Shown here piece by piece: positions 1 through 64,000 of a stretch of 64,000 bases of DNA (within the stretch, counting starts at the first letter, position 1; every line of letters begins with the position of its first letter). A program made the position numbers and the translations under genes. The DNA is from a virus, in IMG/VR virus record IMGVR_UViG_3300033153_006331, positions 1-64,000 of that record; one strand, written 5' to 3'. The notes under the pieces were generated by a model. That model made no database searches and was not told the origin of the DNA. It saw nothing but the letters and a program-made list of their open reading frames with translations.

Positions 1-122
1 ACGTGCCAATACCTTTTGACTGCTTCCAGGCAAATCGTTATCGGATGTTTGCCGTCCCCCGCCAGGACTTCAATAGTGTGGTCACAATGCGTGCGACGCA
101 GCGCCGGTGTCAACTCCTTCAT
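1..122 (-). CDS. Small hypothetical protein, 3' end cut by the window
   Basis: An open frame of 40 codons begins with MKELTPALRRTH and runs off the left edge of the window. A good ribosome-binding site (AGGAGA) lies just before its ATG. It is the last visible gene of the leftward operon that starts near 1335. The sequence contains no motif I recognise, so function is unknown. Confidence 0.6.
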   Translation of the reverse strand, partial: MKELTPALRRTHCDHTIEVLAGDGKHPITICLEAVKRYWH

Positions 123-207
123 TTTAGGTTCTCCTCGTAAAACTCCCCGCCAGCCACGGCCGCGACAAGCGGCCATGGCCGACGGTAGAGCCCAAGATAG
201 TAGGGGA

Positions 208-663
208 TTATTGGATCTCCGTCAGTGCCTCCAGTTCCTCCTCGGTGAAAAACGCCCGGAGCTTGGCGGCAAAGTTGTTGAGTCGGCGGTAGATGGCCCC
301 GGCCTTGCAATCGTCCGCGTTATACCCATGATCCTCGCAAAACTCTTCAAGCGTGTCGGGGCAATGGGCGTCGGAGCTAACGGAAGTCAGGATACCATAC
401 GTTGTTGGTCGTTTACCCATTTGCCCGTCGCATCGGCTGCCCCAGACATCAAACCTGATAGACCTTGGCGTACGGTCGCCGCCAATACGATGTAGGGTCA
501 CCCGGTAGCGGTCGCCGTGAATGGCTCCACATCGCGGGCAGCTAGAGGGTAGGTTTATTGACTCACTGCCCAACTCTGGGCACCTATCGCCCCTGAAGGC
601 GGCGGACACGCCTATACGGTACTGGTGGCAAAACTTACGGGCTCGACGTTCATTTTCGCTCAT
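208..663 (-). CDS. Hypothetical protein with CxxC and acidic C-terminal helix
   Basis: This 151-residue protein starts at an ATG preceded by GAGGAG. It has one CxxC pair (CPRCGAIH) and further scattered Cys/His residues, which suggests metal binding. The last 17 residues form a short acidic helix (LRAFFTEEELEALTEIQ). It lies within the leftward small-protein operon. I do not recognise a family. Confidence 0.7.
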   Translation of the reverse strand: MSENERRARKFCHQYRIGVSAAFRGDRCPELGSESINLPSSCPRCGAIHGDRYRVTLHRIGGDRTPRSIRFDVWGSRCDGQMGKRPTTYGILTSVSSDAHCPDTLEEFCEDHGYNADDCKAGAIYRRLNNFAAKLRAFFTEEELEALTEIQ

Positions 664-681
664 CTTGGACTCCTCGTGTCA

Positions 682-879
682 TTAGGCACCAACTTTTGCA
701 CCATGCTTTTGCAGCCATCGTCTGATTGCAGCGACATCGCGGCGGGTATATGCAGCCGTCCCCTCCTGCCCTTCCTTGATTAGATCAAGCTCGATTTGGA
801 CGGAATGTACAAGTTCCGCATCGTCTCTAGCATCATCCCACGGGCCAGAGCCAATGCAAGCTGGTGGTTTCAGTCGCAT
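682..879 (-). CDS. Small hypothetical protein
   Basis: The chosen start (MRLKPPACIGSGP) has an AGGAG ribosome-binding site about ten bases upstream. The longer frame reaching further upstream lacks one. The 65-residue product ends in a basic helix (RRDVAAIRRWLQKHG) that could contact nucleic acid. It is co-oriented and tightly packed with its neighbours. Function is unknown. Confidence 0.65.
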   Translation of the reverse strand: MRLKPPACIGSGPWDDARDDAELVHSVQIELDLIKEGQEGTAAYTRRDVAAIRRWLQKHGAKVGA

Positions 880-916
880 GATCTCGGGCTCCTGTATTGG
901 TAATGTTGCCGCCCGA

Positions 917-1189
917 CTACCCGGCGGCCCGGTTGGACTGGTCCTCTGCATGCGCCTTAGGCACACCTTCGTCGTTCACCCAATGTTCGATGGCGTCGGC
1001 ACACCCATCGCTACAGACATGGTAGTACCGGCGGCAAATCCAGAAAATGATCCCTTTGGCCGACCAGCCACCGCCCGTCGCCATTCCGAGTCCGCGGTAG
1101 CCGTAGCGGAATTCCCGGCCGCAGTTGTCGCAACTCTTGCGGGCTGAGGCTGTCTTCTTAGCGGCGATTTGTCGGTCGTACTCAAACAT
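917..1189 (-). CDS. Zinc-ribbon-like small protein
   Basis: About 90 residues starting MFEYDRQIAAKK. A CDNCGREF pair near the N-terminus and a CRRYYHVCSDGC cluster further on give the cysteine spacing of a treble-clef or zinc-ribbon fold. The start lies five bases past the stop of the 30-residue ORF upstream, so the two are probably coupled. The partner and exact role are unknown; nucleic-acid or protein binding would fit. Confidence 0.65.
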   Translation of the reverse strand: MFEYDRQIAAKKTASARKSCDNCGREFRYGYRGLGMATGGGWSAKGIIFWICRRYYHVCSDGCADAIEHWVNDEGVPKAHAEDQSNRAAG

Positions 1190-1193
1190 GGCT

Positions 1194-1286
1194 TCACCGC
1201 CATGACGAAATAGACCAGCCCCAGGAGCGGCGGGTGAAGGACACCGCATCCCAGGGCTGGTCGAGTTGTTGCTGTGTTTTGCTCAT
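1194..1286 (-). CDS. 30-residue ORF, first after the promoter
   Basis: This short frame (MSKTQQQLDQPWDAV...) starts at an ATG with GAGGTG upstream. It is the first open frame after the promoter at 1307-1335. Its stop codon lies inside the translation-initiation region of the zinc-ribbon gene downstream. It may be a real small protein or a leader ORF that couples translation. No homology is visible to me. Confidence 0.45.
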   Translation of the reverse strand: MSKTQQQLDQPWDAVSFTRRSWGWSISSWR

Positions 1287-1306
1287 GTGCTTCACCTCAC
1301 ATGCTC

Positions 1307-1335
1307 ATTATTGCGTATCGGCCGGAATCTGTCAA
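1307..1335 (-). promoter_or_regulatory. Sigma-70-type promoter, leftward
   Basis: Read on the minus strand, a perfect TTGACA -35 hexamer is separated by 17 bases from an AATAAT -10 hexamer. It sits in the gap between the HTH gene and the 30-residue ORF, pointing toward the left-end small-gene operon. This is one of few classical -35/-10 promoters I see in the window. Confidence 0.7.
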
Positions 1336-1370
1336 CCTCTTTATCGAAGTTTTATCTTGTTGCCACGCAA

Positions 1371-1592
1371 CTACTTACGTCGCGACTTTTTCGGCTTCCG
1401 GGATTTTCCCGCCGGCCAGCCCTTTTTCCGGGGAATTTGGGCGAATCGCCGAATCTCGTCCGGCTCGATCAGCCAATGACCGCCAATGTCGTGGGCGTCA
1501 ATCCGGCCGTCCCGGCAGTACCGACGGACCAGATCGGCTGATACGCCGAGCATCCGAGCGGCTTCGGTGGTGTCGATCAATGGCGCGGACAC
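1371..1592 (-). CDS. Excisionase/MerR-like helix-turn-helix DNA-binding protein
   Basis: This 73-residue protein has the form of a winged HTH of the excisionase/HTH_17 type: TTEAARMLGVSADLVRRYCRD, then a wing, GRIDAHDIGGHWLIEPDEI. A lysine/arginine-rich tail (KKGWPAGKSRKPKKSRRK) follows and probably adds non-specific DNA contacts. The start is a GTG preceded by a G-rich ribosome-binding site. It lies immediately upstream of the promoter at 1307-1335 and could regulate it. No integrase is visible in the window, so a transcriptional role is more likely than excision. Confidence 0.75.
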   Translation of the reverse strand: MSAPLIDTTEAARMLGVSADLVRRYCRDGRIDAHDIGGHWLIEPDEIRRFAQIPRKKGWPAGKSRKPKKSRRK

Positions 1593-1596
1593 GGAT

Positions 1597-1938
1597 TTAT
1601 TCCCCCAACTCCGAGAGGATTTTGATAAGGATTTCGACCAGCAGCATCAACCACGCCGGCAGCGATTGAGAAGCGTCCCCGGCCGGATCGACGGTCATCA
1701 AGGCCAACCGGAGCTTCTGGAGGTCGTCGTGATTGCTCGGGGAAACCCCAGGCTCTTGGACTCCCGGCGGCAGTGGGTATGGTGATCCGAGCAACATCTT
1801 CTGCGCGAATCCCTGGACATTCCAGGCTGCGGCGGCGAACAGTTGCTTTTCCTCCAGGATTGTCTTCCCCGTGACGATCCGGATGCAATCCTGGATTTCG
1901 TCTAACGGGAATTCGAGTGGGTAAGCGACTTGGACCAT
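1597..1938 (-). CDS. Hypothetical protein
   Basis: A 113-residue protein starting MVQVAYPLEFPLDEIQ, with a hydrophobic amphipathic C-terminus (LPAWLMLLVEILIKILSELGE). It ends a few bases before the HTH gene. The tail resembles that of the 79-residue protein at 2577-2813 (IEKIIELILKILPFLI), which hints at a shared origin or a membrane-associated helix. Function is unknown. Confidence 0.65.
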   Translation of the reverse strand: MVQVAYPLEFPLDEIQDCIRIVTGKTILEEKQLFAAAAWNVQGFAQKMLLGSPYPLPPGVQEPGVSPSNHDDLQKLRLALMTVDPAGDASQSLPAWLMLLVEILIKILSELGE

Positions 1939-2000
1939 GATAAGTCTCCTATGAGGTAAAAAGTGTCAAATCTGACAGCCGGCTTTGCTCTGGCTGGGGC

Positions 2001-2294
2001 TCAGCGGCAACGGCGAAGCCGATCCCGGAAGCCACGAATCAGCGGACGAGCGTGGATTCTGGCTCTGGCCCGACGAATCAATGGACGAGCCTGGATGCGG
2101 TCCGCGACCCGGGCCGCCACTTTGACGGGCACCGCGAGCGCCACTTTCACGGTCGCCTTGGCGGCCACGGCCACTTTCAGCAACGGGCCCTGTGCAGCGA
2201 CGGCACACTGGCCATCACTACATTGGGCCTGAACAGTACCGGCCGGCACGCTTGCCAGCAACGCAACGGCGAGAATCAGCAACAAATACTTCAC
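2001..2294 (-). CDS. Exported basic protein with QCxxGQC motif
   Basis: The N-terminus MKYLLLILAVALLASVPAGTVQA is a clear Sec signal peptide with probable cleavage after AQA. The mature part starts QCSDGQCAV and continues as an Arg/Ala/Val-rich basic chain. The GTG start is chosen because AAGGAG lies eight bases upstream. I recall small exported proteins of this composition from Planctomycetes, which supports that host guess. The role is unknown. Confidence 0.6.
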   Translation of the reverse strand: MKYLLLILAVALLASVPAGTVQAQCSDGQCAVAAQGPLLKVAVAAKATVKVALAVPVKVAARVADRIQARPLIRRARARIHARPLIRGFRDRLRRCR

Positions 2295-2296
2295 AG

Positions 2297-2566
2297 TCAA
2301 CTCTCCTTCATTGGTGGGATGCGAACCACGATAGGTCCGCCGGGGCTAATTGTGATGGTCAGGCCGGCTTTCTGGATCTTGTCCAGCGACGCCAGCAGCT
2401 CCCGGCCGAGCCGCTGGTAGACTTGCACAGTCTCGTCAATCGCATCCATGTCCGGCAAAAGCTTGCGGGGGCGAGCCTCCGGGCAGGTTTCTTTGCCAAC
2501 AATCGGGGCATCTACATCCCCCGGTATGCCTCGAGGACATTTTAGGTTTTGGTCGCCGGCCGGCAT
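2297..2566 (-). CDS. Hypothetical protein
   Basis: An 89-residue frame (MPAGDQNLKCPRGIPGD...) whose C-terminal half is a helix then a short strand-rich end (GLTITISPGGPIVVRIPP). It overlaps the initiation region of the exported protein downstream, which suggests coupled translation. No family recognised. Confidence 0.55.
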   Translation of the reverse strand: MPAGDQNLKCPRGIPGDVDAPIVGKETCPEARPRKLLPDMDAIDETVQVYQRLGRELLASLDKIQKAGLTITISPGGPIVVRIPPMKES

Positions 2567-2576
2567 GGAATTCTCC

Positions 2577-2813
2577 TCAGATCAGGAACGGCAGGATTTT
2601 CAGGATCAGTTCGATGATCTTCTCGATGAATTCCATCACCCGGTCCCAGTCGATGTCCTCCCAGCCTTGCGGATGGGCCTTGACCAATTCAGCCACAACA
2701 TCCAACGCGAGATCCTCGGTTGGCTGCTTCAGCTCCGTCGCATCCTTGGCCCTCAGTATCTCCGCGATATTGCGAATCGTCAGGCCAAGTTCTCTTCGTT
2801 TTCTCAAATTCAT
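2577..2813 (-). CDS. Hypothetical protein with amphipathic C-terminal helix
   Basis: The start MNLRKRRELGLTIRN is chosen because it overlaps the upstream stop by four bases. The 78-79-residue product is basic at the N-terminus and ends in a hydrophobic helix (VMEFIEKIIELILKILPFLI) that could sit in a membrane. Function is unknown. Confidence 0.6.
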   Translation of the reverse strand: MNLRKRRELGLTIRNIAEILRAKDATELKQPTEDLALDVVAELVKAHPQGWEDIDWDRVMEFIEKIIELILKILPFLI

Positions 2814-3208
2814 CGTCGGAATCTCCCTCGAAGGATTGGAAATAGTTTCTGGCCGATACGAGCTGGACAGAAGCCGTCTTCGCAGCCAGTTATCACTTTC
2901 GGCTTGACGCCCTCGCGGTGCAGCCGCAGGTGCCAGTTCTTCCATCCATTATACCCGACCTTTTCGACGGACTGGAATGTTTGGCCGTGCGTGTTCCGGA
3001 GATGCTGCCCCAGGCACATTAAGCAGCCGCATTGTCCCCAGTGTAGATACGTGTGATTCAATCTGCTGGGCCGGGTCGTCGGCTGGCCAGAATGCTCTTG
3101 GAGCAAGGCGTCGGTCCAGGAAATCGTCGGTTGGGCCGGCTCTGGCGTTAGGGCGTCCGACCAGATGCCACCGGTCGCCAGGATGCACGTCATCAATAAG
3201 CTAGTCAT
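2810..3208 (-). CDS. Putative exported Cys-containing protein
   Basis: 132 residues. The N-terminus (MTSLLMTCILATGGIWSDA) is short and hydrophobic enough for a signal peptide. The mature part has paired cysteines (WGQCGCLMCLG and ITGCEDGFCPARIG) suited to disulfides or metal binding. It overlaps the downstream gene by four bases and is preceded by GGAG. It ends a chain of overlapping frames from 4475. Function is unknown. Confidence 0.6.
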   Translation of the reverse strand: MTSLLMTCILATGGIWSDALTPEPAQPTISWTDALLQEHSGQPTTRPSRLNHTYLHWGQCGCLMCLGQHLRNTHGQTFQSVEKVGYNGWKNWHLRLHREGVKPKVITGCEDGFCPARIGQKLFPILRGRFRR

Positions 3209-3220
3209 CGGATACTCCAG

Positions 3221-3313
3221 TCATTCGGCAAACAACTCGTTAAAAAAGCGATTGTAATATCGCTCGCCAACTATCAATCCACACAGCAGGAGCGGAAGCA
3301 TCCCGGCAGTCAT
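3221..3313 (-). CDS. 30-residue single-pass membrane peptide
   Basis: MTAGMLPLLLCGLIVGERYYNR followed by a short tail forms one transmembrane helix. Its ATG shares a base with the stop of the preceding ORF (TAATG), and the next gene starts eight bases after its own end. Such coupling supports real translation despite the size. It could be a holin- or spanin-like accessory, but that is a guess. Confidence 0.5.
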   Translation of the reverse strand: MTAGMLPLLLCGLIVGERYYNRFFNELFAE

Positions 3314-3399
3314 TACGCATTGCCTCCACCGGCAGCATGCGGCTTGGGCTTCATGTTTCGCTGCGGCTTCTGGGCTTCTGGGCCGCTGGCATCTATCAT
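3313..3399 (-). CDS. 28-residue coupled ORF
   Basis: The ATG overlaps the stop of the papain-like gene (ATGA), and its TAA overlaps the next ATG (TAATG). The peptide (MIDASGPEAQKPQRN...) is hydrophilic and proline/lysine-rich, with no motif. Its only support is the double stop/start overlap, so it may be a coupling ORF rather than a functional protein. Confidence 0.4.
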   Translation of the reverse strand: MIDASGPEAQKPQRNMKPKPHAAGGGNA

Positions 3400-4475
3400 G
3401 GAATTATCACGCTCCAATCCAGCGGCGGCGGTTTCGGCCCATCGTAATGCACGTACCCATAGCTGCCCTGATTGATGACTCGCACTGCGTCCGATGCTTT
3501 CACGGGCCAAGTGCCCTCGACGTACGGCCCCCACAGGTCTTCTCTCCAGCGGGACACGTTGTAGTAGTCGCCCCATGAGTTCTGGTTGAACACGACGAAT
3601 TCATCGTCCGGTAGTCCGCAGTGCCTCCGGGCCTCGTCGGTATCGTCAAAGCCCAGCGTCGATTGAGCGTGAGGGCCGACACCCGTGAGCCTGACCAACG
3701 GGCTGCCCGTTCGCGTACCGGTCAACGTGCCGCCATGATGGATCATCACCCCGGAGTAAAGCAAGTCCCGCAAGTCGGCCTTGTTGATATGGCCGAGACT
3801 CCCGACCTTTGCGACTTTGCCTTGGACCTGATCGCGGAAGGCTTTCGGCGGACCGGAGCGGCCCCACGAGTTGCCGTAGCTTTCGTCCCGGTCCTCGGAG
3901 CGGCAATCGTAGCCGTCGTATGCCGTCCGGCGGCTGATCCCGTACCGTCGAGACGCGTCGGCTGCCGTAGCCAGTGCCATCCCCTCGCCGCCGTGGCCGC
4001 GCATCCCGTAAATCAGTGCCGTGGCGAACGGGTCGCCAAACGCCTGAGATTCGCCCTGGACGGCCACCTCGATGGCGTTCAACATGTTCGCGATGTCCCA
4101 ACCGCATGAACAGGCCGTGCAGTTCCCGTAAGCTTGGCTTCCGGTCAAGCAGCGGGGATCGAACCGCTGGGCCAGAGCCAAGGGAGCCGATCGCTTGCCC
4201 TCGCCGTCGTACAGCTCTCGGCCGATCTGCTCCATGAGGCTGGAGCTGCCACTGGACTCGTCTCGGAATCGGTCAGACTCGTATTGGGCGATCTTCCGGG
4301 CCCATTCCGGCGAATCCGGAGTCTCGGCGAAACAGCCGACAAACCCCCGATCATAGGCGCGTTTGAGCATTAGGCCAACGCCCCGGCGGACGCCGTGAGT
4401 CGTCACTACGTCCGAATTCAGATCGAGGTAGTTCGCCAAGCAATTGCTGGTCGGCACCAGTGCGTTGAAATCCAT
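3396..4475 (-). CDS. Papain-like cysteine-peptidase-fold protein
   Basis: 359 residues from MDFNALVPTS, whose start has GGGAGA upstream. The sequence GNCTACSCGWD near residue 118-126 resembles the papain nucleophile segment (SCGSCW). A PHAQSTLGFDD histidine segment near residue 269 and an NQNSWGDYY segment near residue 299 match the His and Asn-Ser-Trp-Gly blocks of family C1. Order and spacing fit a papain-like fold. It could be a virion or lysis-associated peptidase or a catalytically altered relative. A longer start at 4511 is possible. Confidence 0.65.
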   Translation of the reverse strand: MDFNALVPTSNCLANYLDLNSDVVTTHGVRRGVGLMLKRAYDRGFVGCFAETPDSPEWARKIAQYESDRFRDESSGSSSLMEQIGRELYDGEGKRSAPLALAQRFDPRCLTGSQAYGNCTACSCGWDIANMLNAIEVAVQGESQAFGDPFATALIYGMRGHGGEGMALATAADASRRYGISRRTAYDGYDCRSEDRDESYGNSWGRSGPPKAFRDQVQGKVAKVGSLGHINKADLRDLLYSGVMIHHGGTLTGTRTGSPLVRLTGVGPHAQSTLGFDDTDEARRHCGLPDDEFVVFNQNSWGDYYNVSRWREDLWGPYVEGTWPVKASDAVRVINQGSYGYVHYDGPKPPPLDWSVIIP

Positions 4476-4536
4476 TCTGCGTCTCCCGATTATTGTTGTC
4501 CCGAGTCTCATGGCATATCCGATCCGGCTGCGATTT

Positions 4537-4650
4537 TCAGCGGTTCGGTTCCCGGCAGGCGCTTGCTCCACCAGATGGTATCACCGCGATAAGCAACACC
4601 AAGCCGCACGCGACCATCCCGGCAGCACACAGACTAGCTCTTAGGCTCAT
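4537..4650 (-). CDS. 37-residue membrane or lipoprotein-like peptide
   Basis: Starts MSLRASLCAAGMVACGLVLL with GAGGTG upstream. One hydrophobic helix is followed by a short Ser/Cys tail (GGASACREPNR). It could be a signal-anchored peptide. It directly precedes the papain-like gene in the same operon. Function is unknown. Confidence 0.5.
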   Translation of the reverse strand: MSLRASLCAAGMVACGLVLLIAVIPSGGASACREPNR

Positions 4651-4672
4651 TTCAACACCTCTTCCCTGAGTC

Positions 4673-4891
4673 TCATAGGTCGCTTGTCTTTACGAGCCGA
4701 AACAAGAGACAATCCCGCTCCCCTGTCTTCGTTTCATCGCTCCACCTCTGGAGCCCCGCCTCGGAATGATCGACCGACTCTACCGCTGGCATCCCGTCAA
4801 AGAGAAGTAAGTCGTCGTAGTGATTTTTGGCTCCGACTTCCATGTCAGAATCAAGGCCCATCAGCACAATTCGCAGTTCCCCAACTGTCAT
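4673..4891 (-). CDS. Small hypothetical protein
   Basis: 72 residues from MTVGELRIVLMGLDSDMEV, whose ATG overlaps the upstream stop (ATGA). The opening resembles short phage proteins in which a helix is followed by D-x-D-x-E and strands, but I cannot name a family. The overlap supports the start. Confidence 0.6.
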   Translation of the reverse strand: MTVGELRIVLMGLDSDMEVGAKNHYDDLLLFDGMPAVESVDHSEAGLQRWSDETKTGERDCLLFRLVKTSDL

Positions 4892-5874
4892 CGCAACGCC
4901 TCCCACCCTTCAGCCGTTTCGATCAGCACCCGGGCAATCTCCGAGATTTTCCGTTCCGGCCCCTCCCATTTGTCCAAGCTCGCAGCATATTCCGTGAAAA
5001 ATGGCCGCCACGCTGTACCCCGGGTGCCGAGAACGGCTGAATTGGCTGCGGCGACCGCCCCCGGCACGGCGTCGCGGCGAACGATGGTCCGGGCTGCAAT
5101 ATCCGCCGCGATCTTGCGGTAGGCCGCGGCCAACTTCTTCGCCTCGCTCCGGACCAGATCATCATCGCCGGCGACCTTTTTCGTCCACGATAATACCTGC
5201 TTGGCGATATCACTGTCCGGCGGGTCCGGTACGGGATCGGGGTCCGGCGTGGGGTCTGGATCGGGATTGGGGCTCGGCTTGCCTACGATGAATTCGTGGA
5301 CGATCAGCCTGCAATCGCTGAGCGGTTCCACATTCACATCGGCGATCACCGCGTAATTCCCCGGCGTGGCAGACTGGAATACCAGCACCGGGGCCCCGGT
5401 CCGCCGGTCCGACAAGTCGAGTACCGTAGCGTCGGCCGGCTGCCGGAAGACCACCCAGTCAAAGGCGTCCACGTACTTTGCCGGAAGCCCGTCGAGCCGA
5501 AAGGCGGCCATTTGGCCCGGCTGGACCTGGCTGGGGCCGGAAACAGAGACTTCCCCACCCGGCAATGCTGGCGGTTTGGCTGGCTGTTTGGCTGGCTGTT
5601 TGCTCGCTGCCAGAGCAAACTCCCCAAACCTCTGGGCCCACCAGTCGTCTTCTGCGCGAATAAGCTCGTCACGACTGGCCCGTCCTTTCCTCCATGTTTC
5701 CAGGGCCTCCTCATAGCTGATCGTGCCAGCGGGGGCCATTGCTGTAACCAAGGGCATCGACAAATCAAGCGGAGCGTCCTGATCGGGCAGTAGGCTCGCG
5801 ACAACGAATAACATCAGGCTCCCGACAACGAATAACATCGCCACAGCAACCGCCGTAAGAGCGAAAGACTTCAT
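4888..5874 (-). CDS. Membrane-anchored or secreted protein with proline-rich linker
   Basis: 328 residues. Residues 1-28 are hydrophobic and contain a tandem repeat (MLFVVGSL then MLFVVASL) caused by a 24-bp duplication. A charged helical stretch precedes a region near 105-200 that looks like an Ig/PKD-type beta domain. A NPDPDPTPDPDPVPDPP linker near 205-225 leads to a helical C-terminal domain of about 100 residues. It heads the chain of coupled small genes to its left. Cell-surface or virion association is likely; no enzyme motif was seen. Confidence 0.65.
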   Translation of the reverse strand: MKSFALTAVAVAMLFVVGSLMLFVVASLLPDQDAPLDLSMPLVTAMAPAGTISYEEALETWRKGRASRDELIRAEDDWWAQRFGEFALAASKQPAKQPAKPPALPGGEVSVSGPSQVQPGQMAAFRLDGLPAKYVDAFDWVVFRQPADATVLDLSDRRTGAPVLVFQSATPGNYAVIADVNVEPLSDCRLIVHEFIVGKPSPNPDPDPTPDPDPVPDPPDSDIAKQVLSWTKKVAGDDDLVRSEAKKLAAAYRKIAADIAARTIVRRDAVPGAVAAANSAVLGTRGTAWRPFFTEYAASLDKWEGPERKISEIARVLIETAEGWEALR

Positions 5875-5943
5875 TTCTGTCCTCCCGTCCCCCCGATTTG
5901 ATGAATTTTAGCACAATACACATCCGCAGGCAATACAGTATTG

Positions 5944-6525
5944 TTATGGCGGATCGGCCAGCGGCGAATATCGCCCCGCGATAAGATCCGCCTCGATCCG
6001 CCCGGCGGCCTCGGCTGCCGACCGTGCCAGTGGCCGCATCGAGGCCATGGCCGGCTTGATGTAGTCCAAATGGGCCCGGCTGCCCAGCACCGCATCCGCA
6101 TCGGTGAGCATTTCCGAGAATCTGAGCAATTCCGCCAGCGGATGCCGATCGGCCTGGTCAGTCGGCACGTCGGCCCACAGTTGCCAGACCTCGACCAGAA
6201 CGGCCCCAGGCGGCTCAGGAATGCCCCGAAACGTGTGCAACTCCGATACCTGATTGTCGTTGCGATACACTCCAGCATGCTCCAGGGCGTCCAGGATCGG
6301 CTTCTGGACGTTGTCGGCATCCCGCCGGCGATTGTCCGGCGGAATCAGCCGGAGAGAAACCCCCAATTCGCCTTCCAGCGGCTTGATCTGACCCAAGTCG
6401 GCCATGACCGTCGCAATCACATTTTTCCGGAAGGCGCGGGCAGCGGGACTTCGCCGGGGCTTGCCCCGGTAGACCCGCCAGTACCGGTTGGCCGAGGGCG
6501 GCCATGGAATAGTGAGCGTAATCAT
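5944..6525 (-). CDS. rusA: RusA-like Holliday junction resolvase
   Basis: 193 residues beginning MITLTIPWPPSANRYWR. The acidic motif RRRDADNVQKPILDAL (about residues 66-81) and the following VYRNDNQV supply the Asp/Lys residues expected of RusA endonucleases, which resolve four-way junctions during recombination or before packaging. RusA is usually near 120 residues; here an extra helical tail of about 60 follows. An extended -10 ends only seven bases before the ATG, so the mRNA may be leaderless. It faces the recombination genes across a divergent promoter. Confidence 0.85.
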   Translation of the reverse strand: MITLTIPWPPSANRYWRVYRGKPRRSPAARAFRKNVIATVMADLGQIKPLEGELGVSLRLIPPDNRRRDADNVQKPILDALEHAGVYRNDNQVSELHTFRGIPEPPGAVLVEVWQLWADVPTDQADRHPLAELLRFSEMLTDADAVLGSRAHLDYIKPAMASMRPLARSAAEAAGRIEADLIAGRYSPLADPP

Positions 6526-6528
6526 GGT

Positions 6529-6574
6529 CCCCAGTATACCAGACAAAGGGCCCCGGGGATGTGGTATACTGGGG
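6529..6574. promoter_or_regulatory. Divergent extended -10 promoters in an inverted repeat
   Basis: CCCCAGTATACCA (6529-6541) and its exact reverse complement TGGTATACTGGGG (6562-6574) flank a 20-bp spacer. Each arm contains an extended -10 (TGGTATACT), one per direction. The leftward start would fall at the rusA ATG; the rightward start near 6577 precedes the DNA-binding gene at 6619. The symmetry makes this both a promoter pair and a candidate operator. Confidence 0.7.
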
Positions 6575-6618
6575 GCGTGGCACTTTTTCAGCAATAATGA
6601 CAGGAAGGAGTGGCAAAA

Positions 6619-7569
6619 ATGGCTCAGACGGAATTGGTGCCTCTGACGGCAGGGGAAAAGCGGAGTTTGGCGGACTGTGAGGCAACGATCGAAAAGAACC
6701 TCGACAGTGTGTTCGAACTGGGGCAGGCGTTGGCCGAGATTCGCAAAGCCGAACTGTATCGGGCGGAATACAACAACTTCCCGACCTATTGCGACAAGCG
6801 ATGGAGTTTTTCGGACCGCTGGGCCAGAAAGCTGATTGAAGCCGGGGAAGTCAAGGAGAGGATAGACCGAGCCACCCAAATAGAGGGTGGAACAGTTGTT
6901 CCACCCCTAAAAAATGAATTCCAGGCTCGGGAACTCGGAAAGCACGCGCCAGAGTACCAGGCCGACATTTGGGCCACGGCTCAGGGCCTCGCCAGCAATG
7001 GCAAGGCCCCCACTTCTGCTGACATTGCCAGGGCGGCCGAGCAGGTACTCAAAGACGACTCCGACGACGATAACGTGATCGACGCCGATTCCGAGGAGGT
7101 CATGCTCACCAATGGGCTCGGCGAAGAGTGCCAGCCCTGGGAGGCTGACTTCTTCCTGATCGATGATGACCGCAAGGAGGTTGTCCGGCTGCTGTCGAAC
7201 GCCTGTAAGCTATTGGACAAGCTGGCGGAAGAGCCTGGCATGGAGGCGACCAACGTGCCGGCGCTGAAAACGGTTCTCAAAGGATTCGTTCTGCCTCACA
7301 TCCGGCAATCGGCCCCACACGCCGGATGCACGGAATGTGAAGGTGATGGCTGTGCGAGGTGTTACAATTACGGTTTCCAGATGCGGGCCGCGTTCACGAA
7401 GACGGCGGACGAACCGCCGAGCGATGCCCAGTTGAAGTTTCTGCGGTCGTTCGAGAAGGCGCCCGCCGACATGCCCCGGCACGAAGTCCAGCGGCGGCTA
7501 AATGCCCATATCGCCTACAAGCGGCTGACGAAGCCGACGAAGGCCATGCTGAAAGACTCAGACAATTGA
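6619..7569 (+). CDS. DNA-binding-like protein with zinc-binding C-terminal region
   Basis: 316 residues. ATG 6619 is preferred over GTG 6610 because AGGAAGGAG then has proper spacing. The N-terminus carries a block found in many phage and plasmid proteins with HTH folds (GQALAEIRKAELYR, then FPTYCDKRWSFSDRWARKLI). A basic/acidic middle is followed by CTECEGDGCARCYNYGF, a likely zinc knuckle. As first gene of the rightward operon it may bind the inverted repeat or replication sites. Function is not established. Confidence 0.65.
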   Translation: MAQTELVPLTAGEKRSLADCEATIEKNLDSVFELGQALAEIRKAELYRAEYNNFPTYCDKRWSFSDRWARKLIEAGEVKERIDRATQIEGGTVVPPLKNEFQARELGKHAPEYQADIWATAQGLASNGKAPTSADIARAAEQVLKDDSDDDNVIDADSEEVMLTNGLGEECQPWEADFFLIDDDRKEVVRLLSNACKLLDKLAEEPGMEATNVPALKTVLKGFVLPHIRQSAPHAGCTECEGDGCARCYNYGFQMRAAFTKTADEPPSDAQLKFLRSFEKAPADMPRHEVQRRLNAHIAYKRLTKPTKAMLKDSDN

Positions 7570-7817
7570 GTATCTGCGGCAACACAGAATCAATCGCCCC
7601 ACCGGAACCATGCGGAACCTGCGGCAGCCTTGAATTTCGCTGGTCCTGCACTGAGGTACGTCGCTGCATGAAATGCGAGCCACCGTACAAGACGTTGGAT
7701 TGGCTCAAAGCCAGGTTGACAATCAAATCGAATCGGACAGTCCGGGCATGGTATAATGAACTGCTCAAAGTATCCGGGCTGAAGTATAACCCCCAAACGC
7801 AGAGGCATGAAAGATGA
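7566..7817 (+). CDS. Zinc-ribbon protein with overlapping TTG start
   Basis: 83 residues if read from a TTG that overlaps the upstream stop (TTGA). An internal ATG at 7665 would lose the first half of a CGTCGS...RRCMKC zinc ribbon, so the earlier start is likely. The rest is basic and helical (LKARLTIKSNRTVRAWYNE). It probably binds nucleic acid. An extended -10-like TGGTATAAT at 7749-7757 lies inside the gene. Confidence 0.55.
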   Translation: MSICGNTESIAPPEPCGTCGSLEFRWSCTEVRRCMKCEPPYKTLDWLKARLTIKSNRTVRAWYNELLKVSGLKYNPQTQRHER

Positions 7818-7820
7818 AAA
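7789..7820 (+). repeat. Direct repeat, copy 1 (initiation region)
   Basis: ACCCCCAAACGCAGAGGC followed by ATGAAAGATGAAAA. It is nearly identical to 8069-8101, which has one extra A. It contains a ribosome-binding-site-like GAGG and two ATGs and overlaps the end of one gene and the start of the next. Confidence 0.8.
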
Positions 7821-8091
7821 GATGAGGACTATAAGCCACGAGTCCGAGCGCGATGGCCAGGAAATTCTAGTCCTGGCGGAAGCGGAAGAAATAGAGGCGC
7901 TACGAAAGGCATCGGCTGTAGCGAGTGATTACGAGGCGCATCAGCCAGATGAAGAATCGGCCCACGTTGGAACTGAAGTCCATGGAGCCATCGAAGAACT
8001 TGTTAGGATGATGCTTCTCGACATCAAGACACAAGCGGCTGTAGAGCCGATCATATCGAAACCGATTGACCCCCAAAACGCAGAGGCATGA
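7807..8091 (+). CDS. Acidic helical hypothetical protein
   Basis: 94 residues from the first ATG (MKDEKMRTISHESERDGQ) or 89 from the ATG at 7822. The product is acidic, rich in Glu/Ala and predicted helical, without motifs. Both its start and its end lie inside copies of a 32-bp direct repeat, so the gene seems to have been bounded by a duplication. Confidence 0.55.
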   Translation: MKDEKMRTISHESERDGQEILVLAEAEEIEALRKASAVASDYEAHQPDEESAHVGTEVHGAIEELVRMMLLDIKTQAAVEPIISKPIDPQNAEA

Positions 8092-8101
8092 AAGATGAAA
8101 A
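8069..8101 (+). repeat. Direct repeat, copy 2 (initiation region)
   Basis: Second copy of the 32-bp sequence at 7789-7820. Here the GAGG is eight bases from the ATG at 8095, which starts a full gene; in copy 1 the equivalent ATG opens only a three-residue frame. Confidence 0.8.
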
Positions 8102-8334
8102 CGAAGACGACGAACGGCAAGACGGTGGTGATTGCCACCGAACAGGACTTCCGCTCAATTGACCGGGCGATTGACGTGCTGTGCGAATATGTCGCCAGAG
8201 AGCCAAGCAACGAAATGAGGGAAGTCGCCGAAGCGGCGCGCGATGGCCTTCGCGATGTCGCGTCATCATTGCTCGCTGCTCCGCAAAAGAAGCCGGCTGC
8301 ACCCGCCCCAGACAACTCTCCCGCTGAGTGTTGA
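8095..8334 (+). CDS. Small helical hypothetical protein
   Basis: 79 residues (MKTKTTNGKTVVIATEQDF...), mainly helical, with a Lys/Pro/Ala-rich tail. The start is supported by GAGG at eight bases. It sits between the zinc-ribbon gene and the exonuclease. No family recognised. Confidence 0.6.
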   Translation: MKTKTTNGKTVVIATEQDFRSIDRAIDVLCEYVAREPSNEMREVAEAARDGLRDVASSLLAAPQKKPAAPAPDNSPAEC

Positions 8335-8422
8335 CCCCCCGGACCTGCCCGGTCGTTAAGGTCCATTCCGTCCGGTAGTTCCTGGCGGCGGCCGGGCGGT
8401 CTTTTCCCTGGAAAGGATAGTA

Positions 8423-9382
8423 ATGGCCACGCCCAGTCCAGGAATCTATGACGCCATCCCGTTCGACGAATATGCGGGATGGGATTGCCTCAACGGATCA
8501 ACGCTGACCAAAGGGCTACAACGCGGGCATTGCGTCTCGGCCAGGCACCTCCACGGCTACCTCGTAGGCGAACTGGAAGACCCGGAATCGAAAGACCGAG
8601 CGTTCGGCAGGGCGATGCACACGCGACTGCTGGAGCCAGACAAGTTCGAGGGTCGGCACCCGATAGCGGGACAATGCCAAGCCGTGCTGAAGAGCGGCAA
8701 GAATGCCGGCAAGCAGTGCCAGTATCAGGGAGCCGTTAGGTCAATTGCCGACAAGCAATGGTTTTGCGGGGCCCACGATACTGGGGCGAATGAAATCCCC
8801 GACGGCACAATCACCAGCAACCAAGCCGCACGGATTGAACACTTGGCCCGGGAGATCGTCAATCATCCCGCGGTCAAACTGTTCCGTTCCCAGGGCGGCG
8901 TCGAGAAGTCTTTCGTCTGGGATCAGCCCGTCACGTTCTGGCTGGACGGGAAAGAGCACGAGACTCTCGTGCGGATGAAAGGTCGGGTCGACAAAGATAT
9001 TGACAAGCCGCGCGGCAAAGTTCCGCCGATGATTGTGGATGTCAAAAAGGTGCAGCGGGGCTGCCATACCGACGAGGCTTTTGGCCGCGAGATCGACAAA
9101 TGGCACTACGCTCCCAAGGCCGCCTTATACGTTGACGGCCTTGAACTTCTGGACGGAGTGCGCCGCGAGTTCGTTTGGTGCGTGGTCGAGGATTCGTTCC
9201 CATTCGACGTGAATTGCATTCAGGCGGACGAAGAGACGCTGGAGATCGGCCGCTTCCAGTACAATGAGCTATTGTCGTTGTACGCAAGGTGCCAGCACAC
9301 GGGCTACTGGCCGGGCGTGTCCGGCAAGGTTCACCGGGGCGGGCTCCCGGAGTACGTCAAACGCATTTACCGAAAGGACTGA
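8423..9382 (+). CDS. RecE-like PD-(D/E)XK exonuclease (DUF3799 type) with inserted zinc motif
   Basis: 319 residues. The opening (GIYDAIPFDEYAGWDCLNGSTL), the FGRAMHTRLLEPDKFE block near 72-87 and the later MIVDVKKVQRGC strand with DEAFGREIDKWHYAPKAALY match the exonuclease VIII/RecE nuclease family that resects dsDNA ends for a RecT partner. Between the first blocks lies an insertion near 93-128 with Cys/His pattern CQAVLKSG...KQC...WFCGAH, resembling a small zinc motif common in phage proteins. It is followed three bases later by recT, as expected for this pair. Confidence 0.8.
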   Translation: MATPSPGIYDAIPFDEYAGWDCLNGSTLTKGLQRGHCVSARHLHGYLVGELEDPESKDRAFGRAMHTRLLEPDKFEGRHPIAGQCQAVLKSGKNAGKQCQYQGAVRSIADKQWFCGAHDTGANEIPDGTITSNQAARIEHLAREIVNHPAVKLFRSQGGVEKSFVWDQPVTFWLDGKEHETLVRMKGRVDKDIDKPRGKVPPMIVDVKKVQRGCHTDEAFGREIDKWHYAPKAALYVDGLELLDGVRREFVWCVVEDSFPFDVNCIQADEETLEIGRFQYNELLSLYARCQHTGYWPGVSGKVHRGGLPEYVKRIYRKD

Positions 9383-9385
9383 CTC

Positions 9386-10165
9386 ATGGCTAACGGACTC
9401 ACGCTCCCGCCCGCCCGAAACGCCTACGGCGAGCAGATGCGCAAGTCGATCAAAACGATCGTCTCGATGCTGGCCCCCGGGGTCGTCACGGCCCAACAGT
9501 TCGCGTCATGTGCGGTGGTGGCCGCCAACGAGTTGAAGGAGGGGGATTGCGAGCCACGGTCCGTACTGCTGGCCGCCGCACACGCCGCTCAGATGGGATT
9601 GATTCCGGGGAAGGCACAGCGGCTCGCCTATTTCATCCCGCGAAAGCTCAAAGGCCGAAAGCTTTGCCAACTCACGGTGTCCTACCAAGGTTACATCACG
9701 CTGGCTACCCGCAATTCATTCCTGAAATGGGTGTGCGCCGACCTGGTGTTACAAGGCGAAGAATTCTTCGTCGGGGTCAAGGAATCGCGGCCGGTCATCG
9801 AACATAACGTGCCGCCAAACAGGTCTCTCAAGGCAGGCGAGGTCCGGGAACGTTTGGTCGGAGCCTATTGCTTGTACGAGACGGTCAGTGGCGGGCTGGC
9901 CCACACCTATATGAGCCGGCAGGAAATCGACGCTATCGCGGCCAAGGGCAGCCCACTCTGGAAGGACGACAACTATCCGGCAATGTGCCGAAAGACACCG
10001 ATCAGGCGTGCCGCGAACTTTTGGAATCTCTCGCCCGAAATGACCTTGGCGGTCAGGCTGGACGATCAACTAGAATTGGGCGAACCGCAAGAATCTGGTA
10101 CAATCATTGACGTCGAATCTGGACCGTCCGACGTGAACCTGGACGATTTGGAGGACGACAACTAG
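9386..10165 (+). CDS. recT: RecT-family single-strand annealing protein
   Basis: 259 residues. Typical RecT blocks include RSVLLAAAHAAQMGLIPG, LTVSYQGYITLATRN, GAYCLYETVSGG, and YPAMCRKTPIRRAANFWNL. RecT coats ssDNA and pairs complementary strands after resection by the exonuclease encoded upstream. The C-terminal acidic tail (DVNLDDLEDDN) is typical. Its TAG stop shares its last base with the inverted-repeat element at 10165-10301. Confidence 0.9.
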   Translation: MANGLTLPPARNAYGEQMRKSIKTIVSMLAPGVVTAQQFASCAVVAANELKEGDCEPRSVLLAAAHAAQMGLIPGKAQRLAYFIPRKLKGRKLCQLTVSYQGYITLATRNSFLKWVCADLVLQGEEFFVGVKESRPVIEHNVPPNRSLKAGEVRERLVGAYCLYETVSGGLAHTYMSRQEIDAIAAKGSPLWKDDNYPAMCRKTPIRRAANFWNLSPEMTLAVRLDDQLELGEPQESGTIIDVESGPSDVNLDDLEDDN

Positions 10166-10301
10166 CACGGCGGCGGCGTGGAGCGGCAAGCAGACGTACG
10201 ATGCTTGTCCAGTGCAGCACCCTGCGTGCGATGAGGGTATGTCCATGGGCACCCTCTACATCCAGGGCACGTCGGTAAAACTCCGGCCCGCCGTGCGTTT
10301 T
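10165..10301 (+). ncRNA. Candidate structured leader RNA, element E1
   Basis: 137 nt bounded by GCACGGCGG (10165-10173) and CCGCCGTGC (10288-10296), a perfect 9-bp closing stem followed by GTTTT. Inside, several hairpins are possible, e.g. GAGGGT...ACCCTC and GCAC CCTGC GTGC. The small zinc-ribbon gene at 10319 starts just after it, with AAGGA following the T-run. Three related elements (E2-E4) share the ends but not the interior. Confidence 0.55.
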
Positions 10302-10318
10302 CCCGAAAGGACAATTTG

Positions 10319-10519
10319 GTGATTAAGTCTTGCTTCTGTGAATCGGACCGAACTGGAAATCCAAAGGCAGCCGAATACCAAAACGCAAAATACGGGGCCA
10401 GACGGAGAGTACACAACAAAGCCGTAGGGCCAAGTAATACGATTAAGTGGCGGTGTACTGTGTGTGGCCGCGAAACGCTGAAACAGGACTCGCCGGCGGA
10501 GTCGGCGGAAAGGTCGTAA
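10319..10519 (+). CDS. Small zinc-ribbon protein
   Basis: 66 residues from a GTG (or 67 from the TTG just before) with AAGGA at suitable spacing. CFCES near the N-terminus and CTVCGRE near residue 48 form a zinc ribbon. It is the first gene after element E1. Its TAA overlaps the ATG of the glycosyltransferase gene (TAATG), so it begins the long coupled glycan cassette. Confidence 0.6.
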   Translation: MIKSCFCESDRTGNPKAAEYQNAKYGARRRVHNKAVGPSNTIKWRCTVCGRETLKQDSPAESAERS

Positions 10520-11277
10520 TGGACGTAACAATCTGCGTCGTTCTCGACAGCCGAACGGCCGAACAATTCAGGGGCGTTTGGCCGACTTGGGTAAAGTGCA
10601 AGCCCTGGCTGCGAGACTATCCCTGGCTGATTGTCTGTGACGCTGCGTCGCTGGCGACCAGCCCGCTCCCATGGTTCAACGCCCGGCATAGCGAAATCGT
10701 CCCCTGGCATTTCCGCGAAGACCTCGACCAGCGGGAGCGGATGCTGACTGCCTGGGCTAAGGAAATACCCCGGCATATCGGAACGCGATATTTCGCCAAG
10801 ATCGACACGGACGTTGTGGCAACCAGTAGTGCCCCGTGGCCGTTGCCCGACTGGTTCGAGGATGGGCCCGCAATCATCGCACCACCGTGGAGCTACACGA
10901 AGCCGAAGCCGCGACGCGAAGATTGGGGGCTCATGCTCGACAATTGGGCCGAGACTGTTGAAGCGTTGGCGGACCGGCCGGCTCTTGATTTGCCGCGACT
11001 CCAGACGGCCGAGAGCAAGATTCGTCACCCGAGGGTCTGCGGATGGTGCCAGATAATCAGCACCAATTTCGCTTACCGCGTCTCGCAATGGTTCGAGGGC
11101 CGGATGCCCGTCCCGTCGCAGGACACGTTCCATTGGTATTGTGCGGCCCGTCTCGGCGAGCCAATTCATCGAGTCCGGATGAATCGGCATGGCTGGAAGA
11201 CGATCAACCGGGACCGAGCCCGGAAGGTTGAGATTGACAGGATTCTCGGAACTGACAATCAGGGTTGCTGCGGATGA
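10519..11277 (+). CDS. Glycosyltransferase-like protein (GT-A, DxD)
   Basis: 252 residues from MDVTICVVLDSRTAE, starting inside the upstream stop (TAATG). YFAKIDTDVVAT near residue 94-105 is a DxD metal/nucleotide-sugar motif after a strand, as in GT-A enzymes. CGWCQIISTNFAYRVSQW and QDTFHWYCAARLGEP resemble later active-site loops. It resembles the genes at 12760 and 18503 only in fold. Donor and acceptor are unknown; it opens a ten-gene sugar-modification cassette. Confidence 0.7.
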   Translation: MDVTICVVLDSRTAEQFRGVWPTWVKCKPWLRDYPWLIVCDAASLATSPLPWFNARHSEIVPWHFREDLDQRERMLTAWAKEIPRHIGTRYFAKIDTDVVATSSAPWPLPDWFEDGPAIIAPPWSYTKPKPRREDWGLMLDNWAETVEALADRPALDLPRLQTAESKIRHPRVCGWCQIISTNFAYRVSQWFEGRMPVPSQDTFHWYCAARLGEPIHRVRMNRHGWKTINRDRARKVEIDRILGTDNQGCCG

Positions 11278-12044
11278 AATACGACTTCCTATTCCAACAC
11301 ATCCCGCGTACGGGCGGAACTTCACTCTGCACTCTACTCGAAGAAGAATCAAGGAAGCACGGTGCGTTTGCACTATGCCATTGCAACCGCAGATACCAAA
11401 CGCCAAAAGCAGCCCGCTACAGTCGGCCGAGACTTGCATATATCGGGCACATGAGCTTGCCGTACGTGTTGTCCGATCCGCTTGGCAGAAAGCTCATTGT
11501 GCGGGAGCAGGTAGAGGGATGCACGGCTTTCCTCTTCATCCGCAATCCCTGGGATCGGCTGGTGAGCGTCTACGGAATGCTAACTACCGTCGTGAGGCGA
11601 CGAAACCTAGACGCATCGATTATCAGTGCCCTAAGAACATTCGAGGACTTTGCGTACTACGTGTGCAGTGGAGAAGCAGAACGGGACGAGTCCGCCACGC
11701 AATTCGGCACGTTCCTTGGCCGCTTCGGGGCATGGATGGCACTTCCTCAATCGAGGTGGTACGATTCGCTTCGTGATGCAGATGTACTCCGGGAGATATG
11801 GGTGGGGCGATTCGAGTCGCTTCACGATGAGATAGACCTGATGCTACGCTCGCTTGGCATAGCCCCTCTCTCGCACAAACTAGCTCGGCTTGCAACAAAT
11901 AAAGAAGAGGGAGAGCTGACTCGACCCTACCAAGAACACTACACACCAGCACTAAGGGACACCGTGGGCGAATTCTACGCCGAAGATGTTAGGCGGTTCG
12001 ATTACACTTTTGAGGGGCAGCAATGTCAGCCAAACCATGGCTAG
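11274..12044 (+). CDS. Sulfotransferase family protein
   Basis: 256 residues from MKYDFLFQHIPRTGGTSL; the ATG overlaps the upstream stop (ATGA). HIPRTGGTS is the 5'-phosphosulfate-binding loop and FLFIRNPWDRLVSVY the 3'-phosphate-binding motif of carbohydrate sulfotransferases, which move sulfate from PAPS to a sugar hydroxyl. This suggests the phage places a sulfated glycan. It overlaps the next gene by 22 bases. Confidence 0.85.
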   Translation: MKYDFLFQHIPRTGGTSLCTLLEEESRKHGAFALCHCNRRYQTPKAARYSRPRLAYIGHMSLPYVLSDPLGRKLIVREQVEGCTAFLFIRNPWDRLVSVYGMLTTVVRRRNLDASIISALRTFEDFAYYVCSGEAERDESATQFGTFLGRFGAWMALPQSRWYDSLRDADVLREIWVGRFESLHDEIDLMLRSLGIAPLSHKLARLATNKEEGELTRPYQEHYTPALRDTVGEFYAEDVRRFDYTFEGQQCQPNHG

Positions 12045-12763
12045 ATGTCGGCACGATGGCCATTGCGAGGGAAACTCTTGGCCGGTGCATTCGTTCCTTT
12101 CTGGATCACCTGTCAGACCGCAACGACTACCGGCTCCGCTGGATTTGCCACCTTGACCAAAACGGCACGGGCGGCATGGAAGATCGATGGGTAAGCCAAC
12201 TGAACGAAATCGTTGAGGCATCTTCGCTCTTTGATGACTTCGTGTTGATTGCAAATCAAACCCACGTCGGCTATGGAGGCAGTTTCTTTCGCATCCTGAG
12301 AGAGGTGCGCAATGGGCTGCTTTACACGGACGATGACCAACTCTTCGACCGTGATATTCGGGTTACGGATGCCATTGCCAGCGGATTCGATCATTACAAC
12401 TGGCACAACGGCGAGATAGCGGGGACCGTGCCATCCTACTGGACGCGCAACCTTGTCCAGTACATGCTCGATCATTACCCGAGAAACCACAAGCGGATTA
12501 CTGAGGTAGTCCTGTTCCTGACTGCGAAACGGGGCGTTGACGCGGGGGAGTTGACCCGATGTTACGATCCCGCCTTGGGGGTCACCCGGGGCCAGTGGCC
12601 ATCTGCAAACATTGGACGCACGAGTGCAGCATATCGACCCGGCACGGCCAAATACGGTCCCAACCGCAGCTACGTCGGCCCGGATGGCCAGCCTCACAGA
12701 TTCCCGCGAGGAGTCGATATACTGGAATTCGCCAACACTCCAGACGAAGAGGAGCCCCGATGA
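12023..12763 (+). CDS. Glycosyltransferase family 2-like protein
   Basis: 246 residues. PWLDVGTMAIARETLGRCI is followed by RLRWICHLDQNGTGG and a GLLYTDDDQLFDRD DxD-type motif near residue 100. It is clearly paralogous to the N-terminal half of the protein at 14329 (shared RLRWICHLDQ, SHVGYGG, ILREV and DDDQ blocks). GAGGGG precedes the ATG. It probably adds a sugar in the same glycan pathway. Confidence 0.75.
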   Translation: MSAKPWLDVGTMAIARETLGRCIRSFLDHLSDRNDYRLRWICHLDQNGTGGMEDRWVSQLNEIVEASSLFDDFVLIANQTHVGYGGSFFRILREVRNGLLYTDDDQLFDRDIRVTDAIASGFDHYNWHNGEIAGTVPSYWTRNLVQYMLDHYPRNHKRITEVVLFLTAKRGVDAGELTRCYDPALGVTRGQWPSANIGRTSAAYRPGTAKYGPNRSYVGPDGQPHRFPRGVDILEFANTPDEEEPR

Positions 12764-13539
12764 GCGGTGTATTCGTCCGTGGTTTGTGGGGCGAGTCCCC
12801 CGAAGATTCCGAATGGCCCACTGCTGGACACGATTCGGCATTGGTCGAGGCCAAGCGTGCCCTGACGGCGGACTTCCAGCCATCGCCCGTTCTCGTCTAC
12901 GCATGGGGCCAGCGAAACTTTGATTGCCTTCGGTCCTTTGGATACGATCCGATACTCGTTTCGGCGGACGCGATTGTCAACTACTCGACGGACGGGCAGG
13001 AGAGGAATTCTCGCAGTCGCTTCCAGGTCAACTGGGGCGTTTCTCATTGGAGGCAGAAACTCCAATGTATTCGGATGGCCCTGGAATCTCACGATGTTGG
13101 CCGAGCTGCGATTTGGATGGATTGGGACGTCTGGCAGGTCGCCGAGTTGCCGGCAGATTTCTGGGGCCGGCTAGAAAAGGGCCAGGACTTTCAGGCATCG
13201 CTCAGAATCTACGTCCGGAAGCAATGCGGCTGGCGGCGGGGCGACTGGGCGGGTATGCGCCGCGTCCCACACGGGGCGTGGACTTACTGCCGCAGTTTGG
13301 AGACGGTCAATCGTGCAATTGAGGTTCACGCGGAACACGTTCCCACGTTTACCGACGAAGTCGCCTGGGCTAAGTTGCTCGACATCCGGCACGATAGGTG
13401 GATAGGCGACGACAAATACAAATCAATGGGATATGAGCCTTACTGTTACAATCAGGGCATGGGACGCCGGGCGATTGGTCGCACAGTCCATCCCTGCGAT
13501 CCGAGCACCAAACTATTCCAGAACATGGGAAGATACTGA
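12760..13539 (+). CDS. Glycosyltransferase-like protein with DWD motif
   Basis: 259 residues from MSGVFVRGLWGESPED, with ATG overlapping the upstream stop (ATGA). HWRQKLQCIRMAL followed by AAIWMDWDVWQV near 120-131 has the layout of a nucleotide-sugar binding strand with D-x-D. FTDEVAWAKLL and the YNQGMG loop may form the acceptor side. Substrate is unknown. TGATG coupling links it to the methyltransferase downstream. Confidence 0.65.
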   Translation: MSGVFVRGLWGESPEDSEWPTAGHDSALVEAKRALTADFQPSPVLVYAWGQRNFDCLRSFGYDPILVSADAIVNYSTDGQERNSRSRFQVNWGVSHWRQKLQCIRMALESHDVGRAAIWMDWDVWQVAELPADFWGRLEKGQDFQASLRIYVRKQCGWRRGDWAGMRRVPHGAWTYCRSLETVNRAIEVHAEHVPTFTDEVAWAKLLDIRHDRWIGDDKYKSMGYEPYCYNQGMGRRAIGRTVHPCDPSTKLFQNMGRY

Positions 13540-14207
13540 TGATTCTTTCGGAATCACCTCGGAGCAATCGGCATCTAATCAATTCGCTGCTGCTGGCACC
13601 TGATCCCTATGGAATCCGCTCGTGCAAGCCGCCGGACACAATAATCGATCTGGGGGCAAACTGTGGCCTGTTCAGCGTGTTGGCCAGATTCCTTTACCCA
13701 GAGGCCAGGATAATCGCGGTCGAGCCGGATGAGAAAGCATTTGCGGCGTGCGTCATAAACGCTCGCAGCATCCTGATCGAAACATACCGAATCGCCATTG
13801 GCAGTTCAGGTTTCGCTGGCCTGTCCGGGGCCCCCTGTGGCCACGTATCCAGCCAATTCCGTTCAACGGGGGGCAACGACATTCTCAATGACGTGCCGTC
13901 CTGTTCGCTTGCCGAACTGTGGGGAGCGGTAAAGCCGCAGGGACGGATATTCCTGAAGTGCGATATCGAGGGAGCTGAGTGGCAGTTCGTGGACGATGCA
14001 GAAACGGAAGCGTGCCTGCGGGAGTGCCAGAACGTATCGGCAGAGCTGCATGTGGGCAAGAGCTTTGAGCATGGCGGCGAGATGGTGGCGGAGCAGGAGT
14101 CTTATGCCCGTTGGGCCATCGACAGGTTCTCTGCAACGCACGTCGTACATCCTGTCAAATATCGACGGGGCAGGTTCGGCGAGTTGCGGATGGTCAAGAA
14201 GGAGTAA
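13539..14207 (+). CDS. FkbM family methyltransferase
   Basis: 222 residues. TIIDLGANCGLFSVLA is the SAM-binding glycine loop; RIIAVEPDEKAF ends with the acidic ribose contact; IFLKCDIEGAEW is the FkbM-defining block. FkbM enzymes O-methylate sugars or polyketides, and many sit in surface-glycan clusters, as here. Start overlaps the upstream stop (TGATG). Confidence 0.85.
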   Translation: MILSESPRSNRHLINSLLLAPDPYGIRSCKPPDTIIDLGANCGLFSVLARFLYPEARIIAVEPDEKAFAACVINARSILIETYRIAIGSSGFAGLSGAPCGHVSSQFRSTGGNDILNDVPSCSLAELWGAVKPQGRIFLKCDIEGAEWQFVDDAETEACLRECQNVSAELHVGKSFEHGGEMVAEQESYARWAIDRFSATHVVHPVKYRRGRFGELRMVKKE

Positions 14208-14209
14208 CG

Positions 14210-14296
14210 ATGGGCAAGCGACGAAAGAACTGGCTGAGGCGAAAGCCGCAGATGTGGGAACGCTACATCTTGCCCGAATTCCGGGAACCAGGCTAA
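14210..14296 (+). CDS. 28-residue basic peptide
   Basis: MGKRRKNWLRRKPQMWERYI... starts after a strong AAGGAG ribosome-binding site two bases past the upstream stop. It is short and very basic. It may be a real microprotein or an eroded gene between two cassette genes. Confidence 0.45.
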   Translation: MGKRRKNWLRRKPQMWERYILPEFREPG

Positions 14297-14328
14297 TTTG
14301 GGATCAGGAAGCTGGGATCGTGACAATC

Positions 14329-15585
14329 ATGGACGACAGACCTTGGCTTGACATTGGAACGCTCGCCATTGCACGAATGAGCATAGGAGATTGCATTCCA
14401 GCGTTTTTGCATCACATGGAGGACCGAGAAGAACTGCGCCTACGTTGGATCTGCCACCTCGATCAATATGGGGCGGGCGGCCTCGAAACACTCTGGAAGG
14501 AGCAAGCCGCTGAAATACTGAAGATATCCGATATGTTTGACGATTTTCTGTTGATTGCAACCAGGTCGCACGTCGGCTACGGGGGCGGCTTGCTGAGAAT
14601 CTTGCGAGAGGTTCACCACGGAATGATATACCTAGATGATGACCAGTTTTTCGTGAGCAGCTTTCGCGCGTCAGATGCAATCAACAGCGGTTGCGACTAC
14701 TATAGCTGGAGCAACTGCCCGCCAGGCGCAACGCTTCCGTCCTATTGGTCCCTGGACTTTGTCGCTTTTATGGCAAAGCATTTCCCGCAGCCCGCCAGGG
14801 AAACCACGGAACGCCACCTTATGTACATTGCACAGCAAGGGGGCGCCACATCCAATCGCAATCCAGAACTGAATAGACATAACGCCAGGAGATTGCACAA
14901 AGGCAAGTCGATCGACCTCGGTGTAGAATACACCCAGCGACGCGGCGCTCCCAAATACAGCCCCAACAGCGTGAGCCAGAATGAAGCCGGCGATCTCCAG
15001 TCGGTCCGTCGCTCGCGGCCGTGGGAGAACATCAAGCCGAGCCTGGAATGGGTCAATGCCGTATCCCGCCTGCTGCAACGATATCGACCGGTCCGATTCC
15101 TGGAACTATGTGTCGGAGACGGAGAAACCGCACGGCAGTTATACTTCCACGCACGCGAATCCAACGATGACCACTACGTCGGAATTGGGACGTGGAATGG
15201 TCTAAATGCGGACGAATACGAATCTAGGGCGAAGGCCAAAATCTACCAGTCATGGGGCCGTCGGCACGGAATAGTCGTACTCGGAAACTGCCGGAAGGTC
15301 CTGTCAGAATTGCAGCACCGCCCCAGAAAAAGGCTTGCCGCATTTGACTTAATTATCGTCAACGGGCCCTATGGCACGCGCGAAATCTTGTCCCACTCGG
15401 CGATGGCTTGGCCCCTACTGAGGGAATATGGAATTATGATTTGGCCGAATACTCCTCGGGACCAGTTGTTCCCATTCACCGAATACGTCGCGGGCAGACA
15501 CAACGAAGCGATTCGTGCAATCGGGCAATACGCCGTGAGGCGAACGGCCCCAGCGAGTAGCCCAACAGCCAGGAGAAGGCGATAA
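14329..15585 (+). CDS. Fused glycosyltransferase and SAM-methyltransferase-like protein
   Basis: 418 residues. Residues 1-215 are paralogous to the 12023 protein (PWLDIGTLAIAR, RLRWICHLDQ, HVGYGGG, MIYLDDDQFF). From about 255 a second domain begins; RPVRFLELCVGDGETARQLY looks like a methyltransferase glycine loop and FDLIIVNGPYG its acidic strand end. The ATG is chosen by alignment with the paralog; the ribosome-binding site is weak. A single chain doing transfer and methylation, or a chain-length control, is possible. Confidence 0.7.
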   Translation: MDDRPWLDIGTLAIARMSIGDCIPAFLHHMEDREELRLRWICHLDQYGAGGLETLWKEQAAEILKISDMFDDFLLIATRSHVGYGGGLLRILREVHHGMIYLDDDQFFVSSFRASDAINSGCDYYSWSNCPPGATLPSYWSLDFVAFMAKHFPQPARETTERHLMYIAQQGGATSNRNPELNRHNARRLHKGKSIDLGVEYTQRRGAPKYSPNSVSQNEAGDLQSVRRSRPWENIKPSLEWVNAVSRLLQRYRPVRFLELCVGDGETARQLYFHARESNDDHYVGIGTWNGLNADEYESRAKAKIYQSWGRRHGIVVLGNCRKVLSELQHRPRKRLAAFDLIIVNGPYGTREILSHSAMAWPLLREYGIMIWPNTPRDQLFPFTEYVAGRHNEAIRAIGQYAVRRTAPASSPTARRRR

Positions 15586-16121
15586 TGGAAGACCACGTCC
15601 TGCGAAACTTCAACGAGCACCTTCTCCCGCTGGCCGGGAAGGGGCCGCACGTCTGCTTGCACCTGGGCATCCAGAATCCGAGCCACGCCCATTGGCTCTG
15701 CGCGAACGCCTTGCCGTGCTGCGATGACCGATATTTCGGGACCTGCGACTTCGGCGGCAGTGCTGCCATGTATAAGACCACGGTAGACCTGCTGGGCCAG
15801 TTCGCTAATGCCGACCTGTGGCACTTCGACCCCGTTGATTTCCTGTCGCAATTGCCGCCAGCAGTGGTTTCCGCATTGATCTTGGATGGGCCGACGTTGG
15901 TGTATATCGACGGGGACCGGGACCACGCGACATTCGAGAAAGTGCTCCAAGAGTCCTGGAATCTCTTGCGGCCGGGCGGGACGTGTATAATCAATGGGTA
16001 TCGGACGGGACGAAGGAAGCACGAGTTGTACCCGGTTATCGATCTGTGGGCAGAGACCGTCCGGGACATTCGGATCATTTTCCAAAATCGACAGTTTGGG
16101 TTCCAGAAAGCGAAACCATGA
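15585..16121 (+). CDS. Class I SAM-dependent methyltransferase (Methyltransf_24-like)
   Basis: 178 residues, start inside TAATG. LHLGIQNPSHAHWL replaces a classical glycine loop, while LVYIDGDRDHATFEKVL, WNLLRPGGTCIINGY are the conserved post-core blocks of methyltransferases that act on sugars and small molecules. Some of these relatives (CmcI-like) bind SAM weakly. It belongs to the glycan cassette. Confidence 0.7.
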   Translation: MEDHVLRNFNEHLLPLAGKGPHVCLHLGIQNPSHAHWLCANALPCCDDRYFGTCDFGGSAAMYKTTVDLLGQFANADLWHFDPVDFLSQLPPAVVSALILDGPTLVYIDGDRDHATFEKVLQESWNLLRPGGTCIINGYRTGRRKHELYPVIDLWAETVRDIRIIFQNRQFGFQKAKP

Positions 16122-16984
16122 ACGAAGGCGTACTCTACTTGTTCTGCGGTATGGGGGCGGCAGAACGGCTTGTCGTCTCGATCCACACGCTCCGTCAGCA
16201 TTATGATGGTGACGTGACGGTGGCTTGCACGGACGAGCCGGAACGGGAACTTGTCGCGTCAATGCAGCCCCTCGGGATCAAGTCTCTGTCGGTTGCGAAG
16301 ATTGGCCAGCGAAACGGCCACTATGTCACCAAATCCACGATGCCGAAATGGTCGCCGTACGAGACGACGATCTTCCTGGACGCTGACACGATCGTCTGCA
16401 AGCCGATAGACCGGCTCTTCGAGGAGTCCCGCAAGAGCCTGGTGCTGACCCAGTTCGCCACCTGGATATCCACCGGCCGAAAAATGTCGGCAAGGATTTT
16501 GTCGGCCGCCCACAAGCCGAATATCGACGACCACGACGAATATCTTTCCCCGTTCATCGGGGCCCTCTGCCAAGAGCAGGTAAGGATCAAGCCGAGTGAC
16601 GCCGCCGAGTATCCGGGGATCAACACCGGGGTGATGGGCTGGCCGAAAGGCCACGCCGCCCTGGCCCTCTGGCACGAGGTTACAATGCAGATCGGGGGCC
16701 AGTTCATGGCCGACGAACTCGCCATGCAACTCGTGCTGCCGAACGTCAATGCGAAGGTACTGCCGGAAATCTATAACGCCAGCCCGATCCATGGGGAGTG
16801 CAAGCCAGAGGACGTGGTAGTCTGGCATTTCCACGGCCGCAAGCACGTCAAGCGGGAAGAAGGCCGCAAGTTGTGGTGGCCGGCCTTCGAGTCGGCGTGC
16901 AACGCGAAGGTGGCAAGAATTCATCGGTGGGCTGGCCGGCATGACAAGACTGTGCGGGCACACTTGAGGGAGATGTCGGAATGA
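16118..16984 (+). CDS. GT8-like glycosyltransferase
   Basis: 288 residues from MNEGVLYLFCGMG; ATG overlaps the upstream stop (ATGA). TTIFLDADTIVCKPIDRLF is the D-x-D block of glycogenin-like GT8 enzymes, and YPGINTGVMGWPKG matches the downstream NTG block. EDVVVWHFHGRKHV supplies the late histidine. It likely transfers a hexose from UDP-sugar. Confidence 0.75.
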   Translation: MNEGVLYLFCGMGAAERLVVSIHTLRQHYDGDVTVACTDEPERELVASMQPLGIKSLSVAKIGQRNGHYVTKSTMPKWSPYETTIFLDADTIVCKPIDRLFEESRKSLVLTQFATWISTGRKMSARILSAAHKPNIDDHDEYLSPFIGALCQEQVRIKPSDAAEYPGINTGVMGWPKGHAALALWHEVTMQIGGQFMADELAMQLVLPNVNAKVLPEIYNASPIHGECKPEDVVVWHFHGRKHVKREEGRKLWWPAFESACNAKVARIHRWAGRHDKTVRAHLREMSE

Positions 16985-17052
16985 GCGAACCAACAAACAT
17001 CTGGGTCCTTTTCGTCGGTAAATACTCAGATCAAATGGCGGTTGCAGCATGA
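16981..17052 (+). CDS. 23-residue coupled ORF
   Basis: MSEPTNIWVLFVGKYSDQMAVAA overlaps both neighbours at ATGA junctions. It may be a true microprotein, a coupling ORF or the N-terminal remnant of a lost gene. Nothing else supports it. Confidence 0.35.
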   Translation: MSEPTNIWVLFVGKYSDQMAVAA

Positions 17053-17537
17053 CTACATCCGAATGCTACGTTTGGACATTGGGGGCGATGGCCGCACTTA
17101 TCCGTGTCGGCCGTCCTCTCTGCCCCCTAGCCCTAACTCCGGAAGGGCGAACGGAGTTTGATGGATTGATGGCGTCGGGCCTGTCGCCTTCCGATGAGGA
17201 GATTACGAATTGTATAATGGACAACAAGCCCGCGCTGGGATTAGAGTCCGACAGCCCCATTTCTTGTGCTGAGGCAATCCACATGCTGAAAGCATTTCGG
17301 GACAAGGTGAGCAGTCGAACAGTCTACCTTGCGGTTGCCAGAGATTGCCCCGACGAAACGATCGTCGGGATCTTTTCAGACCCAGAGCGGGCACTCCAAG
17401 TCACACTGCACGTCGAGAACAACACCGACGTGGAGGCTTTCGTCCGCCCCATGTTGCTGGATCCGCAGGAAGACGATTTAGTGTGGTGGGCTCGGGCTAT
17501 CCGGCGACCGCCGGGCGTGAACATGGGAAAGAACTGA
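17049..17537 (+). CDS. Hypothetical protein in glycan cassette
   Basis: 162 residues (MTTSECYVWTLGAMAALIR...), ATG overlapping the upstream stop. A segment near 90-125 (VYLAVARDCPDETIVGIFSDPERA) has strand-helix alternation. No family is recognised. Its position in the chain of coupled genes suggests co-expression with the sugar enzymes. Confidence 0.6.
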   Translation: MTTSECYVWTLGAMAALIRVGRPLCPLALTPEGRTEFDGLMASGLSPSDEEITNCIMDNKPALGLESDSPISCAEAIHMLKAFRDKVSSRTVYLAVARDCPDETIVGIFSDPERALQVTLHVENNTDVEAFVRPMLLDPQEDDLVWWARAIRRPPGVNMGKN

Positions 17538-17541
17538 CACC

Positions 17542-17766
17542 GTGGAGTTCCAAGCCTACATGCCACACCCGCCCCGCAGAATCAGACTGTTGCTTATCAA
17601 GCCGCCGAAGGATTGGAGTTATGACCAGGACAGTCGGGACACGATCCGCAAATTGGCCGCCGACATTCGAAAGATACTCAAAGGCACACCGATTCTGAAT
17701 CTGCCCAAGGGCTGGAATGCTTCGGTGGTGGAAGTTGACGGAATCGGGGTCGATCTGGAGAAGTGA
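17542..17766 (+). CDS. Small hypothetical protein
   Basis: 74 residues from a GTG (an ATG at 17560 is an alternative). Basic strand RRIRLLLIKPPKDW and helix RDTIRKLAADIRKIL are visible, without known motif. Its stop overlaps the possible GTG start of the radical-SAM gene. Confidence 0.5.
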   Translation: MEFQAYMPHPPRRIRLLLIKPPKDWSYDQDSRDTIRKLAADIRKILKGTPILNLPKGWNASVVEVDGIGVDLEK

Positions 17767-18503
17767 AGATGAAGAGGATCAACGTCGAGTGCAACTTAAC
17801 GCTACGGTGCCAGCTCAATTGCACAAACTGCAACCGCATGATGGGCAGAGCCCCCGACCGTGGCGAAGAAGAGGATATGACTGTCGAGCAGGTCCAGCGA
17901 TTCGTTTACCAACTCGCCGGCGGCCCGGTCAAGGTGAAACGATTGAAGCTGCTCGGCGGGGAGCCGCTGCTCCACCCATGGTTCGCGGAAGTCTATGGTA
18001 TTCTGGCTTCTGCCATCGAGGATGGCCTGATCCAAAAGGTCAAGATAGAAAGCAACGGCATCCTGCCACGTCCGGACATGCCGCCTCACGACAACATCCA
18101 TTGGGCCGGCAAGCCATACAAGCGAAAGCGTCACCTGCCGGTACTCTGGTCGCCTACCGATATGGGCCTACCGACGCCGAACGCGCCGTGTTCCATGCCG
18201 CGAATCTGCGGTATCAGCCTGGACGCCTACGGCTATTCGCTCTGTTCGATGTGCCCCATGATGCTGCGGGTCTTCCAACGCGAGGACTTGTACGTTGACG
18301 AGTTTCCGGGCGACTGGCGGGAAGTATTCGCCGAGACGATCGAGCACATCTGCCCGCATTGCATCTTCTCGGCCCCGCAAGAATTCAAGGACAAACATTG
18401 CTATCCGGTGACCGACACTCCGGAAGACGCTTTGATGCCAACGCCTACTTGGCGGGAGCACCTGGAGGTTTTTGACGGCCACGCGAAGAAAGGGAAGTGG
18501 TGA
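17763..18503 (+). CDS. Radical SAM enzyme
   Basis: 246 residues from GTG 17763 or 244 from ATG 17769. CQLNCTNCNR fits the CxxxCxxC motif that holds the 4Fe-4S cluster, and LKLLGGEPLLHPWF is the GGEP SAM-binding motif. More cysteines (CGISLDAYGYSLCSMC, ICPHCIF) suggest an auxiliary cluster as in SPASM-like enzymes. Such enzymes modify peptides or sugars by radical chemistry. In this cassette it may alter a sugar or a virion peptide. Confidence 0.85.
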   Translation: MKMKRINVECNLTLRCQLNCTNCNRMMGRAPDRGEEEDMTVEQVQRFVYQLAGGPVKVKRLKLLGGEPLLHPWFAEVYGILASAIEDGLIQKVKIESNGILPRPDMPPHDNIHWAGKPYKRKRHLPVLWSPTDMGLPTPNAPCSMPRICGISLDAYGYSLCSMCPMMLRVFQREDLYVDEFPGDWREVFAETIEHICPHCIFSAPQEFKDKHCYPVTDTPEDALMPTPTWREHLEVFDGHAKKGKW

Positions 18504-19249
18504 TGCGGAAGCTGGAGATAGTTCTACACTGTTACCGATATAGTCGCTGCCTGAGCTACCTGCTGTCGTCGCTGGAAATCAACCGGGCTCCGTCGGCACA
18601 GATCCAAGCGACGGTGTTCTGGAATTCAGACGATCGACCGACCTTGGACGTGCTCCGCTACTTCAACGAGCATGGCGAAATGGGGCGCTGGCCAAAGTAT
18701 CCGGGCGACCAGCCGGCACTGTACCTCCAGTCGCATGCCCTTGAACTTCCGCGACTGCTCCGGCGGGCGATAGGCCGGAACATGGCGGCATTGCGGACGA
18801 GAGCCGATCTTGTTTGGTTCTGCGACGGCGATTATGTCTTCGGTCCCAACTGCCTGGAAACTCTGGCGACAATGGACTTGCCGGAATCAAAGCTCTGGTA
18901 TCCCCGCGAGGTGATGATTTCCAAGACTCACGCTTTGGGTGACGCCGCGTCCCTGAAAGCGGCTGCCGGGCCGGGCATCTACCATATCAATCCGACTGAC
19001 TACATGCCGAGCAAACACAGAGCCATAGGCGGGTTACAGATTGTTCCCGGCGACGTGGCCAGAGAGTTCGGATATTGCCGCGCCACGAAATGGCAGAATC
19101 CGGTCAAGGACGGCAAGTGGGCGGACACCCGCGGCGACAAGACTTTCCGGAACATCTTGGGAACAAAGGGAACGCCGATTAGTTTGCCGCATTTGTATCG
19201 GATTCGGCAGAGTGTCGAGGGGGTGGTGGATACGTTGGAGTCTAGCTGA
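18503..19249 (+). CDS. Glycosyltransferase-like protein
   Basis: 248 residues from MRKLEIVLHCYRYSRCL, start in TGATG. ADLVWFCDGDYVFGPNCLE near 105-123 is a DxD motif following a hydrophobic strand, as in GT2/GT-A proteins. HRAIGGLQIVPGDVARE and TRGDKTFRN may be acceptor-site loops. It is the last gene of the coupled cassette; a pentamer array begins at its stop codon. Confidence 0.7.
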   Translation: MRKLEIVLHCYRYSRCLSYLLSSLEINRAPSAQIQATVFWNSDDRPTLDVLRYFNEHGEMGRWPKYPGDQPALYLQSHALELPRLLRRAIGRNMAALRTRADLVWFCDGDYVFGPNCLETLATMDLPESKLWYPREVMISKTHALGDAASLKAAAGPGIYHINPTDYMPSKHRAIGGLQIVPGDVAREFGYCRATKWQNPVKDGKWADTRGDKTFRNILGTKGTPISLPHLYRIRQSVEGVVDTLESS

Positions 19250-19341
19250 GCCAATCCGAGGCGAGGCTAACCGACACGATTCGATTCGGGACGAGGCGGT
19301 GCGAACCGGCCCGACTCGAGACAAGACAAGACGAAACGGCT
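19247..19341 (+). repeat. Pentamer array R1 (YGRNN x19)
   Basis: From the stop codon TGA of the upstream gene, 19 consecutive 5-nt units fit mostly C/T-G-A/G-N-N (CGAGG, CGATT, CGGGA, CGAAC...). The array ends with the shared tail CGAGACAAGACAAGACGAAA plus CGGCT and a run of seven T. No insertion breaks the 5-nt phase. Confidence 0.85.
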
Positions 19342-19384
19342 TTTTTTCGGAATTTTCAAGAAAAGTGGGAAATGGGGGCTTTCG

Positions 19385-19395
19385 TGTGGTATAAT
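19385..19395 (+). promoter_or_regulatory. Extended -10 promoter TGTGGTATAAT
   Basis: TGTGG directly precedes TATAAT (19390-19395). No -35 match is seen at 17 bases, as expected for an extended -10 promoter. The predicted start near 19402 lies six bases before array R2, so R2 would be the 5' leader of the gene at 19524. The same 11-mer occurs at 40568 and 53024 on the minus strand. Confidence 0.65.
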
Positions 19396-19407
19396 GTCTT
19401 GCTCAGA

Positions 19408-19483
19408 CGCAACGGAGACGGCGCGAGGCGGAACGCCCCGATTCGGCACGAACCGAATTGACCCAAGACAAGACGAAACGGCT
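19408..19483 (+). repeat. Pentamer array R2 (x15)
   Basis: Fifteen units in 5-nt phase with one extra base at 19418, e.g. CGCAA, CGAGG, CGATT, CGGCA, CGAAC, ending CAAGACAAGACGAAACGGCT. It begins at the predicted transcription start and is followed by a pyrimidine tract, then the ribosome-binding site of the next gene. Confidence 0.8.
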
Positions 19484-19523
19484 GTTTTTCTATTCCCCCT
19501 GAACTCCCGAAAGGAGTGATGCA

Positions 19524-20117
19524 ATGCGAACTGCGACGATCAAAGTAACGGCGATGACCCCCTACAGCCAGTCCAAGGCCCTGAAAGAGGAGAAGAAGCG
19601 GGCCGAGTCCTATGAGGCCTTCGAGACTCGGGTCTGGAAGGACCGGATGCACGTTGACAGCGACGGACACGTTTTCGTGCCGCCTGTATCCATCCTGAAC
19701 GGGATGGCCTGTGCCGCCGCCTATCTCTCCAAGGGCGGGGAGTTGAAGAAAAAGGGCAACGCAACGTGGTCCCAAAACTTCACTTGCGGCCTGTCGATCA
19801 GCGAAGGGCCGACTCTCCTGAACCGAGATGGCGTCCCGATGAGGGGCGAGGACGGCGATTCAGTCTGGGTGTATTGCCACGCGGACGGCAAGCGGTCTTC
19901 CGGCACGCGGGTCTGGCGGTGCTTCCCGGTCTTCGAGAAGTGGACGCTAGAGTTTGTCCTGACGATCCTGGACGACACGATTCCCGAAGAGGTGTTCAAC
20001 CGGGTGGTCGAGGCGTTCGGCTTGTTCAACGGCATCGGACGCTATCGGCCGCAGAACGGCGGATACTTGGGCCGCTTTGTGGTGGATTCAATAGAGATTT
20101 CAGACGTGGCGAAATGA
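19524..20117 (+). CDS. Conserved phage protein of unknown function
   Basis: 197 residues with AAAGGAG before the ATG. Blocks such as MTPYSQSKAL, DRMHVDSDGHVFVPP and GIGRYRPQNGGYLGRF recur, as I recall, in many phages and prophages, where they remain uncharacterised. The terminal glycine-rich strand resembles RAMP/ferredoxin-like nucleic-acid binders, but this is weak. It lies between pentamer arrays R2 and R3, and its last codons already follow the array phase. Confidence 0.65.
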   Translation: MRTATIKVTAMTPYSQSKALKEEKKRAESYEAFETRVWKDRMHVDSDGHVFVPPVSILNGMACAAAYLSKGGELKKKGNATWSQNFTCGLSISEGPTLLNRDGVPMRGEDGDSVWVYCHADGKRSSGTRVWRCFPVFEKWTLEFVLTILDDTIPEEVFNRVVEAFGLFNGIGRYRPQNGGYLGRFVVDSIEISDVAK

Positions 20118-20184
20118 CGCGATGCGAATTGAGCCGACCCGGAGCGAAGTGACTCGATGCGGCCAGAAATGAAACGAAACGGCT
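20105..20184 (+). repeat. Pentamer array R3 (x16)
   Basis: Sixteen units beginning two units before the stop codon of the upstream gene; the TGA is itself a unit (TGACG). The array CGATG CGAAT TGAGC CGACC CGGAG CGAAG is nearly duplicated in R4. It ends TGAAA CGAAA CGGCT then TTGCTATTATT. Confidence 0.8.
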
Positions 20185-20214
20185 TTGCTATTATTCGCGT
20201 CTTTGGAACGAAAG

Positions 20215-20279
20215 CGGAATGACGTGATACGATGCGAATTGAACCGACCCGGGGCGAAGTGAAACAAGACGAAACGCTT
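20215..20279 (+). repeat. Pentamer array R4 (x13)
   Basis: Thirteen units in phase, including TGATA, CGATG, CGAAT, TGAAC, CGACC, CGGGG, CGAAG and TGAAA, ending CAAGACGAAACGCTT. It contains in-frame TGA triplets, which argues against a coding role. The gene at 20308 follows, with AAAGGAG in between. Confidence 0.8.
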
Positions 20280-20307
20280 TCCACACTTTTCCAAAGGAGA
20301 CCCTATC

Positions 20308-20874
20308 GTGACTGAGGCACAACAGCCCGAACTAATCCAAGGCAAACACCGCCGCATACCCAGCGAGCCCAGCCCCGATGTATTCGTCATCGAAGGCGTA
20401 CTCCGGGACCTGAAGGGCGAGCAGGTTGCCACGAAAGACACCCTGGCCAAGGCCATCGGCCTGGACGCCGAGAAGGATTGGGAGATCGTATACCGCAGAA
20501 TCTCGGCCGCCGTCAAACGGCTCCAGAACCGGGAACACATCAACATCTGCGTTGTCCGGGGCGAAGGCTATATGAAAGAGCCCGCCCCTGCCACCGTGGC
20601 CAAACAGGACAGCGAGCGGAAATCCTGCCGACGCCGGGCCACAAAGAACGTCCAGCGGTTGATGAACGTCAAGACCGACGAACTGGACGAGAACGAGAAA
20701 TACAAGTTGAACGCCTCTCTGGCAATCAACATGGTCGCCAAAAAGGTGTTCTCACACGGGACCGGGCAGAAGATGATTGCGGCTGCCACGGTGAAGGACA
20801 CGAAGCGGCTGCCGATGGCGGATGCGCTGAAGATTTTGCAGGACAGGGAGGCGGCCAAAAAGGAATCGGGATGA
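20308..20874 (+). CDS. Hypothetical protein with possible winged-helix N-terminus
   Basis: 188 residues from a GTG with AAAGGAG at good spacing. Residues 25-90 (VFVIEGVLRDLKGEQ, TKDTLAKAIGLDAEKDWEIV, AVKRLQNREHINICVVRGEGY) have the helix-helix-wing order of a winged helix. The rest is basic and helical. It may bind DNA or RNA; being flanked by arrays R4 and R5 makes it a candidate partner for them, though this is only context. Confidence 0.6.
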   Translation: MTEAQQPELIQGKHRRIPSEPSPDVFVIEGVLRDLKGEQVATKDTLAKAIGLDAEKDWEIVYRRISAAVKRLQNREHINICVVRGEGYMKEPAPATVAKQDSERKSCRRRATKNVQRLMNVKTDELDENEKYKLNASLAINMVAKKVFSHGTGQKMIAAATVKDTKRLPMADALKILQDREAAKKESG

Positions 20875-20981
20875 AGCGAAGCGGCCCGACCCGGGGCGAT
20901 TCGAGGCGAAACGAAACGAAACGAGGCGGACCGAGCCGGGGCGAGACGGCCCGATTCGGCTCGAGACAAGACGAAACGGCT
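20867..20981 (+). repeat. Pentamer array R5 (x23)
   Basis: The longest unbroken plus-strand array: 23 units without a single phase slip, starting one unit before the stop codon TGA of the upstream gene. Units include CGAAG, CGGCC, CGACC, CGGGG, CGATT, CGAGG, CGAAA (three in a row), CGGAC, CGAGC. It ends CGAGACAAGACGAAACGGCT then TCCCTATCC. One frame stays open through it into the next gene. Confidence 0.85.
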
Positions 20982-20988
20982 TCCCTAT

Positions 20989-21008
20989 CCCAGCCGCCGA
21001 CTAGGACC
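20989..21008 (+). repeat. 20-bp direct repeat, left copy
   Basis: CCCAGCCGCCGACTAGGACC, identical to 21221-21240. The two copies bracket the gene at 21018-21236. This copy directly follows array R5. Confidence 0.85.
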
Positions 21009-21017
21009 ATCGAGAGA

Positions 21018-21236
21018 ATGACAATGGACACATTGCAAGTTCACGCAGTCGGATCAAAGTGCGAGGCCCACGGTGTTCCGCTCGTCATCGTAGGCATTTG
21101 CATCCGATCTGCCGGAGTTCAATACGAAGTCGCGTGGTGGGATGGAAGAAACCATCATGTCGAGTGGCTTTACGATTTCGAGGTAGAATACAACACTCGG
21201 CAAACTAAGGTAGGCTTTGCCCCAGCCGCCGACTAG
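21018..21236 (+). CDS. Orphan small protein between direct repeats
   Basis: 72 residues from MTMDTLQVHAVGSKCEAHG. The strand-rich sequence (VPLVIVGICIRSAGVQYEVAWW then HHVEWLYDFEVE) resembles a small SH3-like or beta-barrel domain; no family is certain. The last codons lie in the right copy of a 20-bp direct repeat. The frame is open upstream through array R5 to an ATG at 20871, but the ATGs at 21018 and 21024 are more plausible. Confidence 0.55.
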   Translation: MTMDTLQVHAVGSKCEAHGVPLVIVGICIRSAGVQYEVAWWDGRNHHVEWLYDFEVEYNTRQTKVGFAPAAD

Positions 21237-21624
21237 GACCGCCGCCGGGCTCCCAACCCAGGTCCTCCCGCACAATGTCATCCAAGTCTATCGACCACGG
21301 GCCCACGGCCTGATAGACCTCGTGAAGGGCCGAATCCTCCCGGAATTCCATCCGGTGCAGCGTTCCGGGAGTAACGGCAAAGCTCTCCGCTGGCATCACG
21401 TCCTTGATGACGTTCCCATCCTGATCCGTCAGGCAGACGTGGCCCACCAGCACCAGAAATGAATTGGCCTTGTGGATGTGCTTGTGCAGGCTGGACGCCC
21501 CGCCCTTCAGGCCGAACGCCTCCGACACCGACACCCGCTCGCCCACGAACAGGTGCCGACTCCAGCCCCAGCGGTGATAGTGAATTTCACTCGGCGGGAT
21601 CGACGGGTTGTTCACTGTCGCCAT
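21205..21624 (-). CDS. Cupin domain protein
   Basis: 139 residues. SSLHKHIHKANSFLVLVGHV contains the first cupin motif (H-x-H then E-replaced position) and FAVTPGTLHRMEFREDS the second. The closest named group is the mannose-6-phosphate isomerase type II C-terminal cupin, which is consistent with sugar-nucleotide chemistry nearby. It converges on and overlaps the plus-strand gene at 21018 by 32 bases. Confidence 0.75.
   Translation of the reverse strand: MATVNNPSIPPSEIHYHRWGWSRHLFVGERVSVSEAFGLKGGASSLHKHIHKANSFLVLVGHVCLTDQDGNVIKDVMPAESFAVTPGTLHRMEFREDSALHEVYQAVGPWSIDLDDIVREDLGWEPGGGPSRRLGQSLP
21221..21240 (+). repeat. 20-bp direct repeat, right copy
   Basis: Identical to 20989-21008. It includes the stop codon of the plus-strand gene at 21018. 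Confidence 0.85.
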
Positions 21625-21985
21625 CCTCGCTCTTTTCGGCCGGCGTGTGTTCGGCTGTAACCTCGTCCAGGATTTGCAGAGGCCCCTTGCCGTCGTCTTC
21701 CGGCCTGCGTCGAGAAGCTAGAATCTCTTGCATCCGTTCCTTGAAGATGCCCACCATTTCCGGGTACAGGTTGTGCGGGGCATCCGCGATGTGCAGGCCC
21801 GGCTCGGGACCCAAAGTGCCATCCTGTTCGATCGGAAAGACCACGATCACATACCTTCCGACCTTGATGGTGTCCCGGACATCCAACGCAGTATTCCGGT
21901 AGATGTCGGCCAGCTTCCGCTTCAGGGCCGCCGCTTGGATCGTGGGAGTACCCAACATGGGTTTCTTCGGTTCTCGTTTACTCAT
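21587..21985 (-). CDS. Hypothetical protein
   Basis: 132 residues from MSKREPKKPMLGTPTIQ with GGAGAA upstream. A central strand region (RDTIKVGRYVIVVFPIEQDG) precedes an amphipathic helix and an acidic, low-complexity tail. The end overlaps the cupin gene. Its function is unknown. Confidence 0.65.
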   Translation of the reverse strand: MSKREPKKPMLGTPTIQAAALKRKLADIYRNTALDVRDTIKVGRYVIVVFPIEQDGTLGPEPGLHIADAPHNLYPEMVGIFKERMQEILASRRRPEDDGKGPLQILDEVTAEHTPAEKSEDGDSEQPVDPAE

Positions 21986-22024
21986 TGTGAATTCTCCTCG
22001 CAATTTGGGGTGTATGTTCTGAAC

Positions 22025-22219
22025 TTACTCGCAAACACAGCCGGTGGCATAGCGGCGCCCGGAGCAGGAGCAACTGCATACCTCATCCTCGCAGTCCGGG
22101 TCCTCCAGGAAGTCGTCGGTCGCCTTGACGAGTTCGTGCTCGGGCGTCCCCTTGATTCGGAAGGCCGCGAATAATGCCGCCAACGAGCCCATGAATGAGC
22201 GGCGATCGAAATCAGTCAT
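22025..22219 (-). CDS. Small Tat-signal-like protein
   Basis: 64 residues, MTDFDRRSFMGSLAALFAAF, with an RRSFMG twin-arginine motif and short hydrophobic stretch. The tail is acidic and ends in a cysteine cluster (DEVCSCSCSGRRYATGCVC). Its start overlaps the upstream stop (GATGACTGA). Third member of a series of similar N-termini. Confidence 0.55.
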   Translation of the reverse strand: MTDFDRRSFMGSLAALFAAFRIKGTPEHELVKATDDFLEDPDCEDEVCSCSCSGRRYATGCVCE

Positions 22220-22478
22220 CGCCACCGCCCTCGATTATCACAGGAAGCCATCTGCAAGATATGCTCCCATCGTCGTGTCTGAATTCATTCTCGTACTTGC
22301 GACGTACAACCCTGCCGACCTTGGCACGTTTCGGCCTTAGGAATCCTTCGTACCGTTGCTTCCGATCTGACCAGGCAACAATTGCCAGGACTTTCTCGGG
22401 TTTACCCAATGCACCCTTTCCCGTGAATCCCGCGAACAGTCCGGCCAAGGCCCCAAAAAACGATCTCCGATTAGTCAT
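22212..22478 (-). CDS. Tat-signal-like protein with GKPEKVLA motif
   Basis: 88 residues from MTNRRSFFGALAGLFAGF. The mature part has GKPEKVLAIVAWSDRKQRYE, which recurs in the protein at 22540, followed by VGRVVRRKYENEFR. Ribosome-binding site AGAGGA precedes the ATG in a block shared with two other genes of this cluster. Probably exported; role unknown. Confidence 0.6.
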   Translation of the reverse strand: MTNRRSFFGALAGLFAGFTGKGALGKPEKVLAIVAWSDRKQRYEGFLRPKRAKVGRVVRRKYENEFRHDDGSISCRWLPVIIEGGGDD

Positions 22479-22539
22479 TGTAATATCCTCTCGCGCGTCT
22501 GAATTCGTTCTCGTACTCGCGACGTACAATCCTGCCGGC

Positions 22540-23007
22540 CTACGGTTTCGGACCGGACTCGTACCGCTGGTTTTTGTCTGACCAGGCGACGAATGCCAGG
22601 ACTTTCTCGGGCTTGCCGACCACAGCTTTCCCCGTTTTGGTTTCAGTAATCCGCAGCTCGATGGCCCCGGCGAATCGACTGCCGTGGACAGAACTCCCCG
22701 TGGCCGCCAATGGCGGCGAGCCCTCCACCACTTCGCGCTTGGCGAGAACGAATCCTCTATTTACAACCATTCGGCCAATATCCTCTACTTCCTCTTGGGC
22801 GGCACCCACGAAAGCGGCGGTGGTCCGCCTTTCGACTACACCATCCCGTAGTGCGTCAAACACCGCAAGGTAAAAGCACTTGGGGTGCAAGTCTTCCGGA
22901 CGCATAATTGACAAGTAAGCCTTGCGGCCGAATCCACTACGGAGGATTGCGAACGGGCTGCACATCACGGCAGCAATTGCCCCAATGAATCCTCTCCGAT
23001 TAGTCAT
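22540..23007 (-). CDS. Tat-signal-like protein, C-terminus interrupted by amber codon
   Basis: 155 residues from MTNRRGFIGAIAAVMC. It shares GKPEKVLAFVAWSDKNQRYE with its downstream neighbour. Directly after its TAG (22540-22542) the same frame continues for 22 codons, AGRIVRREYENEFRRARGYY then ND, homologous to the neighbour's VGRVVRRKYENEF. So the gene ends early by a nonsense change, by readthrough, or the extra codons are a duplication by-product. Confidence 0.6.
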   Translation of the reverse strand: MTNRRGFIGAIAAVMCSPFAILRSGFGRKAYLSIMRPEDLHPKCFYLAVFDALRDGVVERRTTAAFVGAAQEEVEDIGRMVVNRGFVLAKREVVEGSPPLAATGSSVHGSRFAGAIELRITETKTGKAVVGKPEKVLAFVAWSDKNQRYESGPKP

Positions 23008-23050
23008 TGTAATATCCTCTCGCGTCTAGGGTTTGCTCGAACTCGCTTGT

Positions 23051-23254
23051 TCAGAACACGTATGGGCCGTAATTGAAATCGCCACTCGTTGAGGACTCTT
23101 CCTCTTCGTCTTCCTCTGGATTGTCAGGGTCGCCCAAAAACCTTTCCATGCTATCCTCGAGTTCTTCCTCAGACGCCCCGACCTTCAGGAATTTCTGAAC
23201 GAGATTCTTCAGGGCCTTCTCGAATCCATGTTCATGTCGGGCCCTGTCAGTCAT
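23051..23254 (-). CDS. Acidic small protein
   Basis: 67 residues from MTDRARHEHGFEKAL with AGGGGAT-type spacing to the upstream block. Helical N-terminus, acidic C-terminus (NPEEDEEEESSTSGDF). After its TGA the frame continues with SEFEQTLDARGYYND, matching the C-terminus of the gene at 23247-24311 (GDFEQELDARGYYND). That points to a tandem duplication with its flank. Confidence 0.6.
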   Translation of the reverse strand: MTDRARHEHGFEKALKNLVQKFLKVGASEEELEDSMERFLGDPDNPEEDEEEESSTSGDFNYGPYVF

Positions 23255-24311
23255 TATAATATCCCCTGGCGTCAAGCTCTTGCTCGAAATCGCCCGTCAC
23301 TTGTTCAATCGCTTCATCGAACGGAACGGTCGGGAACGTCCAGAGCCGGCTGGTTGGATTGGTGTTGAAAAGGTGGAAGTCTGCTTGCTTGAATTTCTCG
23401 ACCAGCCCGTCGAACATCTGATTCATGTCAGTGTAGGCCGAGTTGTTCGACCGACACCCGCCCGCGTGCTTCCCCTGATCGAAGCCGTACGGCTGGTCTG
23501 GCTTCATCGAGAAATCGGCACCCACGAGATACAGTTTTCGGATGCCCAGATAGAATGCCAGTCGGACGGCGCAGAACATGCTGTTAATCGTGTGTGGCCA
23601 GCCGTTAGGCTCTCCAACCTTCTTTCCCTTGTGTATGCCGGTCGAACTCCGCTCGTCGTTGCCCCTGTCGAAATGAGGCTCCCAAAGGAATGTATCGGGC
23701 ACGAAATTGGTAGTCCGGTGGAAGCCGAGTACACCTGGCATATCATGGGCAGTCACTCCCTCGATTGCGGTCAGTTTACCATCCACCCGTTTCCGCACAC
23801 CCTTCCGCCGGCCCTTCTCATTGTCGGCCCACCGGGACTTCCATTCCTTGACCGGCACGATCTTGATGACGCCCGGGTCTCGCCATATATCGCTGTGGAA
23901 CTTCCCGGACGGGTCGGTATGCAGCCAGACGTGAGGCCGGACCCCGGGTGGCAGCGAAGCCGGGCAATTGTTGACACTCAGCAAAAGCACGCCACGCCGG
24001 GCCAACTTGGTCAAATCGAGCTGCTTGACGCTCGGGCCTCCAAGGTGAAGAAAGGCACTTGCCCCGTAATACAGGTCGGCCAGACCGGCCGAGCGGTTGT
24101 AGCGGTCCACGATGACGCCGTGGGGATGCCGGCACCCATCAGCTTGGCTGTGCTGCTGGTAGAACAGTTCGCAGGAAAGGCACTCGACCTCCCGGACCTC
24201 CTTGCGGTCAGGATGCCCGCAAGCGTAGGCAGGCTCTTGGCCGAATTCAGTGGCCCGGCTCCCTACCATGCTCCCTAGATGATCGCAGGTGACTTTTGCT
24301 GCTCTAACCAT
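23247..24311 (-). CDS. Sialyltransferase/DUF115-like glycosyltransferase
   Basis: 354 residues. After an N-terminal Cys/His cluster (YACGHPDRKEVREVECLSC), ASAFLHLGGPSVKQLDLTKL and VLLLSVNNCP resemble the first strands of CMP-sugar-using transferases, and LGIRKLYLVGADFSMKP the later nucleotide site. The gene for CMP-Kdo synthetase lies directly upstream and overlaps it, which supports a CMP-sugar donor. A start at 24269 is an alternative. Acceptor unknown. Confidence 0.6.
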   Translation of the reverse strand: MVRAAKVTCDHLGSMVGSRATEFGQEPAYACGHPDRKEVREVECLSCELFYQQHSQADGCRHPHGVIVDRYNRSAGLADLYYGASAFLHLGGPSVKQLDLTKLARRGVLLLSVNNCPASLPPGVRPHVWLHTDPSGKFHSDIWRDPGVIKIVPVKEWKSRWADNEKGRRKGVRKRVDGKLTAIEGVTAHDMPGVLGFHRTTNFVPDTFLWEPHFDRGNDERSSTGIHKGKKVGEPNGWPHTINSMFCAVRLAFYLGIRKLYLVGADFSMKPDQPYGFDQGKHAGGCRSNNSAYTDMNQMFDGLVEKFKQADFHLFNTNPTSRLWTFPTVPFDEAIEQVTGDFEQELDARGYYND

Positions 24312-25045
24312 TCCAGGTCTTCCTTGCTGTTCACGGCCTGACGACGGCCATTGATCTCCACGATTTGGATTGGGATACCCTCCTCCAGGAGCCGTAATTG
24401 TTCAAGCGATTCGGCCTGCTCCAAGTTGCCGCGAGGGTATCGGCCGAACGCTTCCAGGACAGACCGGCGGAAGGCATAGACGCCAACATGGGCAAGGCAT
24501 GATTTCCGGTGTTCTGGTAGAATTGCCCGCGTGAAGTACAAAGCCCGGCCCCGTTGGTCTAGCAGCACCTTGACCGTATTCGGGTTAGACCTATCGTCTC
24601 TGTCGCAACTCAGCGGAGTTGCCAACGTCGCCACCTGGACGGACTTGCTCTCCCACACCGCCCGGGCGAGGACCGTCAAATCGGTGGTCGTGATCTGAGG
24701 CTCGTCGCATTGGAGGTTGATGATGATCTTGGCAAAATCAATCGCCCCAGATTGCAGGACTGCCGCTAATCTGTCAGATCCAGTCGGCTTGCTTTGGGGC
24801 CAATAGTGACATTCCGCCGGCAGATCATGGCAAGCATCGGCCACTTCTTCTGAGTCCGTGACAACCCGGACCGCGCTCGCCACCTTCGACTGCCTGGCGG
24901 CCCTGTATGCCCACCAGAACAGCGGTTTGCCCCAGAGTAGTTTGAGTGCCTTGTCCGGGAAACGGCTCCCACCGAGCCGCACAGGAATCAGAATGGCCGT
25001 ATCCTCGGGACCCAACGCCCGACGGCCCAGCCCGTCAACGCTCAT
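24275..25045 (-). CDS. kdsB: 3-deoxy-manno-octulosonate cytidylyltransferase (CMP-Kdo synthetase)
   Basis: 256 residues from MSVDGLGRRALGPED with GGAGG at seven bases. IPVRLGGSRFPDKAL is the CTP-binding signature; IINLQCDEPQI, HVGVYAFRRSVLEAF and NLEQAESLEQLRLLEEG are diagnostic KdsB blocks. The enzyme activates Kdo (or a related acid sugar) as CMP-Kdo. In a phage it could feed a virion or surface glycan through the neighbouring transferase. Similar CMP-sugar synthetases are a less likely alternative. Confidence 0.88.
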   Translation of the reverse strand: MSVDGLGRRALGPEDTAILIPVRLGGSRFPDKALKLLWGKPLFWWAYRAARQSKVASAVRVVTDSEEVADACHDLPAECHYWPQSKPTGSDRLAAVLQSGAIDFAKIIINLQCDEPQITTTDLTVLARAVWESKSVQVATLATPLSCDRDDRSNPNTVKVLLDQRGRALYFTRAILPEHRKSCLAHVGVYAFRRSVLEAFGRYPRGNLEQAESLEQLRLLEEGIPIQIVEINGRRQAVNSKEDLEWLEQQKSPAII

Positions 25046-25081
25046 CACAGTGCCTCCGACCCCCATTGGTAGCAAAATACA

Positions 25082-25336
25082 CTATTGCTCGTCCTGAAGC
25101 AAGCCCATTCGCCGCTTCATGGCCAGGACGTAGCCCCGGACCCGGCTCCGAAACCGAAACGCGGGCGGCGAATCCTCGGGCCGGCCGGTACAATCCGCGG
25201 CCCGGTCAAGCGCGTCCGCCGACTCGCCATGTCCAATCTGGATTGTCCGCCGGCACACTTGGCAGCGAAAAGCCAAGGGACGGGCAGGTTCCAGGCTGTC
25301 GCGATCATCCGGCACAAACACCCATACGCACCGCAT
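25082..25336 (-). CDS. Small zinc-finger-like protein
   Basis: 84 residues (MRCVWVFVPDDRDS...). LAFRCQVCRRTIQIGHG has a CxxC knuckle and AADCTG another cysteine. The basic end (RFRSRVRGYVLAMKRRMG) fits nucleic-acid binding. GAGGTGA precedes the start. It sits between tail and sugar genes. Confidence 0.6.
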   Translation of the reverse strand: MRCVWVFVPDDRDSLEPARPLAFRCQVCRRTIQIGHGESADALDRAADCTGRPEDSPPAFRFRSRVRGYVLAMKRRMGLLQDEQ

Positions 25337-25345
25337 GGCGTCACC

Positions 25346-27058
25346 TCACATGCACGAGCACTCTTCCTCTTCCACCCAGGTCATGCCGTAAATCTTGTGA
25401 ACCCCTACCCACTTCCAATGGATTTTGGTGTAGCAAACGATCACGCCTCCGCCGGCAATTGATTCGTCGCAGCATACATCCTGGACCAGTCGAGTCACCT
25501 TATCCCCGGAGGAAGACGATGACGATTCTGAACGACTCGGGCTTGACGAACTGCTTGACGACGAACTGTGGACCGTGGAACTTGACGAAGACGACGTACT
25601 GACCCCAGTCGAACTCGACGAACTCGATGTACTCCTCGACCAGCTACTGAATGAACTTAGGGATTCCGAGGAGAATGATGACGATGAAGGGAATCCGATA
25701 AATGACGTTTGGTGAAGTTGCTCGCGTAAACCAAAGTTCAGCGGAAGGGACCGCACCTTGGTCATCATCACGAAGTCGTCTTCTGCGACGCCTTCAATCT
25801 TCTCCTGATTGCGAACTCCTACTTCATAGAGGACGTAATCGTCGAATCCGTTGGGCGACCAGGCGACCAGCCCATTATAAGCGATCTCGTAATGGTTGCG
25901 GAGCCAAGCGTAGTAATCAGTTCCGATCAGGTTAGCCAGGTCGATCAATTCCTGGAGATTCCACGGATAACCTCCACCACCGACCCCATACATAGCGTAA
26001 CACGTATCGAAGAATACCTGTCGAGTGCCGGGCTGCGTCAAGCTGGTGCCGATTTGGGACCGATCCACCGAAGCGGTGACTGTAAACAGGTCTCCCGTGG
26101 GTGTCTGGAAGATGCCATCCAATATCGGATCAAGTACCATCTTGGGATAGGCTACGAGGACATTTTCCGGGACCAGATTGCGGCTCGGCTGACCTTCGCC
26201 CGTAAACCGCAGGATTTCCCGCGAAGCGTTCGCTGTAATCTGCTCCTCCAGAACGGCCCCGGCGGTGGCCGCAGTGCGTATTTCAAGTTTCAGGCTGGCA
26301 GGATCGAATGTGACCCGCATCCCAACACACGCTGCGACCGCATCCAATATCATCGCATAGTTTTCGTACCTCCGCGTAAGCTCCCTTGGATCGGGACTTA
26401 GATAGTCCCCCATGAAAGTCGAGGGAAATCCAGCATCGTGAAAATACTCAAAAACTAACGGGCGAACTTCCTCACGCACCTTTATCGGAATTCGCACCAG
26501 GTCCATGAGGTACTGTATCAGTGGCCCCCACCCATCATCAAAATTGGGCGGTCCAGGGTAGGTTGGCTCCATGTTCCCTGCATCGGTCCACTGCCACCAC
26601 CACCGATAATCCACCAACGGGAGAAGGAATATCGGATTGTCGCCGGACTCCGTTATCCGCCTGGGATCGAGCGCGAGCATCGTGAAACTGAGCGTGGTCT
26701 CGCCATCATCAATCTCGAGCGTGGCTTCACCATAGTCACTGGCCTCCACCACCTTGTCAATTTCGAGCAGGGTGTTCCAGTCGCACAGAAAGAGCCCTTG
26801 GGCCCATCTGCCCGCCCCCGTGGGAATATAGAGAGAATTCAGGCGAGGTCGCGGTGGGTCCGGGTAGTTGGGGACGGGCAACCCCACGCGAGCCACAGCA
26901 CCATCCTCGCCCCTGGCATCGTCCCGGCCTTCTACCCGATAGACCGGCTGGGCAAACGGATTGAAGTTCTCGTAATCCATGGCCCAATCGAGCCATGCGG
27001 CGAACTTCCCGCCGGGGTCCTCCATAAGCATCGATTGGCCGGCGAAGATGATCGACAT
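25346..27058 (-). CDS. Tail structural protein with poly-serine domain
   Basis: 570 residues from MSIIFAGQSMLMED; the ATG overlaps the upstream stop (TAATG). The first 450 residues are a mixed alpha/beta structural region, perhaps baseplate or tail-tip. A run of about 70 residues is largely serine (SSSSSSTGVSTSSSSSS and similar). A C-terminal Cys-rich piece (QDVCCDESIAGGG, EEEECSCM) follows. Serine codons mix TCN and AGY, so the tract is kept at protein level. It may be a glycosylation target. Confidence 0.65.
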   Translation of the reverse strand: MSIIFAGQSMLMEDPGGKFAAWLDWAMDYENFNPFAQPVYRVEGRDDARGEDGAVARVGLPVPNYPDPPRPRLNSLYIPTGAGRWAQGLFLCDWNTLLEIDKVVEASDYGEATLEIDDGETTLSFTMLALDPRRITESGDNPIFLLPLVDYRWWWQWTDAGNMEPTYPGPPNFDDGWGPLIQYLMDLVRIPIKVREEVRPLVFEYFHDAGFPSTFMGDYLSPDPRELTRRYENYAMILDAVAACVGMRVTFDPASLKLEIRTAATAGAVLEEQITANASREILRFTGEGQPSRNLVPENVLVAYPKMVLDPILDGIFQTPTGDLFTVTASVDRSQIGTSLTQPGTRQVFFDTCYAMYGVGGGGYPWNLQELIDLANLIGTDYYAWLRNHYEIAYNGLVAWSPNGFDDYVLYEVGVRNQEKIEGVAEDDFVMMTKVRSLPLNFGLREQLHQTSFIGFPSSSSFSSESLSSFSSWSRSTSSSSSSTGVSTSSSSSSTVHSSSSSSSSSPSRSESSSSSSGDKVTRLVQDVCCDESIAGGGVIVCYTKIHWKWVGVHKIYGMTWVEEEECSCM

Positions 27059-27645
27059 TACTTCACTCGGAGAACGGCGGCTGCTGTGCCCAATTGAATT
27101 GATTTCGAGTGCCACGGCTCGCAAAAGTCAACTTTGGACCGATCCGTAAGGTCCTTGTCCGTCCAACTATACTTCTGTGGCTCCGATCTCCAATCATGTC
27201 CGATCACAATACTGCCCGGACAACACAGGGGAGCCAGTTCCATAATCTCCCGCGGCTTGTCACCGCCATCACAGAGAATGAATCCTGGGCCGGCGAAGCC
27301 GATTCTCTTGACCGTTGCAATCGCTTCATCGGAAAACTCGTCAGCCTTCAGCACTCCGCCATCTACCCGGCGGACAACCTCCAGATTCCTTTCCCGGTTG
27401 TAGACAGGCGGTTCATAGTCTCCATTGAAATCATCTATCCCGAGGTAGGGGATTCCTTTGCAAAAGGCCAAGGTAGCAAAGTATGCCGACGAGGCACCGC
27501 AGCCGATTCCTATTTCAATAATCCACTCCGTCCAATGCTGGTGGATGATTTGTTCGTAGAACCACAGGGCAACGTGCGTTTGCTGAATGCTATCTCCATA
27601 GAGCCGCCTGCACCGCTTCTGGTAGAGCCATCGATTGTTCGCCAT
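27058..27645 (-). CDS. Class I methyltransferase / CmcI-like protein in tail module
   Basis: 195 residues. IIEIGIGCGASSAYFATL is a SAM-binding loop, YLGIDDFNGDY the acidic ribose contact, GFILCDGGDKPREI and CCPGSIVIGHDW later core motifs of the Methyltransf_24/cephalosporin hydroxylase-like group. It overlaps the start of the poly-serine tail gene, so it may act on it or on its glycan. Confidence 0.75.
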   Translation of the reverse strand: MANNRWLYQKRCRRLYGDSIQQTHVALWFYEQIIHQHWTEWIIEIGIGCGASSAYFATLAFCKGIPYLGIDDFNGDYEPPVYNRERNLEVVRRVDGGVLKADEFSDEAIATVKRIGFAGPGFILCDGGDKPREIMELAPLCCPGSIVIGHDWRSEPQKYSWTDKDLTDRSKVDFCEPWHSKSIQLGTAAAVLRVK

Positions 27646-27646
27646 A

Positions 27647-28156
27647 TCACGTCAGTTCCCAATCGAAATCTACGCCGATTTCCAGCGTCATTTGGTAGAG
27701 GGAGAGCGGCCCCGAAGTCCGGCCTCCCTCGATCACGCGAGGGGCAGCCACGGCAATGACGTACAGCAGATTCCGCAGAAAGGTCTCCCCGTTATCGTCC
27801 GTAAGGTCATGGCCGACCAACGCTGCCAGGATACGCCTCTTGATCGGGAACATTCCCCGACCGGTCTGGAGCAAGACCTCCAGATCACGGCCGGCTTCGT
27901 CAAGATGGATTCGGATGAAAGCGGCCACAATGACAGTCCACTCTTCCGTCACGTTCCCGATGGCCTGCTCTCCCTCGACAAACCGGCCTTGCCCGGGAGA
28001 GATTGTGAGGAAGAACTCCCCGCCGGGAGGCACCACCAGCGGGGAGTCGGCGTCGAGCGTCTCATAACATCGCTGCTCGGGAAGGGAGAGCTGCGACCTG
28101 AGCCGCTCCACGATCCGCTGGAGGACCGTCGCCTGTGTTACGTCTATGCGTGCCAT
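27647..28156 (-). CDS. Putative minor tail protein
   Basis: 169 residues. Strand-rich sequence (EFFLTISPGQGRFV, EEWTVIVAAFIRIHLDEAGRD, LYQMTLEIGVDFDWEL) resembles tail-completion or minor tail proteins that assemble as rings. Assignment is by composition and position among tail genes, not by a diagnostic motif. Confidence 0.5.
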   Translation of the reverse strand: MARIDVTQATVLQRIVERLRSQLSLPEQRCYETLDADSPLVVPPGGEFFLTISPGQGRFVEGEQAIGNVTEEWTVIVAAFIRIHLDEAGRDLEVLLQTGRGMFPIKRRILAALVGHDLTDDNGETFLRNLLYVIAVAAPRVIEGGRTSGPLSLYQMTLEIGVDFDWELT

Positions 28157-28170
28157 CTGACACTGCCTGT

Positions 28171-28878
28171 TTAGTCAGGAGGATTGTATGTCGTTTCGGC
28201 TGAGGTGCTGGAACTGCTCGACGAACTGCTCGATGACGAACTGGCTGAACTCGCCTCTGTCGAGCTTGATGACGAGGCAGACGAACTGCTGGCCGTACTC
28301 ACCAGCGTGCTCGACGAACTGCTGAGTGACGAGGCACTTCTCGACACCTCGTCCCCACTGAACGAGCGAAAGCATCGGATGTACCCCCTCAATACGCCGG
28401 CCGTCAATGGAGCACCGCGAATCTCCATTTTTATCTGGCGGGCTTCCGTAGTGCGGATGGCGCGGGCCGCCGTTCCGTTCGGCCGAATGTCGTGCAACCC
28501 AATCGTCCCGTCAACCGTGATGAGTTGCCTCCACAGCAAATCACCGCGACCAAAGCCAGCCTCTTCTATCTTCATCTCCATGGTTGTCCGATCAATGCCA
28601 GACACAAGGGCGACTCCAACCTGATACATCCCGTCCCACACGATCGTGTTGGCCGGCAATTCCACGTCAAGGTTGTGGAATCCGACGCCGCCCCCATCCT
28701 TCGCTACGTCGTATTCAAAGCAGACGTATTCGAATGGAGAGTAGACGAGGTTCTCGATATCGTAAATCCACGAGCACATAAAGTCCTCTTGGTGGACTAA
28801 CGTGCCCGGATGCCCCGTCGCGGGCAGATTCCGGAAATCCGGCACCGACTGATCGATGCCATGAACTACAGTACCCAT
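28171..28878 (-). CDS. Virion protein with poly-serine C-terminus (paralog A)
   Basis: 235 residues. HGIDQSVPDFRNLPATG, EYDVAKDGGGVGFHNLDVELP, GTIGLHDIRPNGTAARAIRTT are shared with the gene at 28911. Residues 180-228 are mostly serine with Ala/Thr. The core is beta-rich and may form a tail tube or appendage; the serine tail is probably surface exposed. Confidence 0.65.
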   Translation of the reverse strand: MGTVVHGIDQSVPDFRNLPATGHPGTLVHQEDFMCSWIYDIENLVYSPFEYVCFEYDVAKDGGGVGFHNLDVELPANTIVWDGMYQVGVALVSGIDRTTMEMKIEEAGFGRGDLLWRQLITVDGTIGLHDIRPNGTAARAIRTTEARQIKMEIRGAPLTAGVLRGYIRCFRSFSGDEVSRSASSLSSSSSTLVSTASSSSASSSSSTEASSASSSSSSSSSSSSTSAETTYNPPD

Positions 28879-28910
28879 TGGCTTAACTCCCTAATGTTAC
28901 GGTGCGTTGG

Positions 28911-29777
28911 TCAAAATTCGGTCTGAGCCGAAGTGCTCGAGCTGCTCGAACTGGAGGAGGACTCGCTCGAAGCACTGCTCGCACTAGTAACTTCTGTCGA
29001 ACTCGAAGAGCTGGACGTGCTGGCACTACTGGCCGCCGTCGAACTCGAAGAGCTGGACGTGCTGGCACTACTGGCCGCCGTCGAACTCGAAGAGCTAAGG
29101 GTGCTCTGGCCCGTGCTGGACGTTGAGCTGCTCGATGGCGAAGCCGAACTGGTCGAGGATAGCGACTGGCTACTCGAAGAGGACGAACTGGCTGACGAAG
29201 CCGTCGAACTCGACAGGCTCGAACTTGACGCACTCGAACTACTTGATTGCTCTTCTAAATCGAACCCTCGGAAGCACCGCAGGAACCCGATCAGCTTTCC
29301 GGCCGTCAGGGCCGCAGTCCTGACATTCAACTTCAACTGCCGGGCCATGGTGGTCCGGATGGTAGTTGCCGCCGTACCGACCGGCACCACGTCATGTAGG
29401 CCGATAGTGCCATTGGCTGCCAAGTTGCCGGTAGCCAGCACGTCCTGTTGGGCTTCCAGGCCGATTGCAATGGTGGCCGCCCCGCCGGAGGTGAATAGGT
29501 CGATCACATCCAGCACGCCGTCGAATACGAGCGTGTTGGCCGGCACTTGCACGTCAAGATTGTGGAAGCCGATGCCACCACCGTCCTCGGCGAAATCGTA
29601 CTCGAAGGCCAGGTACTCGTACGGCCACCAGGCGTCGATGTCCGGATCGTACAGCCAGGTGTTCATGTGGGCTTCTTCGAGGCAGATAGTCGCCTCATTG
29701 CCCCGATCGGGCAGGTCGCGGAATGTCGGTGCCGATTGGTCGATGCCATGCAGCACAGTCCTGGGGAATCTGGACAT
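28911..29777 (-). CDS. Virion protein with poly-serine C-terminus (paralog B)
   Basis: 288 residues, a paralog of 28171-28878 (HGIDQSAPTFRDLPDRG, EYDFAEDGGGIGFHNLDVQV, GTIGLHDVVPVGTAATTIRT). Its serine tail is about 100 residues with repeats SSTAASSASTSSSS. The poly-serine tract repeats a 42-bp-like unit at DNA level (29025-29100), so its length is likely to vary by recombination. Confidence 0.65.
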   Translation of the reverse strand: MSRFPRTVLHGIDQSAPTFRDLPDRGNEATICLEEAHMNTWLYDPDIDAWWPYEYLAFEYDFAEDGGGIGFHNLDVQVPANTLVFDGVLDVIDLFTSGGAATIAIGLEAQQDVLATGNLAANGTIGLHDVVPVGTAATTIRTTMARQLKLNVRTAALTAGKLIGFLRCFRGFDLEEQSSSSSASSSSLSSSTASSASSSSSSSQSLSSTSSASPSSSSTSSTGQSTLSSSSSTAASSASTSSSSSSTAASSASTSSSSSSTEVTSASSASSESSSSSSSSSTSAQTEF

Positions 29778-29798
29778 TGGATATCTCCTTTGCGTTGG

Positions 29799-31730
29799 TT
29801 ACGCGATCACCGTGTCTGGGATTTGGTTTGTGCCGCTGGTGGGCAGCAACAACCGCTTGCCGTTCATATCGAACGAGCGATGGAACCACTCTTGAACTTC
29901 TCCGCCGCGATCATTGGCCACGGTCAACGACCAGTTATCCTCGAGCACGGCAGCCGTCTTGCCGATCATGGCACCGACGAACGGACCACCGGCATACAAT
30001 TCCGTGGCCGCGATTACAATCAGGTCGTCTATGTAGATTGCATCACCGAGAGTCAGCCCCGTGTTGCATCGGATACGCAGGTAAACCGGCTGTACTGGGT
30101 CGCGTGCTAACCGGAACGAGAAGAATTGCGAACTATGGCCGGCGTCGATTATTGCTGCCAAATCGATCCGCAGGGAGTTCTCGTTCCCGGCACTATCCCG
30201 CGTGGCCGGACTGTCCACACCCTCGACAATCTCTACCCGCAATTCTTCCGCCGACTGCGAGGAGGACGAGGACGAAACCACGTCAGATGAACTTGACGAC
30301 GAGGAATAGGAGGAGCGCGACTGCGAACTCGATGAAGGTGATGAGGACGTACTGACCCCAGTGGAACTTGACGAACTGGACGTACTGACCCCAGTCGAAC
30401 TCGACGAACTCGATCCTTCCGTGGAACTTGACGAACTGCTCGAACTCGATGATGTACTACTTGACGAACTGGACGAAGTCACGACCGATGAACTGCTGGA
30501 CGTGCTTTGCTCGCCTCCGGTAGTCTCGTTGATTCGCCGCAACCGAAACGCACAGAAATAGACGGTCTCCGCAGCCAGAGTCAACGGCTGCATGAGCGTG
30601 GTCTGTTCAGACCCATCGCCGACGATGCCCAGTGCTCGGCCCCGAAACGCACCGTTGTTGCCCTGTCGCGTCGTGGCGTGAGTGATGGTCGGGGCACCAC
30701 CCTCGGCCACCAGATGATTCGTGCTGGTCAATTGATTCAGTTGCCCGGCCACCCCAGTAAACGTAATCGTGTGCGTGAGATTCGGGCTGGTGCCCGTGGC
30801 GGCCACGGTTACACTGTCCAGGCCGGGGATTGCCTGCAATGCCGTCTGGAGTGTGGACGCCGAGGCGTTGTAGGCCAAGGTCACCGTAGAGCGTTGCGTC
30901 CCCTCAGTGTCTACCCAATACAGCAGGTAGCTGCCTGACAGCGGCGATCCGGCAACCACGACGGTCTGAATCTCGGGATTCGTCACGACAACAGTATTGC
31001 CAGGGCTACCCGTTTCGATAGTCCAGCCGTCGGGAATGTTCTCAATCGTTGTCGTCTCGAACGTGCCGTTGCTTATCAGTGATGTAGCCGGGTCAGTGGC
31101 CGTGACCGTCCGGTTGATCCCGGCACCCCGCGGCCAGCGGTAGCTGAGTGCGTTTGCCTCGGAACGCTCGCCCGAGAAAGTCAGCCCGGGGGCAGTCGCA
31201 CTGGCATCCGAAGTGACTTCAATATCCACCACCTCCGCCAAGGCACCTTCCAGCAATCGGCCATCACCCCGATATTCGGTGTAAAGTATTGCCACGTCCC
31301 CGATGTTGCCGATGGCGTCCGGGTCCTCAGCCAAGGTCAGTGAAACTACCGACGGATCGACGTAAGCATCAAGCCGTTGCATCTCGAATATGAGGTAGTC
31401 CAGCACACCGATCAGTGTCGCTGGCGGCTGCTCGGAATCCGCCTTGACGATCTCCGTCATGTAATTCTCGGACGACGTACGCAAGGCCGTGGCCAGGGCT
31501 CCGTTATCCTGCCAGGACTGCGAGGCTGCCGCTATGTTGTCGATTGTCCGTTGGAGGTCCAGGGTGGTGCCATCCGCCTTGTCGTTATACAACTCCAGCA
31601 GTTCGAGCACGTCCGTGGGCACTGTCGTGCCGCGCGCCGTGTTCAGTGTGTTCTGGGCGTTGAACGCCTTGCCAAGGATATTGAACAATCCGTCCAGATT
31701 GACGGCATCATACATATCTGTGAAGATCAT
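29799..31730 (-). CDS. Large virion protein with internal poly-serine linker
   Basis: 643 residues. A helical N-terminus is followed by beta-rich domains (LTFSGERSEANALSYRWPRG; a repeated TVTLAYNASASTLQTALQ and GLDSVTVAATGTSP segment resembling phage tail beta repeats). Residues about 410-500 are poly-serine. A beta-sandwich resembling carbohydrate-binding modules follows (FFSFRLARDPVQPVYLRIR). The serine tract links two folded parts, unlike the terminal tails of its neighbours. Confidence 0.65.
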   Translation of the reverse strand: MIFTDMYDAVNLDGLFNILGKAFNAQNTLNTARGTTVPTDVLELLELYNDKADGTTLDLQRTIDNIAAASQSWQDNGALATALRTSSENYMTEIVKADSEQPPATLIGVLDYLIFEMQRLDAYVDPSVVSLTLAEDPDAIGNIGDVAILYTEYRGDGRLLEGALAEVVDIEVTSDASATAPGLTFSGERSEANALSYRWPRGAGINRTVTATDPATSLISNGTFETTTIENIPDGWTIETGSPGNTVVVTNPEIQTVVVAGSPLSGSYLLYWVDTEGTQRSTVTLAYNASASTLQTALQAIPGLDSVTVAATGTSPNLTHTITFTGVAGQLNQLTSTNHLVAEGGAPTITHATTRQGNNGAFRGRALGIVGDGSEQTTLMQPLTLAAETVYFCAFRLRRINETTGGEQSTSSSSSVVTSSSSSSSTSSSSSSSSSSTEGSSSSSSTGVSTSSSSSSTGVSTSSSPSSSSQSRSSYSSSSSSSDVVSSSSSSQSAEELRVEIVEGVDSPATRDSAGNENSLRIDLAAIIDAGHSSQFFSFRLARDPVQPVYLRIRCNTGLTLGDAIYIDDLIVIAATELYAGGPFVGAMIGKTAAVLEDNWSLTVANDRGGEVQEWFHRSFDMNGKRLLLPTSGTNQIPDTVIA

Positions 31731-33568
31731 ACGTTCAACCTCGAATTGTAGATTTCGCTTTGGGCAAACGCATTGTCTTCCCGCGTATCCTTCAGGTAGG
31801 CCGTTATGCCCACGTTGATCTGTTCGGTTTTCAGGGGCGGCCGGTCGAGAGCGTACTCGTAATATGCCTCGAGTTCATAGACCTTCTGGGCACCCTCGAC
31901 TGTGGCTTTGCGGGGGACCGGCTTGACCCAATGCCGCAGCAGCTTGCCGGTGATGGCCCCATCCTTGTAGGTTTCGACCGGCTCCGGTATCTCAGGCATT
32001 TTGCCGATGCGGGATGCCGTGACCACCAGCACTCTTGTCGTCTGAGGCCGGCAGAGGTCGGCCACCACCGATGTCGGCTTTGTGCTTGCCAAGCCAGCGT
32101 TGGCTACAGGCAACTGGACTCGGCATTGATTCGTTCGGTAGGTGGTCTCCGTCTCGTAATGCTGATAGATGGCTTCCTTGTGCGTGTCGTCATACGGGTC
32201 TTCGTAATCAGCAGGCTCCAGCTTGCCTGGGTATTGCTTGGAGATTACTTTCGTTTCCTTGTCTGCATCACCTTCCGGCTGAGTCTCTTGGCCGGGCCTG
32301 TAAAACTTGTCGGCACTGCACGGGTCGTGCAACGCACAAAACAAGGTGAGGGCACCGGCGGCAGACCTTACATCACCTTGCGGGTTGTACCCGTAGACTG
32401 CCGGGAACCTGCTTACCGTGGGGTCGTACGGATCGTCCCCGAACTGCTCGATGTCCAACGGCTGGCCCAGATTGTCTTTCAGCAAGGCCAGCATCGAACC
32501 AAGAGCCTGCTCTTCGTCAGGCCCCGCTATATGGCGAATCCTGACATCCGCGTTGACCGTGTTTTCCGAACCGATACTCTCGGAAAGAGTAAAGTTGACG
32601 ATCTGATACCTGGTATTGAAGTTCTCAGCGCCCATCGTCTTGATGCCCAACTTCGCATCCACTATCCGAATCAACAGACTGTGCATATCCACCTTGCTGG
32701 CTTCCGGCGAGCCTTCCAGCTTGACGTTGACCTGCCCGAACCACAGCACCCCATCGCTTGTACTTTCCGTGTACGTGCCACTTATCTTGGTGGCCGGGTA
32801 TGGGGCGGATGTGTGAGTCTGCCGGTCAGTGATTTCATAGTCAGCTTCCAGCCCGTTGGCGGACGTGGCCATGAGGATGCTCACGCGACGGAAGCCGGCT
32901 TCCAACCGTGGAATAATAAGGGCTTTGACTCCATGCGGGCTATTGAACGGCTCCGATACTTTCATCCGGCCTCGTATGGTCTTCGTCACGTAGAAGTTAT
33001 CGTCCATCGACTCTGAAGTAGACCACCGATTGGAAATCACGTAGGGGACTGAATTGCCCACAGCCCCCGGGCAGTGGAGCACGGAGCATTTGATTGTGAA
33101 CTTCACTCGAAAGAGTTTGTCACTCACGATCTGGAGCAGAGACACCTCTTGCGGCTTGGGCCCTTGGTCAATATCGTGAATCTCTTTCGTCCTGCCAAAC
33201 GCACTGGGGGCGGGCGGCCGGACTTCAAGCATCGTTGACGTTATTGTTCCTCCAGCAGCGAATGTGCCAGCCTCCGGGCCAGAGACAAGGACAACTCGCA
33301 AATGTCCTCTTGGGCTAGAAAGCCGCCTTTTCAGTACGTCATACAGAGTGGCAGTAGAATTGGAGCCTGGAGTTGTCGCGCCCTGTTGATCGATCCATGT
33401 TCGGTCGCTGTTCCTCAAACTGCTCGCGGAAAGCGTCCCCTCAAACGACAGCATATACTCGTGTCGTTCCACATCGGCGTCGCTGGGATCGTAGATCACG
33501 CGCTGATCCCACTGCCGCGTAATGCAGTTATGTATCTCGACTTCGTTGTAGATTACGTTGGTTGCCAT
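31727..33568 (-). CDS. Tail/baseplate structural protein
   Basis: 613 residues just downstream of the tape measure. Beta-rich N-terminal region (IYNEVEIHNCITRQWDQRVI) and several cysteines (CSVLHCPGAVG, CALHDPCSADKFY). The position corresponds to distal tail or baseplate hub proteins in siphophages, but no signature motif was found. Overlaps both neighbours by a few bases. Confidence 0.6.
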   Translation of the reverse strand: MATNVIYNEVEIHNCITRQWDQRVIYDPSDADVERHEYMLSFEGTLSASSLRNSDRTWIDQQGATTPGSNSTATLYDVLKRRLSSPRGHLRVVLVSGPEAGTFAAGGTITSTMLEVRPPAPSAFGRTKEIHDIDQGPKPQEVSLLQIVSDKLFRVKFTIKCSVLHCPGAVGNSVPYVISNRWSTSESMDDNFYVTKTIRGRMKVSEPFNSPHGVKALIIPRLEAGFRRVSILMATSANGLEADYEITDRQTHTSAPYPATKISGTYTESTSDGVLWFGQVNVKLEGSPEASKVDMHSLLIRIVDAKLGIKTMGAENFNTRYQIVNFTLSESIGSENTVNADVRIRHIAGPDEEQALGSMLALLKDNLGQPLDIEQFGDDPYDPTVSRFPAVYGYNPQGDVRSAAGALTLFCALHDPCSADKFYRPGQETQPEGDADKETKVISKQYPGKLEPADYEDPYDDTHKEAIYQHYETETTYRTNQCRVQLPVANAGLASTKPTSVVADLCRPQTTRVLVVTASRIGKMPEIPEPVETYKDGAITGKLLRHWVKPVPRKATVEGAQKVYELEAYYEYALDRPPLKTEQINVGITAYLKDTREDNAFAQSEIYNSRLNV

Positions 33569-34533
33569 TACTCGCCTCTTATCGCCCTGCCCTCAATCTC
33601 GGCTATCCGCTGGGCACGCCTTCTGTTGTGGGCCTTCTCTCTTTCCTTCCTCGCCTGGTCGGTCGCTATTCCAGCCCGGGCCTGTGCGTCCTGTTTTTCC
33701 TGGTCCGTTACGTCTTGCTCGCGGCGGAGAGGCTGCTTGTGGTCCCGGGCGAACCCACCGCGTTCGATGCCGGCAATGAAGTTGAAGAACTCCGGGCCGC
33801 CCTCAGTGCTCAACTTTCCCTCGAAAAGCTTCATCCAAGCAGAAAATCCAGACATTATCGGGTCCCACTTGGCTAAGAACGCCAAGCCTTGCGCCGACTT
33901 TGCGAGAGCCACTGCCAGTAGATTCATCAGCGTCGTAAAATCCTGCCGTATTGGTGCGATTTCCTCCCGCAGGTCTCCAATCGCATCCGCAAGCAATGCC
34001 GTGGAACCCCCAATGGCTTCGGCCTTTTTTACTTGAATGATTCTCGTTCGCAATTCCAGCTTGGCGAAGGCGTTTGCTATCTGGCCTGAGAACGGAGCCA
34101 ACTCCCGCTGCTTTTCGAGAATGCCGGTCGCAAGCCCGTCCACCGCGTCCAACAACTTCTTGAATCCGAAAACGAGAGCGAATCCGCCTAGCGACATTCT
34201 CTTGAAGACCGTGGCCAGCGTCTTGCCCTCCTGGCTGAAGGCTTCAGTCTTGCCGGGAGGAGCAGCCGGAGGCCGGTTGGCCCGTATCCTTTGCTCAGAC
34301 GCGGCCACACGTTCTTTCAGCCCGACATCCAAAGGGTCTTTCCCGAGCCGGCTTGCCACGGCCGCCCGGGTCATAAGCGTGTCGGCTTTTTTCAGCACGG
34401 ACGCACGCTCCGCCAGACTTGCCCCAGCATTTGCAATGCCGGCGCCCGCCCGCGTGCCCGCCTGTGCCGCGGCCGCCCGGCCGAACAGCGACGCCCCGAT
34501 GCGTGCCAAGATTGGCGCCAGTGGTGCCGGCAT
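33568..34533 (-). CDS. Tape-measure-like protein
   Basis: 321 residues, almost wholly helical, with Ala/Arg-rich N-terminus, hydrophobic middle (LGGFALVFGFKKLLDAVDG; TTLMNLLAVALAKSAQGLAF) and charged coiled-coil end (EREKAHNRRRAQRIAEIEG). It follows the frameshifted chaperone pair, the usual place of the tape measure that sets tail length. It is short for the family, so a short tail or a split protein is possible. Confidence 0.65.
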   Translation of the reverse strand: MPAPLAPILARIGASLFGRAAAAQAGTRAGAGIANAGASLAERASVLKKADTLMTRAAVASRLGKDPLDVGLKERVAASEQRIRANRPPAAPPGKTEAFSQEGKTLATVFKRMSLGGFALVFGFKKLLDAVDGLATGILEKQRELAPFSGQIANAFAKLELRTRIIQVKKAEAIGGSTALLADAIGDLREEIAPIRQDFTTLMNLLAVALAKSAQGLAFLAKWDPIMSGFSAWMKLFEGKLSTEGGPEFFNFIAGIERGGFARDHKQPLRREQDVTDQEKQDAQARAGIATDQARKEREKAHNRRRAQRIAEIEGRAIRGE

Positions 34534-34537
34534 ACGA

Positions 34538-34840
34538 TCAGCCCCCGCTCACCGGTTCTGCGGATTGGCGGGCATGGAATTCAGCCCGACTCTTATGCAA
34601 TGAGTGCATGGCCAATGCTTCCTCTTCATCGCTGCAAGTCACTTGGAAGTATTTCAACGGGATAGCCCCCGCAAAGGCGTCCTGGATTGCGGTCAGCATC
34701 ACCAGCGAGCGGCGGGTATCCGTTCTGGGTATCGAAGAGTGAAGGGCCAGAACCAATTGCCCGTCCAGCCTAGGAGCCCCTCGGGCCCGCAGGATTTCAA
34801 GCCCGTAGGTGGCTATCAGGTCGATCCAGTGCTGGTGTTT
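34538..34840 (-). CDS. Tail assembly chaperone, frameshift extension (gpT-like)
   Basis: This frame is open from the A9 run at 34838-34846 to a TGA seven bases before the tape-measure gene. It lacks a good start of its own. A -1 slip on the A9 run fuses it to the gene upstream: ...GVKKK then HQHWIDLIATYGLEILRAR. The fusion would be 206 residues. This is the classical gpG/gpGT layout of long-tailed phages. Confidence 0.7.
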   Translation of the reverse strand, partial: KHQHWIDLIATYGLEILRARGAPRLDGQLVLALHSSIPRTDTRRSLVMLTAIQDAFAGAIPLKYFQVTCSDEEEALAMHSLHKSRAEFHARQSAEPVSGG

Positions 34841-35157
34841 TTTTTTACGCCGTCAAGGTAGCTGCCCAGAAGGTGCGGCAATTCCAGGATTTCCATGTCG
34901 GTCAAACCAGTCTGTTGCTCGTCATCCCACCTCTGAACGCCGAACGCACCGGAAATCAATTCGATCGCCTGCGTCGTCTCGGGCTCTTCCTGCCGGTCAA
35001 CCGCGTCGCCAATCTGGGACAAGCTCACCTTACCGGAAGCCAGCTTGCGATAGATAGTGAACGGATCGCCCCACCGCTGCCGCGTGCCGTCAAAGTAAGG
35101 GAACAGCCCGCGTGCAACATTGCGGCGAGCCCGCAGAAAACTGAATGGCCAGATCAT
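34816..35157 (-). CDS. Tail assembly chaperone (gpG-like)
   Basis: 113 residues from MIWPFSFLRARRNVAR; ATG overlaps the major-tail stop (ATGA). Helical with GKVSLSQIGDAVDRQ and LTDMEILELPHLLGSYLDG. Seven codons from its end the mRNA carries nine A's, where part of the ribosomes could shift -1 into the next frame. gpG and gpGT coat the tape measure during tail assembly. Confidence 0.7.
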   Translation of the reverse strand: MIWPFSFLRARRNVARGLFPYFDGTRQRWGDPFTIYRKLASGKVSLSQIGDAVDRQEEPETTQAIELISGAFGVQRWDDEQQTGLTDMEILELPHLLGSYLDGVKKNTSTGST

Positions 35158-35681
35158 GCTGTGCTCGTGTTCCAGAGAACGCCAGCGGCATTCTTGTGTG
35201 CCTCAAACTCAGCTACCAACGTCGAGAATCGCGTGCCTTTATTCAATTCGATGACGTTCCGCGGGAAGGCCCGAAGGAAGTTCATGTTTCCAACGCCAGA
35301 CGATACCTGTATCAATAGCCGCCAGGCCACCTCGTTTGCCAGGACATTGTTGTCCCCAAACATCAACGTCCCTGCCGCCACCGGTACCCCCGCGGACCCG
35401 CCGTTTACTCTTGCCGAGACCTTCTCTGCGACCGTGCTGTTGTACTTCGTAAGCTCCATGCGAATCGTCGCAATTTCGCCCATATACTGAACATCAACGG
35501 GCGGTCCATCATCCCCACCGTTCTCATCCCCTGGCACGTCAAGGAAGAATCCTTGGAATGACAACTCTATGCCATTGCGGGTGTAGCCCAGGTCCTCGAT
35601 GTTGTCCGAAGTCGCATTTACGGGCCCGACCTTTACCGTAGCCAGCCCAGTGACGTTCACTACCTTCGCTTCGCCTGGCAT
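35154..35681 (-). CDS. Putative major tail protein
   Basis: 175 residues, beta-rich: VVNVTGLATVKVGPVNAT, NGIELSFQGFFLDVPGDE, GEIATIRMELTKYNSTVAEK. Length, composition and position immediately before the gpG/gpT pair agree with the tail-tube subunit. No enzyme motif. Confidence 0.7.
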   Translation of the reverse strand: MPGEAKVVNVTGLATVKVGPVNATSDNIEDLGYTRNGIELSFQGFFLDVPGDENGGDDGPPVDVQYMGEIATIRMELTKYNSTVAEKVSARVNGGSAGVPVAAGTLMFGDNNVLANEVAWRLLIQVSSGVGNMNFLRAFPRNVIELNKGTRFSTLVAEFEAHKNAAGVLWNTSTA

Positions 35682-35696
35682 CGTTCACGCCCCCCC

Positions 35697-36206
35697 TTAT
35701 GCTCTGCCGATCGGCAACCGGCTGCCACGGCTTGGATAGTAATTGCGGGTTCGGTCCGGGATCATGTTCAGCGTCTCGTATGTCGTAACAGTCGGACCGT
35801 CGACCGTGGGCCGTCCCGCCGCTATGGCCTCGTCCACGTCAAACAATCGCTGCCCCTTGCGGAGCAACTCCAGGTACTCGTCGGCCGCCTTGTGCTGTGC
35901 CGCCAGAGCCTCCGACCCGTATCGCTCGGGCCGGCGGCTCATCATGTAGCACATCGCCAGATCGCATACCAAACGCTTCAACAATGCCAGGCTGTTGCCC
36001 GTCAAAGCACTAAGCTGCGTCGTGGTATACAATCCTCCGACCAGTACCGCGGCATCCACGCGACCACTCGCGTCCTCCAAGGCCACCAGGGCATGAGGGT
36101 CGGAGCTGATGTCGGCCACCTGTTCGCCCGTATCGCTCGCAAGATCGCGAAGCGTACGGGCGTCGAAGCGGTCGGCAAGATCGCTGGGAGTCGCGTAGGA
36201 CGCCAT
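35697..36206 (-). CDS. gp36-like head-tail connector (DUF1320)
   Basis: 169 residues. The opening MASYATPSDLADRFDARTLR and the helix LLKRLVCDLAMCYMMSRRPE are hallmarks of the Mu gp36/DUF1320 family found between capsid and tail genes. It probably forms part of the connector ring. Four bases separate it from the capsid gene. Confidence 0.8.
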   Translation of the reverse strand: MASYATPSDLADRFDARTLRDLASDTGEQVADISSDPHALVALEDASGRVDAAVLVGGLYTTTQLSALTGNSLALLKRLVCDLAMCYMMSRRPERYGSEALAAQHKAADEYLELLRKGQRLFDVDEAIAAGRPTVDGPTVTTYETLNMIPDRTRNYYPSRGSRLPIGRA

Positions 36207-36209
36207 TGC

Positions 36210-37250
36210 TTACATCGCTCCCGTAAACAACACTCCGGACACCGGGGCGACCATCACTGCGTCGAACGTATCGACGATCCGAGCCAAGGTCCGGCGGTTC
36301 TCGTCATCCCGCTTAGTCTCGGCCGTCATCTCCTCCTGAACGAAGATGACCACGGTCGAGAAGTTCGGGGCATTCTGGACGCCGATCAGGCCGCCGGGCC
36401 GGGCACACATAAACGGCGTCGCGTTCGGCAAGACCTGGCTGCGGGCGGTAGTCGCCCCCTTGTGGGTCGTGATCTTGCGGGTCTTTTCCACCACCAGCGG
36501 GAACCCGTACAGCTTGTTCGGCAAGCCGTAAAAGGTGTTCTCGCCGGGCAGTTCGCCGCGAACCTGGGCCAGGGCCTCGGGGCTGCCCTTGATGTAGTCA
36601 ACGATTTCCTGGGTCAGGCTCATATTCGAGGCCAACTGAGAGTTGATGACCAGCATCAAATCGTTGATGTCCACGGCCGCGAGCGTATCGTCCAAGATTT
36701 GCTCGGCCGCCACGTTCAGGCTCCGCTTGATGTCCTGGCGGGCGGTAGTGGATTGGGTCCAGTTCCCGCTATTGCCCGTGATCGCAGCCACGGCCTTGAC
36801 GTGGTTTGCCGCGTAGTTGCCGGTCGTCGTGAACTGCGTGATCGCAGCCTGAGTCCGGGCGGTCATCGCCTGCTGGGCCTTGATCCGCGAGTGCTGGGCC
36901 AGAATGTCCCACGACGCCTGATCTATCGTCAGGTCGCCCAGGTTCACGCTGTAAGCGTACCGCGTGCAACGGAAGTTGAAGAACTCGAAAGATTCCGTTC
37001 CGTCATGGCCCATCGGGGCAATCTGCCCGTCAGCCCACGCGAAATCTCGCAGGTTCGTGTTGAGAATCCGCCCGGCCTCCTCGATGGTCATCCGCAGGAA
37101 ATACCCTGCAACCTTGTCGGCCGGAACAATTTGACAGTATTGATTGACCGCGAAGTCCTTCTGATTCCGCGAGAAATCAACCACCAATTTTCCCGACGCC
37201 TCGTGCGACGGCACGAACGCATCATGTGAACTGGGGAATACAGCGGGCAT
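36210..37250 (-). CDS. Major capsid protein (HK97-like fold)
   Basis: 346 residues. Typical order: N-terminal arm, spine helix (IDQASWDILAQHSRIKAQQA), a beta region and the A-domain segment ENTFYGLPNKLYGFPLVVEK followed by MCARPGGLIGVQNAPNFST. Position between decoration protein and gp36-like connector supports the call. No clear cleavage site was seen, though a scaffold/protease gene lies upstream. Confidence 0.75.
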   Translation of the reverse strand: MPAVFPSSHDAFVPSHEASGKLVVDFSRNQKDFAVNQYCQIVPADKVAGYFLRMTIEEAGRILNTNLRDFAWADGQIAPMGHDGTESFEFFNFRCTRYAYSVNLGDLTIDQASWDILAQHSRIKAQQAMTARTQAAITQFTTTGNYAANHVKAVAAITGNSGNWTQSTTARQDIKRSLNVAAEQILDDTLAAVDINDLMLVINSQLASNMSLTQEIVDYIKGSPEALAQVRGELPGENTFYGLPNKLYGFPLVVEKTRKITTHKGATTARSQVLPNATPFMCARPGGLIGVQNAPNFSTVVIFVQEEMTAETKRDDENRRTLARIVDTFDAVMVAPVSGVLFTGAM

Positions 37251-37310
37251 GGTAGCGTTACCTTTTGCGAAAGAAAAAACAACACCATCGCTCGTCGGAG
37301 GTCGCCTACG

Positions 37311-37712
37311 TTACACGGCGTTCCGCACGATGGCGATCTGAACCTTAATCAGTTCTCCGGCCGCAGCCGCAGCTTCCAGTGCGACGGCCCCGACGTTCTC
37401 GCCGGACGCGGCAGTGACAGCACGCCCGACCGCATCGCTTCGGACGCTATCGAAAGCGGTGATTACACCACCGGCTTCCACCAACACATCGGTGTCACTG
37501 TCGGCGTAAACCTTCAGGGAATCGCCGTCGATGGCCGCGTAGTTGGTGGTCACCAAATCATTCAGGGGAGCCTGTCGGGCACCCTCTTGGGAGATTCCTA
37601 CGATCTTGGCGTTTGCGGTCGCTTGAAGCACGGTCTTGGCGGTCCCTGCCTCGCCCATGACGAACCGGCTCGGGTTGATATTCCCGCCCGCAATGTAGTG
37701 TCCAGCAGGCAT
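37311..37712 (-). CDS. Capsid decoration-like protein (DUF2190 type)
   Basis: 133 residues from MPAGHYIAGGNINPSRFV, with GGAGAAGAAG upstream. Alternating small residues and beta strands (DVLVEAGGVITAFDSVRSD, GRAVTAASGENVGAVALEAA) match head decoration or stabilisation proteins near the capsid gene. It starts about 25 bases downstream of an intrinsic terminator. Confidence 0.65.
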   Translation of the reverse strand: MPAGHYIAGGNINPSRFVMGEAGTAKTVLQATANAKIVGISQEGARQAPLNDLVTTNYAAIDGDSLKVYADSDTDVLVEAGGVITAFDSVRSDAVGRAVTAASGENVGAVALEAAAAAGELIKVQIAIVRNAV

Positions 37713-37735
37713 TTCTTCTTCTCCTGATTGAAAGC

Positions 37736-37775
37736 AAAAAAATAGGGGCCGAACGACTATAAGTCGCGCGGCCCC
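37736..37775 (-). terminator. Intrinsic terminator after protease/scaffold gene
   Basis: On the minus strand, GGGGCCG pairs with CGGCCCC around an inner GACT TAT AGTC hairpin, followed by TATTTTTTT (A-run at 37736-37742 on plus). This is a strong rho-independent terminator located between the scaffold gene and the decoration/capsid genes; partial readthrough would set their ratio. Confidence 0.75.
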
Positions 37776-37872
37776 CACAACGGGCAGCGAAGGTTGTGGC
37801 CTCTTCCGATAGCTAGTCGGTTCAGCCGTCGTTTAGAGCCGCACGGTTCGTTGCCGTTCGGCCCCGTTGTTC

Positions 37873-39999
37873 TTAGGTCTTGACAGTCTCTCCGTTGCGC
37901 GATTCCCGGACCGAATCCAAGGCCGCCTCGAAGCTCAGCTTCTCGCCACGACTGGCGGCATCGAGACACATTTTGGTCGCTTTTTCCGAATCTTGCTTGG
38001 CGTACTTCTCCACTCCCTCGGCGGGCTGCGTCGCCCGGCGGGTAGCCGCGTCGATGCCTCGGCCGTGAGTCGGAAGCTGCTCGCCGATCGGAATCTTCCG
38101 GTAGTTCGTGTCGATGTCCTCCAGCTTGTACTTGAACTGCTCGTCGTTCATCTTGCCGTACCGACACCGCTCTACGGCCTCGTCGAGATCGAAAGCGTGG
38201 TGCTGCCGGCGTTCGCTGAGCAGGGCGTACCGCTCGGCGTCCACGCGCTTGCCGCGTTCGGTATCCAATTCCTGCTGGAGTGTCGCAATCTGGGCCTGCA
38301 TCCCTTGGAGCTGATGCCCCTTCTGACCGAGCTTGGCGGCCATAATGTTGTCCTCCTGGTTCTTGGAGTATTGCTTTTGTTCCTCGACCGTACCCGTTCC
38401 AAGAGTCTCGGTCTGGACCTCCGCACTGCCGGTACTCGGGGGAGTGCCGGACGTTTCGTCGTCTGCCGAGCCCTCGACCGCGTAACGGCCGATTTTGCGG
38501 ACGCGGACGTAATCTTCAAGCTCTTCGTCGGACATTGCATCCATGGCATCCTTGAGCTTTTTCTTCGCCTCGTCCGGGCTCGCCTCTTCGCCGGGGAAGT
38601 TCTCTGTCTTTTCCTCTGGCGGGGCGATACCTGTTTCGGGCATGATTTCCTCCTGGGGCATTTCCCCTTCTGGCGACATTGTTTCTTCCTCGCCCATGGG
38701 CGGCATTTGCTCTTCACCTAAAGGCTCGGTATCCATTCCAGCGGGCGGACCCTGCGGCGGCATCTCACCGGGGGCTTCGGATTCGAGAGCCTCGGTCGGC
38801 ATGGCCTCTTCCATGGGCAGTTCAGCCTCCAGGCCGGGCGTCGCGTTCGTGCCCTGCGTCGCCACCATTTGAGACTTCACCCATTGGACCCAATCGAGTT
38901 GCTCCAGAGCGTCCAGCAATTGTTGGATTTCCTCGGGAGTTTGCACGGTATAGTCTCCTTGTACGATTTGCTTGGAGTATTGGCTCGATTCATGTACTGT
39001 TCGCTTGACTTCATAATTGCCCCCTTCCAGCTTTGCATCGAATGACACCAATTGCCCGCTGGGCTGCGAAGGCTTTTGCGTCGATACTTGAATCCCAGCT
39101 TTCGATGCGTACATATAAACTGGCTTGCCGTGAAATGCAGACATACGAATGGCTGCCGTCATTGCACCTTCTTGGCTCCCCCTATGAAATCGCGGAGACT
39201 TCGCTGGTTTTATGCCCTTAGCGGGAATCACTCTTATCGATGTCTTACTGTCGCTTTTCCCAGTCCCCCCACCACTCTGTTTCTCCGCACCTCCCCCTCC
39301 ACCGCCCTCCCCAAACTTCCCGTCCTCGTCCCGGGGATGCTTCGACTCGTCAAAGTTTTTCTCGTACTCTTGCTTGCACCCGTATTCCTTCGGCACGAAC
39401 ACCGAACTGGCAGACGGGGCCACCGCCGTGTACTTCAGGCGTTCCCGCCCATTGTGCTGAGCCGAGTACAACATCCCCATATCGAGTCGTGGCGGCGAGG
39501 CTCCCAGTAAGGCAATAGGGTCTAGGAACATGTCCGCCGGCGAGTCAGCCAGCCACAACTCTGGGGACCTTCTGGGATGCTTCTTTACCTCCCCAGCCTT
39601 CTCGCGGAAAACGTGAAAGTCCGCCAGAATGGCATAACGGTGCGCTCCGCCCGGTGATCCAACCAGCCCGACCCGGTATGGCCCAGCATATCCAACCACC
39701 TCGGGGTCTTTCCCGTTAGCATCATCCGGGTCCGGCGTATGCCCCAGGGTCAGGACCGCATAGTCGCCGGTCTCCTGAATCCGTCGGTTGCACCTTCGGG
39801 CAATGGCCTCGAGTTCCTGCTTGCCAAACTCGAGTGTCTCGCCGTCCTTACGCCGCGTCACATGCTCGGCAAACACCGGCACGTCGGGGAAGGTGGCAAA
39901 CTCGGCCTCGTCGAAACGGCCCGCAGAATGACGCACACGGCCCACAGGGAGCCGCTCGTCAGGTGCAGCAGTGGCAGTCTGGACGGCAGTTGTGCTCAT
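37873..39999 (-). CDS. Prohead protease/scaffold fusion with inserted domain
   Basis: 708 residues from MSTTAVQTATAAPDERL. The first ~195 residues resemble phage I-like maturation proteases (YAILADFHVFREKAGEVK, RRSPELWLADSPADMFLDP, ALLGASPPRLDMG). FDESKHPRDEDGKFGEGGGG begins an insertion of about 120 residues with a small beta domain (GKPVYMYASKAGIQVSTQK). A very acidic Met/Pro/Glu region and a coiled coil (GMQAQIATLQQELDTERGK) form the scaffold. It cleaves and guides capsid assembly. Confidence 0.7.
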   Translation of the reverse strand: MSTTAVQTATAAPDERLPVGRVRHSAGRFDEAEFATFPDVPVFAEHVTRRKDGETLEFGKQELEAIARRCNRRIQETGDYAVLTLGHTPDPDDANGKDPEVVGYAGPYRVGLVGSPGGAHRYAILADFHVFREKAGEVKKHPRRSPELWLADSPADMFLDPIALLGASPPRLDMGMLYSAQHNGRERLKYTAVAPSASSVFVPKEYGCKQEYEKNFDESKHPRDEDGKFGEGGGGGGAEKQSGGGTGKSDSKTSIRVIPAKGIKPAKSPRFHRGSQEGAMTAAIRMSAFHGKPVYMYASKAGIQVSTQKPSQPSGQLVSFDAKLEGGNYEVKRTVHESSQYSKQIVQGDYTVQTPEEIQQLLDALEQLDWVQWVKSQMVATQGTNATPGLEAELPMEEAMPTEALESEAPGEMPPQGPPAGMDTEPLGEEQMPPMGEEETMSPEGEMPQEEIMPETGIAPPEEKTENFPGEEASPDEAKKKLKDAMDAMSDEELEDYVRVRKIGRYAVEGSADDETSGTPPSTGSAEVQTETLGTGTVEEQKQYSKNQEDNIMAAKLGQKGHQLQGMQAQIATLQQELDTERGKRVDAERYALLSERRQHHAFDLDEAVERCRYGKMNDEQFKYKLEDIDTNYRKIPIGEQLPTHGRGIDAATRRATQPAEGVEKYAKQDSEKATKMCLDAASRGEKLSFEAALDSVRESRNGETVKT

Positions 40000-40147
40000 A
40001 CCCCCAAGATAAGGCCAGAGGGGGGCTGCCGTCAAAAGAGGCTGGGATCAGCTACTTGCCACCCAGCGGCGGGGAGCGGCGGCTGTCAGCCATCTCCTGC
40101 GCCCCATCTATACCGAACATTCCCATTGCTCTCGCGATTGCTCAGAT

Positions 40148-40408
40148 TCACCAGGACAATGACGGGTAACTTATATCGGACAGCCATACAAATCCCTCTG
40201 AAGTGTAATGGGCTTCGATGGCCGCCTTTTCGCGTTCGGTTGGAGTTGGCAATTGCCGACGCCGCAATAATTCCCATGGCGCAATCCGCGTTCCCCCACG
40301 CCTAGCTTGCGCCCTAATTATGTCATCCAGAGCGTAAATAAATGCGGAGACGTTGGGCGGACCCTCTCCATTGGAGGTTGAAATCGCCTTTGCTTCATCC
40401 CTATTCAT
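40148..40408 (-). CDS. Small hypothetical protein downstream of element E2
   Basis: 86 residues (MNRDEAKAISTSNGEGPPN...) with AAAGGGA upstream. A helical, basic middle (RRGGTRIAPWELLRRRQLP) precedes an aromatic end. It is the only gene between element E2 and the scaffold gene, so E2 and the promoter at 40568 probably control it. Function unknown. Confidence 0.6.
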   Translation of the reverse strand: MNRDEAKAISTSNGEGPPNVSAFIYALDDIIRAQARRGGTRIAPWELLRRRQLPTPTEREKAAIEAHYTSEGFVWLSDISYPSLSW

Positions 40409-40424
40409 GCTATTCCCTTTCGTT

Positions 40425-40543
40425 AAAAACGCACGGCGGCCACATCTCGGACTACCTCACCGCGACAACCGTTCGCGACCGGCCCGTTGGCTTGGTACGG
40501 AATGACGAGGCCAATTGCTGTAATGGCCACGCCGCCGCCGTGC
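40425..40543 (-). ncRNA. Candidate structured leader RNA, element E2
   Basis: 119 nt on the minus strand from GCACGGCGGCGGCGTGG to CCGCCGTGC plus GTTTTT. The 9-bp closing stem is perfect. Internal stems include GGCCA...TGGCC and CGCGA ACGGTTG TCGCG. An extended -10 promoter starts transcription about 18 bases upstream, so the element could also be a free small RNA ending at its T-run. Confidence 0.6.
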
Positions 40544-40567
40544 TGGTCTGGAAGCCAACTGGCAGCC

Positions 40568-40578
40568 ATTATACCACA
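40568..40578 (-). promoter_or_regulatory. Extended -10 promoter TGTGGTATAAT
   Basis: Minus-strand TGTGG-TATAAT-GG, the same 11-mer as at 19385 and 53024. The predicted start (about 40561) lies just before element E2 and the 86-residue gene. Confidence 0.6.
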
Positions 40579-40848
40579 TCACAGACCGTGACGGGCAGCG
40601 ATCTGAGAAATCTCATTCTGGAAAGTCTTACCCAGACACCACAGTTCGAATCCGAGCCGGGCACGGTTCCGCGTGAAATCGGCCGGCAAACTGTTCGCCA
40701 CGTCAGCGATTTCCTGCAACGAATGCTTGTCTACCCGGCCGGCAAACATCGGCGGCTCGGCGTCCGGGTAACCGGAGTCATGGCAGAATTCCAGGGGCTC
40801 GTCGTCAGGATCGTCCATATCGAAGAGACTCCATAACCATCTGGACAT
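40579..40848 (-). CDS. Hypothetical protein
   Basis: 89 residues from MSRWLWSLFDMDDPDDEPL (a GTG six codons earlier is possible). Acidic start, then helical (LQEIADVANSLPADFTRN). It follows the portal gene by about 40 bases. No family recognised; no strong ribosome-binding site. Confidence 0.5.
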   Translation of the reverse strand: MSRWLWSLFDMDDPDDEPLEFCHDSGYPDAEPPMFAGRVDKHSLQEIADVANSLPADFTRNRARLGFELWCLGKTFQNEISQIAARHGL

Positions 40849-40884
40849 CCCGAAGCCGCTGGCCACGCCACAGCCTGGCGTTTT

Positions 40885-42771
40885 TCACGCTCGCCCCGAC
40901 ACGTCCTCACCCTTGACTCCAGGGCAACCAGCCTTGATTGTGCCGTCCTCTCCAATGAATACGCGGGCCCCGCCGATCGTTTTCCAGCCGGCAGAGTGGC
41001 CGGACTCGGGAGCCTGCCGATACTTGCTAGGGCTGCTGTTGGCGGCACCCCCGGAGCCACCGGCACATTCCTTCGCAAACCGCTCCCGCTCCGCCGCATT
41101 CATCCGCATCCAATGGGCCAGCACCTCCGCTTCCGTTGACGGGCTGTTACCGTCCAATGCGTCCAGAACAGTTTTCACGTCCTCCAACGGTGCGTGGTGC
41201 CCGTTGGTCGGCGGGTGGATTCCGTCCGGAACCTCGCCCGGCACCACCCCGTCTTTCTCTGCCAAGTCGAGTTGCATCGGCTCACCACTGTTCCCGCCCG
41301 GAGCAAACCGGCCTCCCATGTCCCGCCCCTGCCCAGGACCGGCCCCCATATCGCCCATGCCCATAGGCATTTCCTGCTGTTGCTCCAGAATCTCGTCGCC
41401 CAGCTCGGGCATGGCCGCACCGATAAGCTCCATCACATCCTTTTCCCGAAGCTTCGCACCCATCTCGAAAGCACTTTTCCAGGCCGCCAGCTTGGACTCT
41501 ACGTCCGAAACCTCGGTCTCGATGCGGAACCGCACCGGCACTTCCATCTGGTCCGGGAAGTTGTACGCCTTCAGCCGCTCAACCAGTTCGGTCGTGATCG
41601 TCTCCTCTAAGTTCACTGCATCGTATTTGATGATCTGCAAGTAGGTGTCCAAATGCACCGAAGCCAGCGTACTCCCCAGCCCGGTCGCCTGGGCCTCGCT
41701 GGTGAGAGTCTGGCCGAGGATATACCGCTTGATAAGGTGGCCGAAATAGTTTTGGAGGATGTCCTTGACCACATCGGCCCCGGCCATGCCCGGCTCGATC
41801 CGCTCCATGCCATACGCTTGCCCCTCTTCTCCGATCGGCTTGGGCACCAACACGATATTCCGTCCCTGGCCAATCCGCTCTTCGGCCGCCTCCCTCAGGT
41901 CCGTCCGGGCCTGGTCGTTACCCCACGGGTAGTACCAGATTTCGATACCGAAACTGGAGCGCTCGAGATATTCCATCAACCACGCCAATAGTTCCTGTTT
42001 CTGAAACCAAGACCAGTAGATTCTCGACCGGATGCCCAGGCCGTGGATACGTCCGGCGTTGATCGGCTCCTCGAATTCGCCATCCTCGATCAAGTGCTTG
42101 TGGACGGCCAGCAGGTCACGCTCCCACGGGTCCAGGAAATAGGCCAGCCCGTAATCGGTCGGCTGAATCTTGTTGCTCGATCGCTCCCGCCACTCCTTGA
42201 CGGCCTGATCCCCCGTCGCTAACGCCGGGCCGACCCGAATCCCAATCCGATCTTGAAGCGGGCCGCCCTGGTCGTAGCCGAACGCCAGCTTGTCCCCGTG
42301 GACCGGCAACCATTGCTTTACGATCACCCGCTGAAATCCATCAACTTCCCCCCATTCATAACGATGCTGGACGGCATACCGGCCGTACCAGACCGCGCGG
42401 AGAAGACTTTCACGGTATTGCATGAATCGCGGGACACGTTTGAGGATGCTGGTCAACGCCGTCTTCAAAGCTTTCTGCTCCGAGTTCTTTTCGTTGTCAA
42501 CCTCCAGATGCCACCCCAACAGGGCTGTGGACCTAAGCCGCTGTTCGAGGCATTCCGTGATAGTCAAATCGTTGAGCATGTACCGGGCGTTGGCAAAGCT
42601 GTCCTTGATCGCTTCGTCGGAAGCCCGGTAGACCCGCGAGATCGACGCGAGGATGCCCTGGAAAGTCATTACGTGCGGGATGACCTTCTCGCCCCAGTTA
42701 GGCGGCATCCCGGGCACCTGCTGGGAAGGGTCTTTCTCGCGCCCGCGTGCTATTGCTTTGGCCGGTTGCAT
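40885..42771 (-). CDS. Portal protein (Mu gp29-like, DUF935)
   Basis: 628 residues. ITECLEQRLRSTALLGWHLE, the stem/wing region, and RYILGQTLTSEAQATGLGST followed by LASVHLDTYLQI match the Mu gp29 portal family. Twelve copies form the DNA channel at one capsid vertex. The C-terminal 150 residues are an extra tail ending in GARVFIGEDGTIKAGCPG, a small repeat seen in other phage structural proteins. Confidence 0.82.
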   Translation of the reverse strand: MQPAKAIARGREKDPSQQVPGMPPNWGEKVIPHVMTFQGILASISRVYRASDEAIKDSFANARYMLNDLTITECLEQRLRSTALLGWHLEVDNEKNSEQKALKTALTSILKRVPRFMQYRESLLRAVWYGRYAVQHRYEWGEVDGFQRVIVKQWLPVHGDKLAFGYDQGGPLQDRIGIRVGPALATGDQAVKEWRERSSNKIQPTDYGLAYFLDPWERDLLAVHKHLIEDGEFEEPINAGRIHGLGIRSRIYWSWFQKQELLAWLMEYLERSSFGIEIWYYPWGNDQARTDLREAAEERIGQGRNIVLVPKPIGEEGQAYGMERIEPGMAGADVVKDILQNYFGHLIKRYILGQTLTSEAQATGLGSTLASVHLDTYLQIIKYDAVNLEETITTELVERLKAYNFPDQMEVPVRFRIETEVSDVESKLAAWKSAFEMGAKLREKDVMELIGAAMPELGDEILEQQQEMPMGMGDMGAGPGQGRDMGGRFAPGGNSGEPMQLDLAEKDGVVPGEVPDGIHPPTNGHHAPLEDVKTVLDALDGNSPSTEAEVLAHWMRMNAAERERFAKECAGGSGGAANSSPSKYRQAPESGHSAGWKTIGGARVFIGEDGTIKAGCPGVKGEDVSGRA

Positions 42772-42784
42772 AGTCGCACCTCAC

Positions 42785-43108
42785 TCAGTCGATGGTCTGA
42801 TACCGAACGAAGCCCTGTACGTCGCCAGTACAGTTCATCAACAGCGGCGACCCAACGTCTGTATCCCCCCATCCAAACACGCACGGCGGAATGTTTATTG
42901 TGGTGTTGGCCGAGATGACCAGATTTCCGGAAGCGCTCCCGGCCCCTTGGTGAAAGTTGACAATGCAGCCGCCAACAGAGGACAGGACGGCACAGAGTCC
43001 ACGAATCCGCTTGCCGGACATCGGGCCCGCAATGACTACATTCTCATTGGCCACAGCCTCCACGATTGTCGTGAAGCCAAGCGGCCCCATCGCTTCCAAT
43101 ACTGACAT
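42785..43108 (-). CDS. Small beta-rich vir. structural protein
   Basis: 107 residues (MSVLEAMGPLGFTTIVE...) made of short strands with Gly, Asn and Val: ENVVIAGPMSGKRIRG, NLVISANTTINIPP. Size, composition and position between portal and a KTSC-domain protein suggest a head fibre or decoration protein. No diagnostic motif. Confidence 0.55.
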   Translation of the reverse strand: MSVLEAMGPLGFTTIVEAVANENVVIAGPMSGKRIRGLCAVLSSVGGCIVNFHQGAGSASGNLVISANTTINIPPCVFGWGDTDVGSPLLMNCTGDVQGFVRYQTID

Positions 43109-43119
43109 TTCATTTCTCC

Positions 43120-44256
43120 TTATGGTCTGCCGGTATTCGGCGTTCCCCGGTTGGGTCCGGCTCTGTTCGGCGAGCCGACCCGAGCCGCCGGCAATTCACT
43201 TCTCAGAACGTCTCCCTTGACCGTCTTGAAAATTCGCGGCCGGTACTCCTCGTGTGTCCCCGCGAACACCGCCTTGCGAGGCACGTAACCTCGCGCCACC
43301 CCCACGAGTTTGTAATCTTTCTGGTGGCCCGACGTACTGCCCAGAATGCGCAATCGCTCCCAGACAAACGTGCCCGGCGATTTCACGCCCGGTGTATGAC
43401 GATCGCCGGCGCCGCGTACCCTGTACATCTCCAGGAACTTCTCAGGCTCGACCTGGAAGTAAGAGTAGAGCGGGCCCGCGTGCCGCTGCTTGCCTCTGCC
43501 AGCCCAAAACCTGACGAATAGCGTCCACGAGCCGGACATGTAGCCGAATGAATGCACGTTGGTCGAGGATGTCGCTTTGACCATCTCGCCCGTGATTATC
43601 GGGTGCGTGCGAGGGAATCGTCGTATCCTGCCGGACCCCATCATCAAGTCAACAGTCTTGCGTTTCCGCAGACCGCTACGTCGCCGCTCTTCCGCAATGT
43701 CCCGCCGCCTGGCCTCGGCCCGTCGAGCCCGCTCTTCAATACCCGCCAGCCTGGTCCCGCCCCGACCGACCGGCTTCTCCCCGGTTGAGGGCGGCGCCCC
43801 ACCGAGCCCAATCAGTTCGGGGACCTCCTCGGGCGGCAAAACCGTGTAGCCGCGGGACCGCAATACGTCGGCCATCGCCTCCAAGTCCGGCTGGTCGGTC
43901 GTCCCGCTGGCCAAGGCCCGGATGATGTCCCCCGCCGGACCAAGAGCGGTGAGGAATTCGTTGACCAGCGAGGCGGCAAGCTGGTCGCCCAAAGCGTACC
44001 TGCGGATTTCCTTGACGAGATGCGTGGGGTCCACCCCGATGAGAACCTTGGCCACCTGGCCAGTCGTCGGCCGGACGGTTCGCCGTGCCATCTTCTCGAC
44101 TTTGGCGAGTTTCCCCGAAAGACGCTTAGGCGCCCCGAGCGTCCGGTTAATCTGGCGATGCAACTGACCGAACGGAGAATGCGAGAACTCCCTGTCAACG
44201 GCCTTGGCAGCCGCCTGGGAAGCTTTTCGGTACAGAGCAGAGATGTCCAAGGGCAT
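43120..44256 (-). CDS. KTSC-domain protein, head morphogenesis region
   Basis: 378 residues from MPLDISALYRKASQAAAK (start 44268 is also possible). The helical N-terminal half resembles head morphogenesis proteins. Near residues 225-310, VHSFGYMSGSWTLFVRFWAG, GPLYSYFQVEPEKFL and GTFVWERLRIL follow the KTSC domain pattern, which occurs in phage proteins with unknown binding role. It sits just upstream of the portal-side genes. Confidence 0.6.
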   Translation of the reverse strand: MPLDISALYRKASQAAAKAVDREFSHSPFGQLHRQINRTLGAPKRLSGKLAKVEKMARRTVRPTTGQVAKVLIGVDPTHLVKEIRRYALGDQLAASLVNEFLTALGPAGDIIRALASGTTDQPDLEAMADVLRSRGYTVLPPEEVPELIGLGGAPPSTGEKPVGRGGTRLAGIEERARRAEARRRDIAEERRRSGLRKRKTVDLMMGSGRIRRFPRTHPIITGEMVKATSSTNVHSFGYMSGSWTLFVRFWAGRGKQRHAGPLYSYFQVEPEKFLEMYRVRGAGDRHTPGVKSPGTFVWERLRILGSTSGHQKDYKLVGVARGYVPRKAVFAGTHEEYRPRIFKTVKGDVLRSELPAARVGSPNRAGPNRGTPNTGRP

Positions 44257-44370
44257 GTTGGACATCATACGCCAGAATCGGGGGGGCACGCCACTGCAAT
44301 CAGCCGGCAGCCAAGCCCCCCCATCGGTGGAGAGACGATGCCGTTCGGCACGCTCAGGTCCCACTCCGTG

Positions 44371-44583
44371 CTATTTTCCGTCCAACCTGTGCAGGTATCG
44401 CAGCACGGCCCTGGAATCGAATCGCACAGTTTGGCCGGTCGTCGGCCGTCCGCACAAGACTTCGCCACGCGGCCCAGTTTTGCCGCATAGTCGGCGTGTG
44501 TAGCCTTCGCTATTGGGTGCCGGCAAATGCAAAACCACGTATTCGCTTTCCAGGCACTTCGCTCGCAGGTCGTCAATTTTCAT
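44371..44583 (-). CDS. Small protein downstream of element E3
   Basis: 70 residues from MKIDDLRAKCLESEYVV. Two cysteines and strand-like text (TRRLCGKTGPRGEVLCGR) suggest a small zinc or disulfide fold. GGAGGGCGGG precedes the start. It is the first gene after element E3. Confidence 0.6.
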   Translation of the reverse strand: MKIDDLRAKCLESEYVVLHLPAPNSEGYTRRLCGKTGPRGEVLCGRPTTGQTVRFDSRAVLRYLHRLDGK

Positions 44584-44638
44584 CCCGCCCTCCATGCTAT
44601 TCCCGCTTCTGATACTCCCTCGCCGCCCACTCAGATAA

Positions 44639-44767
44639 CACGGCGGGCCGGAATCGAACCGACTCTACTGGATACACTCCAGTCAATGCGTGTAGGCGAA
44701 CCGCATTCCGACTCTTAGTTCGTTGTTTGAGTTCGCCTCCGTTAGGCCCTCCACGCCGCCGCCGTGC
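44639..44767 (-). ncRNA. Candidate structured leader RNA, element E3
   Basis: 129 nt from GCACGGCGGCGGCGTGG to CCGGCCCGCCGTG, with an 8-bp closing stem. Internal hairpins: AGGCGAAC/GTTCGCCT, ACTGGA GTGTA TCCAGT and GTCGG TTCGATT CCGGC. The last resembles a tRNA T-arm, but no canonical tRNA can be folded around it. It lies in the leader of the 70-residue gene. Confidence 0.5.
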
Positions 44768-44779
44768 AACCACGCCACG

Positions 44780-44989
44780 CTACTCGCCTCTGCCCAACCA
44801 CACCGCCTCCATCGCTGCATCGAATGCTGGGTCTTGTCCCAGGCACTCGTCTTGAGTATCCCAGTCGTTTCTTTCAAGGGCGTCGATGATTCCCACATAC
44901 AATCTCTCGCGCAGCGATTGATTTGGTATGCTTGTTTGGACAACAGAAATAATATCAGCCATTACGTAACTGCCGCCAGCCCATCCCAT
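44780..44989 (-). CDS. Small conserved phage protein (DWDTQDE type)
   Basis: 69 residues from MGWAGGSYVMADIIS, whose ATG has AAAGGAG five bases upstream. LYVGIIDALERNDWDTQDEC resembles a short helical protein I recall from several phages (function unknown). Its leader contains element E4. Confidence 0.6.
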   Translation of the reverse strand: MGWAGGSYVMADIISVVQTSIPNQSLRERLYVGIIDALERNDWDTQDECLGQDPAFDAAMEAVWLGRGE

Positions 44990-45007
44990 GACTTCTCCTT
45001 TCATGTT

Positions 45008-45082
45008 AAAAACGCACGGCGGACCGGACTTACGTAGTGCCATAGGCCAATGCCGGCTATCGGCTGTTACCCCGCCGCCGTG
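45008..45082 (-). ncRNA. Candidate structured leader RNA, element E4
   Basis: 75 nt, the shortest member: CACGGCGGCGGGG ... TCCGGTCCGCCGTGC then GTTTTT. Eight closing base pairs. Inside, GCCG ATAGC CGGC can pair. The T-run is followed by AAAGGAG and the start of the gene at 44989. Confidence 0.5.
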
Positions 45083-45089
45083 GATCATT

Positions 45090-45212
45090 TCACGCCCCGC
45101 CAGCCAGACGTTGCCGACGGGGCGGAGTCACGTACAACCAGGCCACCGTTTTGTCGTCTCCCCATGTACAGGACATCCTGGGTTCGGACTCATGCCGACA
45201 CACATTCCACAT
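45090..45212 (-). CDS. 40-residue ORF
   Basis: MWNVCRHESEPRMSCTWGDD... It starts in TGATG after a 13-codon leader ORF that overlaps the end of the gene upstream. Two cysteines and aromatic residues; no motif. Translation would depend on coupling. Uncertain. Confidence 0.35.
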   Translation of the reverse strand: MWNVCRHESEPRMSCTWGDDKTVAWLYVTPPRRQRLAGGA

Positions 45213-45245
45213 CACCTCCCTCGGACCTCTATCTCGATCTGTTTG

Positions 45246-45599
45246 TTAGTCATTGTCGGGTTCCCTCGCCTCCTCGACAGCCGCACGTCGTAGTTTGATA
45301 TTGTCAGCTTCCAGTCGATCCGAGGGCATCACTGACAGATGGTAACTAGCTTTTTTTACAACTGTCCGTAACCGCTCGATCGCGTTCGCTGCACGCCGTA
45401 GTTTGATATTGTCAGCTTCCAGTCGATTGATTACACGATGGCAGCGGTCGATGTTATTCGTTCCGCTCGAGGCCATCACTAACGGATGGTCACCAGCTTT
45501 TTCTACAACTGCCCGCAACCGCTCGATCTCATCCGCCGCCTCAGCGTTCAGCGGTCCGTCGTATCGTGAGTCACAGAGTTTGGCGAGAATGTCAGTCAT
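45246..45599 (-). CDS. Coiled-coil protein with internal duplication
   Basis: 117 residues from MTDILAKLCDSRYDG. Two repeats are visible (EIERLRAVVEKAGDHP ... RLEADNIKLRRAA and AIERLRTVVKKASYHL ... RLEADNIKLRRAA). At DNA level a 31-bp stretch is identical at 45289-45319 and 45397-45427. The heptad-like pattern suggests a coiled coil. Function unknown. Confidence 0.6.
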   Translation of the reverse strand: MTDILAKLCDSRYDGPLNAEAADEIERLRAVVEKAGDHPLVMASSGTNNIDRCHRVINRLEADNIKLRRAANAIERLRTVVKKASYHLSVMPSDRLEADNIKLRRAAVEEAREPDND

Positions 45600-45813
45600 T
45601 ATTGGCCTCCTTGATTTCATAATAGCATTCTGCGCATAGTGGCTCATCCCCCTTCGACCAAATGGTGTCATCTTCGCATCTGCCAGTCGGGGTGTCACAC
45701 ACACTGCATAATTGCAACGTGCCTGGATATGCGCCAGCGTTCCATGCTTCGTGAGCGCTCTGCGATATAGCGTGCCGATGCCCTCCCGGCCAAGTGTTTC
45801 GGTCGTTAGCCAT
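45592..45813 (-). CDS. Small zinc-ribbon protein
   Basis: 73 residues. LQLCSVCDTPTGRCED and EPLCAECYYEIKE form a four-cysteine zinc site. N-terminus rich in His/Trp. It overlaps both neighbours by eight bases. Confidence 0.6.
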   Translation of the reverse strand: MANDRNTWPGGHRHAISQSAHEAWNAGAYPGTLQLCSVCDTPTGRCEDDTIWSKGDEPLCAECYYEIKEANND

Positions 45814-46096
45814 TATTGGCCTCCTTCTTGTCCACTGCTTCAGCAGCCTTTGATTGAAAGAACTCGACTATTTGTGGCCAATGCTCAGCTAACACTTCAA
45901 GCGATACCGCGGCGGCTATGGCACGATCGGGAAATCGACCATCTTGCCGGCTACTCAGATAGAAATGGTCGCCTCGCCACTCGAAGACAATCTGATCTCT
46001 GTCCTTGTAGCCGTGGCGGATTCTGCAACTATCGGCCGGGACATCAAACTTGCATCGCTGGTCCTGCCAGACCGTTTTGATTTCTGGCTCAGGCAT
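45806..46096 (-). CDS. Hypothetical protein
   Basis: 96 residues from MPEPEIKTVWQDQRCK with GGGAGG upstream. Strand-rich middle (DQIVFEWRGDHFYLSSRQDG) then helix (AAAVSLEVLAEHWPQIVEFF). The fold resembles small phage alpha/beta sandwich proteins, but the identity is open. Confidence 0.6.
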   Translation of the reverse strand: MPEPEIKTVWQDQRCKFDVPADSCRIRHGYKDRDQIVFEWRGDHFYLSSRQDGRFPDRAIAAAVSLEVLAEHWPQIVEFFQSKAAEAVDKKEANNG

Positions 46097-46121
46097 TGTC
46101 AACTTCCTCCCGGTCTAACGC

Positions 46122-46442
46122 TCATTTAGCCACCTTTGCAGCAGCGCCACTGTTTTCTGCGAGTTCTCCTGACACGTAATCAACACCCAAGCAATCCCAA
46201 AGAGTGTCCCGCAGGCCGCGGTATGGGGCACAGTGCTCGTCACGTATTCGAGCACAAATGAGGCAAGTGTGAAAGGTACAGCACTCACCAGACCAAATAC
46301 CCCAAACATATTGATACTTGTGACCAGGTTGGATGATGTCCCCACATCCACAACACTCATGCTCTTTTTTAGCCGTCGGTGCCCTGACCTTAAGAATGCC
46401 AGGGGGATCCCGGTCGTAGTCGCAACTGCACCAGCACTCCAT
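46122..46442 (-). CDS. Zinc-binding protein
   Basis: 106 residues from MECWCSCDYDRDPPG. CSCD, HECCGCGDIIQPGHKY and CCTFHTCLICARIRDEHC give eight or more cysteines/histidines spaced as zinc knuckles. I have seen similar proteins in phage and plasmid genomes without function. Likely nucleic-acid or protein binding. Confidence 0.65.
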   Translation of the reverse strand: MECWCSCDYDRDPPGILKVRAPTAKKEHECCGCGDIIQPGHKYQYVWGIWSGECCTFHTCLICARIRDEHCAPYRGLRDTLWDCLGVDYVSGELAENSGAAAKVAK

Positions 46443-46491
46443 GTGTTTACCCCCTTGCGGTGGTCTCCTCACTCGGTAACCTGCATTACAT

Positions 46492-46848
46492 CTAGCGTAT
46501 CTCTTCCTCTAGGTCTAACACTTGTTTGGCCACCCTTGCAATGGCAGCGGGCAGGGCAATGGAAGGTGGGCCCATAACCTTTGCATCCAGTTGCCACGGC
46601 TTGGAACCACGCGATAGAATTACACTGGCCTCAGTGTTCTTGACGCTGAGTGCCGCCGTCCATGTTCGCGGTTTTTCCGTTATCCACCCTAGCAATTTCA
46701 GTGCCGCAACTAGGTCGGTGTCGTAGGCAGGGCAACAATCATGCTCTGAGCCATCCGGAGCCCACCAATACGGTTCAGCCCACTCCGAAACTATGTGCTC
46801 CCACCCCTGCCATTCCGCAATGCGGGCGTTGAGTTTGCTGTTAGGCAT
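46492..46848 (-). CDS. Phage ABA sandwich domain protein
   Basis: 118 residues. LNARIAEWQGW, then CCPAYDTDLVAALKLL, WTAALSV strands and PAAIARVAKQVLDLEEE helix follow the order of the phage ABA sandwich family, a small alpha/beta domain common in phages and of unknown role. Confidence 0.65.
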   Translation of the reverse strand: MPNSKLNARIAEWQGWEHIVSEWAEPYWWAPDGSEHDCCPAYDTDLVAALKLLGWITEKPRTWTAALSVKNTEASVILSRGSKPWQLDAKVMGPPSIALPAAIARVAKQVLDLEEEIR

Positions 46849-47149
46849 CGTTGGCTTCTTTCTGCGAGGCTGTCATAATTTCAGCGAGACTATAGGCCCA
46901 CTTTGTACCATAGTCGATATGACCGTAGGCCATACCCTCCGCGTGTTCCACATCCGCTAACGTTGGCACCGGCATACCGTACTGCTGTGCGTAATCCCTC
47001 GCGGCAACCCACATTGCATTTCGCTCAGCAGCCACCCATTCCGGTACGGTACGACTACAGCGTTTAGATGTCTCTGCCAGAAAGGCATCATACAATGTTC
47101 GGGCCGGCTCGTTGGGTGGCCTAAAATGATCGACTTGACTGTCAGGCAT
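46841..47149 (-). CDS. Hypothetical protein
   Basis: 102 residues from MPDSQVDHFRPPNEPAR, with AAAGGGAG upstream. Helical. AERNAMWVAARDYAQQYG and EHAEGMAYGHIDYG recur in short phage proteins of unknown function. Overlaps the downstream gene by eight bases. Confidence 0.6.
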   Translation of the reverse strand: MPDSQVDHFRPPNEPARTLYDAFLAETSKRCSRTVPEWVAAERNAMWVAARDYAQQYGMPVPTLADVEHAEGMAYGHIDYGTKWAYSLAEIMTASQKEANDA

Positions 47150-47163
47150 CGTTGGACTCCCTT

Positions 47164-47640
47164 TCATTCTATCACCTCGACTTTCAAGTCCCAGCGGTCG
47201 GGGCCGATGACGATATATGTTTCAGGAGAGAAGACACAACGACATAATTCTCCCCTAGGTCCACTCATCATTACAATACCATGACCATCATGGCAGCGGA
47301 CGCCGGTGCCATTACTTCTGACAACTTCCCACTCGACCTTTACCCACCGCCAAGGCGGGAGCTTGTCGAGCGTCACTGGCTCAATTGGCGAGGGTTGCTC
47401 GGCCGGAGGATCGTTGCCCGACGGTAGCGGACCGAGAACTTCGAGGACAGTGTATTCGCTTGCCGGGAAACACACATATATCCCTCCAGCATGTACGATA
47501 TCCGCTGCATGACCACTAGGATGGTGGAATCGGATAGACTCAGCGCCATCACGCCTGACTTTACAACTCGTCCACACGGGCACGTCTGCCAATGTCAGAG
47601 ACGGGTCCGTGACCGGCACCATCTTTGCTTCCAGTTTCAT
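47164..47640 (-). CDS. Hypothetical protein, full-length member of duplicated pair
   Basis: 158 residues from MKLEAKMVPVTDPSLTLADV. Strand-rich (PVWTSCKVRRDGAESIRFHH; GIYVCFPASEYTVLEVLG). A second block (WRWVKVEWEVVRSNGTGVRC) may be an internal repeat of the first. A truncated, frameshifted copy of its 5' part lies at 47981-48157. Function unknown. Confidence 0.6.
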   Translation of the reverse strand: MKLEAKMVPVTDPSLTLADVPVWTSCKVRRDGAESIRFHHPSGHAADIVHAGGIYVCFPASEYTVLEVLGPLPSGNDPPAEQPSPIEPVTLDKLPPWRWVKVEWEVVRSNGTGVRCHDGHGIVMMSGPRGELCRCVFSPETYIVIGPDRWDLKVEVIE

Positions 47641-47981
47641 CATTCTCTCCCTGGGGTTTCTATCCCCGCCGGCTCGACCGGCCTGTACCACCACTGCCTC
47701 CCGCATCCGTCGGGGTGCCGCTCCCACGTTCCTAGCTCGACCAAGCGGTCCCCGTAGCCCGCCGCAGTGCTCCCAGCCATCGAGTCCCACCACCCCTCAC
47801 GCTCCCCTTCACCCTCGTAACCGGCGATCTCCTTGAACGCCTTCTCCAGCAGCTCGACGATTTCCTCCCTCAGCCGCTCGATTTCCTCGGCCGCGTCTTC
47901 CAGCACGCCCCAGCCACCGTGCAATGCTTGGTACTGCCTGGCAGCAGCAACCGTAGATCGCAATCGCTTGACAATATCCAT
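47640..47981 (-). CDS. Coiled-coil hypothetical protein
   Basis: 113 residues from MDIVKRLRSTVAAARQYQAL; ATG overlaps the upstream stop (TGATG). AAEEIERLREEIVELLEKAF is a coiled coil. Sequence similar to the gene at 45246 in the EIERLR segment. It separates a gene from its partial duplicate. Confidence 0.6.
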   Translation of the reverse strand: MDIVKRLRSTVAAARQYQALHGGWGVLEDAAEEIERLREEIVELLEKAFKEIAGYEGEGEREGWWDSMAGSTAAGYGDRLVELGTWERHPDGCGRQWWYRPVEPAGIETPGRE

Positions 47982-48157
47982 CATCTCCCGTCCTCCCTTC
48001 TTTCCAGCATTCCGGCGAGTCGCTGCATGACCAGTGGGATGGTGAAATCGGATATATTTCTCACCATCGCACTCACCTTGCAACTCGTCCACACGGGCAC
48101 GTCCGCCAGTGTCAGAGACGGGTCCGCAACCGGGACCATCTTGGCTTCGACTTTCAT
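47981..48157 (-). pseudogene. Frameshifted partial copy of the 47164 gene
   Basis: The first 26 residues (MKVEAKMVPVADPSLTLADV...) are nearly identical to the start of the gene at 47640. After TSCKV the homologous sequence (EKYIRFHHPTGHAA) continues in another frame, so a one-base indel has broken it. The rest of the gene is absent. It may still be translated as a 58-residue peptide coupled to the gene downstream. Confidence 0.65.
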
Positions 48158-48159
48158 TA

Positions 48160-48486
48160 TCAGTTCCTTTCTTTTCCGTCTTTCAACACTTGACGTGCCA
48201 TGCACGCCACGCATGGCTCCAAGTACACGAGACGATGGCAGCCCTCACATTCGTATGGCTCAACCTGCTTGTATTGTACCATACGCATCTTGGGCACCCC
48301 GACTCTGGAGCGAACTGCCTCCCGGACCGACAGACACGGCTTCACGTCCTGCGCTTTTTGACGGGCATGGAGTTGCTTGACCCGGGCAAGTGGCAAGCCG
48401 CAGACCACGGATACAAACTGGTGGGGCGACCCCGACCGAACCAATCGTGCGGCCCGGACCTCACTTGGCGAAAGTGTGTCGGTCAT
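48160..48486 (-). CDS. Small HTH/zinc-finger protein
   Basis: 108 residues. LSPSEVRAARLVRSGSPHQF and VVCGLPLARVKQLHARQ form a helix-turn-helix-like pair; YECEGCHRLVYLEPCVACMA is a zinc ribbon. Likely a DNA-binding regulator. Its ATG overlaps the stop of a methyltransferase remnant. Confidence 0.6.
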   Translation of the reverse strand: MTDTLSPSEVRAARLVRSGSPHQFVSVVCGLPLARVKQLHARQKAQDVKPCLSVREAVRSRVGVPKMRMVQYKQVEPYECEGCHRLVYLEPCVACMARQVLKDGKERN

Positions 48487-48620
48487 GTGAACAAGACTTG
48501 TTGCTCTAGTCGGCGGGCAGCTATCTCACAATACTTCTCCTCGATCTCCACCATGATGCACTTACGGCCCAGGTCCTTGCACGCACGGCTGGCATCCACA
48601 GCGGTAACACTTGGGTAGAC
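48483..48620 (-). pseudogene. DNA methyltransferase C-terminal remnant
   Basis: A 45-codon frame between stops contains ACKDLGRKCIMVEIEEKYCE and IAARRLEQQVL, the conserved C-terminal end of N6-adenine/N4-cytosine DNA methyltransferases (normally preceded by the DPF-GSGTT SAM motif). Here that motif is degraded to VTAVDAS and the DPPY catalytic part is missing. It lies immediately after terL. Confidence 0.65.
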
Positions 48621-48623
48621 TCA

Positions 48624-50678
48624 CTATCGCCTTCCCCTTTCGAGTTGAGGCCCCGCCCCACGCCCACCACTCCGCAGGTCCATTGGAATCGACTTCCGTT
48701 GTTGGTCCCATTGCCGATGACTCATCTTCGTTGGGATCAATCCCTTGGAAATCTCGTGGGTGTGAAGAAGGTAGCGCAAACTATCGACCGCATCATCTGC
48801 CAGCTTCAACGGCACGGGAGCCGCTACCTGCGGATTCAATATGCTCCCGCCCGATACCAGCGATTTCTTTCCCCGCTTCCACCGATACTTTCGCATTTCC
48901 TCGACCAAATGCACGCACCGCTCGTGAATGACCAACTTCGGCTTCCCGTTGGTCTGGAGCTTCAGTAGCGTTCGTACCGTGTCAATCCCCTTGTAGACGT
49001 CATTGGCAGCAGCAGAAACAGGTATGCCGCGATTGCCAAATTCGTTAATCTCGCCAGGTCGGCTTGGGTCGGCGTAGGTGTCCCGATAAACGTCCCGCTG
49101 TTTCGGCACCCAGACCGGGCCGATCTTGCTCTCCTGTTCGCGCTCGCCTTCACCGAGCCAATGCCCCGGCCACCCCCATGCCTGCGATTTTTCCACAATG
49201 GCCACAACATGGTCGAGCGTAATTCTAGCTTGAGAGTCACTCCAATACTCCTCGTAAACGTACCAGTCCCCAATCGCATCAACATAGGCCCAAATGCACA
49301 CGAATGGATGCTCGGCCGAGGCACCCCAGTCCACGCCCCGATAATGCCGCACGCCGACGGGGAACCGAGTTTCGCCCCGAACAACATGAATCGCCGGATT
49401 GAACGTCGGGTAGATCACCCCCTCGAATGTAGCCAACGCCCCAGTCCGCCGCGTCTCCTGCATTTCGTCCGGCACGGCCCCGAAGAAGCTGTCAAACCAG
49501 CCGTCCGCCAAGTTCACCCGGTTGCAATCCGTGTTCGCCCGGTAGAACCCCCAGTCCTTCGGCGGATCGTCCATGACCTTCTCGAGATGGTAGCACAACT
49601 CCGGGTCGATGGGAGTGAATTCGCACATCTGGCCGCCACGAAACATGTAGTCCCGGCAGCCCCGGAGAGTCTCGACAAACAACTGCCACGGAAACTGCTC
49701 GGAAAACCAGAAGCCACCGATCGACTTGGCATGGAAGGCCGTCCGGCCCTGCTCGTAACTCTTGAATTCCAGCATCCACGAGTTGCGGCCGTTGCCGCCC
49801 TTGCGGTCCCGTGGCCATGGCTTCAAGTGGATGGCAAACGGCCAACCGTCCTTCTCTCGAAACCATCGGGTCCGCTTCCAGTCCACCTCGATGCTCGGGA
49901 TATGCCCGTTGCCCAAAAGCTTCTCCAGCCAGCAGATACCGCAGCACTGGTCGTACGTGCTGGTGATGACCCAGAATGGCGTGTCAGGCCGCGGTGGCGG
50001 CTGGTCGAGGAGCAGAAACTTGGCGACCTTGAAAGCAGAGGCTTCGGTCGTGCCGGAGTTATGGTGGATTACGCCACCCATTTCATAGTTACGCCACTTC
50101 TTTACCGTAAAATCCCAAATGCCGTCTTTCTCGGCTCTCCTGATTTTGGACTGAATGCCCGGCAACGCTTTCCCCTTTGCATCAATTGATGCAAGACAAT
50201 CCCCAACCGATAAGTCAGCAAGGCAACGCCACTTGCGGTCAGAGCAAAGCAATCTGTGTGCTCCAGCAGCCGCAAAGGTCCAACCCGTAGACAATACCAC
50301 ATCCCAAAGCCAATCAACCCGCTTGAAGAACGGCCTGCTTGCTACGCCGAGTTGGCGATTCCCATCCGCATCAACTGACCAAACATGAAATGGGCCTAAG
50401 ATTTGATCGACCCGACTAAACGAGCGTTTCACCGGATCGAAAACTCTGCTGTCTCCAGCGATACAGGCGTTGCCTCCTACGAGAAATGCCACCAAGTCTT
50501 TCGAGTAGCAGAATCCCGCCTGCTGGTCGAATAGTTCCGGCCGGTCCGGCCGCGGGATGAACGTGGAGTACGCTGATTCGTCGAGGAGCTGGAGATACTC
50601 TTGAAGATCGGGCGAGCCCTGGACTTCCGCCACGGCATCCTCAAGCATGTCGGGCGGTAGTTGGTCAAGGATGCCCAT
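48624..50678 (-). CDS. terL: Terminase large subunit with mini-intein
   Basis: 684 residues from MGILDQLPPDML. The ATPase begins FLVGGNA, is interrupted by an intein, and continues SGTTEASAFKVAKFLL, so splicing restores the Walker A loop. FWFSEQ resembles the Walker B/acidic site. VGVRHYRGVDWGASAEHPF and LADDAVDSLRYLL hold aspartates of the RNase H-like nuclease. TerL cuts and pumps DNA through the portal. The gene is followed by a methyltransferase remnant rather than by the portal, which lies about 6 kb downstream. Confidence 0.85.
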   Translation of the reverse strand: MGILDQLPPDMLEDAVAEVQGSPDLQEYLQLLDESAYSTFIPRPDRPELFDQQAGFCYSKDLVAFLVGGNACIAGDSRVFDPVKRSFSRVDQILGPFHVWSVDADGNRQLGVASRPFFKRVDWLWDVVLSTGWTFAAAGAHRLLCSDRKWRCLADLSVGDCLASIDAKGKALPGIQSKIRRAEKDGIWDFTVKKWRNYEMGGVIHHNSGTTEASAFKVAKFLLLDQPPPRPDTPFWVITSTYDQCCGICWLEKLLGNGHIPSIEVDWKRTRWFREKDGWPFAIHLKPWPRDRKGGNGRNSWMLEFKSYEQGRTAFHAKSIGGFWFSEQFPWQLFVETLRGCRDYMFRGGQMCEFTPIDPELCYHLEKVMDDPPKDWGFYRANTDCNRVNLADGWFDSFFGAVPDEMQETRRTGALATFEGVIYPTFNPAIHVVRGETRFPVGVRHYRGVDWGASAEHPFVCIWAYVDAIGDWYVYEEYWSDSQARITLDHVVAIVEKSQAWGWPGHWLGEGEREQESKIGPVWVPKQRDVYRDTYADPSRPGEINEFGNRGIPVSAAANDVYKGIDTVRTLLKLQTNGKPKLVIHERCVHLVEEMRKYRWKRGKKSLVSGGSILNPQVAAPVPLKLADDAVDSLRYLLHTHEISKGLIPTKMSHRQWDQQRKSIPMDLRSGGRGAGPQLERGRR
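50058..50465 (-). other. Mini-intein inside terL Walker A motif
   Basis: 136 residues in frame. Block A is CIAGDSRVFD; block B GAHRLLCSD carries the histidine; block F DGIWDFTVKKWRNYEMGG; block G VIHHN followed by Ser. No homing endonuclease domain is present. Cys1, the penultimate His and Asn, and Ser+1 are all intact, so splicing looks possible. Confidence 0.85.
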
Positions 50679-51357
50679 CGTCGCTGCCATCCTCAAGCTC
50701 ATAGAACTGACGCAATAACTCGGCAGTTTCTTTGAGCCCGTCAATCACCTTCTGCTTACGCAACTCATCCTCTGCGTCAATGCAACAATCTTCCGTCCGC
50801 TCGGTCCGCAATCGTTCCAATTCACGCTCTGCGTCTTCTGCCCGCACATACATTCCAGAGTGACAACAACAGAGATTTCCACTACAGGAATGCAGCTCCA
50901 TCCTGCCGCTTGCCAAATAGTATATGTCCATTCGATGGCCTTCGTTTTGCCCCAGGGGCCGCGGGGCCTCCTCTCTCTTCCCCACGGCAGCCAAGGCCGC
51001 TTGGCAGATGGCCAGCGGGGCACTCTTTATAAAGCTACTGTGGCCAACACACTTCTGCTTTCGGAAAACCGTACCCTGCCAACAACGATTCCAATCCTGC
51101 ATAGGGATCAATCTCAATTCCAGATCCCACAACTTTTCTATCACCTCCCATGCGTCAGCGATATTGAGGTCTGGCCGCCAGCAGTTGCTACGGGCAGTAT
51201 AAACATTGACCGTCCCATCAGGGAATTGACCAACATAGGGGCGGTTGCCCCAGTCATCACCCTGGCCATGGCGTTCGTATTGCGGCCATTTCATCACCTC
51301 GCGGGCAATCCTCGCGGCAAACTCTGGGCTGGCCTGCATTTGATTTGCGTCTGTCAC
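50665..51357 (-). CDS. Phage ABA sandwich domain protein
   Basis: 230 residues from a GTG that overlaps the upstream stop (GTGA). YVGQFPDGTVNVYT, NIADAWEVIEKLWDLEL and APLAICQAALAAVGKREE match the phage ABA sandwich pattern. A second half has cysteines (SCSGNLCCCHSGMYV) and a coiled coil. It overlaps terL. Confidence 0.6.
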   Translation of the reverse strand: MTDANQMQASPEFAARIAREVMKWPQYERHGQGDDWGNRPYVGQFPDGTVNVYTARSNCWRPDLNIADAWEVIEKLWDLELRLIPMQDWNRCWQGTVFRKQKCVGHSSFIKSAPLAICQAALAAVGKREEAPRPLGQNEGHRMDIYYLASGRMELHSCSGNLCCCHSGMYVRAEDAERELERLRTERTEDCCIDAEDELRKQKVIDGLKETAELLRQFYELEDGSDDGHP

Positions 51358-51512
51358 GATTCGTTCTCCATCGGTTCATACCCCTGACATTTTTCGCAGG
51401 CCCAAAACAGTTCGCCCACCTTTAGGTGCTTCCACCCACGCCGCCTAGTAACTGTCTTGGTGCGGTCAAGAATTTGCTTAGCCGTCAAGGTGAAGCTCAT
51501 GTTTCGGGGCAT
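51354..51512 (-). CDS. Truncated ASCH-like protein
   Basis: 52 residues: MPRNMSFTLTAKQILDRTKT then VTRRRGWKHLKVGELFWACE and a short end. The first part matches a conserved phage/bacterial protein with ASCH-like fold that normally continues for another 30-40 residues after WAVEK. Here it stops early and is coupled to the next gene by GTGA. It may be a shortened functional form or a decayed gene. Confidence 0.6.
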   Translation of the reverse strand: MPRNMSFTLTAKQILDRTKTVTRRRGWKHLKVGELFWACEKCQGYEPMENES

Positions 51513-51551
51513 GATTCGCCTTCCCTTTATTCAGATTCCAATATGTCCATT

Positions 51552-51980
51552 CTACCACGTTCCCCGCGGACAATGCTCCGTGGCCATTCGAATCTTGTTC
51601 CGAAAGGCCGACTTGCTCCGGCTCACCCGACAGCCACAGACTTGGCAGGTCCGAGACTTCGGGCCAATGTGGGGGCAAAAACGGCATAGTTCCCTATAGA
51701 TTCGATTCACCTCGTGGTCGCTCCGGACGGGTCGCCCTGCGTCGTGCCATCGCTTCACGGCCGAGACATACGCTATCGCCTTCCTCGCGACTCCAGACGG
51801 CACAGCCGGCCTCTCTCGGGCCACGGCCACGCTGCCCCGGCAGTCCGGCAAACTATCCGCGAGTTCTGCCCCCAACTCCCCCCCCACCACGTTGATCAGG
51901 GCCAGCCGGCAGACCGTACAAACGTACCTCGGGCTGCCCTCCAGTCCGTCGTCCATGCGTTTCCATCGACATCGTGCCAT
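51552..51980 (-). CDS. Zinc-finger protein
   Basis: 142 residues from MARCRWKRMDDGLEGS. YVCTVCRLA, LCRFCPHIG, RTCQVCGCRV and EHCPRGTW provide cysteine pairs for two zinc sites. A helical basic linker (RKAIAYVSAVKRWHDAGRP) lies between. Likely nucleic-acid binding. Confidence 0.6.
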   Translation of the reverse strand: MARCRWKRMDDGLEGSPRYVCTVCRLALINVVGGELGAELADSLPDCRGSVAVARERPAVPSGVARKAIAYVSAVKRWHDAGRPVRSDHEVNRIYRELCRFCPHIGPKSRTCQVCGCRVSRSKSAFRNKIRMATEHCPRGTW

Positions 51981-52034
51981 CCAGCCAACTCTCCGATCAG
52001 CCAAGTGATGTGTCGTAGCCGTGGTGCCGCATAA

Positions 52035-52205
52035 TCAACAAGCGGCCGGCATCTCACCGACCTGGGGTTGTTCACGCTGCTTGAAGCTGATCCCTGGCTC
52101 CACTATTTGACCGTGCGTGCTTGGCCACGGGGACATCTGGTCGTGTCGATCCCGCTTTGCATCACCCCAAGACTGGGGACTTGCCCAGTTTGCAAATCTC
52201 TTCAC
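52035..52205 (-). CDS. 56-residue ORF coupled to upstream gene
   Basis: MKRFANWASPQSWGDAKRDR... begins at a GTG inside the end of the gene upstream (GGAGGTGTGA). It has no recognised motif; Trp/Pro/Gln-rich. The GGAGG before the GTG supports translation. Confidence 0.45.
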   Translation of the reverse strand: MKRFANWASPQSWGDAKRDRHDQMSPWPSTHGQIVEPGISFKQREQPQVGEMPAAC

Positions 52206-52756
52206 ACCTCCACGTCAACGCATAGGGCCTTAGAAATCGTTATGCCGGAGCCTGACCAGTCGCAATGCTGATAGGTGCCCGGCTTTTCAAGCAGCGTGTA
52301 CGCGGACGCTGTGAATCCTCCGAGCGTCACCGACTCGAAATCGCAGTCTACCGACGAGACGCGAGGGATTATCAGCCGCCAATCCCCGATAAGCACCTCG
52401 TCGCCAGGATCAACCTGCTCCTGTAGCGGGCCGTCAGGAGGGCCGGGCCCCTCTTCTATCGCGATCTCGTAGACGCTGGCCTCCAGCAGGATATCGCCAG
52501 GGGAAAACGTGTTGTCCAGCCCGAACTCGATCCGGCCATTACAGAACGCTAACTGGCCCTTCCACAAGCACTCCTGCCCCTGCTCGTCGGTCACCTGTGC
52601 CATCGGGATCACCTGTGCCATCCAGTCCTCGCAAGTGCCGCAGTCCATATCGGCTACACCGAACAACTGAGCTTCAAGCAGCCGTCGCCCCGTGCAGACT
52701 TTGCACAGCTCGCAGCGTGGTTCCCAACACCAGCCGACGTTAGAAATCCGTCTCAT
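52202..52756 (-). CDS. Cys-rich hypothetical protein downstream of arrays R6/R7
   Basis: 184 residues starting MRRISNVGWCWEPRCELCK. CELCKVCTGRRL and DMDCGTCEDWM suggest zinc sites; then a beta-rich domain (GRIEFGLDNTFSPGDILLEA, DEVLIGDWRLIIPRV). No purine-rich ribosome-binding site precedes the ATG: only seven bases separate it from the tail of array R6. Function unknown; possibly structural. Confidence 0.65.
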   Translation of the reverse strand: MRRISNVGWCWEPRCELCKVCTGRRLLEAQLFGVADMDCGTCEDWMAQVIPMAQVTDEQGQECLWKGQLAFCNGRIEFGLDNTFSPGDILLEASVYEIAIEEGPGPPDGPLQEQVDPGDEVLIGDWRLIIPRVSSVDCDFESVTLGGFTASAYTLLEKPGTYQHCDWSGSGITISKALCVDVEV

Positions 52757-52763
52757 CTGATAC

Positions 52764-52863
52764 AGCCGTTTCGTCTTGTCTCATGCCGCTTCGCTTCGTG
52801 CCGCTTCAAATCGGGCCGTTTCGCCTCGTGCCGCTTCGCGCCGTCTCGGGTCGTCTCGCTTTC
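52764..52863 (-). repeat. Pentamer array R6 (x20)
   Basis: On the minus strand 20 units such as CGAGA, CGACC, CGGCG, CGAAG, CGGCA, CGAGG, ending TGAGACAAGACGAAACGGCT, then GTATCAG and the ATG of the gene at 52756. Strict 5-nt phase. Confidence 0.8.
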
Positions 52864-52883
52864 ATCCAATGGGATAATGGCAA

Positions 52884-53013
52884 AGCCGTTTCGTCTTGTC
52901 TCGTGCCAAATCAGTTCTCTTCGCCTCGAGTCGGCTCGTTCCGACTCGTTCCGTCTCGGCTCGCGCCGCCTCGCCCCGTCTCGAGCCGGATCGTTCCGGT
53001 TCGGCTCATCTTG
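52884..53013 (-). repeat. Pentamer array R7 (x26)
   Basis: The longest array: 26 minus-strand units from CAAGA TGAGC CGAAC CGGAA to CGAGACAAGACGAAACGGCT, then TTGCCATTATC. It begins about four bases after the predicted start of the promoter at 53024. Confidence 0.8.
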
Positions 53014-53023
53014 CCCGCCCGCC

Positions 53024-53034
53024 ATTATACCACA
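53024..53034 (-). promoter_or_regulatory. Extended -10 promoter TGTGGTATAAT
   Basis: Minus-strand TGTGG-TATAAT-GG. No -35 was seen. The start near 53017 makes arrays R7 and R6 the 5' leader (about 260 nt) of the gene at 52756. Same arrangement as the promoter at 19385 with R2. Confidence 0.65.
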
Positions 53035-53040
53035 CCACTC

Positions 53041-53277
53041 TCACGCCAGAGCCTCCAAACTCTGCCCTTGCAATCGTCGGTCCTTTGCCCGAGCCAGAAT
53101 CTCGGCCAAAAGCTCCCGCCAATCAGCCGGCTCTTTGCTGTCACGGTACACCAAAATCCTGGCACAGAACGGGCACTTGACCCAGCCTGTAGCCTTGTCC
53201 GGCACATAGAGAAATTTCTTGCGGCACAGTCCGCAATGAAACCTCCCGGCTTGCTCTTGATTGGAATCCATCATCAT
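53041..53277 (-). CDS. Small zinc-ribbon protein
   Basis: About 78 residues starting at one of three adjacent ATGs (MMMDSNQEQAGRFHCG). FHCGLCRKKF and VKCPFCARIL form a rubredoxin-like zinc ribbon. The tail LLAEILARAKDRRLQGQSLE resembles the C-terminus of the terminase small subunit upstream (ILAEILQRVKDRRLQREALE), so it may have been copied from it. Confidence 0.65.
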   Translation of the reverse strand: MMMDSNQEQAGRFHCGLCRKKFLYVPDKATGWVKCPFCARILVYRDSKEPADWRELLAEILARAKDRRLQGQSLEALA

Positions 53278-53278
53278 G

Positions 53279-53890
53279 CTACACCACGTCCTCACTGGGC
53301 CCCTCCAAAGCCTCTCTCTGAAGCCGCCTATCCTTCACCCGCTGGAGAATCTCGGCGAGAATCGTCGCGGTCAGCTCTTCTGGCTTCAGTCCAGCCACCC
53401 GCACGCCAACCTCGTGCCGATGCTCGTGTCTGTCAACCAACAGCCCACCCAACTTGGCCCGCATTTCAATAGACCACTTCACAAAGTCAAGCCAGTTCCC
53501 CTCGCCTGTCCGCCACTTCGTAACCTTCGTCACCAACTCGGCCGGCACGCCTTCCTTACTGAGCACCTCGCGGACAGTCTTGATTCTCTCGGGGCCCTGA
53601 GATTCCAGGAACTTCTCCCAGGATATCCGCTCGACCAAATCTATCTTGCGGAGTTCACGGCGGAGAGAAACGCCACCCTGGGCCGCCCATTGGGGCTCGA
53701 TCCGGTTTTTGACATGATGGCGGATCGCTTCGCCAGAGAACCCGAGCCGGCGGCCAATCTCTCGGATCGACACCCCCATGAGGTGCCATTCTTCAATCTG
53801 CCGAAGGTCCTTCGGAGAGATACTCTTCCCAGACTTCGGATTCCCCGGCCTCAACTTCCCCTCGCCATTATTACCAGCTCCACTTGTCAT
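53279..53890 (-). CDS. terS: Putative terminase small subunit
   Basis: 203 residues. SPKDLRQIEEWHLMGVSIRE and IGRRLGFSGEAIRHHVKNRI form a helix-turn-helix for DNA recognition. Helices follow (ELRKIDLVERISWEKFLESQ). Position upstream of terL, HTH and length fit TerS, which recognises packaging DNA and feeds TerL. Small terminases vary too much for certainty. Confidence 0.65.
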   Translation of the reverse strand: MTSGAGNNGEGKLRPGNPKSGKSISPKDLRQIEEWHLMGVSIREIGRRLGFSGEAIRHHVKNRIEPQWAAQGGVSLRRELRKIDLVERISWEKFLESQGPERIKTVREVLSKEGVPAELVTKVTKWRTGEGNWLDFVKWSIEMRAKLGGLLVDRHEHRHEVGVRVAGLKPEELTATILAEILQRVKDRRLQREALEGPSEDVV

Positions 53891-53893
53891 AAA

Positions 53894-54874
53894 TCACCCC
53901 TCGGAACTGGTAAACGCCTCCGGGCTCTGCTTGAATCGCCGGACAACCGACTGGACCTTTCGGTGGGTAACGGCAAGCTGCGGCGTCGAAAGGAGTTCAG
54001 CGATCTCTTTTGAGTCTATCCCCTGTTGGTGCGCCTGTACGATTTCCTGCTCCAAAGTCAATTCGGCCGTTTTGGCGAGCGGTCCCGGCATGGCCCGCTC
54101 CACCTCGTCCGGTATCCCCGGCTCGTGGGGGGCTCGTGCCGTATGGGGATCGGCGTAGTTTTCGTCCGGCCGCGGCAGTTTCAGCCGGTCGCATTCGGCG
54201 TACACCTCGTCAACGGTCTTGCCGTGCATGGCCGCTATCTGGGAGGCCGATACCCCTTGCTCGACAAGCTCGGGGATTCCTTCCGGTGCCACTGGCGGCG
54301 TAAGCTTTTCGGCCTGGAGGCGGCGGATCAACGCCGTATGCTCGGCCACCTTCCGCTCACGGGCTGCGAATTCCTGCTGCCCGGGGGACACGAAATCCTT
54401 GCCGGTGTGGGTGCCGGGAGCTTTCCGCTCTTCGGCCAGCTTCCGCATGTCCGGCTTCGCAAGAGTGCCAAACCCGTAGATTGCACAGATTTGGGCGTCG
54501 CCCACCTTCTGGCGTTCGAGTTCCGTTATCGGCTCCAGCGGCGGGGGGCCAGCAGTATCGGCCGCCACCAACTTCGCGTCCCGGACCGCCTCTAACGCCG
54601 CCCAGAATGCGTTGCTCTCCGGATACTGTTCGCCGGACAGAGCCCCGCCGGCCTTCCACGTTTCCCACTGTTCGCCGAACACCTTCACCCGTTCGAACAG
54701 AGTTCGGCATTCTGCCGGAATAGCCCCATCCTCAAAGATGGCCAAAAGGCTGTCGGCGGCCTCCTCGAACGACTGGGGAAGGGGTTCGAACTCTGATTGA
54801 ATCCATTGGTCGTGTACGTCCAGCAGGTGGTCAACGAAAAGCAGCAAATTCTTCCGACGTTCGTCGTTGTCCAT
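53894..54874 (-). CDS. HTH-containing hypothetical protein
   Basis: 326 residues. Two possible helix-turn-helices: GVSASQIAAMHGKTVDEVYA near 210 and GIDSKEIAELLSTPQLAVTH near 290. A helical N-terminus and proline-rich linkers precede them. It adjoins terS, so it may regulate or help packaging. No named family. Confidence 0.55.
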   Translation of the reverse strand: MDNDERRKNLLLFVDHLLDVHDQWIQSEFEPLPQSFEEAADSLLAIFEDGAIPAECRTLFERVKVFGEQWETWKAGGALSGEQYPESNAFWAALEAVRDAKLVAADTAGPPPLEPITELERQKVGDAQICAIYGFGTLAKPDMRKLAEERKAPGTHTGKDFVSPGQQEFAARERKVAEHTALIRRLQAEKLTPPVAPEGIPELVEQGVSASQIAAMHGKTVDEVYAECDRLKLPRPDENYADPHTARAPHEPGIPDEVERAMPGPLAKTAELTLEQEIVQAHQQGIDSKEIAELLSTPQLAVTHRKVQSVVRRFKQSPEAFTSSEG

Positions 54875-54908
54875 GAAACATTCCTCCGCACCCCCCTGAT
54901 GCCGTTCA

Positions 54909-55223
54909 CTATCTTACCCCACGATACTGGCTAACGCAACGGATCTTCCGGAAGTCGGTCCGGGCGGACTCGATCGTCACCTCAAGGTCGTACTCGGTTC
55001 CAGGCAGCCCCAGGCTGACCGTTTCAGCGATCAACCCCTCGTACCGTCCATTACTGCCAGGCACGTAGGTCATTGATATGGCCACGGCCCCGCTCACCTC
55101 GGCGCCGGCGAAATCCTTCAGCGTGAATGTCACCGTCGCAGCGTCAACGTAGCTGTCATCCGTCGGATTCTGAAGCTCATCCAGCCGAACGATCGTGTCT
55201 GAATTGATGTAGATTGGTAGCAT
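54909..55223 (-). CDS. Beta-rich tail-fibre accessory protein
   Basis: 104 residues from MLPIYINSDTIVRLDELQNP. Immunoglobulin-like strands (TVTFTLKDFAGAEVSGAVAI, VPGSNGRYEGLIAETVSLG) resemble small baseplate/BppU-like or fibre proteins. It directly follows the serine-rich LamG protein gene. Confidence 0.55.
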   Translation of the reverse strand: MLPIYINSDTIVRLDELQNPTDDSYVDAATVTFTLKDFAGAEVSGAVAISMTYVPGSNGRYEGLIAETVSLGLPGTEYDLEVTIESARTDFRKIRCVSQYRGVR

Positions 55224-55225
55224 GG

Positions 55226-57112
55226 TCACACCGCCAATATGGTTCCGGAGTACGGGCCGATGGAACTGATTTCCCCGTCCAGGGCCCCGATCGAAACGAG
55301 AACACCAGCGGATGATCCCAGCGTGCCGATCGTGCCAACAGCCACACCATAGCGTTCCGAGGATGACGACAATGAGGAGCCTGACTCGCCCGTCGAACTG
55401 GACGAGGACGAGGAAAGGGTTGACAGGCTCGACGGCGACGTAGACGACGACGAGAGCGACGAGCGGCTTGTCGATGGGCTCGACGACGTTGACATAGACG
55501 AGATGCTGATCGACGAACTTGACGACGACGACACAGACGGCGAGCTTGACGACGAGCTGCTTGACGTGCTCATCAGCGTGCTGGAAGAACTCGACGAACT
55601 GCTGGGCGTTGACGACGAGGACGAGGAGGCCGTTGACCTGCTTGACGATGACGCGGTGCTGAGCAACGTCGAACTTGACGATGATGCGGTGCTCAATAAC
55701 GTCGAACTACTTGACGAACTGTGTACCGTAGAACTTGATGAGGAACGAGTAATCGAGGATACGCTGGTCGATGACCCCGACGTAGACGAGGGGGAGGATA
55801 CGCTAGTTGACGAACTCGATGATGATGTGATTCCCAAGCTGCTTGACGACGAAGTAGACGGCTCTTCGCCAGATATGCCCAGGCTAGTTGAGGAACTGGA
55901 AGAGGACGTAATCCCGAGCGAACTGGACGAGCTTGACGATGAAGTTATGCCAAGACTGGACGAAGAACTTGAAGAGGACGACGTGAGGCCCAGGCTGCTT
56001 GACGAACTCGATGATGACGTAATCCCCAAGCTGCTTGAACTCGAGGAACTTGATGTAATCCCAAGCGAACTTGAACTCGAGGACGAGGTAAGGCCGAGGC
56101 TACTCGACGAACTCGACGATGAAGTTATGTCAAGACTAGACGAAGAGCTTGAAGATGATGTAATTCCCAATGAGCTTGAGGATGAACTGGACGACGTAAT
56201 CCCTAAACTGCTAGACGAACTTGACGATGACGTTATGCCAAGCGAACTGGAGGAGGAAGAACTTGAAAGCGATTCGCCGGAGAACCCCAAGCTGCTCGAC
56301 GAACTTGATGATGACGTCAGCCCCAGGCTGCTCGACGAACTCGATGATGACGACTCCTCCTCCGCCACTCCCGCCGCGAACACCCGCCCCCTCAGCCTGA
56401 ACAAGGCGTGGGGATCGACGTAGAGTTGCTGGATTTCGTTGGGGGCAAGGGCTCGCGAATACAAGAAATACGATCCTATCCTCCCTGCATATTCTACCGC
56501 CCCATGCTGCCAGGGCTGCCCGATCTCTAACCCGGCAGACGGTGTCATGTCCCCGTGCGTGATGACGCCCGTTTTTTCCAACCTGCCTTGGACATAACCG
56601 CTCAGCGTACTGCCTTGTTTCGTCCAAACCAGACAATCCCACTTGCCTGCCCCACTTACAGGCACCTGGCTGTTTGCTGCGTCACCGTTGATCGGATATA
56701 GGCCGCCATAGACGTTATAGAAACCATTTTGGAAACCTATAACCACAGCAAATTCATCTTTGCCACCAAAATCACTTATATAGCCTATATCAGTTGTACT
56801 GTTCGGTGCCAGCCATATTACAATAGACAAATCACCCGGCAATGCTGGAGTTGACATTCCCGAGACATAATCAAGTGTCCCATCAAAATCCAACGCCCAA
56901 CCTTTTTCACTCATCACCCAATCTGTAGCTGGGTCCATGTTGGTCAGCGTGCCATGATTCCCGAACCCGGACTGATCCCGCAACGTCGCCCCGGTAACGC
57001 CCAGCGTCGGAGCCCACGCACCCACGAGCCCGTTCCACAATCCGGGATTAGCGGACTCGGCCGCGTTGCGGGCAAATCCCTGCGCGTAGGATGGGAGCCA
57101 GAGGCTACTCAT
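55226..57112 (-). CDS. LamG-domain adhesin-like protein with very long serine repeat
   Basis: 628 residues. Residues 1-240 form a concanavalin/LamG lectin fold (LVGAWAPTLGVTGATLRDQS; ALDFDGTLDYV; DLSIVIWLAP; EYAGRIGSYFLYSRALAPNE). Residues 250-590 are nearly all serine with repeats SSSSSSSSLGITSSSSS in about 14-residue periods. The C-terminus is a short Gly/Ile domain. A receptor-binding tail fibre with a glycosylatable stalk is the best guess. Confidence 0.65.
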   Translation of the reverse strand: MSSLWLPSYAQGFARNAAESANPGLWNGLVGAWAPTLGVTGATLRDQSGFGNHGTLTNMDPATDWVMSEKGWALDFDGTLDYVSGMSTPALPGDLSIVIWLAPNSTTDIGYISDFGGKDEFAVVIGFQNGFYNVYGGLYPINGDAANSQVPVSGAGKWDCLVWTKQGSTLSGYVQGRLEKTGVITHGDMTPSAGLEIGQPWQHGAVEYAGRIGSYFLYSRALAPNEIQQLYVDPHALFRLRGRVFAAGVAEEESSSSSSSSSLGLTSSSSSSSSLGFSGESLSSSSSSSSLGITSSSSSSSSLGITSSSSSSSSLGITSSSSSSSSLDITSSSSSSSSLGLTSSSSSSSLGITSSSSSSSSLGITSSSSSSSSLGLTSSSSSSSSSLGITSSSSSSSSLGITSSSSSSTSLGISGEEPSTSSSSSLGITSSSSSSTSVSSPSSTSGSSTSVSSITRSSSSSTVHSSSSSSTLLSTASSSSSTLLSTASSSSRSTASSSSSSTPSSSSSSSSTLMSTSSSSSSSSPSVSSSSSSSISISSMSTSSSPSTSRSSLSSSSTSPSSLSTLSSSSSSSTGESGSSLSSSSERYGVAVGTIGTLGSSAGVLVSIGALDGEISSIGPYSGTILAV

Positions 57113-57705
57113 TATTGTGACTCGGGTACTATCGGCTGGAGGACTTGGTGCATTTCAACGTCATCGTCCTCAAAGGCTGAATCGCAATTGTTCACGACTA
57201 TCAACTGGCCGTAACGAGTAGTTGCGCGCAATACACCCACCGGACCGCACTGCACCGCCGCTCCGTCGTGAAGTACGAGCGGACCAATAAAGACACATTG
57301 TTTCAAGAACTCGGCGAGAGTAATGCCACCAAGGGCACCGTCCGGCGCGTCAGCATCCACACCAGAATTGCCGGCAACATTACTATTGGCGGCCGTCCCG
57401 TTGGTTGACGGCGCCCAATAATAATCCACCCTGCCTGGCGTAGTGATTGTCTCACCCGTGAAGTCCACCACGCCTACCAGCAGATATTCCTCGGCCCTGA
57501 GCGCCCCAAGATCGACCTTATCACTTTGTCGACCAGCGGCAGCGGCAACCCCAGCCAGCGTCAGCACCACGTCACAAGTATCGGTGCCGATGTCGTCCGT
57601 GAAATTCGTACCATCATCCGCTGGATTAAGGGAAGCATCTACCCCAAACACAATAGGGGAAAGCGAACTACCGGCAGCATCTTGTATGAGAAGTTCCGCA
57701 GCCAT
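57112..57705 (-). CDS. Virion structural protein
   Basis: 197 residues, beta-rich (YLLVGVVDFTGETITTPGRV; GQLIVVNNCDSAF). Resembles small tail/fibre proteins beside LamG-type proteins. Overlaps the next gene by one base. Confidence 0.55.
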   Translation of the reverse strand: MAAELLIQDAAGSSLSPIVFGVDASLNPADDGTNFTDDIGTDTCDVVLTLAGVAAAAGRQSDKVDLGALRAEEYLLVGVVDFTGETITTPGRVDYYWAPSTNGTAANSNVAGNSGVDADAPDGALGGITLAEFLKQCVFIGPLVLHDGAAVQCGPVGVLRATTRYGQLIVVNNCDSAFEDDDVEMHQVLQPIVPESQ

Positions 57706-58097
57706 TATCTTCTAGCCTCCTCTACGTGACCGGCCCTGACGATCCCCAGCCCCAACTCGACCGCTCGGCTCACAGCCTCTTTACGTGCAGCTTGCAGCGC
57801 AGTAATGGAGGCCGACGGGACACCGAATATCGCAATGAATATGTCGGCCTCGACGCCGAACGGATTGACCTCGCCAAGGTGACAGACTTGCCAGACCTTG
57901 GCCTTGTCGCCGTCGGAGAGGGCGAGATATTCCGTCTTGTCGAGGGCGTTGATGATCTCACTGCCCGTCATGCTGGCTTTGTTTTTGGTGCGGTTCACTG
58001 CGTTTAGTTGTGCCGCCGCCACCACATCGTCGGCGTCATAGGCTCCCGTGTCGGGGTGGCCTGTCGCCAACTCGGCTTTCAATGCGTCTATGTCCAC
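57705..58097 (-). CDS. Conserved phage tail-region protein
   Basis: 130 residues. LKAELATGHPDTGAYDADDV, NRTKNKASMTGSEIINALD and WQVCHLGEVNPFGVEADIFI recur, as I recall, in many phages near tail-fibre genes. Function unknown; probably structural. Confidence 0.65.
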   Translation of the reverse strand: MDIDALKAELATGHPDTGAYDADDVVAAAQLNAVNRTKNKASMTGSEIINALDKTEYLALSDGDKAKVWQVCHLGEVNPFGVEADIFIAIFGVPSASITALQAARKEAVSRAVELGLGIVRAGHVEEARR

Positions 58098-58136
58098 CCT
58101 ATCCTCCCGCCGCCCGAGGGCGGATCAGTTGTTGTG

Positions 58137-59036
58137 TCACTCGCCACCACGGGGTTGCTTCCCATAAACCCCGAATATGTCTCTCTTGGAAACATCCCAC
58201 CATTCAGCAGTGTAGTCGAAGGATGTCCCAGGTCCGTTGTCTCGACTAGCCCCGCCCCACCACAGCACGCCGTCGGCCAACTCGAGAATCAGTTGGTTGT
58301 ATTTCAGCCATGTGTAGCCGCTCAATCGTCTGGCTACTTGGGCCTCGTGTGTGTCTGGAAGTGGGTGTGACTGCCAGAGATCGTAGTATTCACACCAAGG
58401 CATCCCGATCACCGTGACTCCGGGGTAGAACCGCCGACAAGAATCAAGTGTCGTTTCGATCCATTTCAGCCTTTGGTCAAACGTGTTGAATAGAGGCGGC
58501 AGATTCAAGCGGTCATAGAAATATGGCAACAGAAAATCCACTTCCTTCGCCAACGAATGGCAAGCAACGAGGATCTGCTCCCTTCTGCCCTCCAAACCTG
58601 GGTTGCAGATGAAATCGATGCCGGCAAAAGGCACTTGACCGTAGAAACCGAACTTTACATCGGGCCGCTCGCTCTTGGCCACACCCAGAACGTCGTGAAA
58701 CCAGTCAAGCTCTTCTTGCTGGAAGATGTACCACGGAGACTCTGGCAATGGCTGACAGATACGATGTGTACTACCCTCGATATTCAGCCAGCAGCGTGAG
58801 TTTTTCGGAATCGCTCCAGTGTTGTCACCCCGGGCCAAGATTCGCCGAAACTTGTTTTCGTCTATCGGCCCGGTAGAGTCGTAGCCGCCAGACCCGTTTG
58901 ACGGGAAGATCGAGTTGTGAAACAACGCCGGCATCCGGGTAGACCCATAAGGTTTCAGCAGCTTGTCACAGAAAGCGTGCGGAGTCTGGCTGCCTTCCGG
59001 GTCCGAAAACAGGAAGTAGTGGTAGAAGCGTTTCAT
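58137..59036 (-). CDS. Possible TIM-barrel glycoside hydrolase-like protein
   Basis: 299 residues. Alternating strands and helices with acidic/aromatic ends (CWLNIEGSTHRICQPLP, DVKFGFYGQVPFAGIDFICN, VTVIGMPWCEYYDLW, DGVLWWGGASRDNG) suggest a TIM barrel such as those that cut or bind polysaccharides. Neither a signal peptide nor definite catalytic pair is visible. Located among fibre genes, it may act on the host surface. Confidence 0.5.
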   Translation of the reverse strand: MKRFYHYFLFSDPEGSQTPHAFCDKLLKPYGSTRMPALFHNSIFPSNGSGGYDSTGPIDENKFRRILARGDNTGAIPKNSRCWLNIEGSTHRICQPLPESPWYIFQQEELDWFHDVLGVAKSERPDVKFGFYGQVPFAGIDFICNPGLEGRREQILVACHSLAKEVDFLLPYFYDRLNLPPLFNTFDQRLKWIETTLDSCRRFYPGVTVIGMPWCEYYDLWQSHPLPDTHEAQVARRLSGYTWLKYNQLILELADGVLWWGGASRDNGPGTSFDYTAEWWDVSKRDIFGVYGKQPRGGE

Positions 59037-59047
59037 TATGGGGATCG

Positions 59048-60565
59048 TTAGTTAAAGTCTTTTACGGTTTCCCAGCCGGCTCCTGTATACATCATCAGCG
59101 AACCGTCGCCACCACCCGCGTCCGTATCGTAAAACAAGGCACCCTTCGTGGCTGGAGTAGGACTCGTGCCCTGCGGAATGATTAGTCCCGTCGGAATAGT
59201 CGTGTTCCCGCTGGCATCTATTTCGAGACCGTTGTTAGTGCCGAGCGCACTAGGAGCAATCGCAAACACGCTTGCCGATGCGTCCCAACCCATCGTCGTT
59301 TTAGTGGCCGGCGTGGCACCGTGCTGGAAATGGAACCTTGGGTCAAAACCGGCTGTAGTTGTGTCTGAACGGCTGACAAGGCTTACGGTAGCACCACCCG
59401 TGTCATCAACTCTGAGCCGCGAATTCCTGGCAGTAACGAAGACGGCTCCACTCGTTTCTTTATACCCGTACAAGTCCCCGTCGTCACCGGCAGCCCAGTG
59501 GAGCTTGCCTCGACCGATGCGGTGGAGGTCTGTTGCCTCGTCATCGAAGGCTGAATAGAACACATCAAAATAATTGTAGCCCGGTCGTTTTACGATAGCC
59601 GTTTGATAAGGCACTTCGTCCCAACCATCACCACCACCAGTGTAAACCGGCACTCCATTCACATCCCAGCTTTTCCCATCATACGACCGAGCAAATAGCA
59701 ATGCGGTCGAAGTAGGTTTCCAAATACCGTAAAAGGCATCGCCGTCCCAAATCATGTGGACGTGAAATATCGTCTCCCCGGCGTCCGTCGTGATCGCACA
59801 AGCAGTCCCTCCGCCCCACTCGCCAGCAGGATATTTCGAGGTCCGCCAACTCACGACGCCGCCGGTAACGGTCCACATCATGTACGTGCCACCGACGTTT
59901 CGGACAATCGGAGATCGCAGAGTTCCTACCGTGGTTCCGCCCGCGTCCAGCACGGTCACGGGGGCCGTCCAGGTCACCCCGTCGGTAGACGTGGACATAA
60001 GGATTCGGTCGCCGTCCCCAGCCGCGATAGCCACTCTCCAATAGCAGTACATCCGCCCATCCTCGTACATCAAACATGGGTCGGAATTGAAATATGAACC
60101 ACCCGGCGCAGCGCCTATCGGGTTCAGCAACCCCTGCGGGGCGGCCCACGTATCTCCGTCATCAGAACACAGCACAGTGGGGTTTTCGTAAATAGTGTCA
60201 GACGCCAGGAACGGCGTGAACACCATCCACCACCGCTTGCCGGCGTTGATACCGGTTGCCGGCCAGCCGCCCGGGATGTAAACCACGTCGGGGTGCAGCC
60301 CGTCACCGGCAGTGTCCCCAGTCACGTTTGTCGGGGTGGTCAACGGCGAACTCGCCCGCTCGAATGTAAATGGCGTCTCCTTATTGTCCGCCGTCACCAC
60401 CGGAATGTAGCTCTGCCTGTGGTGAGGGTAAACAAGAGGCCGCCACTCCGTATCCATCTGACGGACCAAGAACTGCGTGTGGGCATAATCCTGCGGCGAC
60501 GCCGCGATCAACACCACGGATGCCAGGCCAACCAGCAAGGCGCACAAAAGCGATACCTTTTTCAT
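59048..60565 (-). CDS. Signal-peptide-bearing beta-propeller/fibre protein
   Basis: 505 residues from MKKVSLLCALLVGLASVVLI, a Sec signal peptide. The main part has five-bladed propeller-like repeats (GKRWWMVFTPFLASDTIYEN, NSDPCLMYEDGRMYCYWRV, GTYMMWTVTGGVVSWRTSK, FYGIWKPTSTALLFARSYDG) as in GH43-type glycosidases. The end (GALFYDTDAGGGDGSLMMYT) is a typical tail-fibre tip motif. A secreted signal on a fibre-like protein is unusual. Confidence 0.65.
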   Translation of the reverse strand: MKKVSLLCALLVGLASVVLIAASPQDYAHTQFLVRQMDTEWRPLVYPHHRQSYIPVVTADNKETPFTFERASSPLTTPTNVTGDTAGDGLHPDVVYIPGGWPATGINAGKRWWMVFTPFLASDTIYENPTVLCSDDGDTWAAPQGLLNPIGAAPGGSYFNSDPCLMYEDGRMYCYWRVAIAAGDGDRILMSTSTDGVTWTAPVTVLDAGGTTVGTLRSPIVRNVGGTYMMWTVTGGVVSWRTSKYPAGEWGGGTACAITTDAGETIFHVHMIWDGDAFYGIWKPTSTALLFARSYDGKSWDVNGVPVYTGGGDGWDEVPYQTAIVKRPGYNYFDVFYSAFDDEATDLHRIGRGKLHWAAGDDGDLYGYKETSGAVFVTARNSRLRVDDTGGATVSLVSRSDTTTAGFDPRFHFQHGATPATKTTMGWDASASVFAIAPSALGTNNGLEIDASGNTTIPTGLIIPQGTSPTPATKGALFYDTDAGGGDGSLMMYTGAGWETVKDFN

Positions 60566-60587
60566 CCGACTCTCCTCCATTCTGCGT

Positions 60588-60872
60588 TTAGCCGCGACCG
60601 TAAAGAACGTAAATCCCGGCGCCAGATTCACCCTCCACGAATCGAAGGTCGCCGAGCTTCTTGCCCACGAAATCATGCCAGTTGCCGTCATAAATCAGCC
60701 CGCCAGCCGCAGAGCCAGGATCGGCGTCCAACCCGAATCGCACATTCCCGCCCTGGGCCTGAACCTGTGCAGTCTCAGCACGATCTGGGATCGTCAAGCT
60801 CTGCACGGCGCTCAGGTCTGGTATCCGCTGCTCGCCAACCAAGGTCGACGATTGCTGTCTGTATTGTTCCAC
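60588..60872 (-). CDS. Small fibre-region protein
   Basis: 94 residues. Glycine-rich strands (VRFGLDADPGSAAGGLIYDG, DLRFVEGESGAGIYVLYG) resemble small phage fibre or capsid spike proteins. No motif. Confidence 0.55.
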   Translation of the reverse strand: MEQYRQQSSTLVGEQRIPDLSAVQSLTIPDRAETAQVQAQGGNVRFGLDADPGSAAGGLIYDGNWHDFVGKKLGDLRFVEGESGAGIYVLYGRG

Positions 60873-60911
60873 GATTGTTCTCCCTTCAATGTTCTAGCGT
60901 TCGTTTTGTAA

Positions 60912-61220
60912 TCATCCCAAGATATGGCCCACGATGGCAACAACCACACCGGAGACCAAGGAAGCGGACGCCACTACGGCGACTGTAAACCATTTGGAAC
61001 TGGCGGTCTGAAGGGTCTCCAACGTGTTGACCCGTTTGTCGATAGACGGGCGACCGTTCCCCATCACCATGCGGCGACAGCTCCGGCACAGAGCCACTTC
61101 TGTCGCCAACATCTCGCTTGCGGCGTTCACGGAGTCTGCCAGCTTAGACCATTCTTTGCCCCATTTTTCATCGAGCCGATCTATCCGATCGTGTATCCGA
61201 TTCACGTCCTCAGTAGTCAC
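60912..61220 (-). CDS. Coiled-coil protein with C-terminal membrane helix (holin/XhlA-like)
   Basis: 102 residues from GTG 61220, which has GAGGAG at six bases (a GTG at 61235 is also possible). A charged coiled coil (VNRIHDRIDRLDEKWGKEWS) is followed by cysteines (CRSCRR) and a C-terminal helix WFTVAVVASASLVSGVVVAI. This is the layout of XhlA/holin-accessory proteins. Lysis role is plausible; no endolysin is identified nearby. Confidence 0.55.
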   Translation of the reverse strand: MTTEDVNRIHDRIDRLDEKWGKEWSKLADSVNAASEMLATEVALCRSCRRMVMGNGRPSIDKRVNTLETLQTASSKWFTVAVVASASLVSGVVVAIVGHILG

Positions 61221-61235
61221 CTTGCTGCTCCTCAC

Positions 61236-61910
61236 TTACCTGTTTTGGTGCTCGTACCACGAGAGATTGATTACATGAGTATTCACACTGGCCCCGACGT
61301 TCTGGAGAATGAACAAATAGCTCGTGTCTTGCTTAAGCACCCATTCCTGGGAGCCGCGACTCGTTCCACCGACCTGCCGAGGGCCACTACCGGCCGACAA
61401 GAGCACGTACTCGACCAACGTGCCGCCAGAATAGTCCAGCCCAACGGCCTCGGTTTCGTCGTATGTGGTCACCTTTGCAACCTCGGGGGTCGCGTCCTGG
61501 TTTAGGACCGTGCTGGTCGTGGCACTATTGCGATTTCGGTTGTAGATCGCTTGATCGGTGCCCTCGCCCGCGGTAAAGGTCGGAGCCTCATAGATTAAGA
61601 ATTCCGCCGCCTCGACCGCCGTTATGGTGATGATTACATGGACCCACCTTGCTGTGTCCGGGGTGGTCAGCCCAATGATCGTCCGATCATCGTCGGAGTT
61701 GGCAGTCGTCTCGGAATAGTCAACCGTAAAAGACGCGCCACTATGAATCTCGTGATGCTCATACTCTATAATCCGGAGAGCATTTGTGGTTCCGTCGATC
61801 TCCGCCTTGCTCCCCCGGCCGCTATACCCAACCGGGTAGACTGCCGACGCGACAGTCAAGCACACTACCACGAAAAGTGCAAGCAACGGGAACGCGGCAA
61901 AGCGTCTCAT
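61236..61910 (-). CDS. Exported structural protein
   Basis: 224 residues from MRRFAAFPLLALFVVVCLTV, a signal peptide. The mature part is a beta-rich virion-like domain (TITAVEAAEFLIYEAPTF, VEYVLLSAGSGPRQVGG, DTSYLFILQNVGASVNTHVI) I recall from capsid or fibre proteins in other phages. The signal is again unusual for virion proteins. Confidence 0.6.
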   Translation of the reverse strand: MRRFAAFPLLALFVVVCLTVASAVYPVGYSGRGSKAEIDGTTNALRIIEYEHHEIHSGASFTVDYSETTANSDDDRTIIGLTTPDTARWVHVIITITAVEAAEFLIYEAPTFTAGEGTDQAIYNRNRNSATTSTVLNQDATPEVAKVTTYDETEAVGLDYSGGTLVEYVLLSAGSGPRQVGGTSRGSQEWVLKQDTSYLFILQNVGASVNTHVINLSWYEHQNR

Positions 61911-61921
61911 GGCGCCACCTG

Positions 61922-62350
61922 TCAATAGCCGTAGAAAAGTAGGTTGACCGTCGCGGAAGCCGCCTCCTCGATCACCTGGAGGTCAGTCAAGTCCGCTCCG
62001 TTGTACCAAAGCGTATCTCCCGCGAACACAGCGAAACCAACTGTGGTCGTCGGCGCAACCCCGTCATCGCGAATCCGGATATTCTGCGATTCGGCCTGGA
62101 TAAGCACAAGCTCCGCGCCCGACACCGTCGGAAGCGACGTCACTCCGGAAACATCGGTGAGTTGCCGGAACCCGACAGGCCGAAGTTGCCCGTCAACAGT
62201 CTGGGTCGGATAACCCGGGGTTCCCGCAACAACCGGGCCAAGGTGTCCAATAGGCGGAGGAGTGGCCAGCAACGAGCCAATCCAGGCGAGGCAAATCAGC
62301 ATTGCGACCCAGACGGCCGGGAGCAGCATTGAACGGAATTTGGCAGCCAC
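61922..62350 (-). CDS. Exported or membrane-anchored small protein
   Basis: 142 residues from a GTG with AAGGAG upstream. MLLPAVWVAMLICLAWIGSL is a signal or anchor segment. The mature part has strand-rich text (DDGVAPTTTVGFAVFAGDTL). It overlaps neither neighbour. Function unknown. Confidence 0.55.
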   Translation of the reverse strand: MAAKFRSMLLPAVWVAMLICLAWIGSLLATPPPIGHLGPVVAGTPGYPTQTVDGQLRPVGFRQLTDVSGVTSLPTVSGAELVLIQAESQNIRIRDDGVAPTTTVGFAVFAGDTLWYNGADLTDLQVIEEAASATVNLLFYGY

Positions 62351-62483
62351 GGCGAGGGCTCCTTGGGGGGGGGCGCATGAAAGTTCTCATCCCACCAATC
62401 TACCTGCCGGCAAGGGATCGGGGCAACGGCAGCGTCGCCAACCCACTATCACCCCAGAACGGGGGGAGGAAGAGAAGAAAGTA

Positions 62484-62555
62484 TCATCCGGCCCACACCA
62501 CCTCCAGGCCGCCAACTCCAGAAAAGAGACTGCCAACCGTCAATTTACGGGCCAT
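62484..62555 (-). pseudogene. Cytosine-5 DNA methyltransferase N-terminal remnant
   Basis: A 23-codon frame starting in TGATG reads MARKLTVGSLFSGVGGLEVV then WAG. SLFSGVGG is motif I of C5-cytosine DNA methyltransferases (L-F-S-G-x-G-G), and its distance from the start is right. It ends at a TGA. No catalytic PC motif follows, so this looks like a decayed gene. Confidence 0.6.
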
Positions 62556-62971
62556 CAGCCAAGCCTGCGCTTCAGCTCGCCATGCGTCCGTTCGACGAGT
62601 TCCAGCCAATCAGCGACCGGACCTTGGTACGCCGCGCCCACGTACCGCCAACTAAGCGTTCTAATCCACCGCCGGACATTCAGGCTCCGCAATTGCCGGC
62701 ACAACTCCGTGAATTCAGCCGAACACTCCCCCGTCGGCACATCGAGCTTGTGCTTCAGCCACGCCTTCCGCCAGCCCCGGAACTTGGCCTTCCGTTCCTG
62801 TTTCGTAAAGTCGCCTGCCCGGAGAAACTTGAAACCATACTCCGCACATTTCCGGGAGGCGATCAGGGCTACCAGACATTCTTCCTCCAACTTGACCTCC
62901 ACCGGGGCGGGAGGATTGCCGGCCAGCAAGCCCTTGTAGAACAGTCGCCGTTGTTGCTTGGTAGGGTTCAC
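62555..62971 (-). CDS. Hypothetical basic protein with possible leaderless start
   Basis: 138 residues from GTG 62971 (MNPTKQQRRLFYKGLLAG). Basic and helical, with cysteines (EEECLVALIASRKCAEYG). TGGTATAAT lies exactly seven bases upstream of the GTG, so transcription may start at the codon itself. Function unknown. Confidence 0.55.
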   Translation of the reverse strand: MNPTKQQRRLFYKGLLAGNPPAPVEVKLEEECLVALIASRKCAEYGFKFLRAGDFTKQERKAKFRGWRKAWLKHKLDVPTGECSAEFTELCRQLRSLNVRRWIRTLSWRYVGAAYQGPVADWLELVERTHGELKRRLG

Positions 62972-62975
62972 GTTT

Positions 62976-62987
62976 GAGATTATACCA
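62976..62987 (-). promoter_or_regulatory. Extended -10 promoter, possibly leaderless
   Basis: Minus-strand CTGGTATAATCT with TATAAT at 62979-62984. The GTG of the next gene is seven bases downstream, as at rusA. No -35 seen. The preceding 270 bases to 63249 hold no gene that I can support and no clear terminator. Confidence 0.5.
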
Positions 62988-63249
62988 GAGCCCTTCAAGG
63001 AACGTCTGTGGACCGTAGTAGTTCACGGCCCATAGGTGTCCGATTCCGTTTTGGTGCTGAGCGCGCAGTTGACCGGATGACCTGTTAGATATTGTCTGCA
63101 AAAAGGACCGCCCCAGAAGCCGCACCTTGCTCTGCTGGGACCTAGGTGGGCACCGTCACCGGATTTCGTGCCATTGGGTCCTCACGATCGTTCTCGCCGC
63201 TGCCCGTGGGCCTGGCTTACCGACTCGCGATTCATTGCATCAACGGGTA

Positions 63250-63702
63250 TTAGTCTGGCAGTTTGAGCCTGTAAGCCCGATCCCGTTCGTCGGGCAGATT
63301 TGGAGCTTTCGGTTGTGTTGTTTTGTGGTGGTGGGTTACGATGATCGACCAGATTTCCATGATTTTCTCATGGGAAGTGTTCTCTTCCCCAAATGCGGCG
63401 AGGATCTCTTGCCACGTTTGGCGGAACAATTTTAGTTCGCCCGAATCCTCTATTCCAGAATTCGCTTCCCATGATGGTGCTGCTGATTGTTCTGCTGAGT
63501 CTGAATTCGGGTGGGCGGGTGGCCCGAGGCGCCGGACTAATTCGGCGGAAAGCTCGTGGGTCAACGAGTTGCTCAGCAACATGCTTACGGTGTTCTGGCC
63601 GAATTTTGCGCGGAGCCAAAAAGATGCCCATTCGCCTTCCACGACGTATTTGACCACGCTGACCTTGGCCGCATCGTCCATGAGTTGCAGTTCCGCGGGC
63701 AT
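63250..63702 (-). CDS. Hypothetical protein
   Basis: 150 residues from MPAELQLMDDAAKVSVVKYV with GAGGTG upstream. Helical, with an acidic/Ser region (NSDSAEQSAAPSWEANSG) and a helix near the end (FRQTWQEILAAFGEENTSHE). No family recognised. It follows the membrane protein at the window edge. Confidence 0.55.
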   Translation of the reverse strand: MPAELQLMDDAAKVSVVKYVVEGEWASFWLRAKFGQNTVSMLLSNSLTHELSAELVRRLGPPAHPNSDSAEQSAAPSWEANSGIEDSGELKLFRQTWQEILAAFGEENTSHEKIMEIWSIIVTHHHKTTQPKAPNLPDERDRAYRLKLPD

Positions 63703-63707
63703 TTCGA

Positions 63708-64000
63708 TCACCTCAAGGTTGGGGGTGGAAGAGGTGGACGCGCATACCGCTCAGATCGACGAGTATTATGCCATATACCGATTGCGACGAATGGCAGCAG
63801 GATGTAGCCGACGAGCACCGCGAGCCAGAACAAGCACCAGAGAACGACGAGGAGCAGGCCGGCAAGCCCCAACCCCACGGTGGCAATCGTGGCCAGAATG
63901 TCGCCCGCCCCCTGCTTTTGGGGGTCGTAGGACGCATAGATTCCAAGTGCGAGGACCGCGAAGCAGGCGAGAATAGACCCTACAAACAGGGCCCATTTTT
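63708..64000 (-). CDS. Membrane protein, 5' end cut by the window
   Basis: Read on the minus strand from the edge: KWALFVGSILACFAVLALGI, a loop (YASYDPQKQGAGD), then ILATIATVGLGLAGLLLVVL and a further hydrophobic stretch, ending RPPLPPPTLR and TGA. Two to three transmembrane helices. The start lies outside the window. It could be a holin-like or unrelated membrane protein. Confidence 0.6.
   Translation of the reverse strand, partial: KWALFVGSILACFAVLALGIYASYDPQKQGAGDILATIATVGLGLAGLLLVVLWCLFWLAVLVGYILLPFVAIGIWHNTRRSERYARPPLPPPTLR

Follow-up and report, generated by a model that had tools for sequence, protein, structure and literature searches.

VIPR (Viral Interference Programmable Repeat) was reported between April and June 2026 as a possible ancestor of CRISPR which uses a gapped DNA-reading code (PMC13142463; bioRxiv 2026.04.26.720920). 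According to the main text of the preprint, phages encode an ancestral RAMP, called Vipr, together with the accessory gene vap and with vrRNAs. Each vrRNA has 9-16 pentamers, made of a GGY triplet and a hypervariable dinucleotide NN in alternation, and is capped by a constant 3' tail (PMC13142463). In the SUSP1 system the dinucleotides pair with double-stranded DNA, one target base is skipped between pairs, no PAM is needed, and the complex silences transcription; natural VIPR targets are satellites and prophages (PMC13142463). Seven types are distinguished there, with the repeat given as GGY/NN 'or a related consensus', and the published relatives of Vipr bind the RNA transcribed from their arrays (PMC13142463).

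Here we analysed 64,000 bases (the window) out of the 70,284-base record of an uncultivated virus. An initial annotation, made from the letters alone, had noticed pentamer arrays and knew of no described phage element like them; with the preprint of 2026 this no longer holds (PMC13142463). The locus is with high confidence a VIPR system of a phage with a YGR/NN variant of the repeat, in which the arrays R1-R7 are predicted guide RNA genes. The YGR scaffold variant is absent from the main text of the VIPR preprint (PMC13142463).

Pentamer arrays and their common 3' end

The window contains seven YGRNN arrays, R1-R5 at 19,247-20,981 on the plus strand and R6 and R7 at 53,008-52,764 on the minus strand (Table 1). 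The five arrays of the initial annotation were all present at their positions; the two on the minus strand had been missed. Counted in phase, backwards from the common 3' end, R1-R7 have 19, 13, 15, 12, 23, 25 and 19 units. This equals the earlier figures for R1 and R5 and is close to those for R2-R4, which had been given as 15, 16 and 13. The arrays are located on the coding strand in intergenic gaps. Several start at the stop codon of the preceding gene, and a gene start follows directly 3' of R2, R4, R5 and R7. R3 and R4 have near-identical dinucleotide series, i.e. putative guides, with a one-unit indel.

Table 1. Arrays, promoter elements and genes of the locus in the 64,000-base window.
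Feature	Position	Strand	Description
vrRNA array R1	19247..19341	+	19 YGRNN units including the shared 3' tail; start = stop codon of upstream gene
vrRNA array R2	19419..19483	+	13 units; 3' tail CAAGACGAAACGGCT
vrRNA array R3	20110..20184	+	15 units; overlaps the vipr stop codon
vrRNA array R4	20215..20274	+	12 units; tail end CAAGACGAAACGC
vrRNA array R5	20867..20981	+	23 units
vrRNA array R6	52884..53008	-	25 units; about 33 kb from vipr
vrRNA array R7	52764..52858	-	19 units
Extended -10 promoter TGTGGTATAATG	19385..19396	+	just upstream of R2; consensus only
Extended -10 promoter TGTGGTATAATG	53023..53034	-	just upstream of R6; 12-mer identical to that of R2; consensus only
vipr	19524..20117	+	197-aa predicted RAMP (Cas7-like) protein; homologous to SUSP1 Vipr (PDB 36pp) and phrog_4652
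vap (vipr-accessory)	20308..20874	+	188 aa; predicted winged-helix element order and basic helices; homologue of SUSP1-type vap

The entropy of the pentamer positions 1-5 was 0.64, 0.16, 0.95, 1.95 and 1.96 bits, calculated from 98 units (all seven arrays minus the last four units of each). Therefore, the triplet is nearly fixed and the following two bases are maximally free, as the initial annotation had it. Position 1 was C in 84/98 units and position 3 was A in 68 and G in 29; G at position 2 in 96 of the 98 units identified the triplets as YGR. The 5-nt phase, earlier described as strict, holds save for a few units which are out of pattern (CTAAC, CGCCC, AGAAA, AGAAC). In a scan phase by phase, the best 12-unit windows on the plus strand, at 19.2-21.0 kb, had YGR in 11, 9, 11 and 12 of 12 units. 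In 20 simulated sequences (second-order Markov, trinucleotide make-up preserved) the maximum per 12-unit window was 7 on the plus and 8 on the minus strand, i.e. the real arrays were never approached. The repeat is real.

The arrays are neither coding sequence nor a CRISPR array, which agrees with the first reading. The repeat structure in the region consists of period-5 arrays only; the CRISPR pattern of unique spacers between identical repeats, each about 20-40 nt long, was absent. An Rfam search of the window and of eight array loci returned no relevant family and no hammerhead at gathering score.

Two features had been overlooked initially. All seven arrays share a near-invariant 3' end, CAAGACGAAACGGCT or a near variant of it. 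A search of viral contigs for the exact tail 16-mer yielded three array-less loci, which were taken as chance. The other feature is the identical TGTGGTATAATG upstream of R2 and R6. A third exact copy is present at 40567-40578 (-), where the gene that follows is an ordinary one of 86 aa; for TGNTATAAT, 5 copies compare with 0.46 expected. The copy in front of an ordinary small gene ruled out an array-specific role. Because of this copy and the excess of TGNTATAAT, the element is probably a general promoter of the phage, as judged from its sequence.

Elsewhere in the window two proteins with long serine-rich repeats (SSSSSSSSLGIT...) are encoded (55226-57112 and 25346-27124, -); no tRNA gene was found in the phage which carries them. 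A terminase-like protein (48624-50744, -) matches known phage terminase large subunits only C-terminally (residues ~374-687), and its N-terminal stretch 'GGNACIAGDSRVFDP...VIHHNSGTTE' looks like an intein insertion.

Vipr, Vap and the relation to described systems

The vipr gene is positioned between R2 and R3. In a blastp comparison of all ORFs the 197-aa Vipr was the one real protein common to the window and all four nearest records (G001, G003, G007 and G002). These records are otherwise unrelated to the window, and in each the Vipr homologue adjoins arrays. A profile built from five Vipr sequences was compared with the PDB. It matched 36pp, 'SUSP1 Vipr protein', with E=4.6e-14 and all other PDB entries with E>0.3. 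Matches to phrog_4652, a phage family of unknown function, had E-values from 1e-7 to 1e-27. No meaningful match to Vipr or Vap was obtained from Pfam, NCBIfam or PADLOC, and a close relative of Vipr was not found in plasmids.

The AlphaFold model of Vipr had a pLDDT of 81. The 50 Foldseek matches listed were all CRISPR class 1 effector chains, mostly Cas7/Csm3 RAMPs, with a best E of 1.2e-6; among these Csm3, type VII Cas7 and Cas7-11 prevailed. The model thus predicts a Cas7-like RAMP fold for the window Vipr.

The vap gene begins after R4, and homologues are located beside vipr in G001, G003, G007, L046, L070 and L010. By hhalign the window-type vap profile matched a profile of SUSP1-type vap (wV8, LESphi2 and MakoManhole) with E=1.6e-7 and a probability of 94. 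In the Vap model the elements are ordered as in a winged helix. Its structure matches to DNA-binding domains were weak but consistent (best E=0.04), and Vap is predicted to be a DNA-binding protein.

Closest to the locus is type II VIPR, represented by Escherichia phage SUSP1 and a Pseudomonas fulva prophage. Both have a single small RAMP, encoded by the phage, and the two proteins are sequence homologues. Beside it lies a vap gene, and that of the window is a homologue of the vap of SUSP1-type phages. In both, several non-coding arrays consist of pentamers whose triplet is fixed and whose dinucleotide is free. The 3' end is likewise constant, and near-identical in the seven window arrays. The differences are that the triplet is YGR, mostly CGA, in the window, whereas it is GGY in the published text; that R5 and R6 have 23 and 25 units compared with 9-16 published (the window range of 12-25 includes 3-5 tail units); that two arrays are 33 kb away from vipr; and that the window Vipr belongs to a separate, well-supported clade. 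Thus Vipr, vap, the triplet followed by NN and the constant 3' end of VIPR are all present, and GGY is not. Vipr and vap homology, the triplet with its free dinucleotide and the constant tail together identify the locus as a VIPR system. Because the main text of the preprint allows for 'a related consensus', the non-GGY triplet narrows the claim to a variant and does not exclude membership (PMC13142463).

Class 1 CRISPR-Cas is more distant. Its Cas7/Csm3 RAMPs resemble the window Vipr in predicted fold and, presumably, in periodic binding of a guide RNA. However, the window has a single RAMP, no repeat-spacer array was seen, and the guide would be gapped instead of contiguous with a step of 5 compared with 6 nt.

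Scaffold alphabets in related viruses

Beyond the window, a pattern scan of 2.9 million viral contigs retrieved 85 loci with nine exact CGRNN units. Most were simple pentamer repeats. A minority were further arrays whose dinucleotides are free, with as many as 43 CGANN units and with ends such as CGAAACGAGACGAAACG. Vipr was encoded at 8/19 loci with diverse units vs 2/66 with repetitive units (Fisher p=5e-5), the loci having been retrieved by array pattern alone. As a positive control, GGY/NN arrays were found to flank the Vipr genes of Felixounavirus wV8, Pseudomonas phage LESphi2, the Gordonia phages MakoManhole and Trine, and Mycobacterium phage LittleE. In GTDB contigs a scan for CGANN arrays yielded 18 loci, nearly all of them runs of repeated units typical of microsatellites, and Vipr was absent from the five genomes tested among them.

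Read on the vipr-sense strand, the scaffold is GGY in the known phages and some planctomycete genomes, CGA or a looser YGR in the window, G001, G002, G003, G007 and G004/G005, and CGC in L046 (14 arrays), L070, L082 and L010. The central G is kept in all three and, whatever the scaffold, the last units of an array tend to have NN = AA. A tree of 22 Vipr proteins grouped the window with three CGA viruses and the four CGC viruses in a single clade (100/98), to which the GGY proteins do not belong; two further CGA viruses were on the GGY side, where branches are long and unsure. Because the CGA/CGC proteins form a clade and two CGA viruses nonetheless stand on the GGY side, the scaffold tracks Vipr phylogeny in part. 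Judged from the tree, it may have changed more than once.

Tentatively, and with slightly less than even confidence, we propose that at least three VIPR scaffold alphabets exist (GGY, YGR/CGA and CGC, with a common central G) which largely follow Vipr phylogeny. The lineages would then have mutually incompatible RNA-reading codes, and the phage would represent a new VIPR type with an RNA scaffold orthogonal to the published one.

Some related loci have peculiarities of their own. In L046 (852-3980, -) 14 CGC/NN arrays surround vipr and vap. They are separated by a recurring unit which translates like 'PARGAGTSDR', a conserved spacer and possibly a structured tail. L118 (5458-6181, -) has six CGA/NN arrays with conserved hairpin-like spacers (cgtaacccg...cgggctgg..attcgcaat..) without Rfam match. 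The sister phages L114 (8676-8780, -) and L039 (4770-4854, -) have the same flanks, with ~90% identity across 400 aligned bases beside the array. The arrays between these flanks differ in their dinucleotides, as would result from a block-wise exchange of the guide.

Proposed guide RNAs, alternative readings and target searches

How might the locus operate? From the published SUSP1 system we take over that small RNAs are expressed, that they assemble into an RNP, that one target base is skipped between pairs and that transcription is silenced. By this analogy R1-R7 would encode seven small guide RNAs (vrRNAs, ~60-125 nt); for two of these an extended -10 promoter stands immediately upstream. 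Vipr subunits would polymerise along each vrRNA with a 5-nt step, one subunit per pentamer, each gripping a YGR triplet and presenting the following two bases. As a series, the dinucleotides would act as a gapped guide which pairs with double-stranded DNA and is read NNxNNx, i.e. one target base is skipped. With the help of Vap, a predicted DNA-binding protein, the complex would keep a competing phage, satellite or prophage from being transcribed, and RNA-guided silencing of competing elements is the likely function. Initially, the triplet had been regarded as the part which is read; the free dinucleotides are probably the information and the YGR triplets a scaffold only.

TRAP, the trp RNA-binding attenuation protein, is an 11-subunit ring which binds (G/U)AG triplets, and TRAP leaders, to which the arrays were likened initially, have triplets with two-base spacing in RNA. 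Are the arrays RNA leaders through which a TRAP-like ring regulates the genes downstream, by recognising YGR triplets spaced two bases apart? The 5-nt step and the triplet-plus-spacer geometry would suit such leaders, as would the positions of R2 and R6 right behind a promoter and of R2, R4, R5 and R7 right before a gene start. Yet the triplet is YGR and not NAG, the conserved neighbour is a Vipr-related RAMP and not a TRAP-like ring, and variable arrays of 12-25 units do not match a ring of fixed size. Guide RNA genes better explain why arrays come in pairs, one of them remote, and why they share a 3' tail. We consider TRAP-like leaders very improbable, although the analogy was right about the geometry. 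From the earlier proposal a triplet-reading protein with a 5-nt step survives, which fits the predicted RAMP fold and the RNA-binding published relatives; regulation in the manner of TRAP found no support.

Even less probable, by a small step, are two readings in which no guide RNA is involved. One takes R1-R7 as functionless, decayed pentanucleotide microsatellites. In its favour, pentamer microsatellites of the CGA type are common, and simple repeats made up most matches in the viral contigs and nearly all in the genomes scanned. Decay, however, should strike all five positions alike, and the entropy is 0.16 bits at position 2 against 1.95 at positions 4-5; moreover, arrays of this pattern travel with vipr, share a fixed tail and differ in their dinucleotides in different viruses. 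Similarly remote is a role as DNA elements, either iterons or a loading site for a protein which coats single- or double-stranded DNA with a 5-nt step. A RAMP could in principle bind DNA and Vap is a predicted DNA-binding protein; against this stand the location on the coding strand in gene gaps, the common 3' tail, the start at a promoter in two cases, and the published relatives, which are transcribed and RNA-bound according to the main text of the preprint (PMC13142463). Guide RNA genes of a VIPR system are our preferred reading, in view of array structure, shared tail, Vipr and Vap homology, the RAMP fold prediction and the co-occurrence of arrays and vipr in unrelated viruses.

For the guides of the window we searched for targets. 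In IMG/VR the exact nine-unit NNx pattern of R1 had no match, the exact eight-unit pattern of R6 had five, none of which extend, and among the matches listed for the seven-unit patterns of R5 and R7 no extension was clearly beyond that of permuted guides. In 384 genomes, i.e. the phylum of one planctomycete genome, with 3 mismatches allowed, R5 had one match vs two control matches and R1 one vs none. Thus, no target emerged for R1, R5, R6 and R7 from exact partial patterns in IMG/VR, nor for R1 and R5 in the 384 genomes. Likewise, 64 related guides tested with skips of 0-3 against ~3.5 Mb showed no excess of 1-nt-skip matches. The guide of L114 (8676-8780) matched its sister phage L039 (5053-5115, -) at 21/22 positions over the 11 tail-proximal units with skip 1. 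This score was reached in 0/3000 permutations in L039 but in 6/5624 over all loci and was not significant once corrected for all the guides tested. Because of the latter figure and of ~30 guides tested, the match is only suggestive.

The locus extends VIPR to uncultivated viruses in which Vipr is recognised by no named Pfam, NCBIfam or PADLOC family. The supposedly 'fixed' part of the code varies across the VIPR family: YGR or CGC can take the place of GGY, with the central G and the step of 5 nt unchanged. This variety makes the rule of protein-RNA recognition testable by comparison and offers natural, possibly orthogonal scaffolds for programmable repressors.
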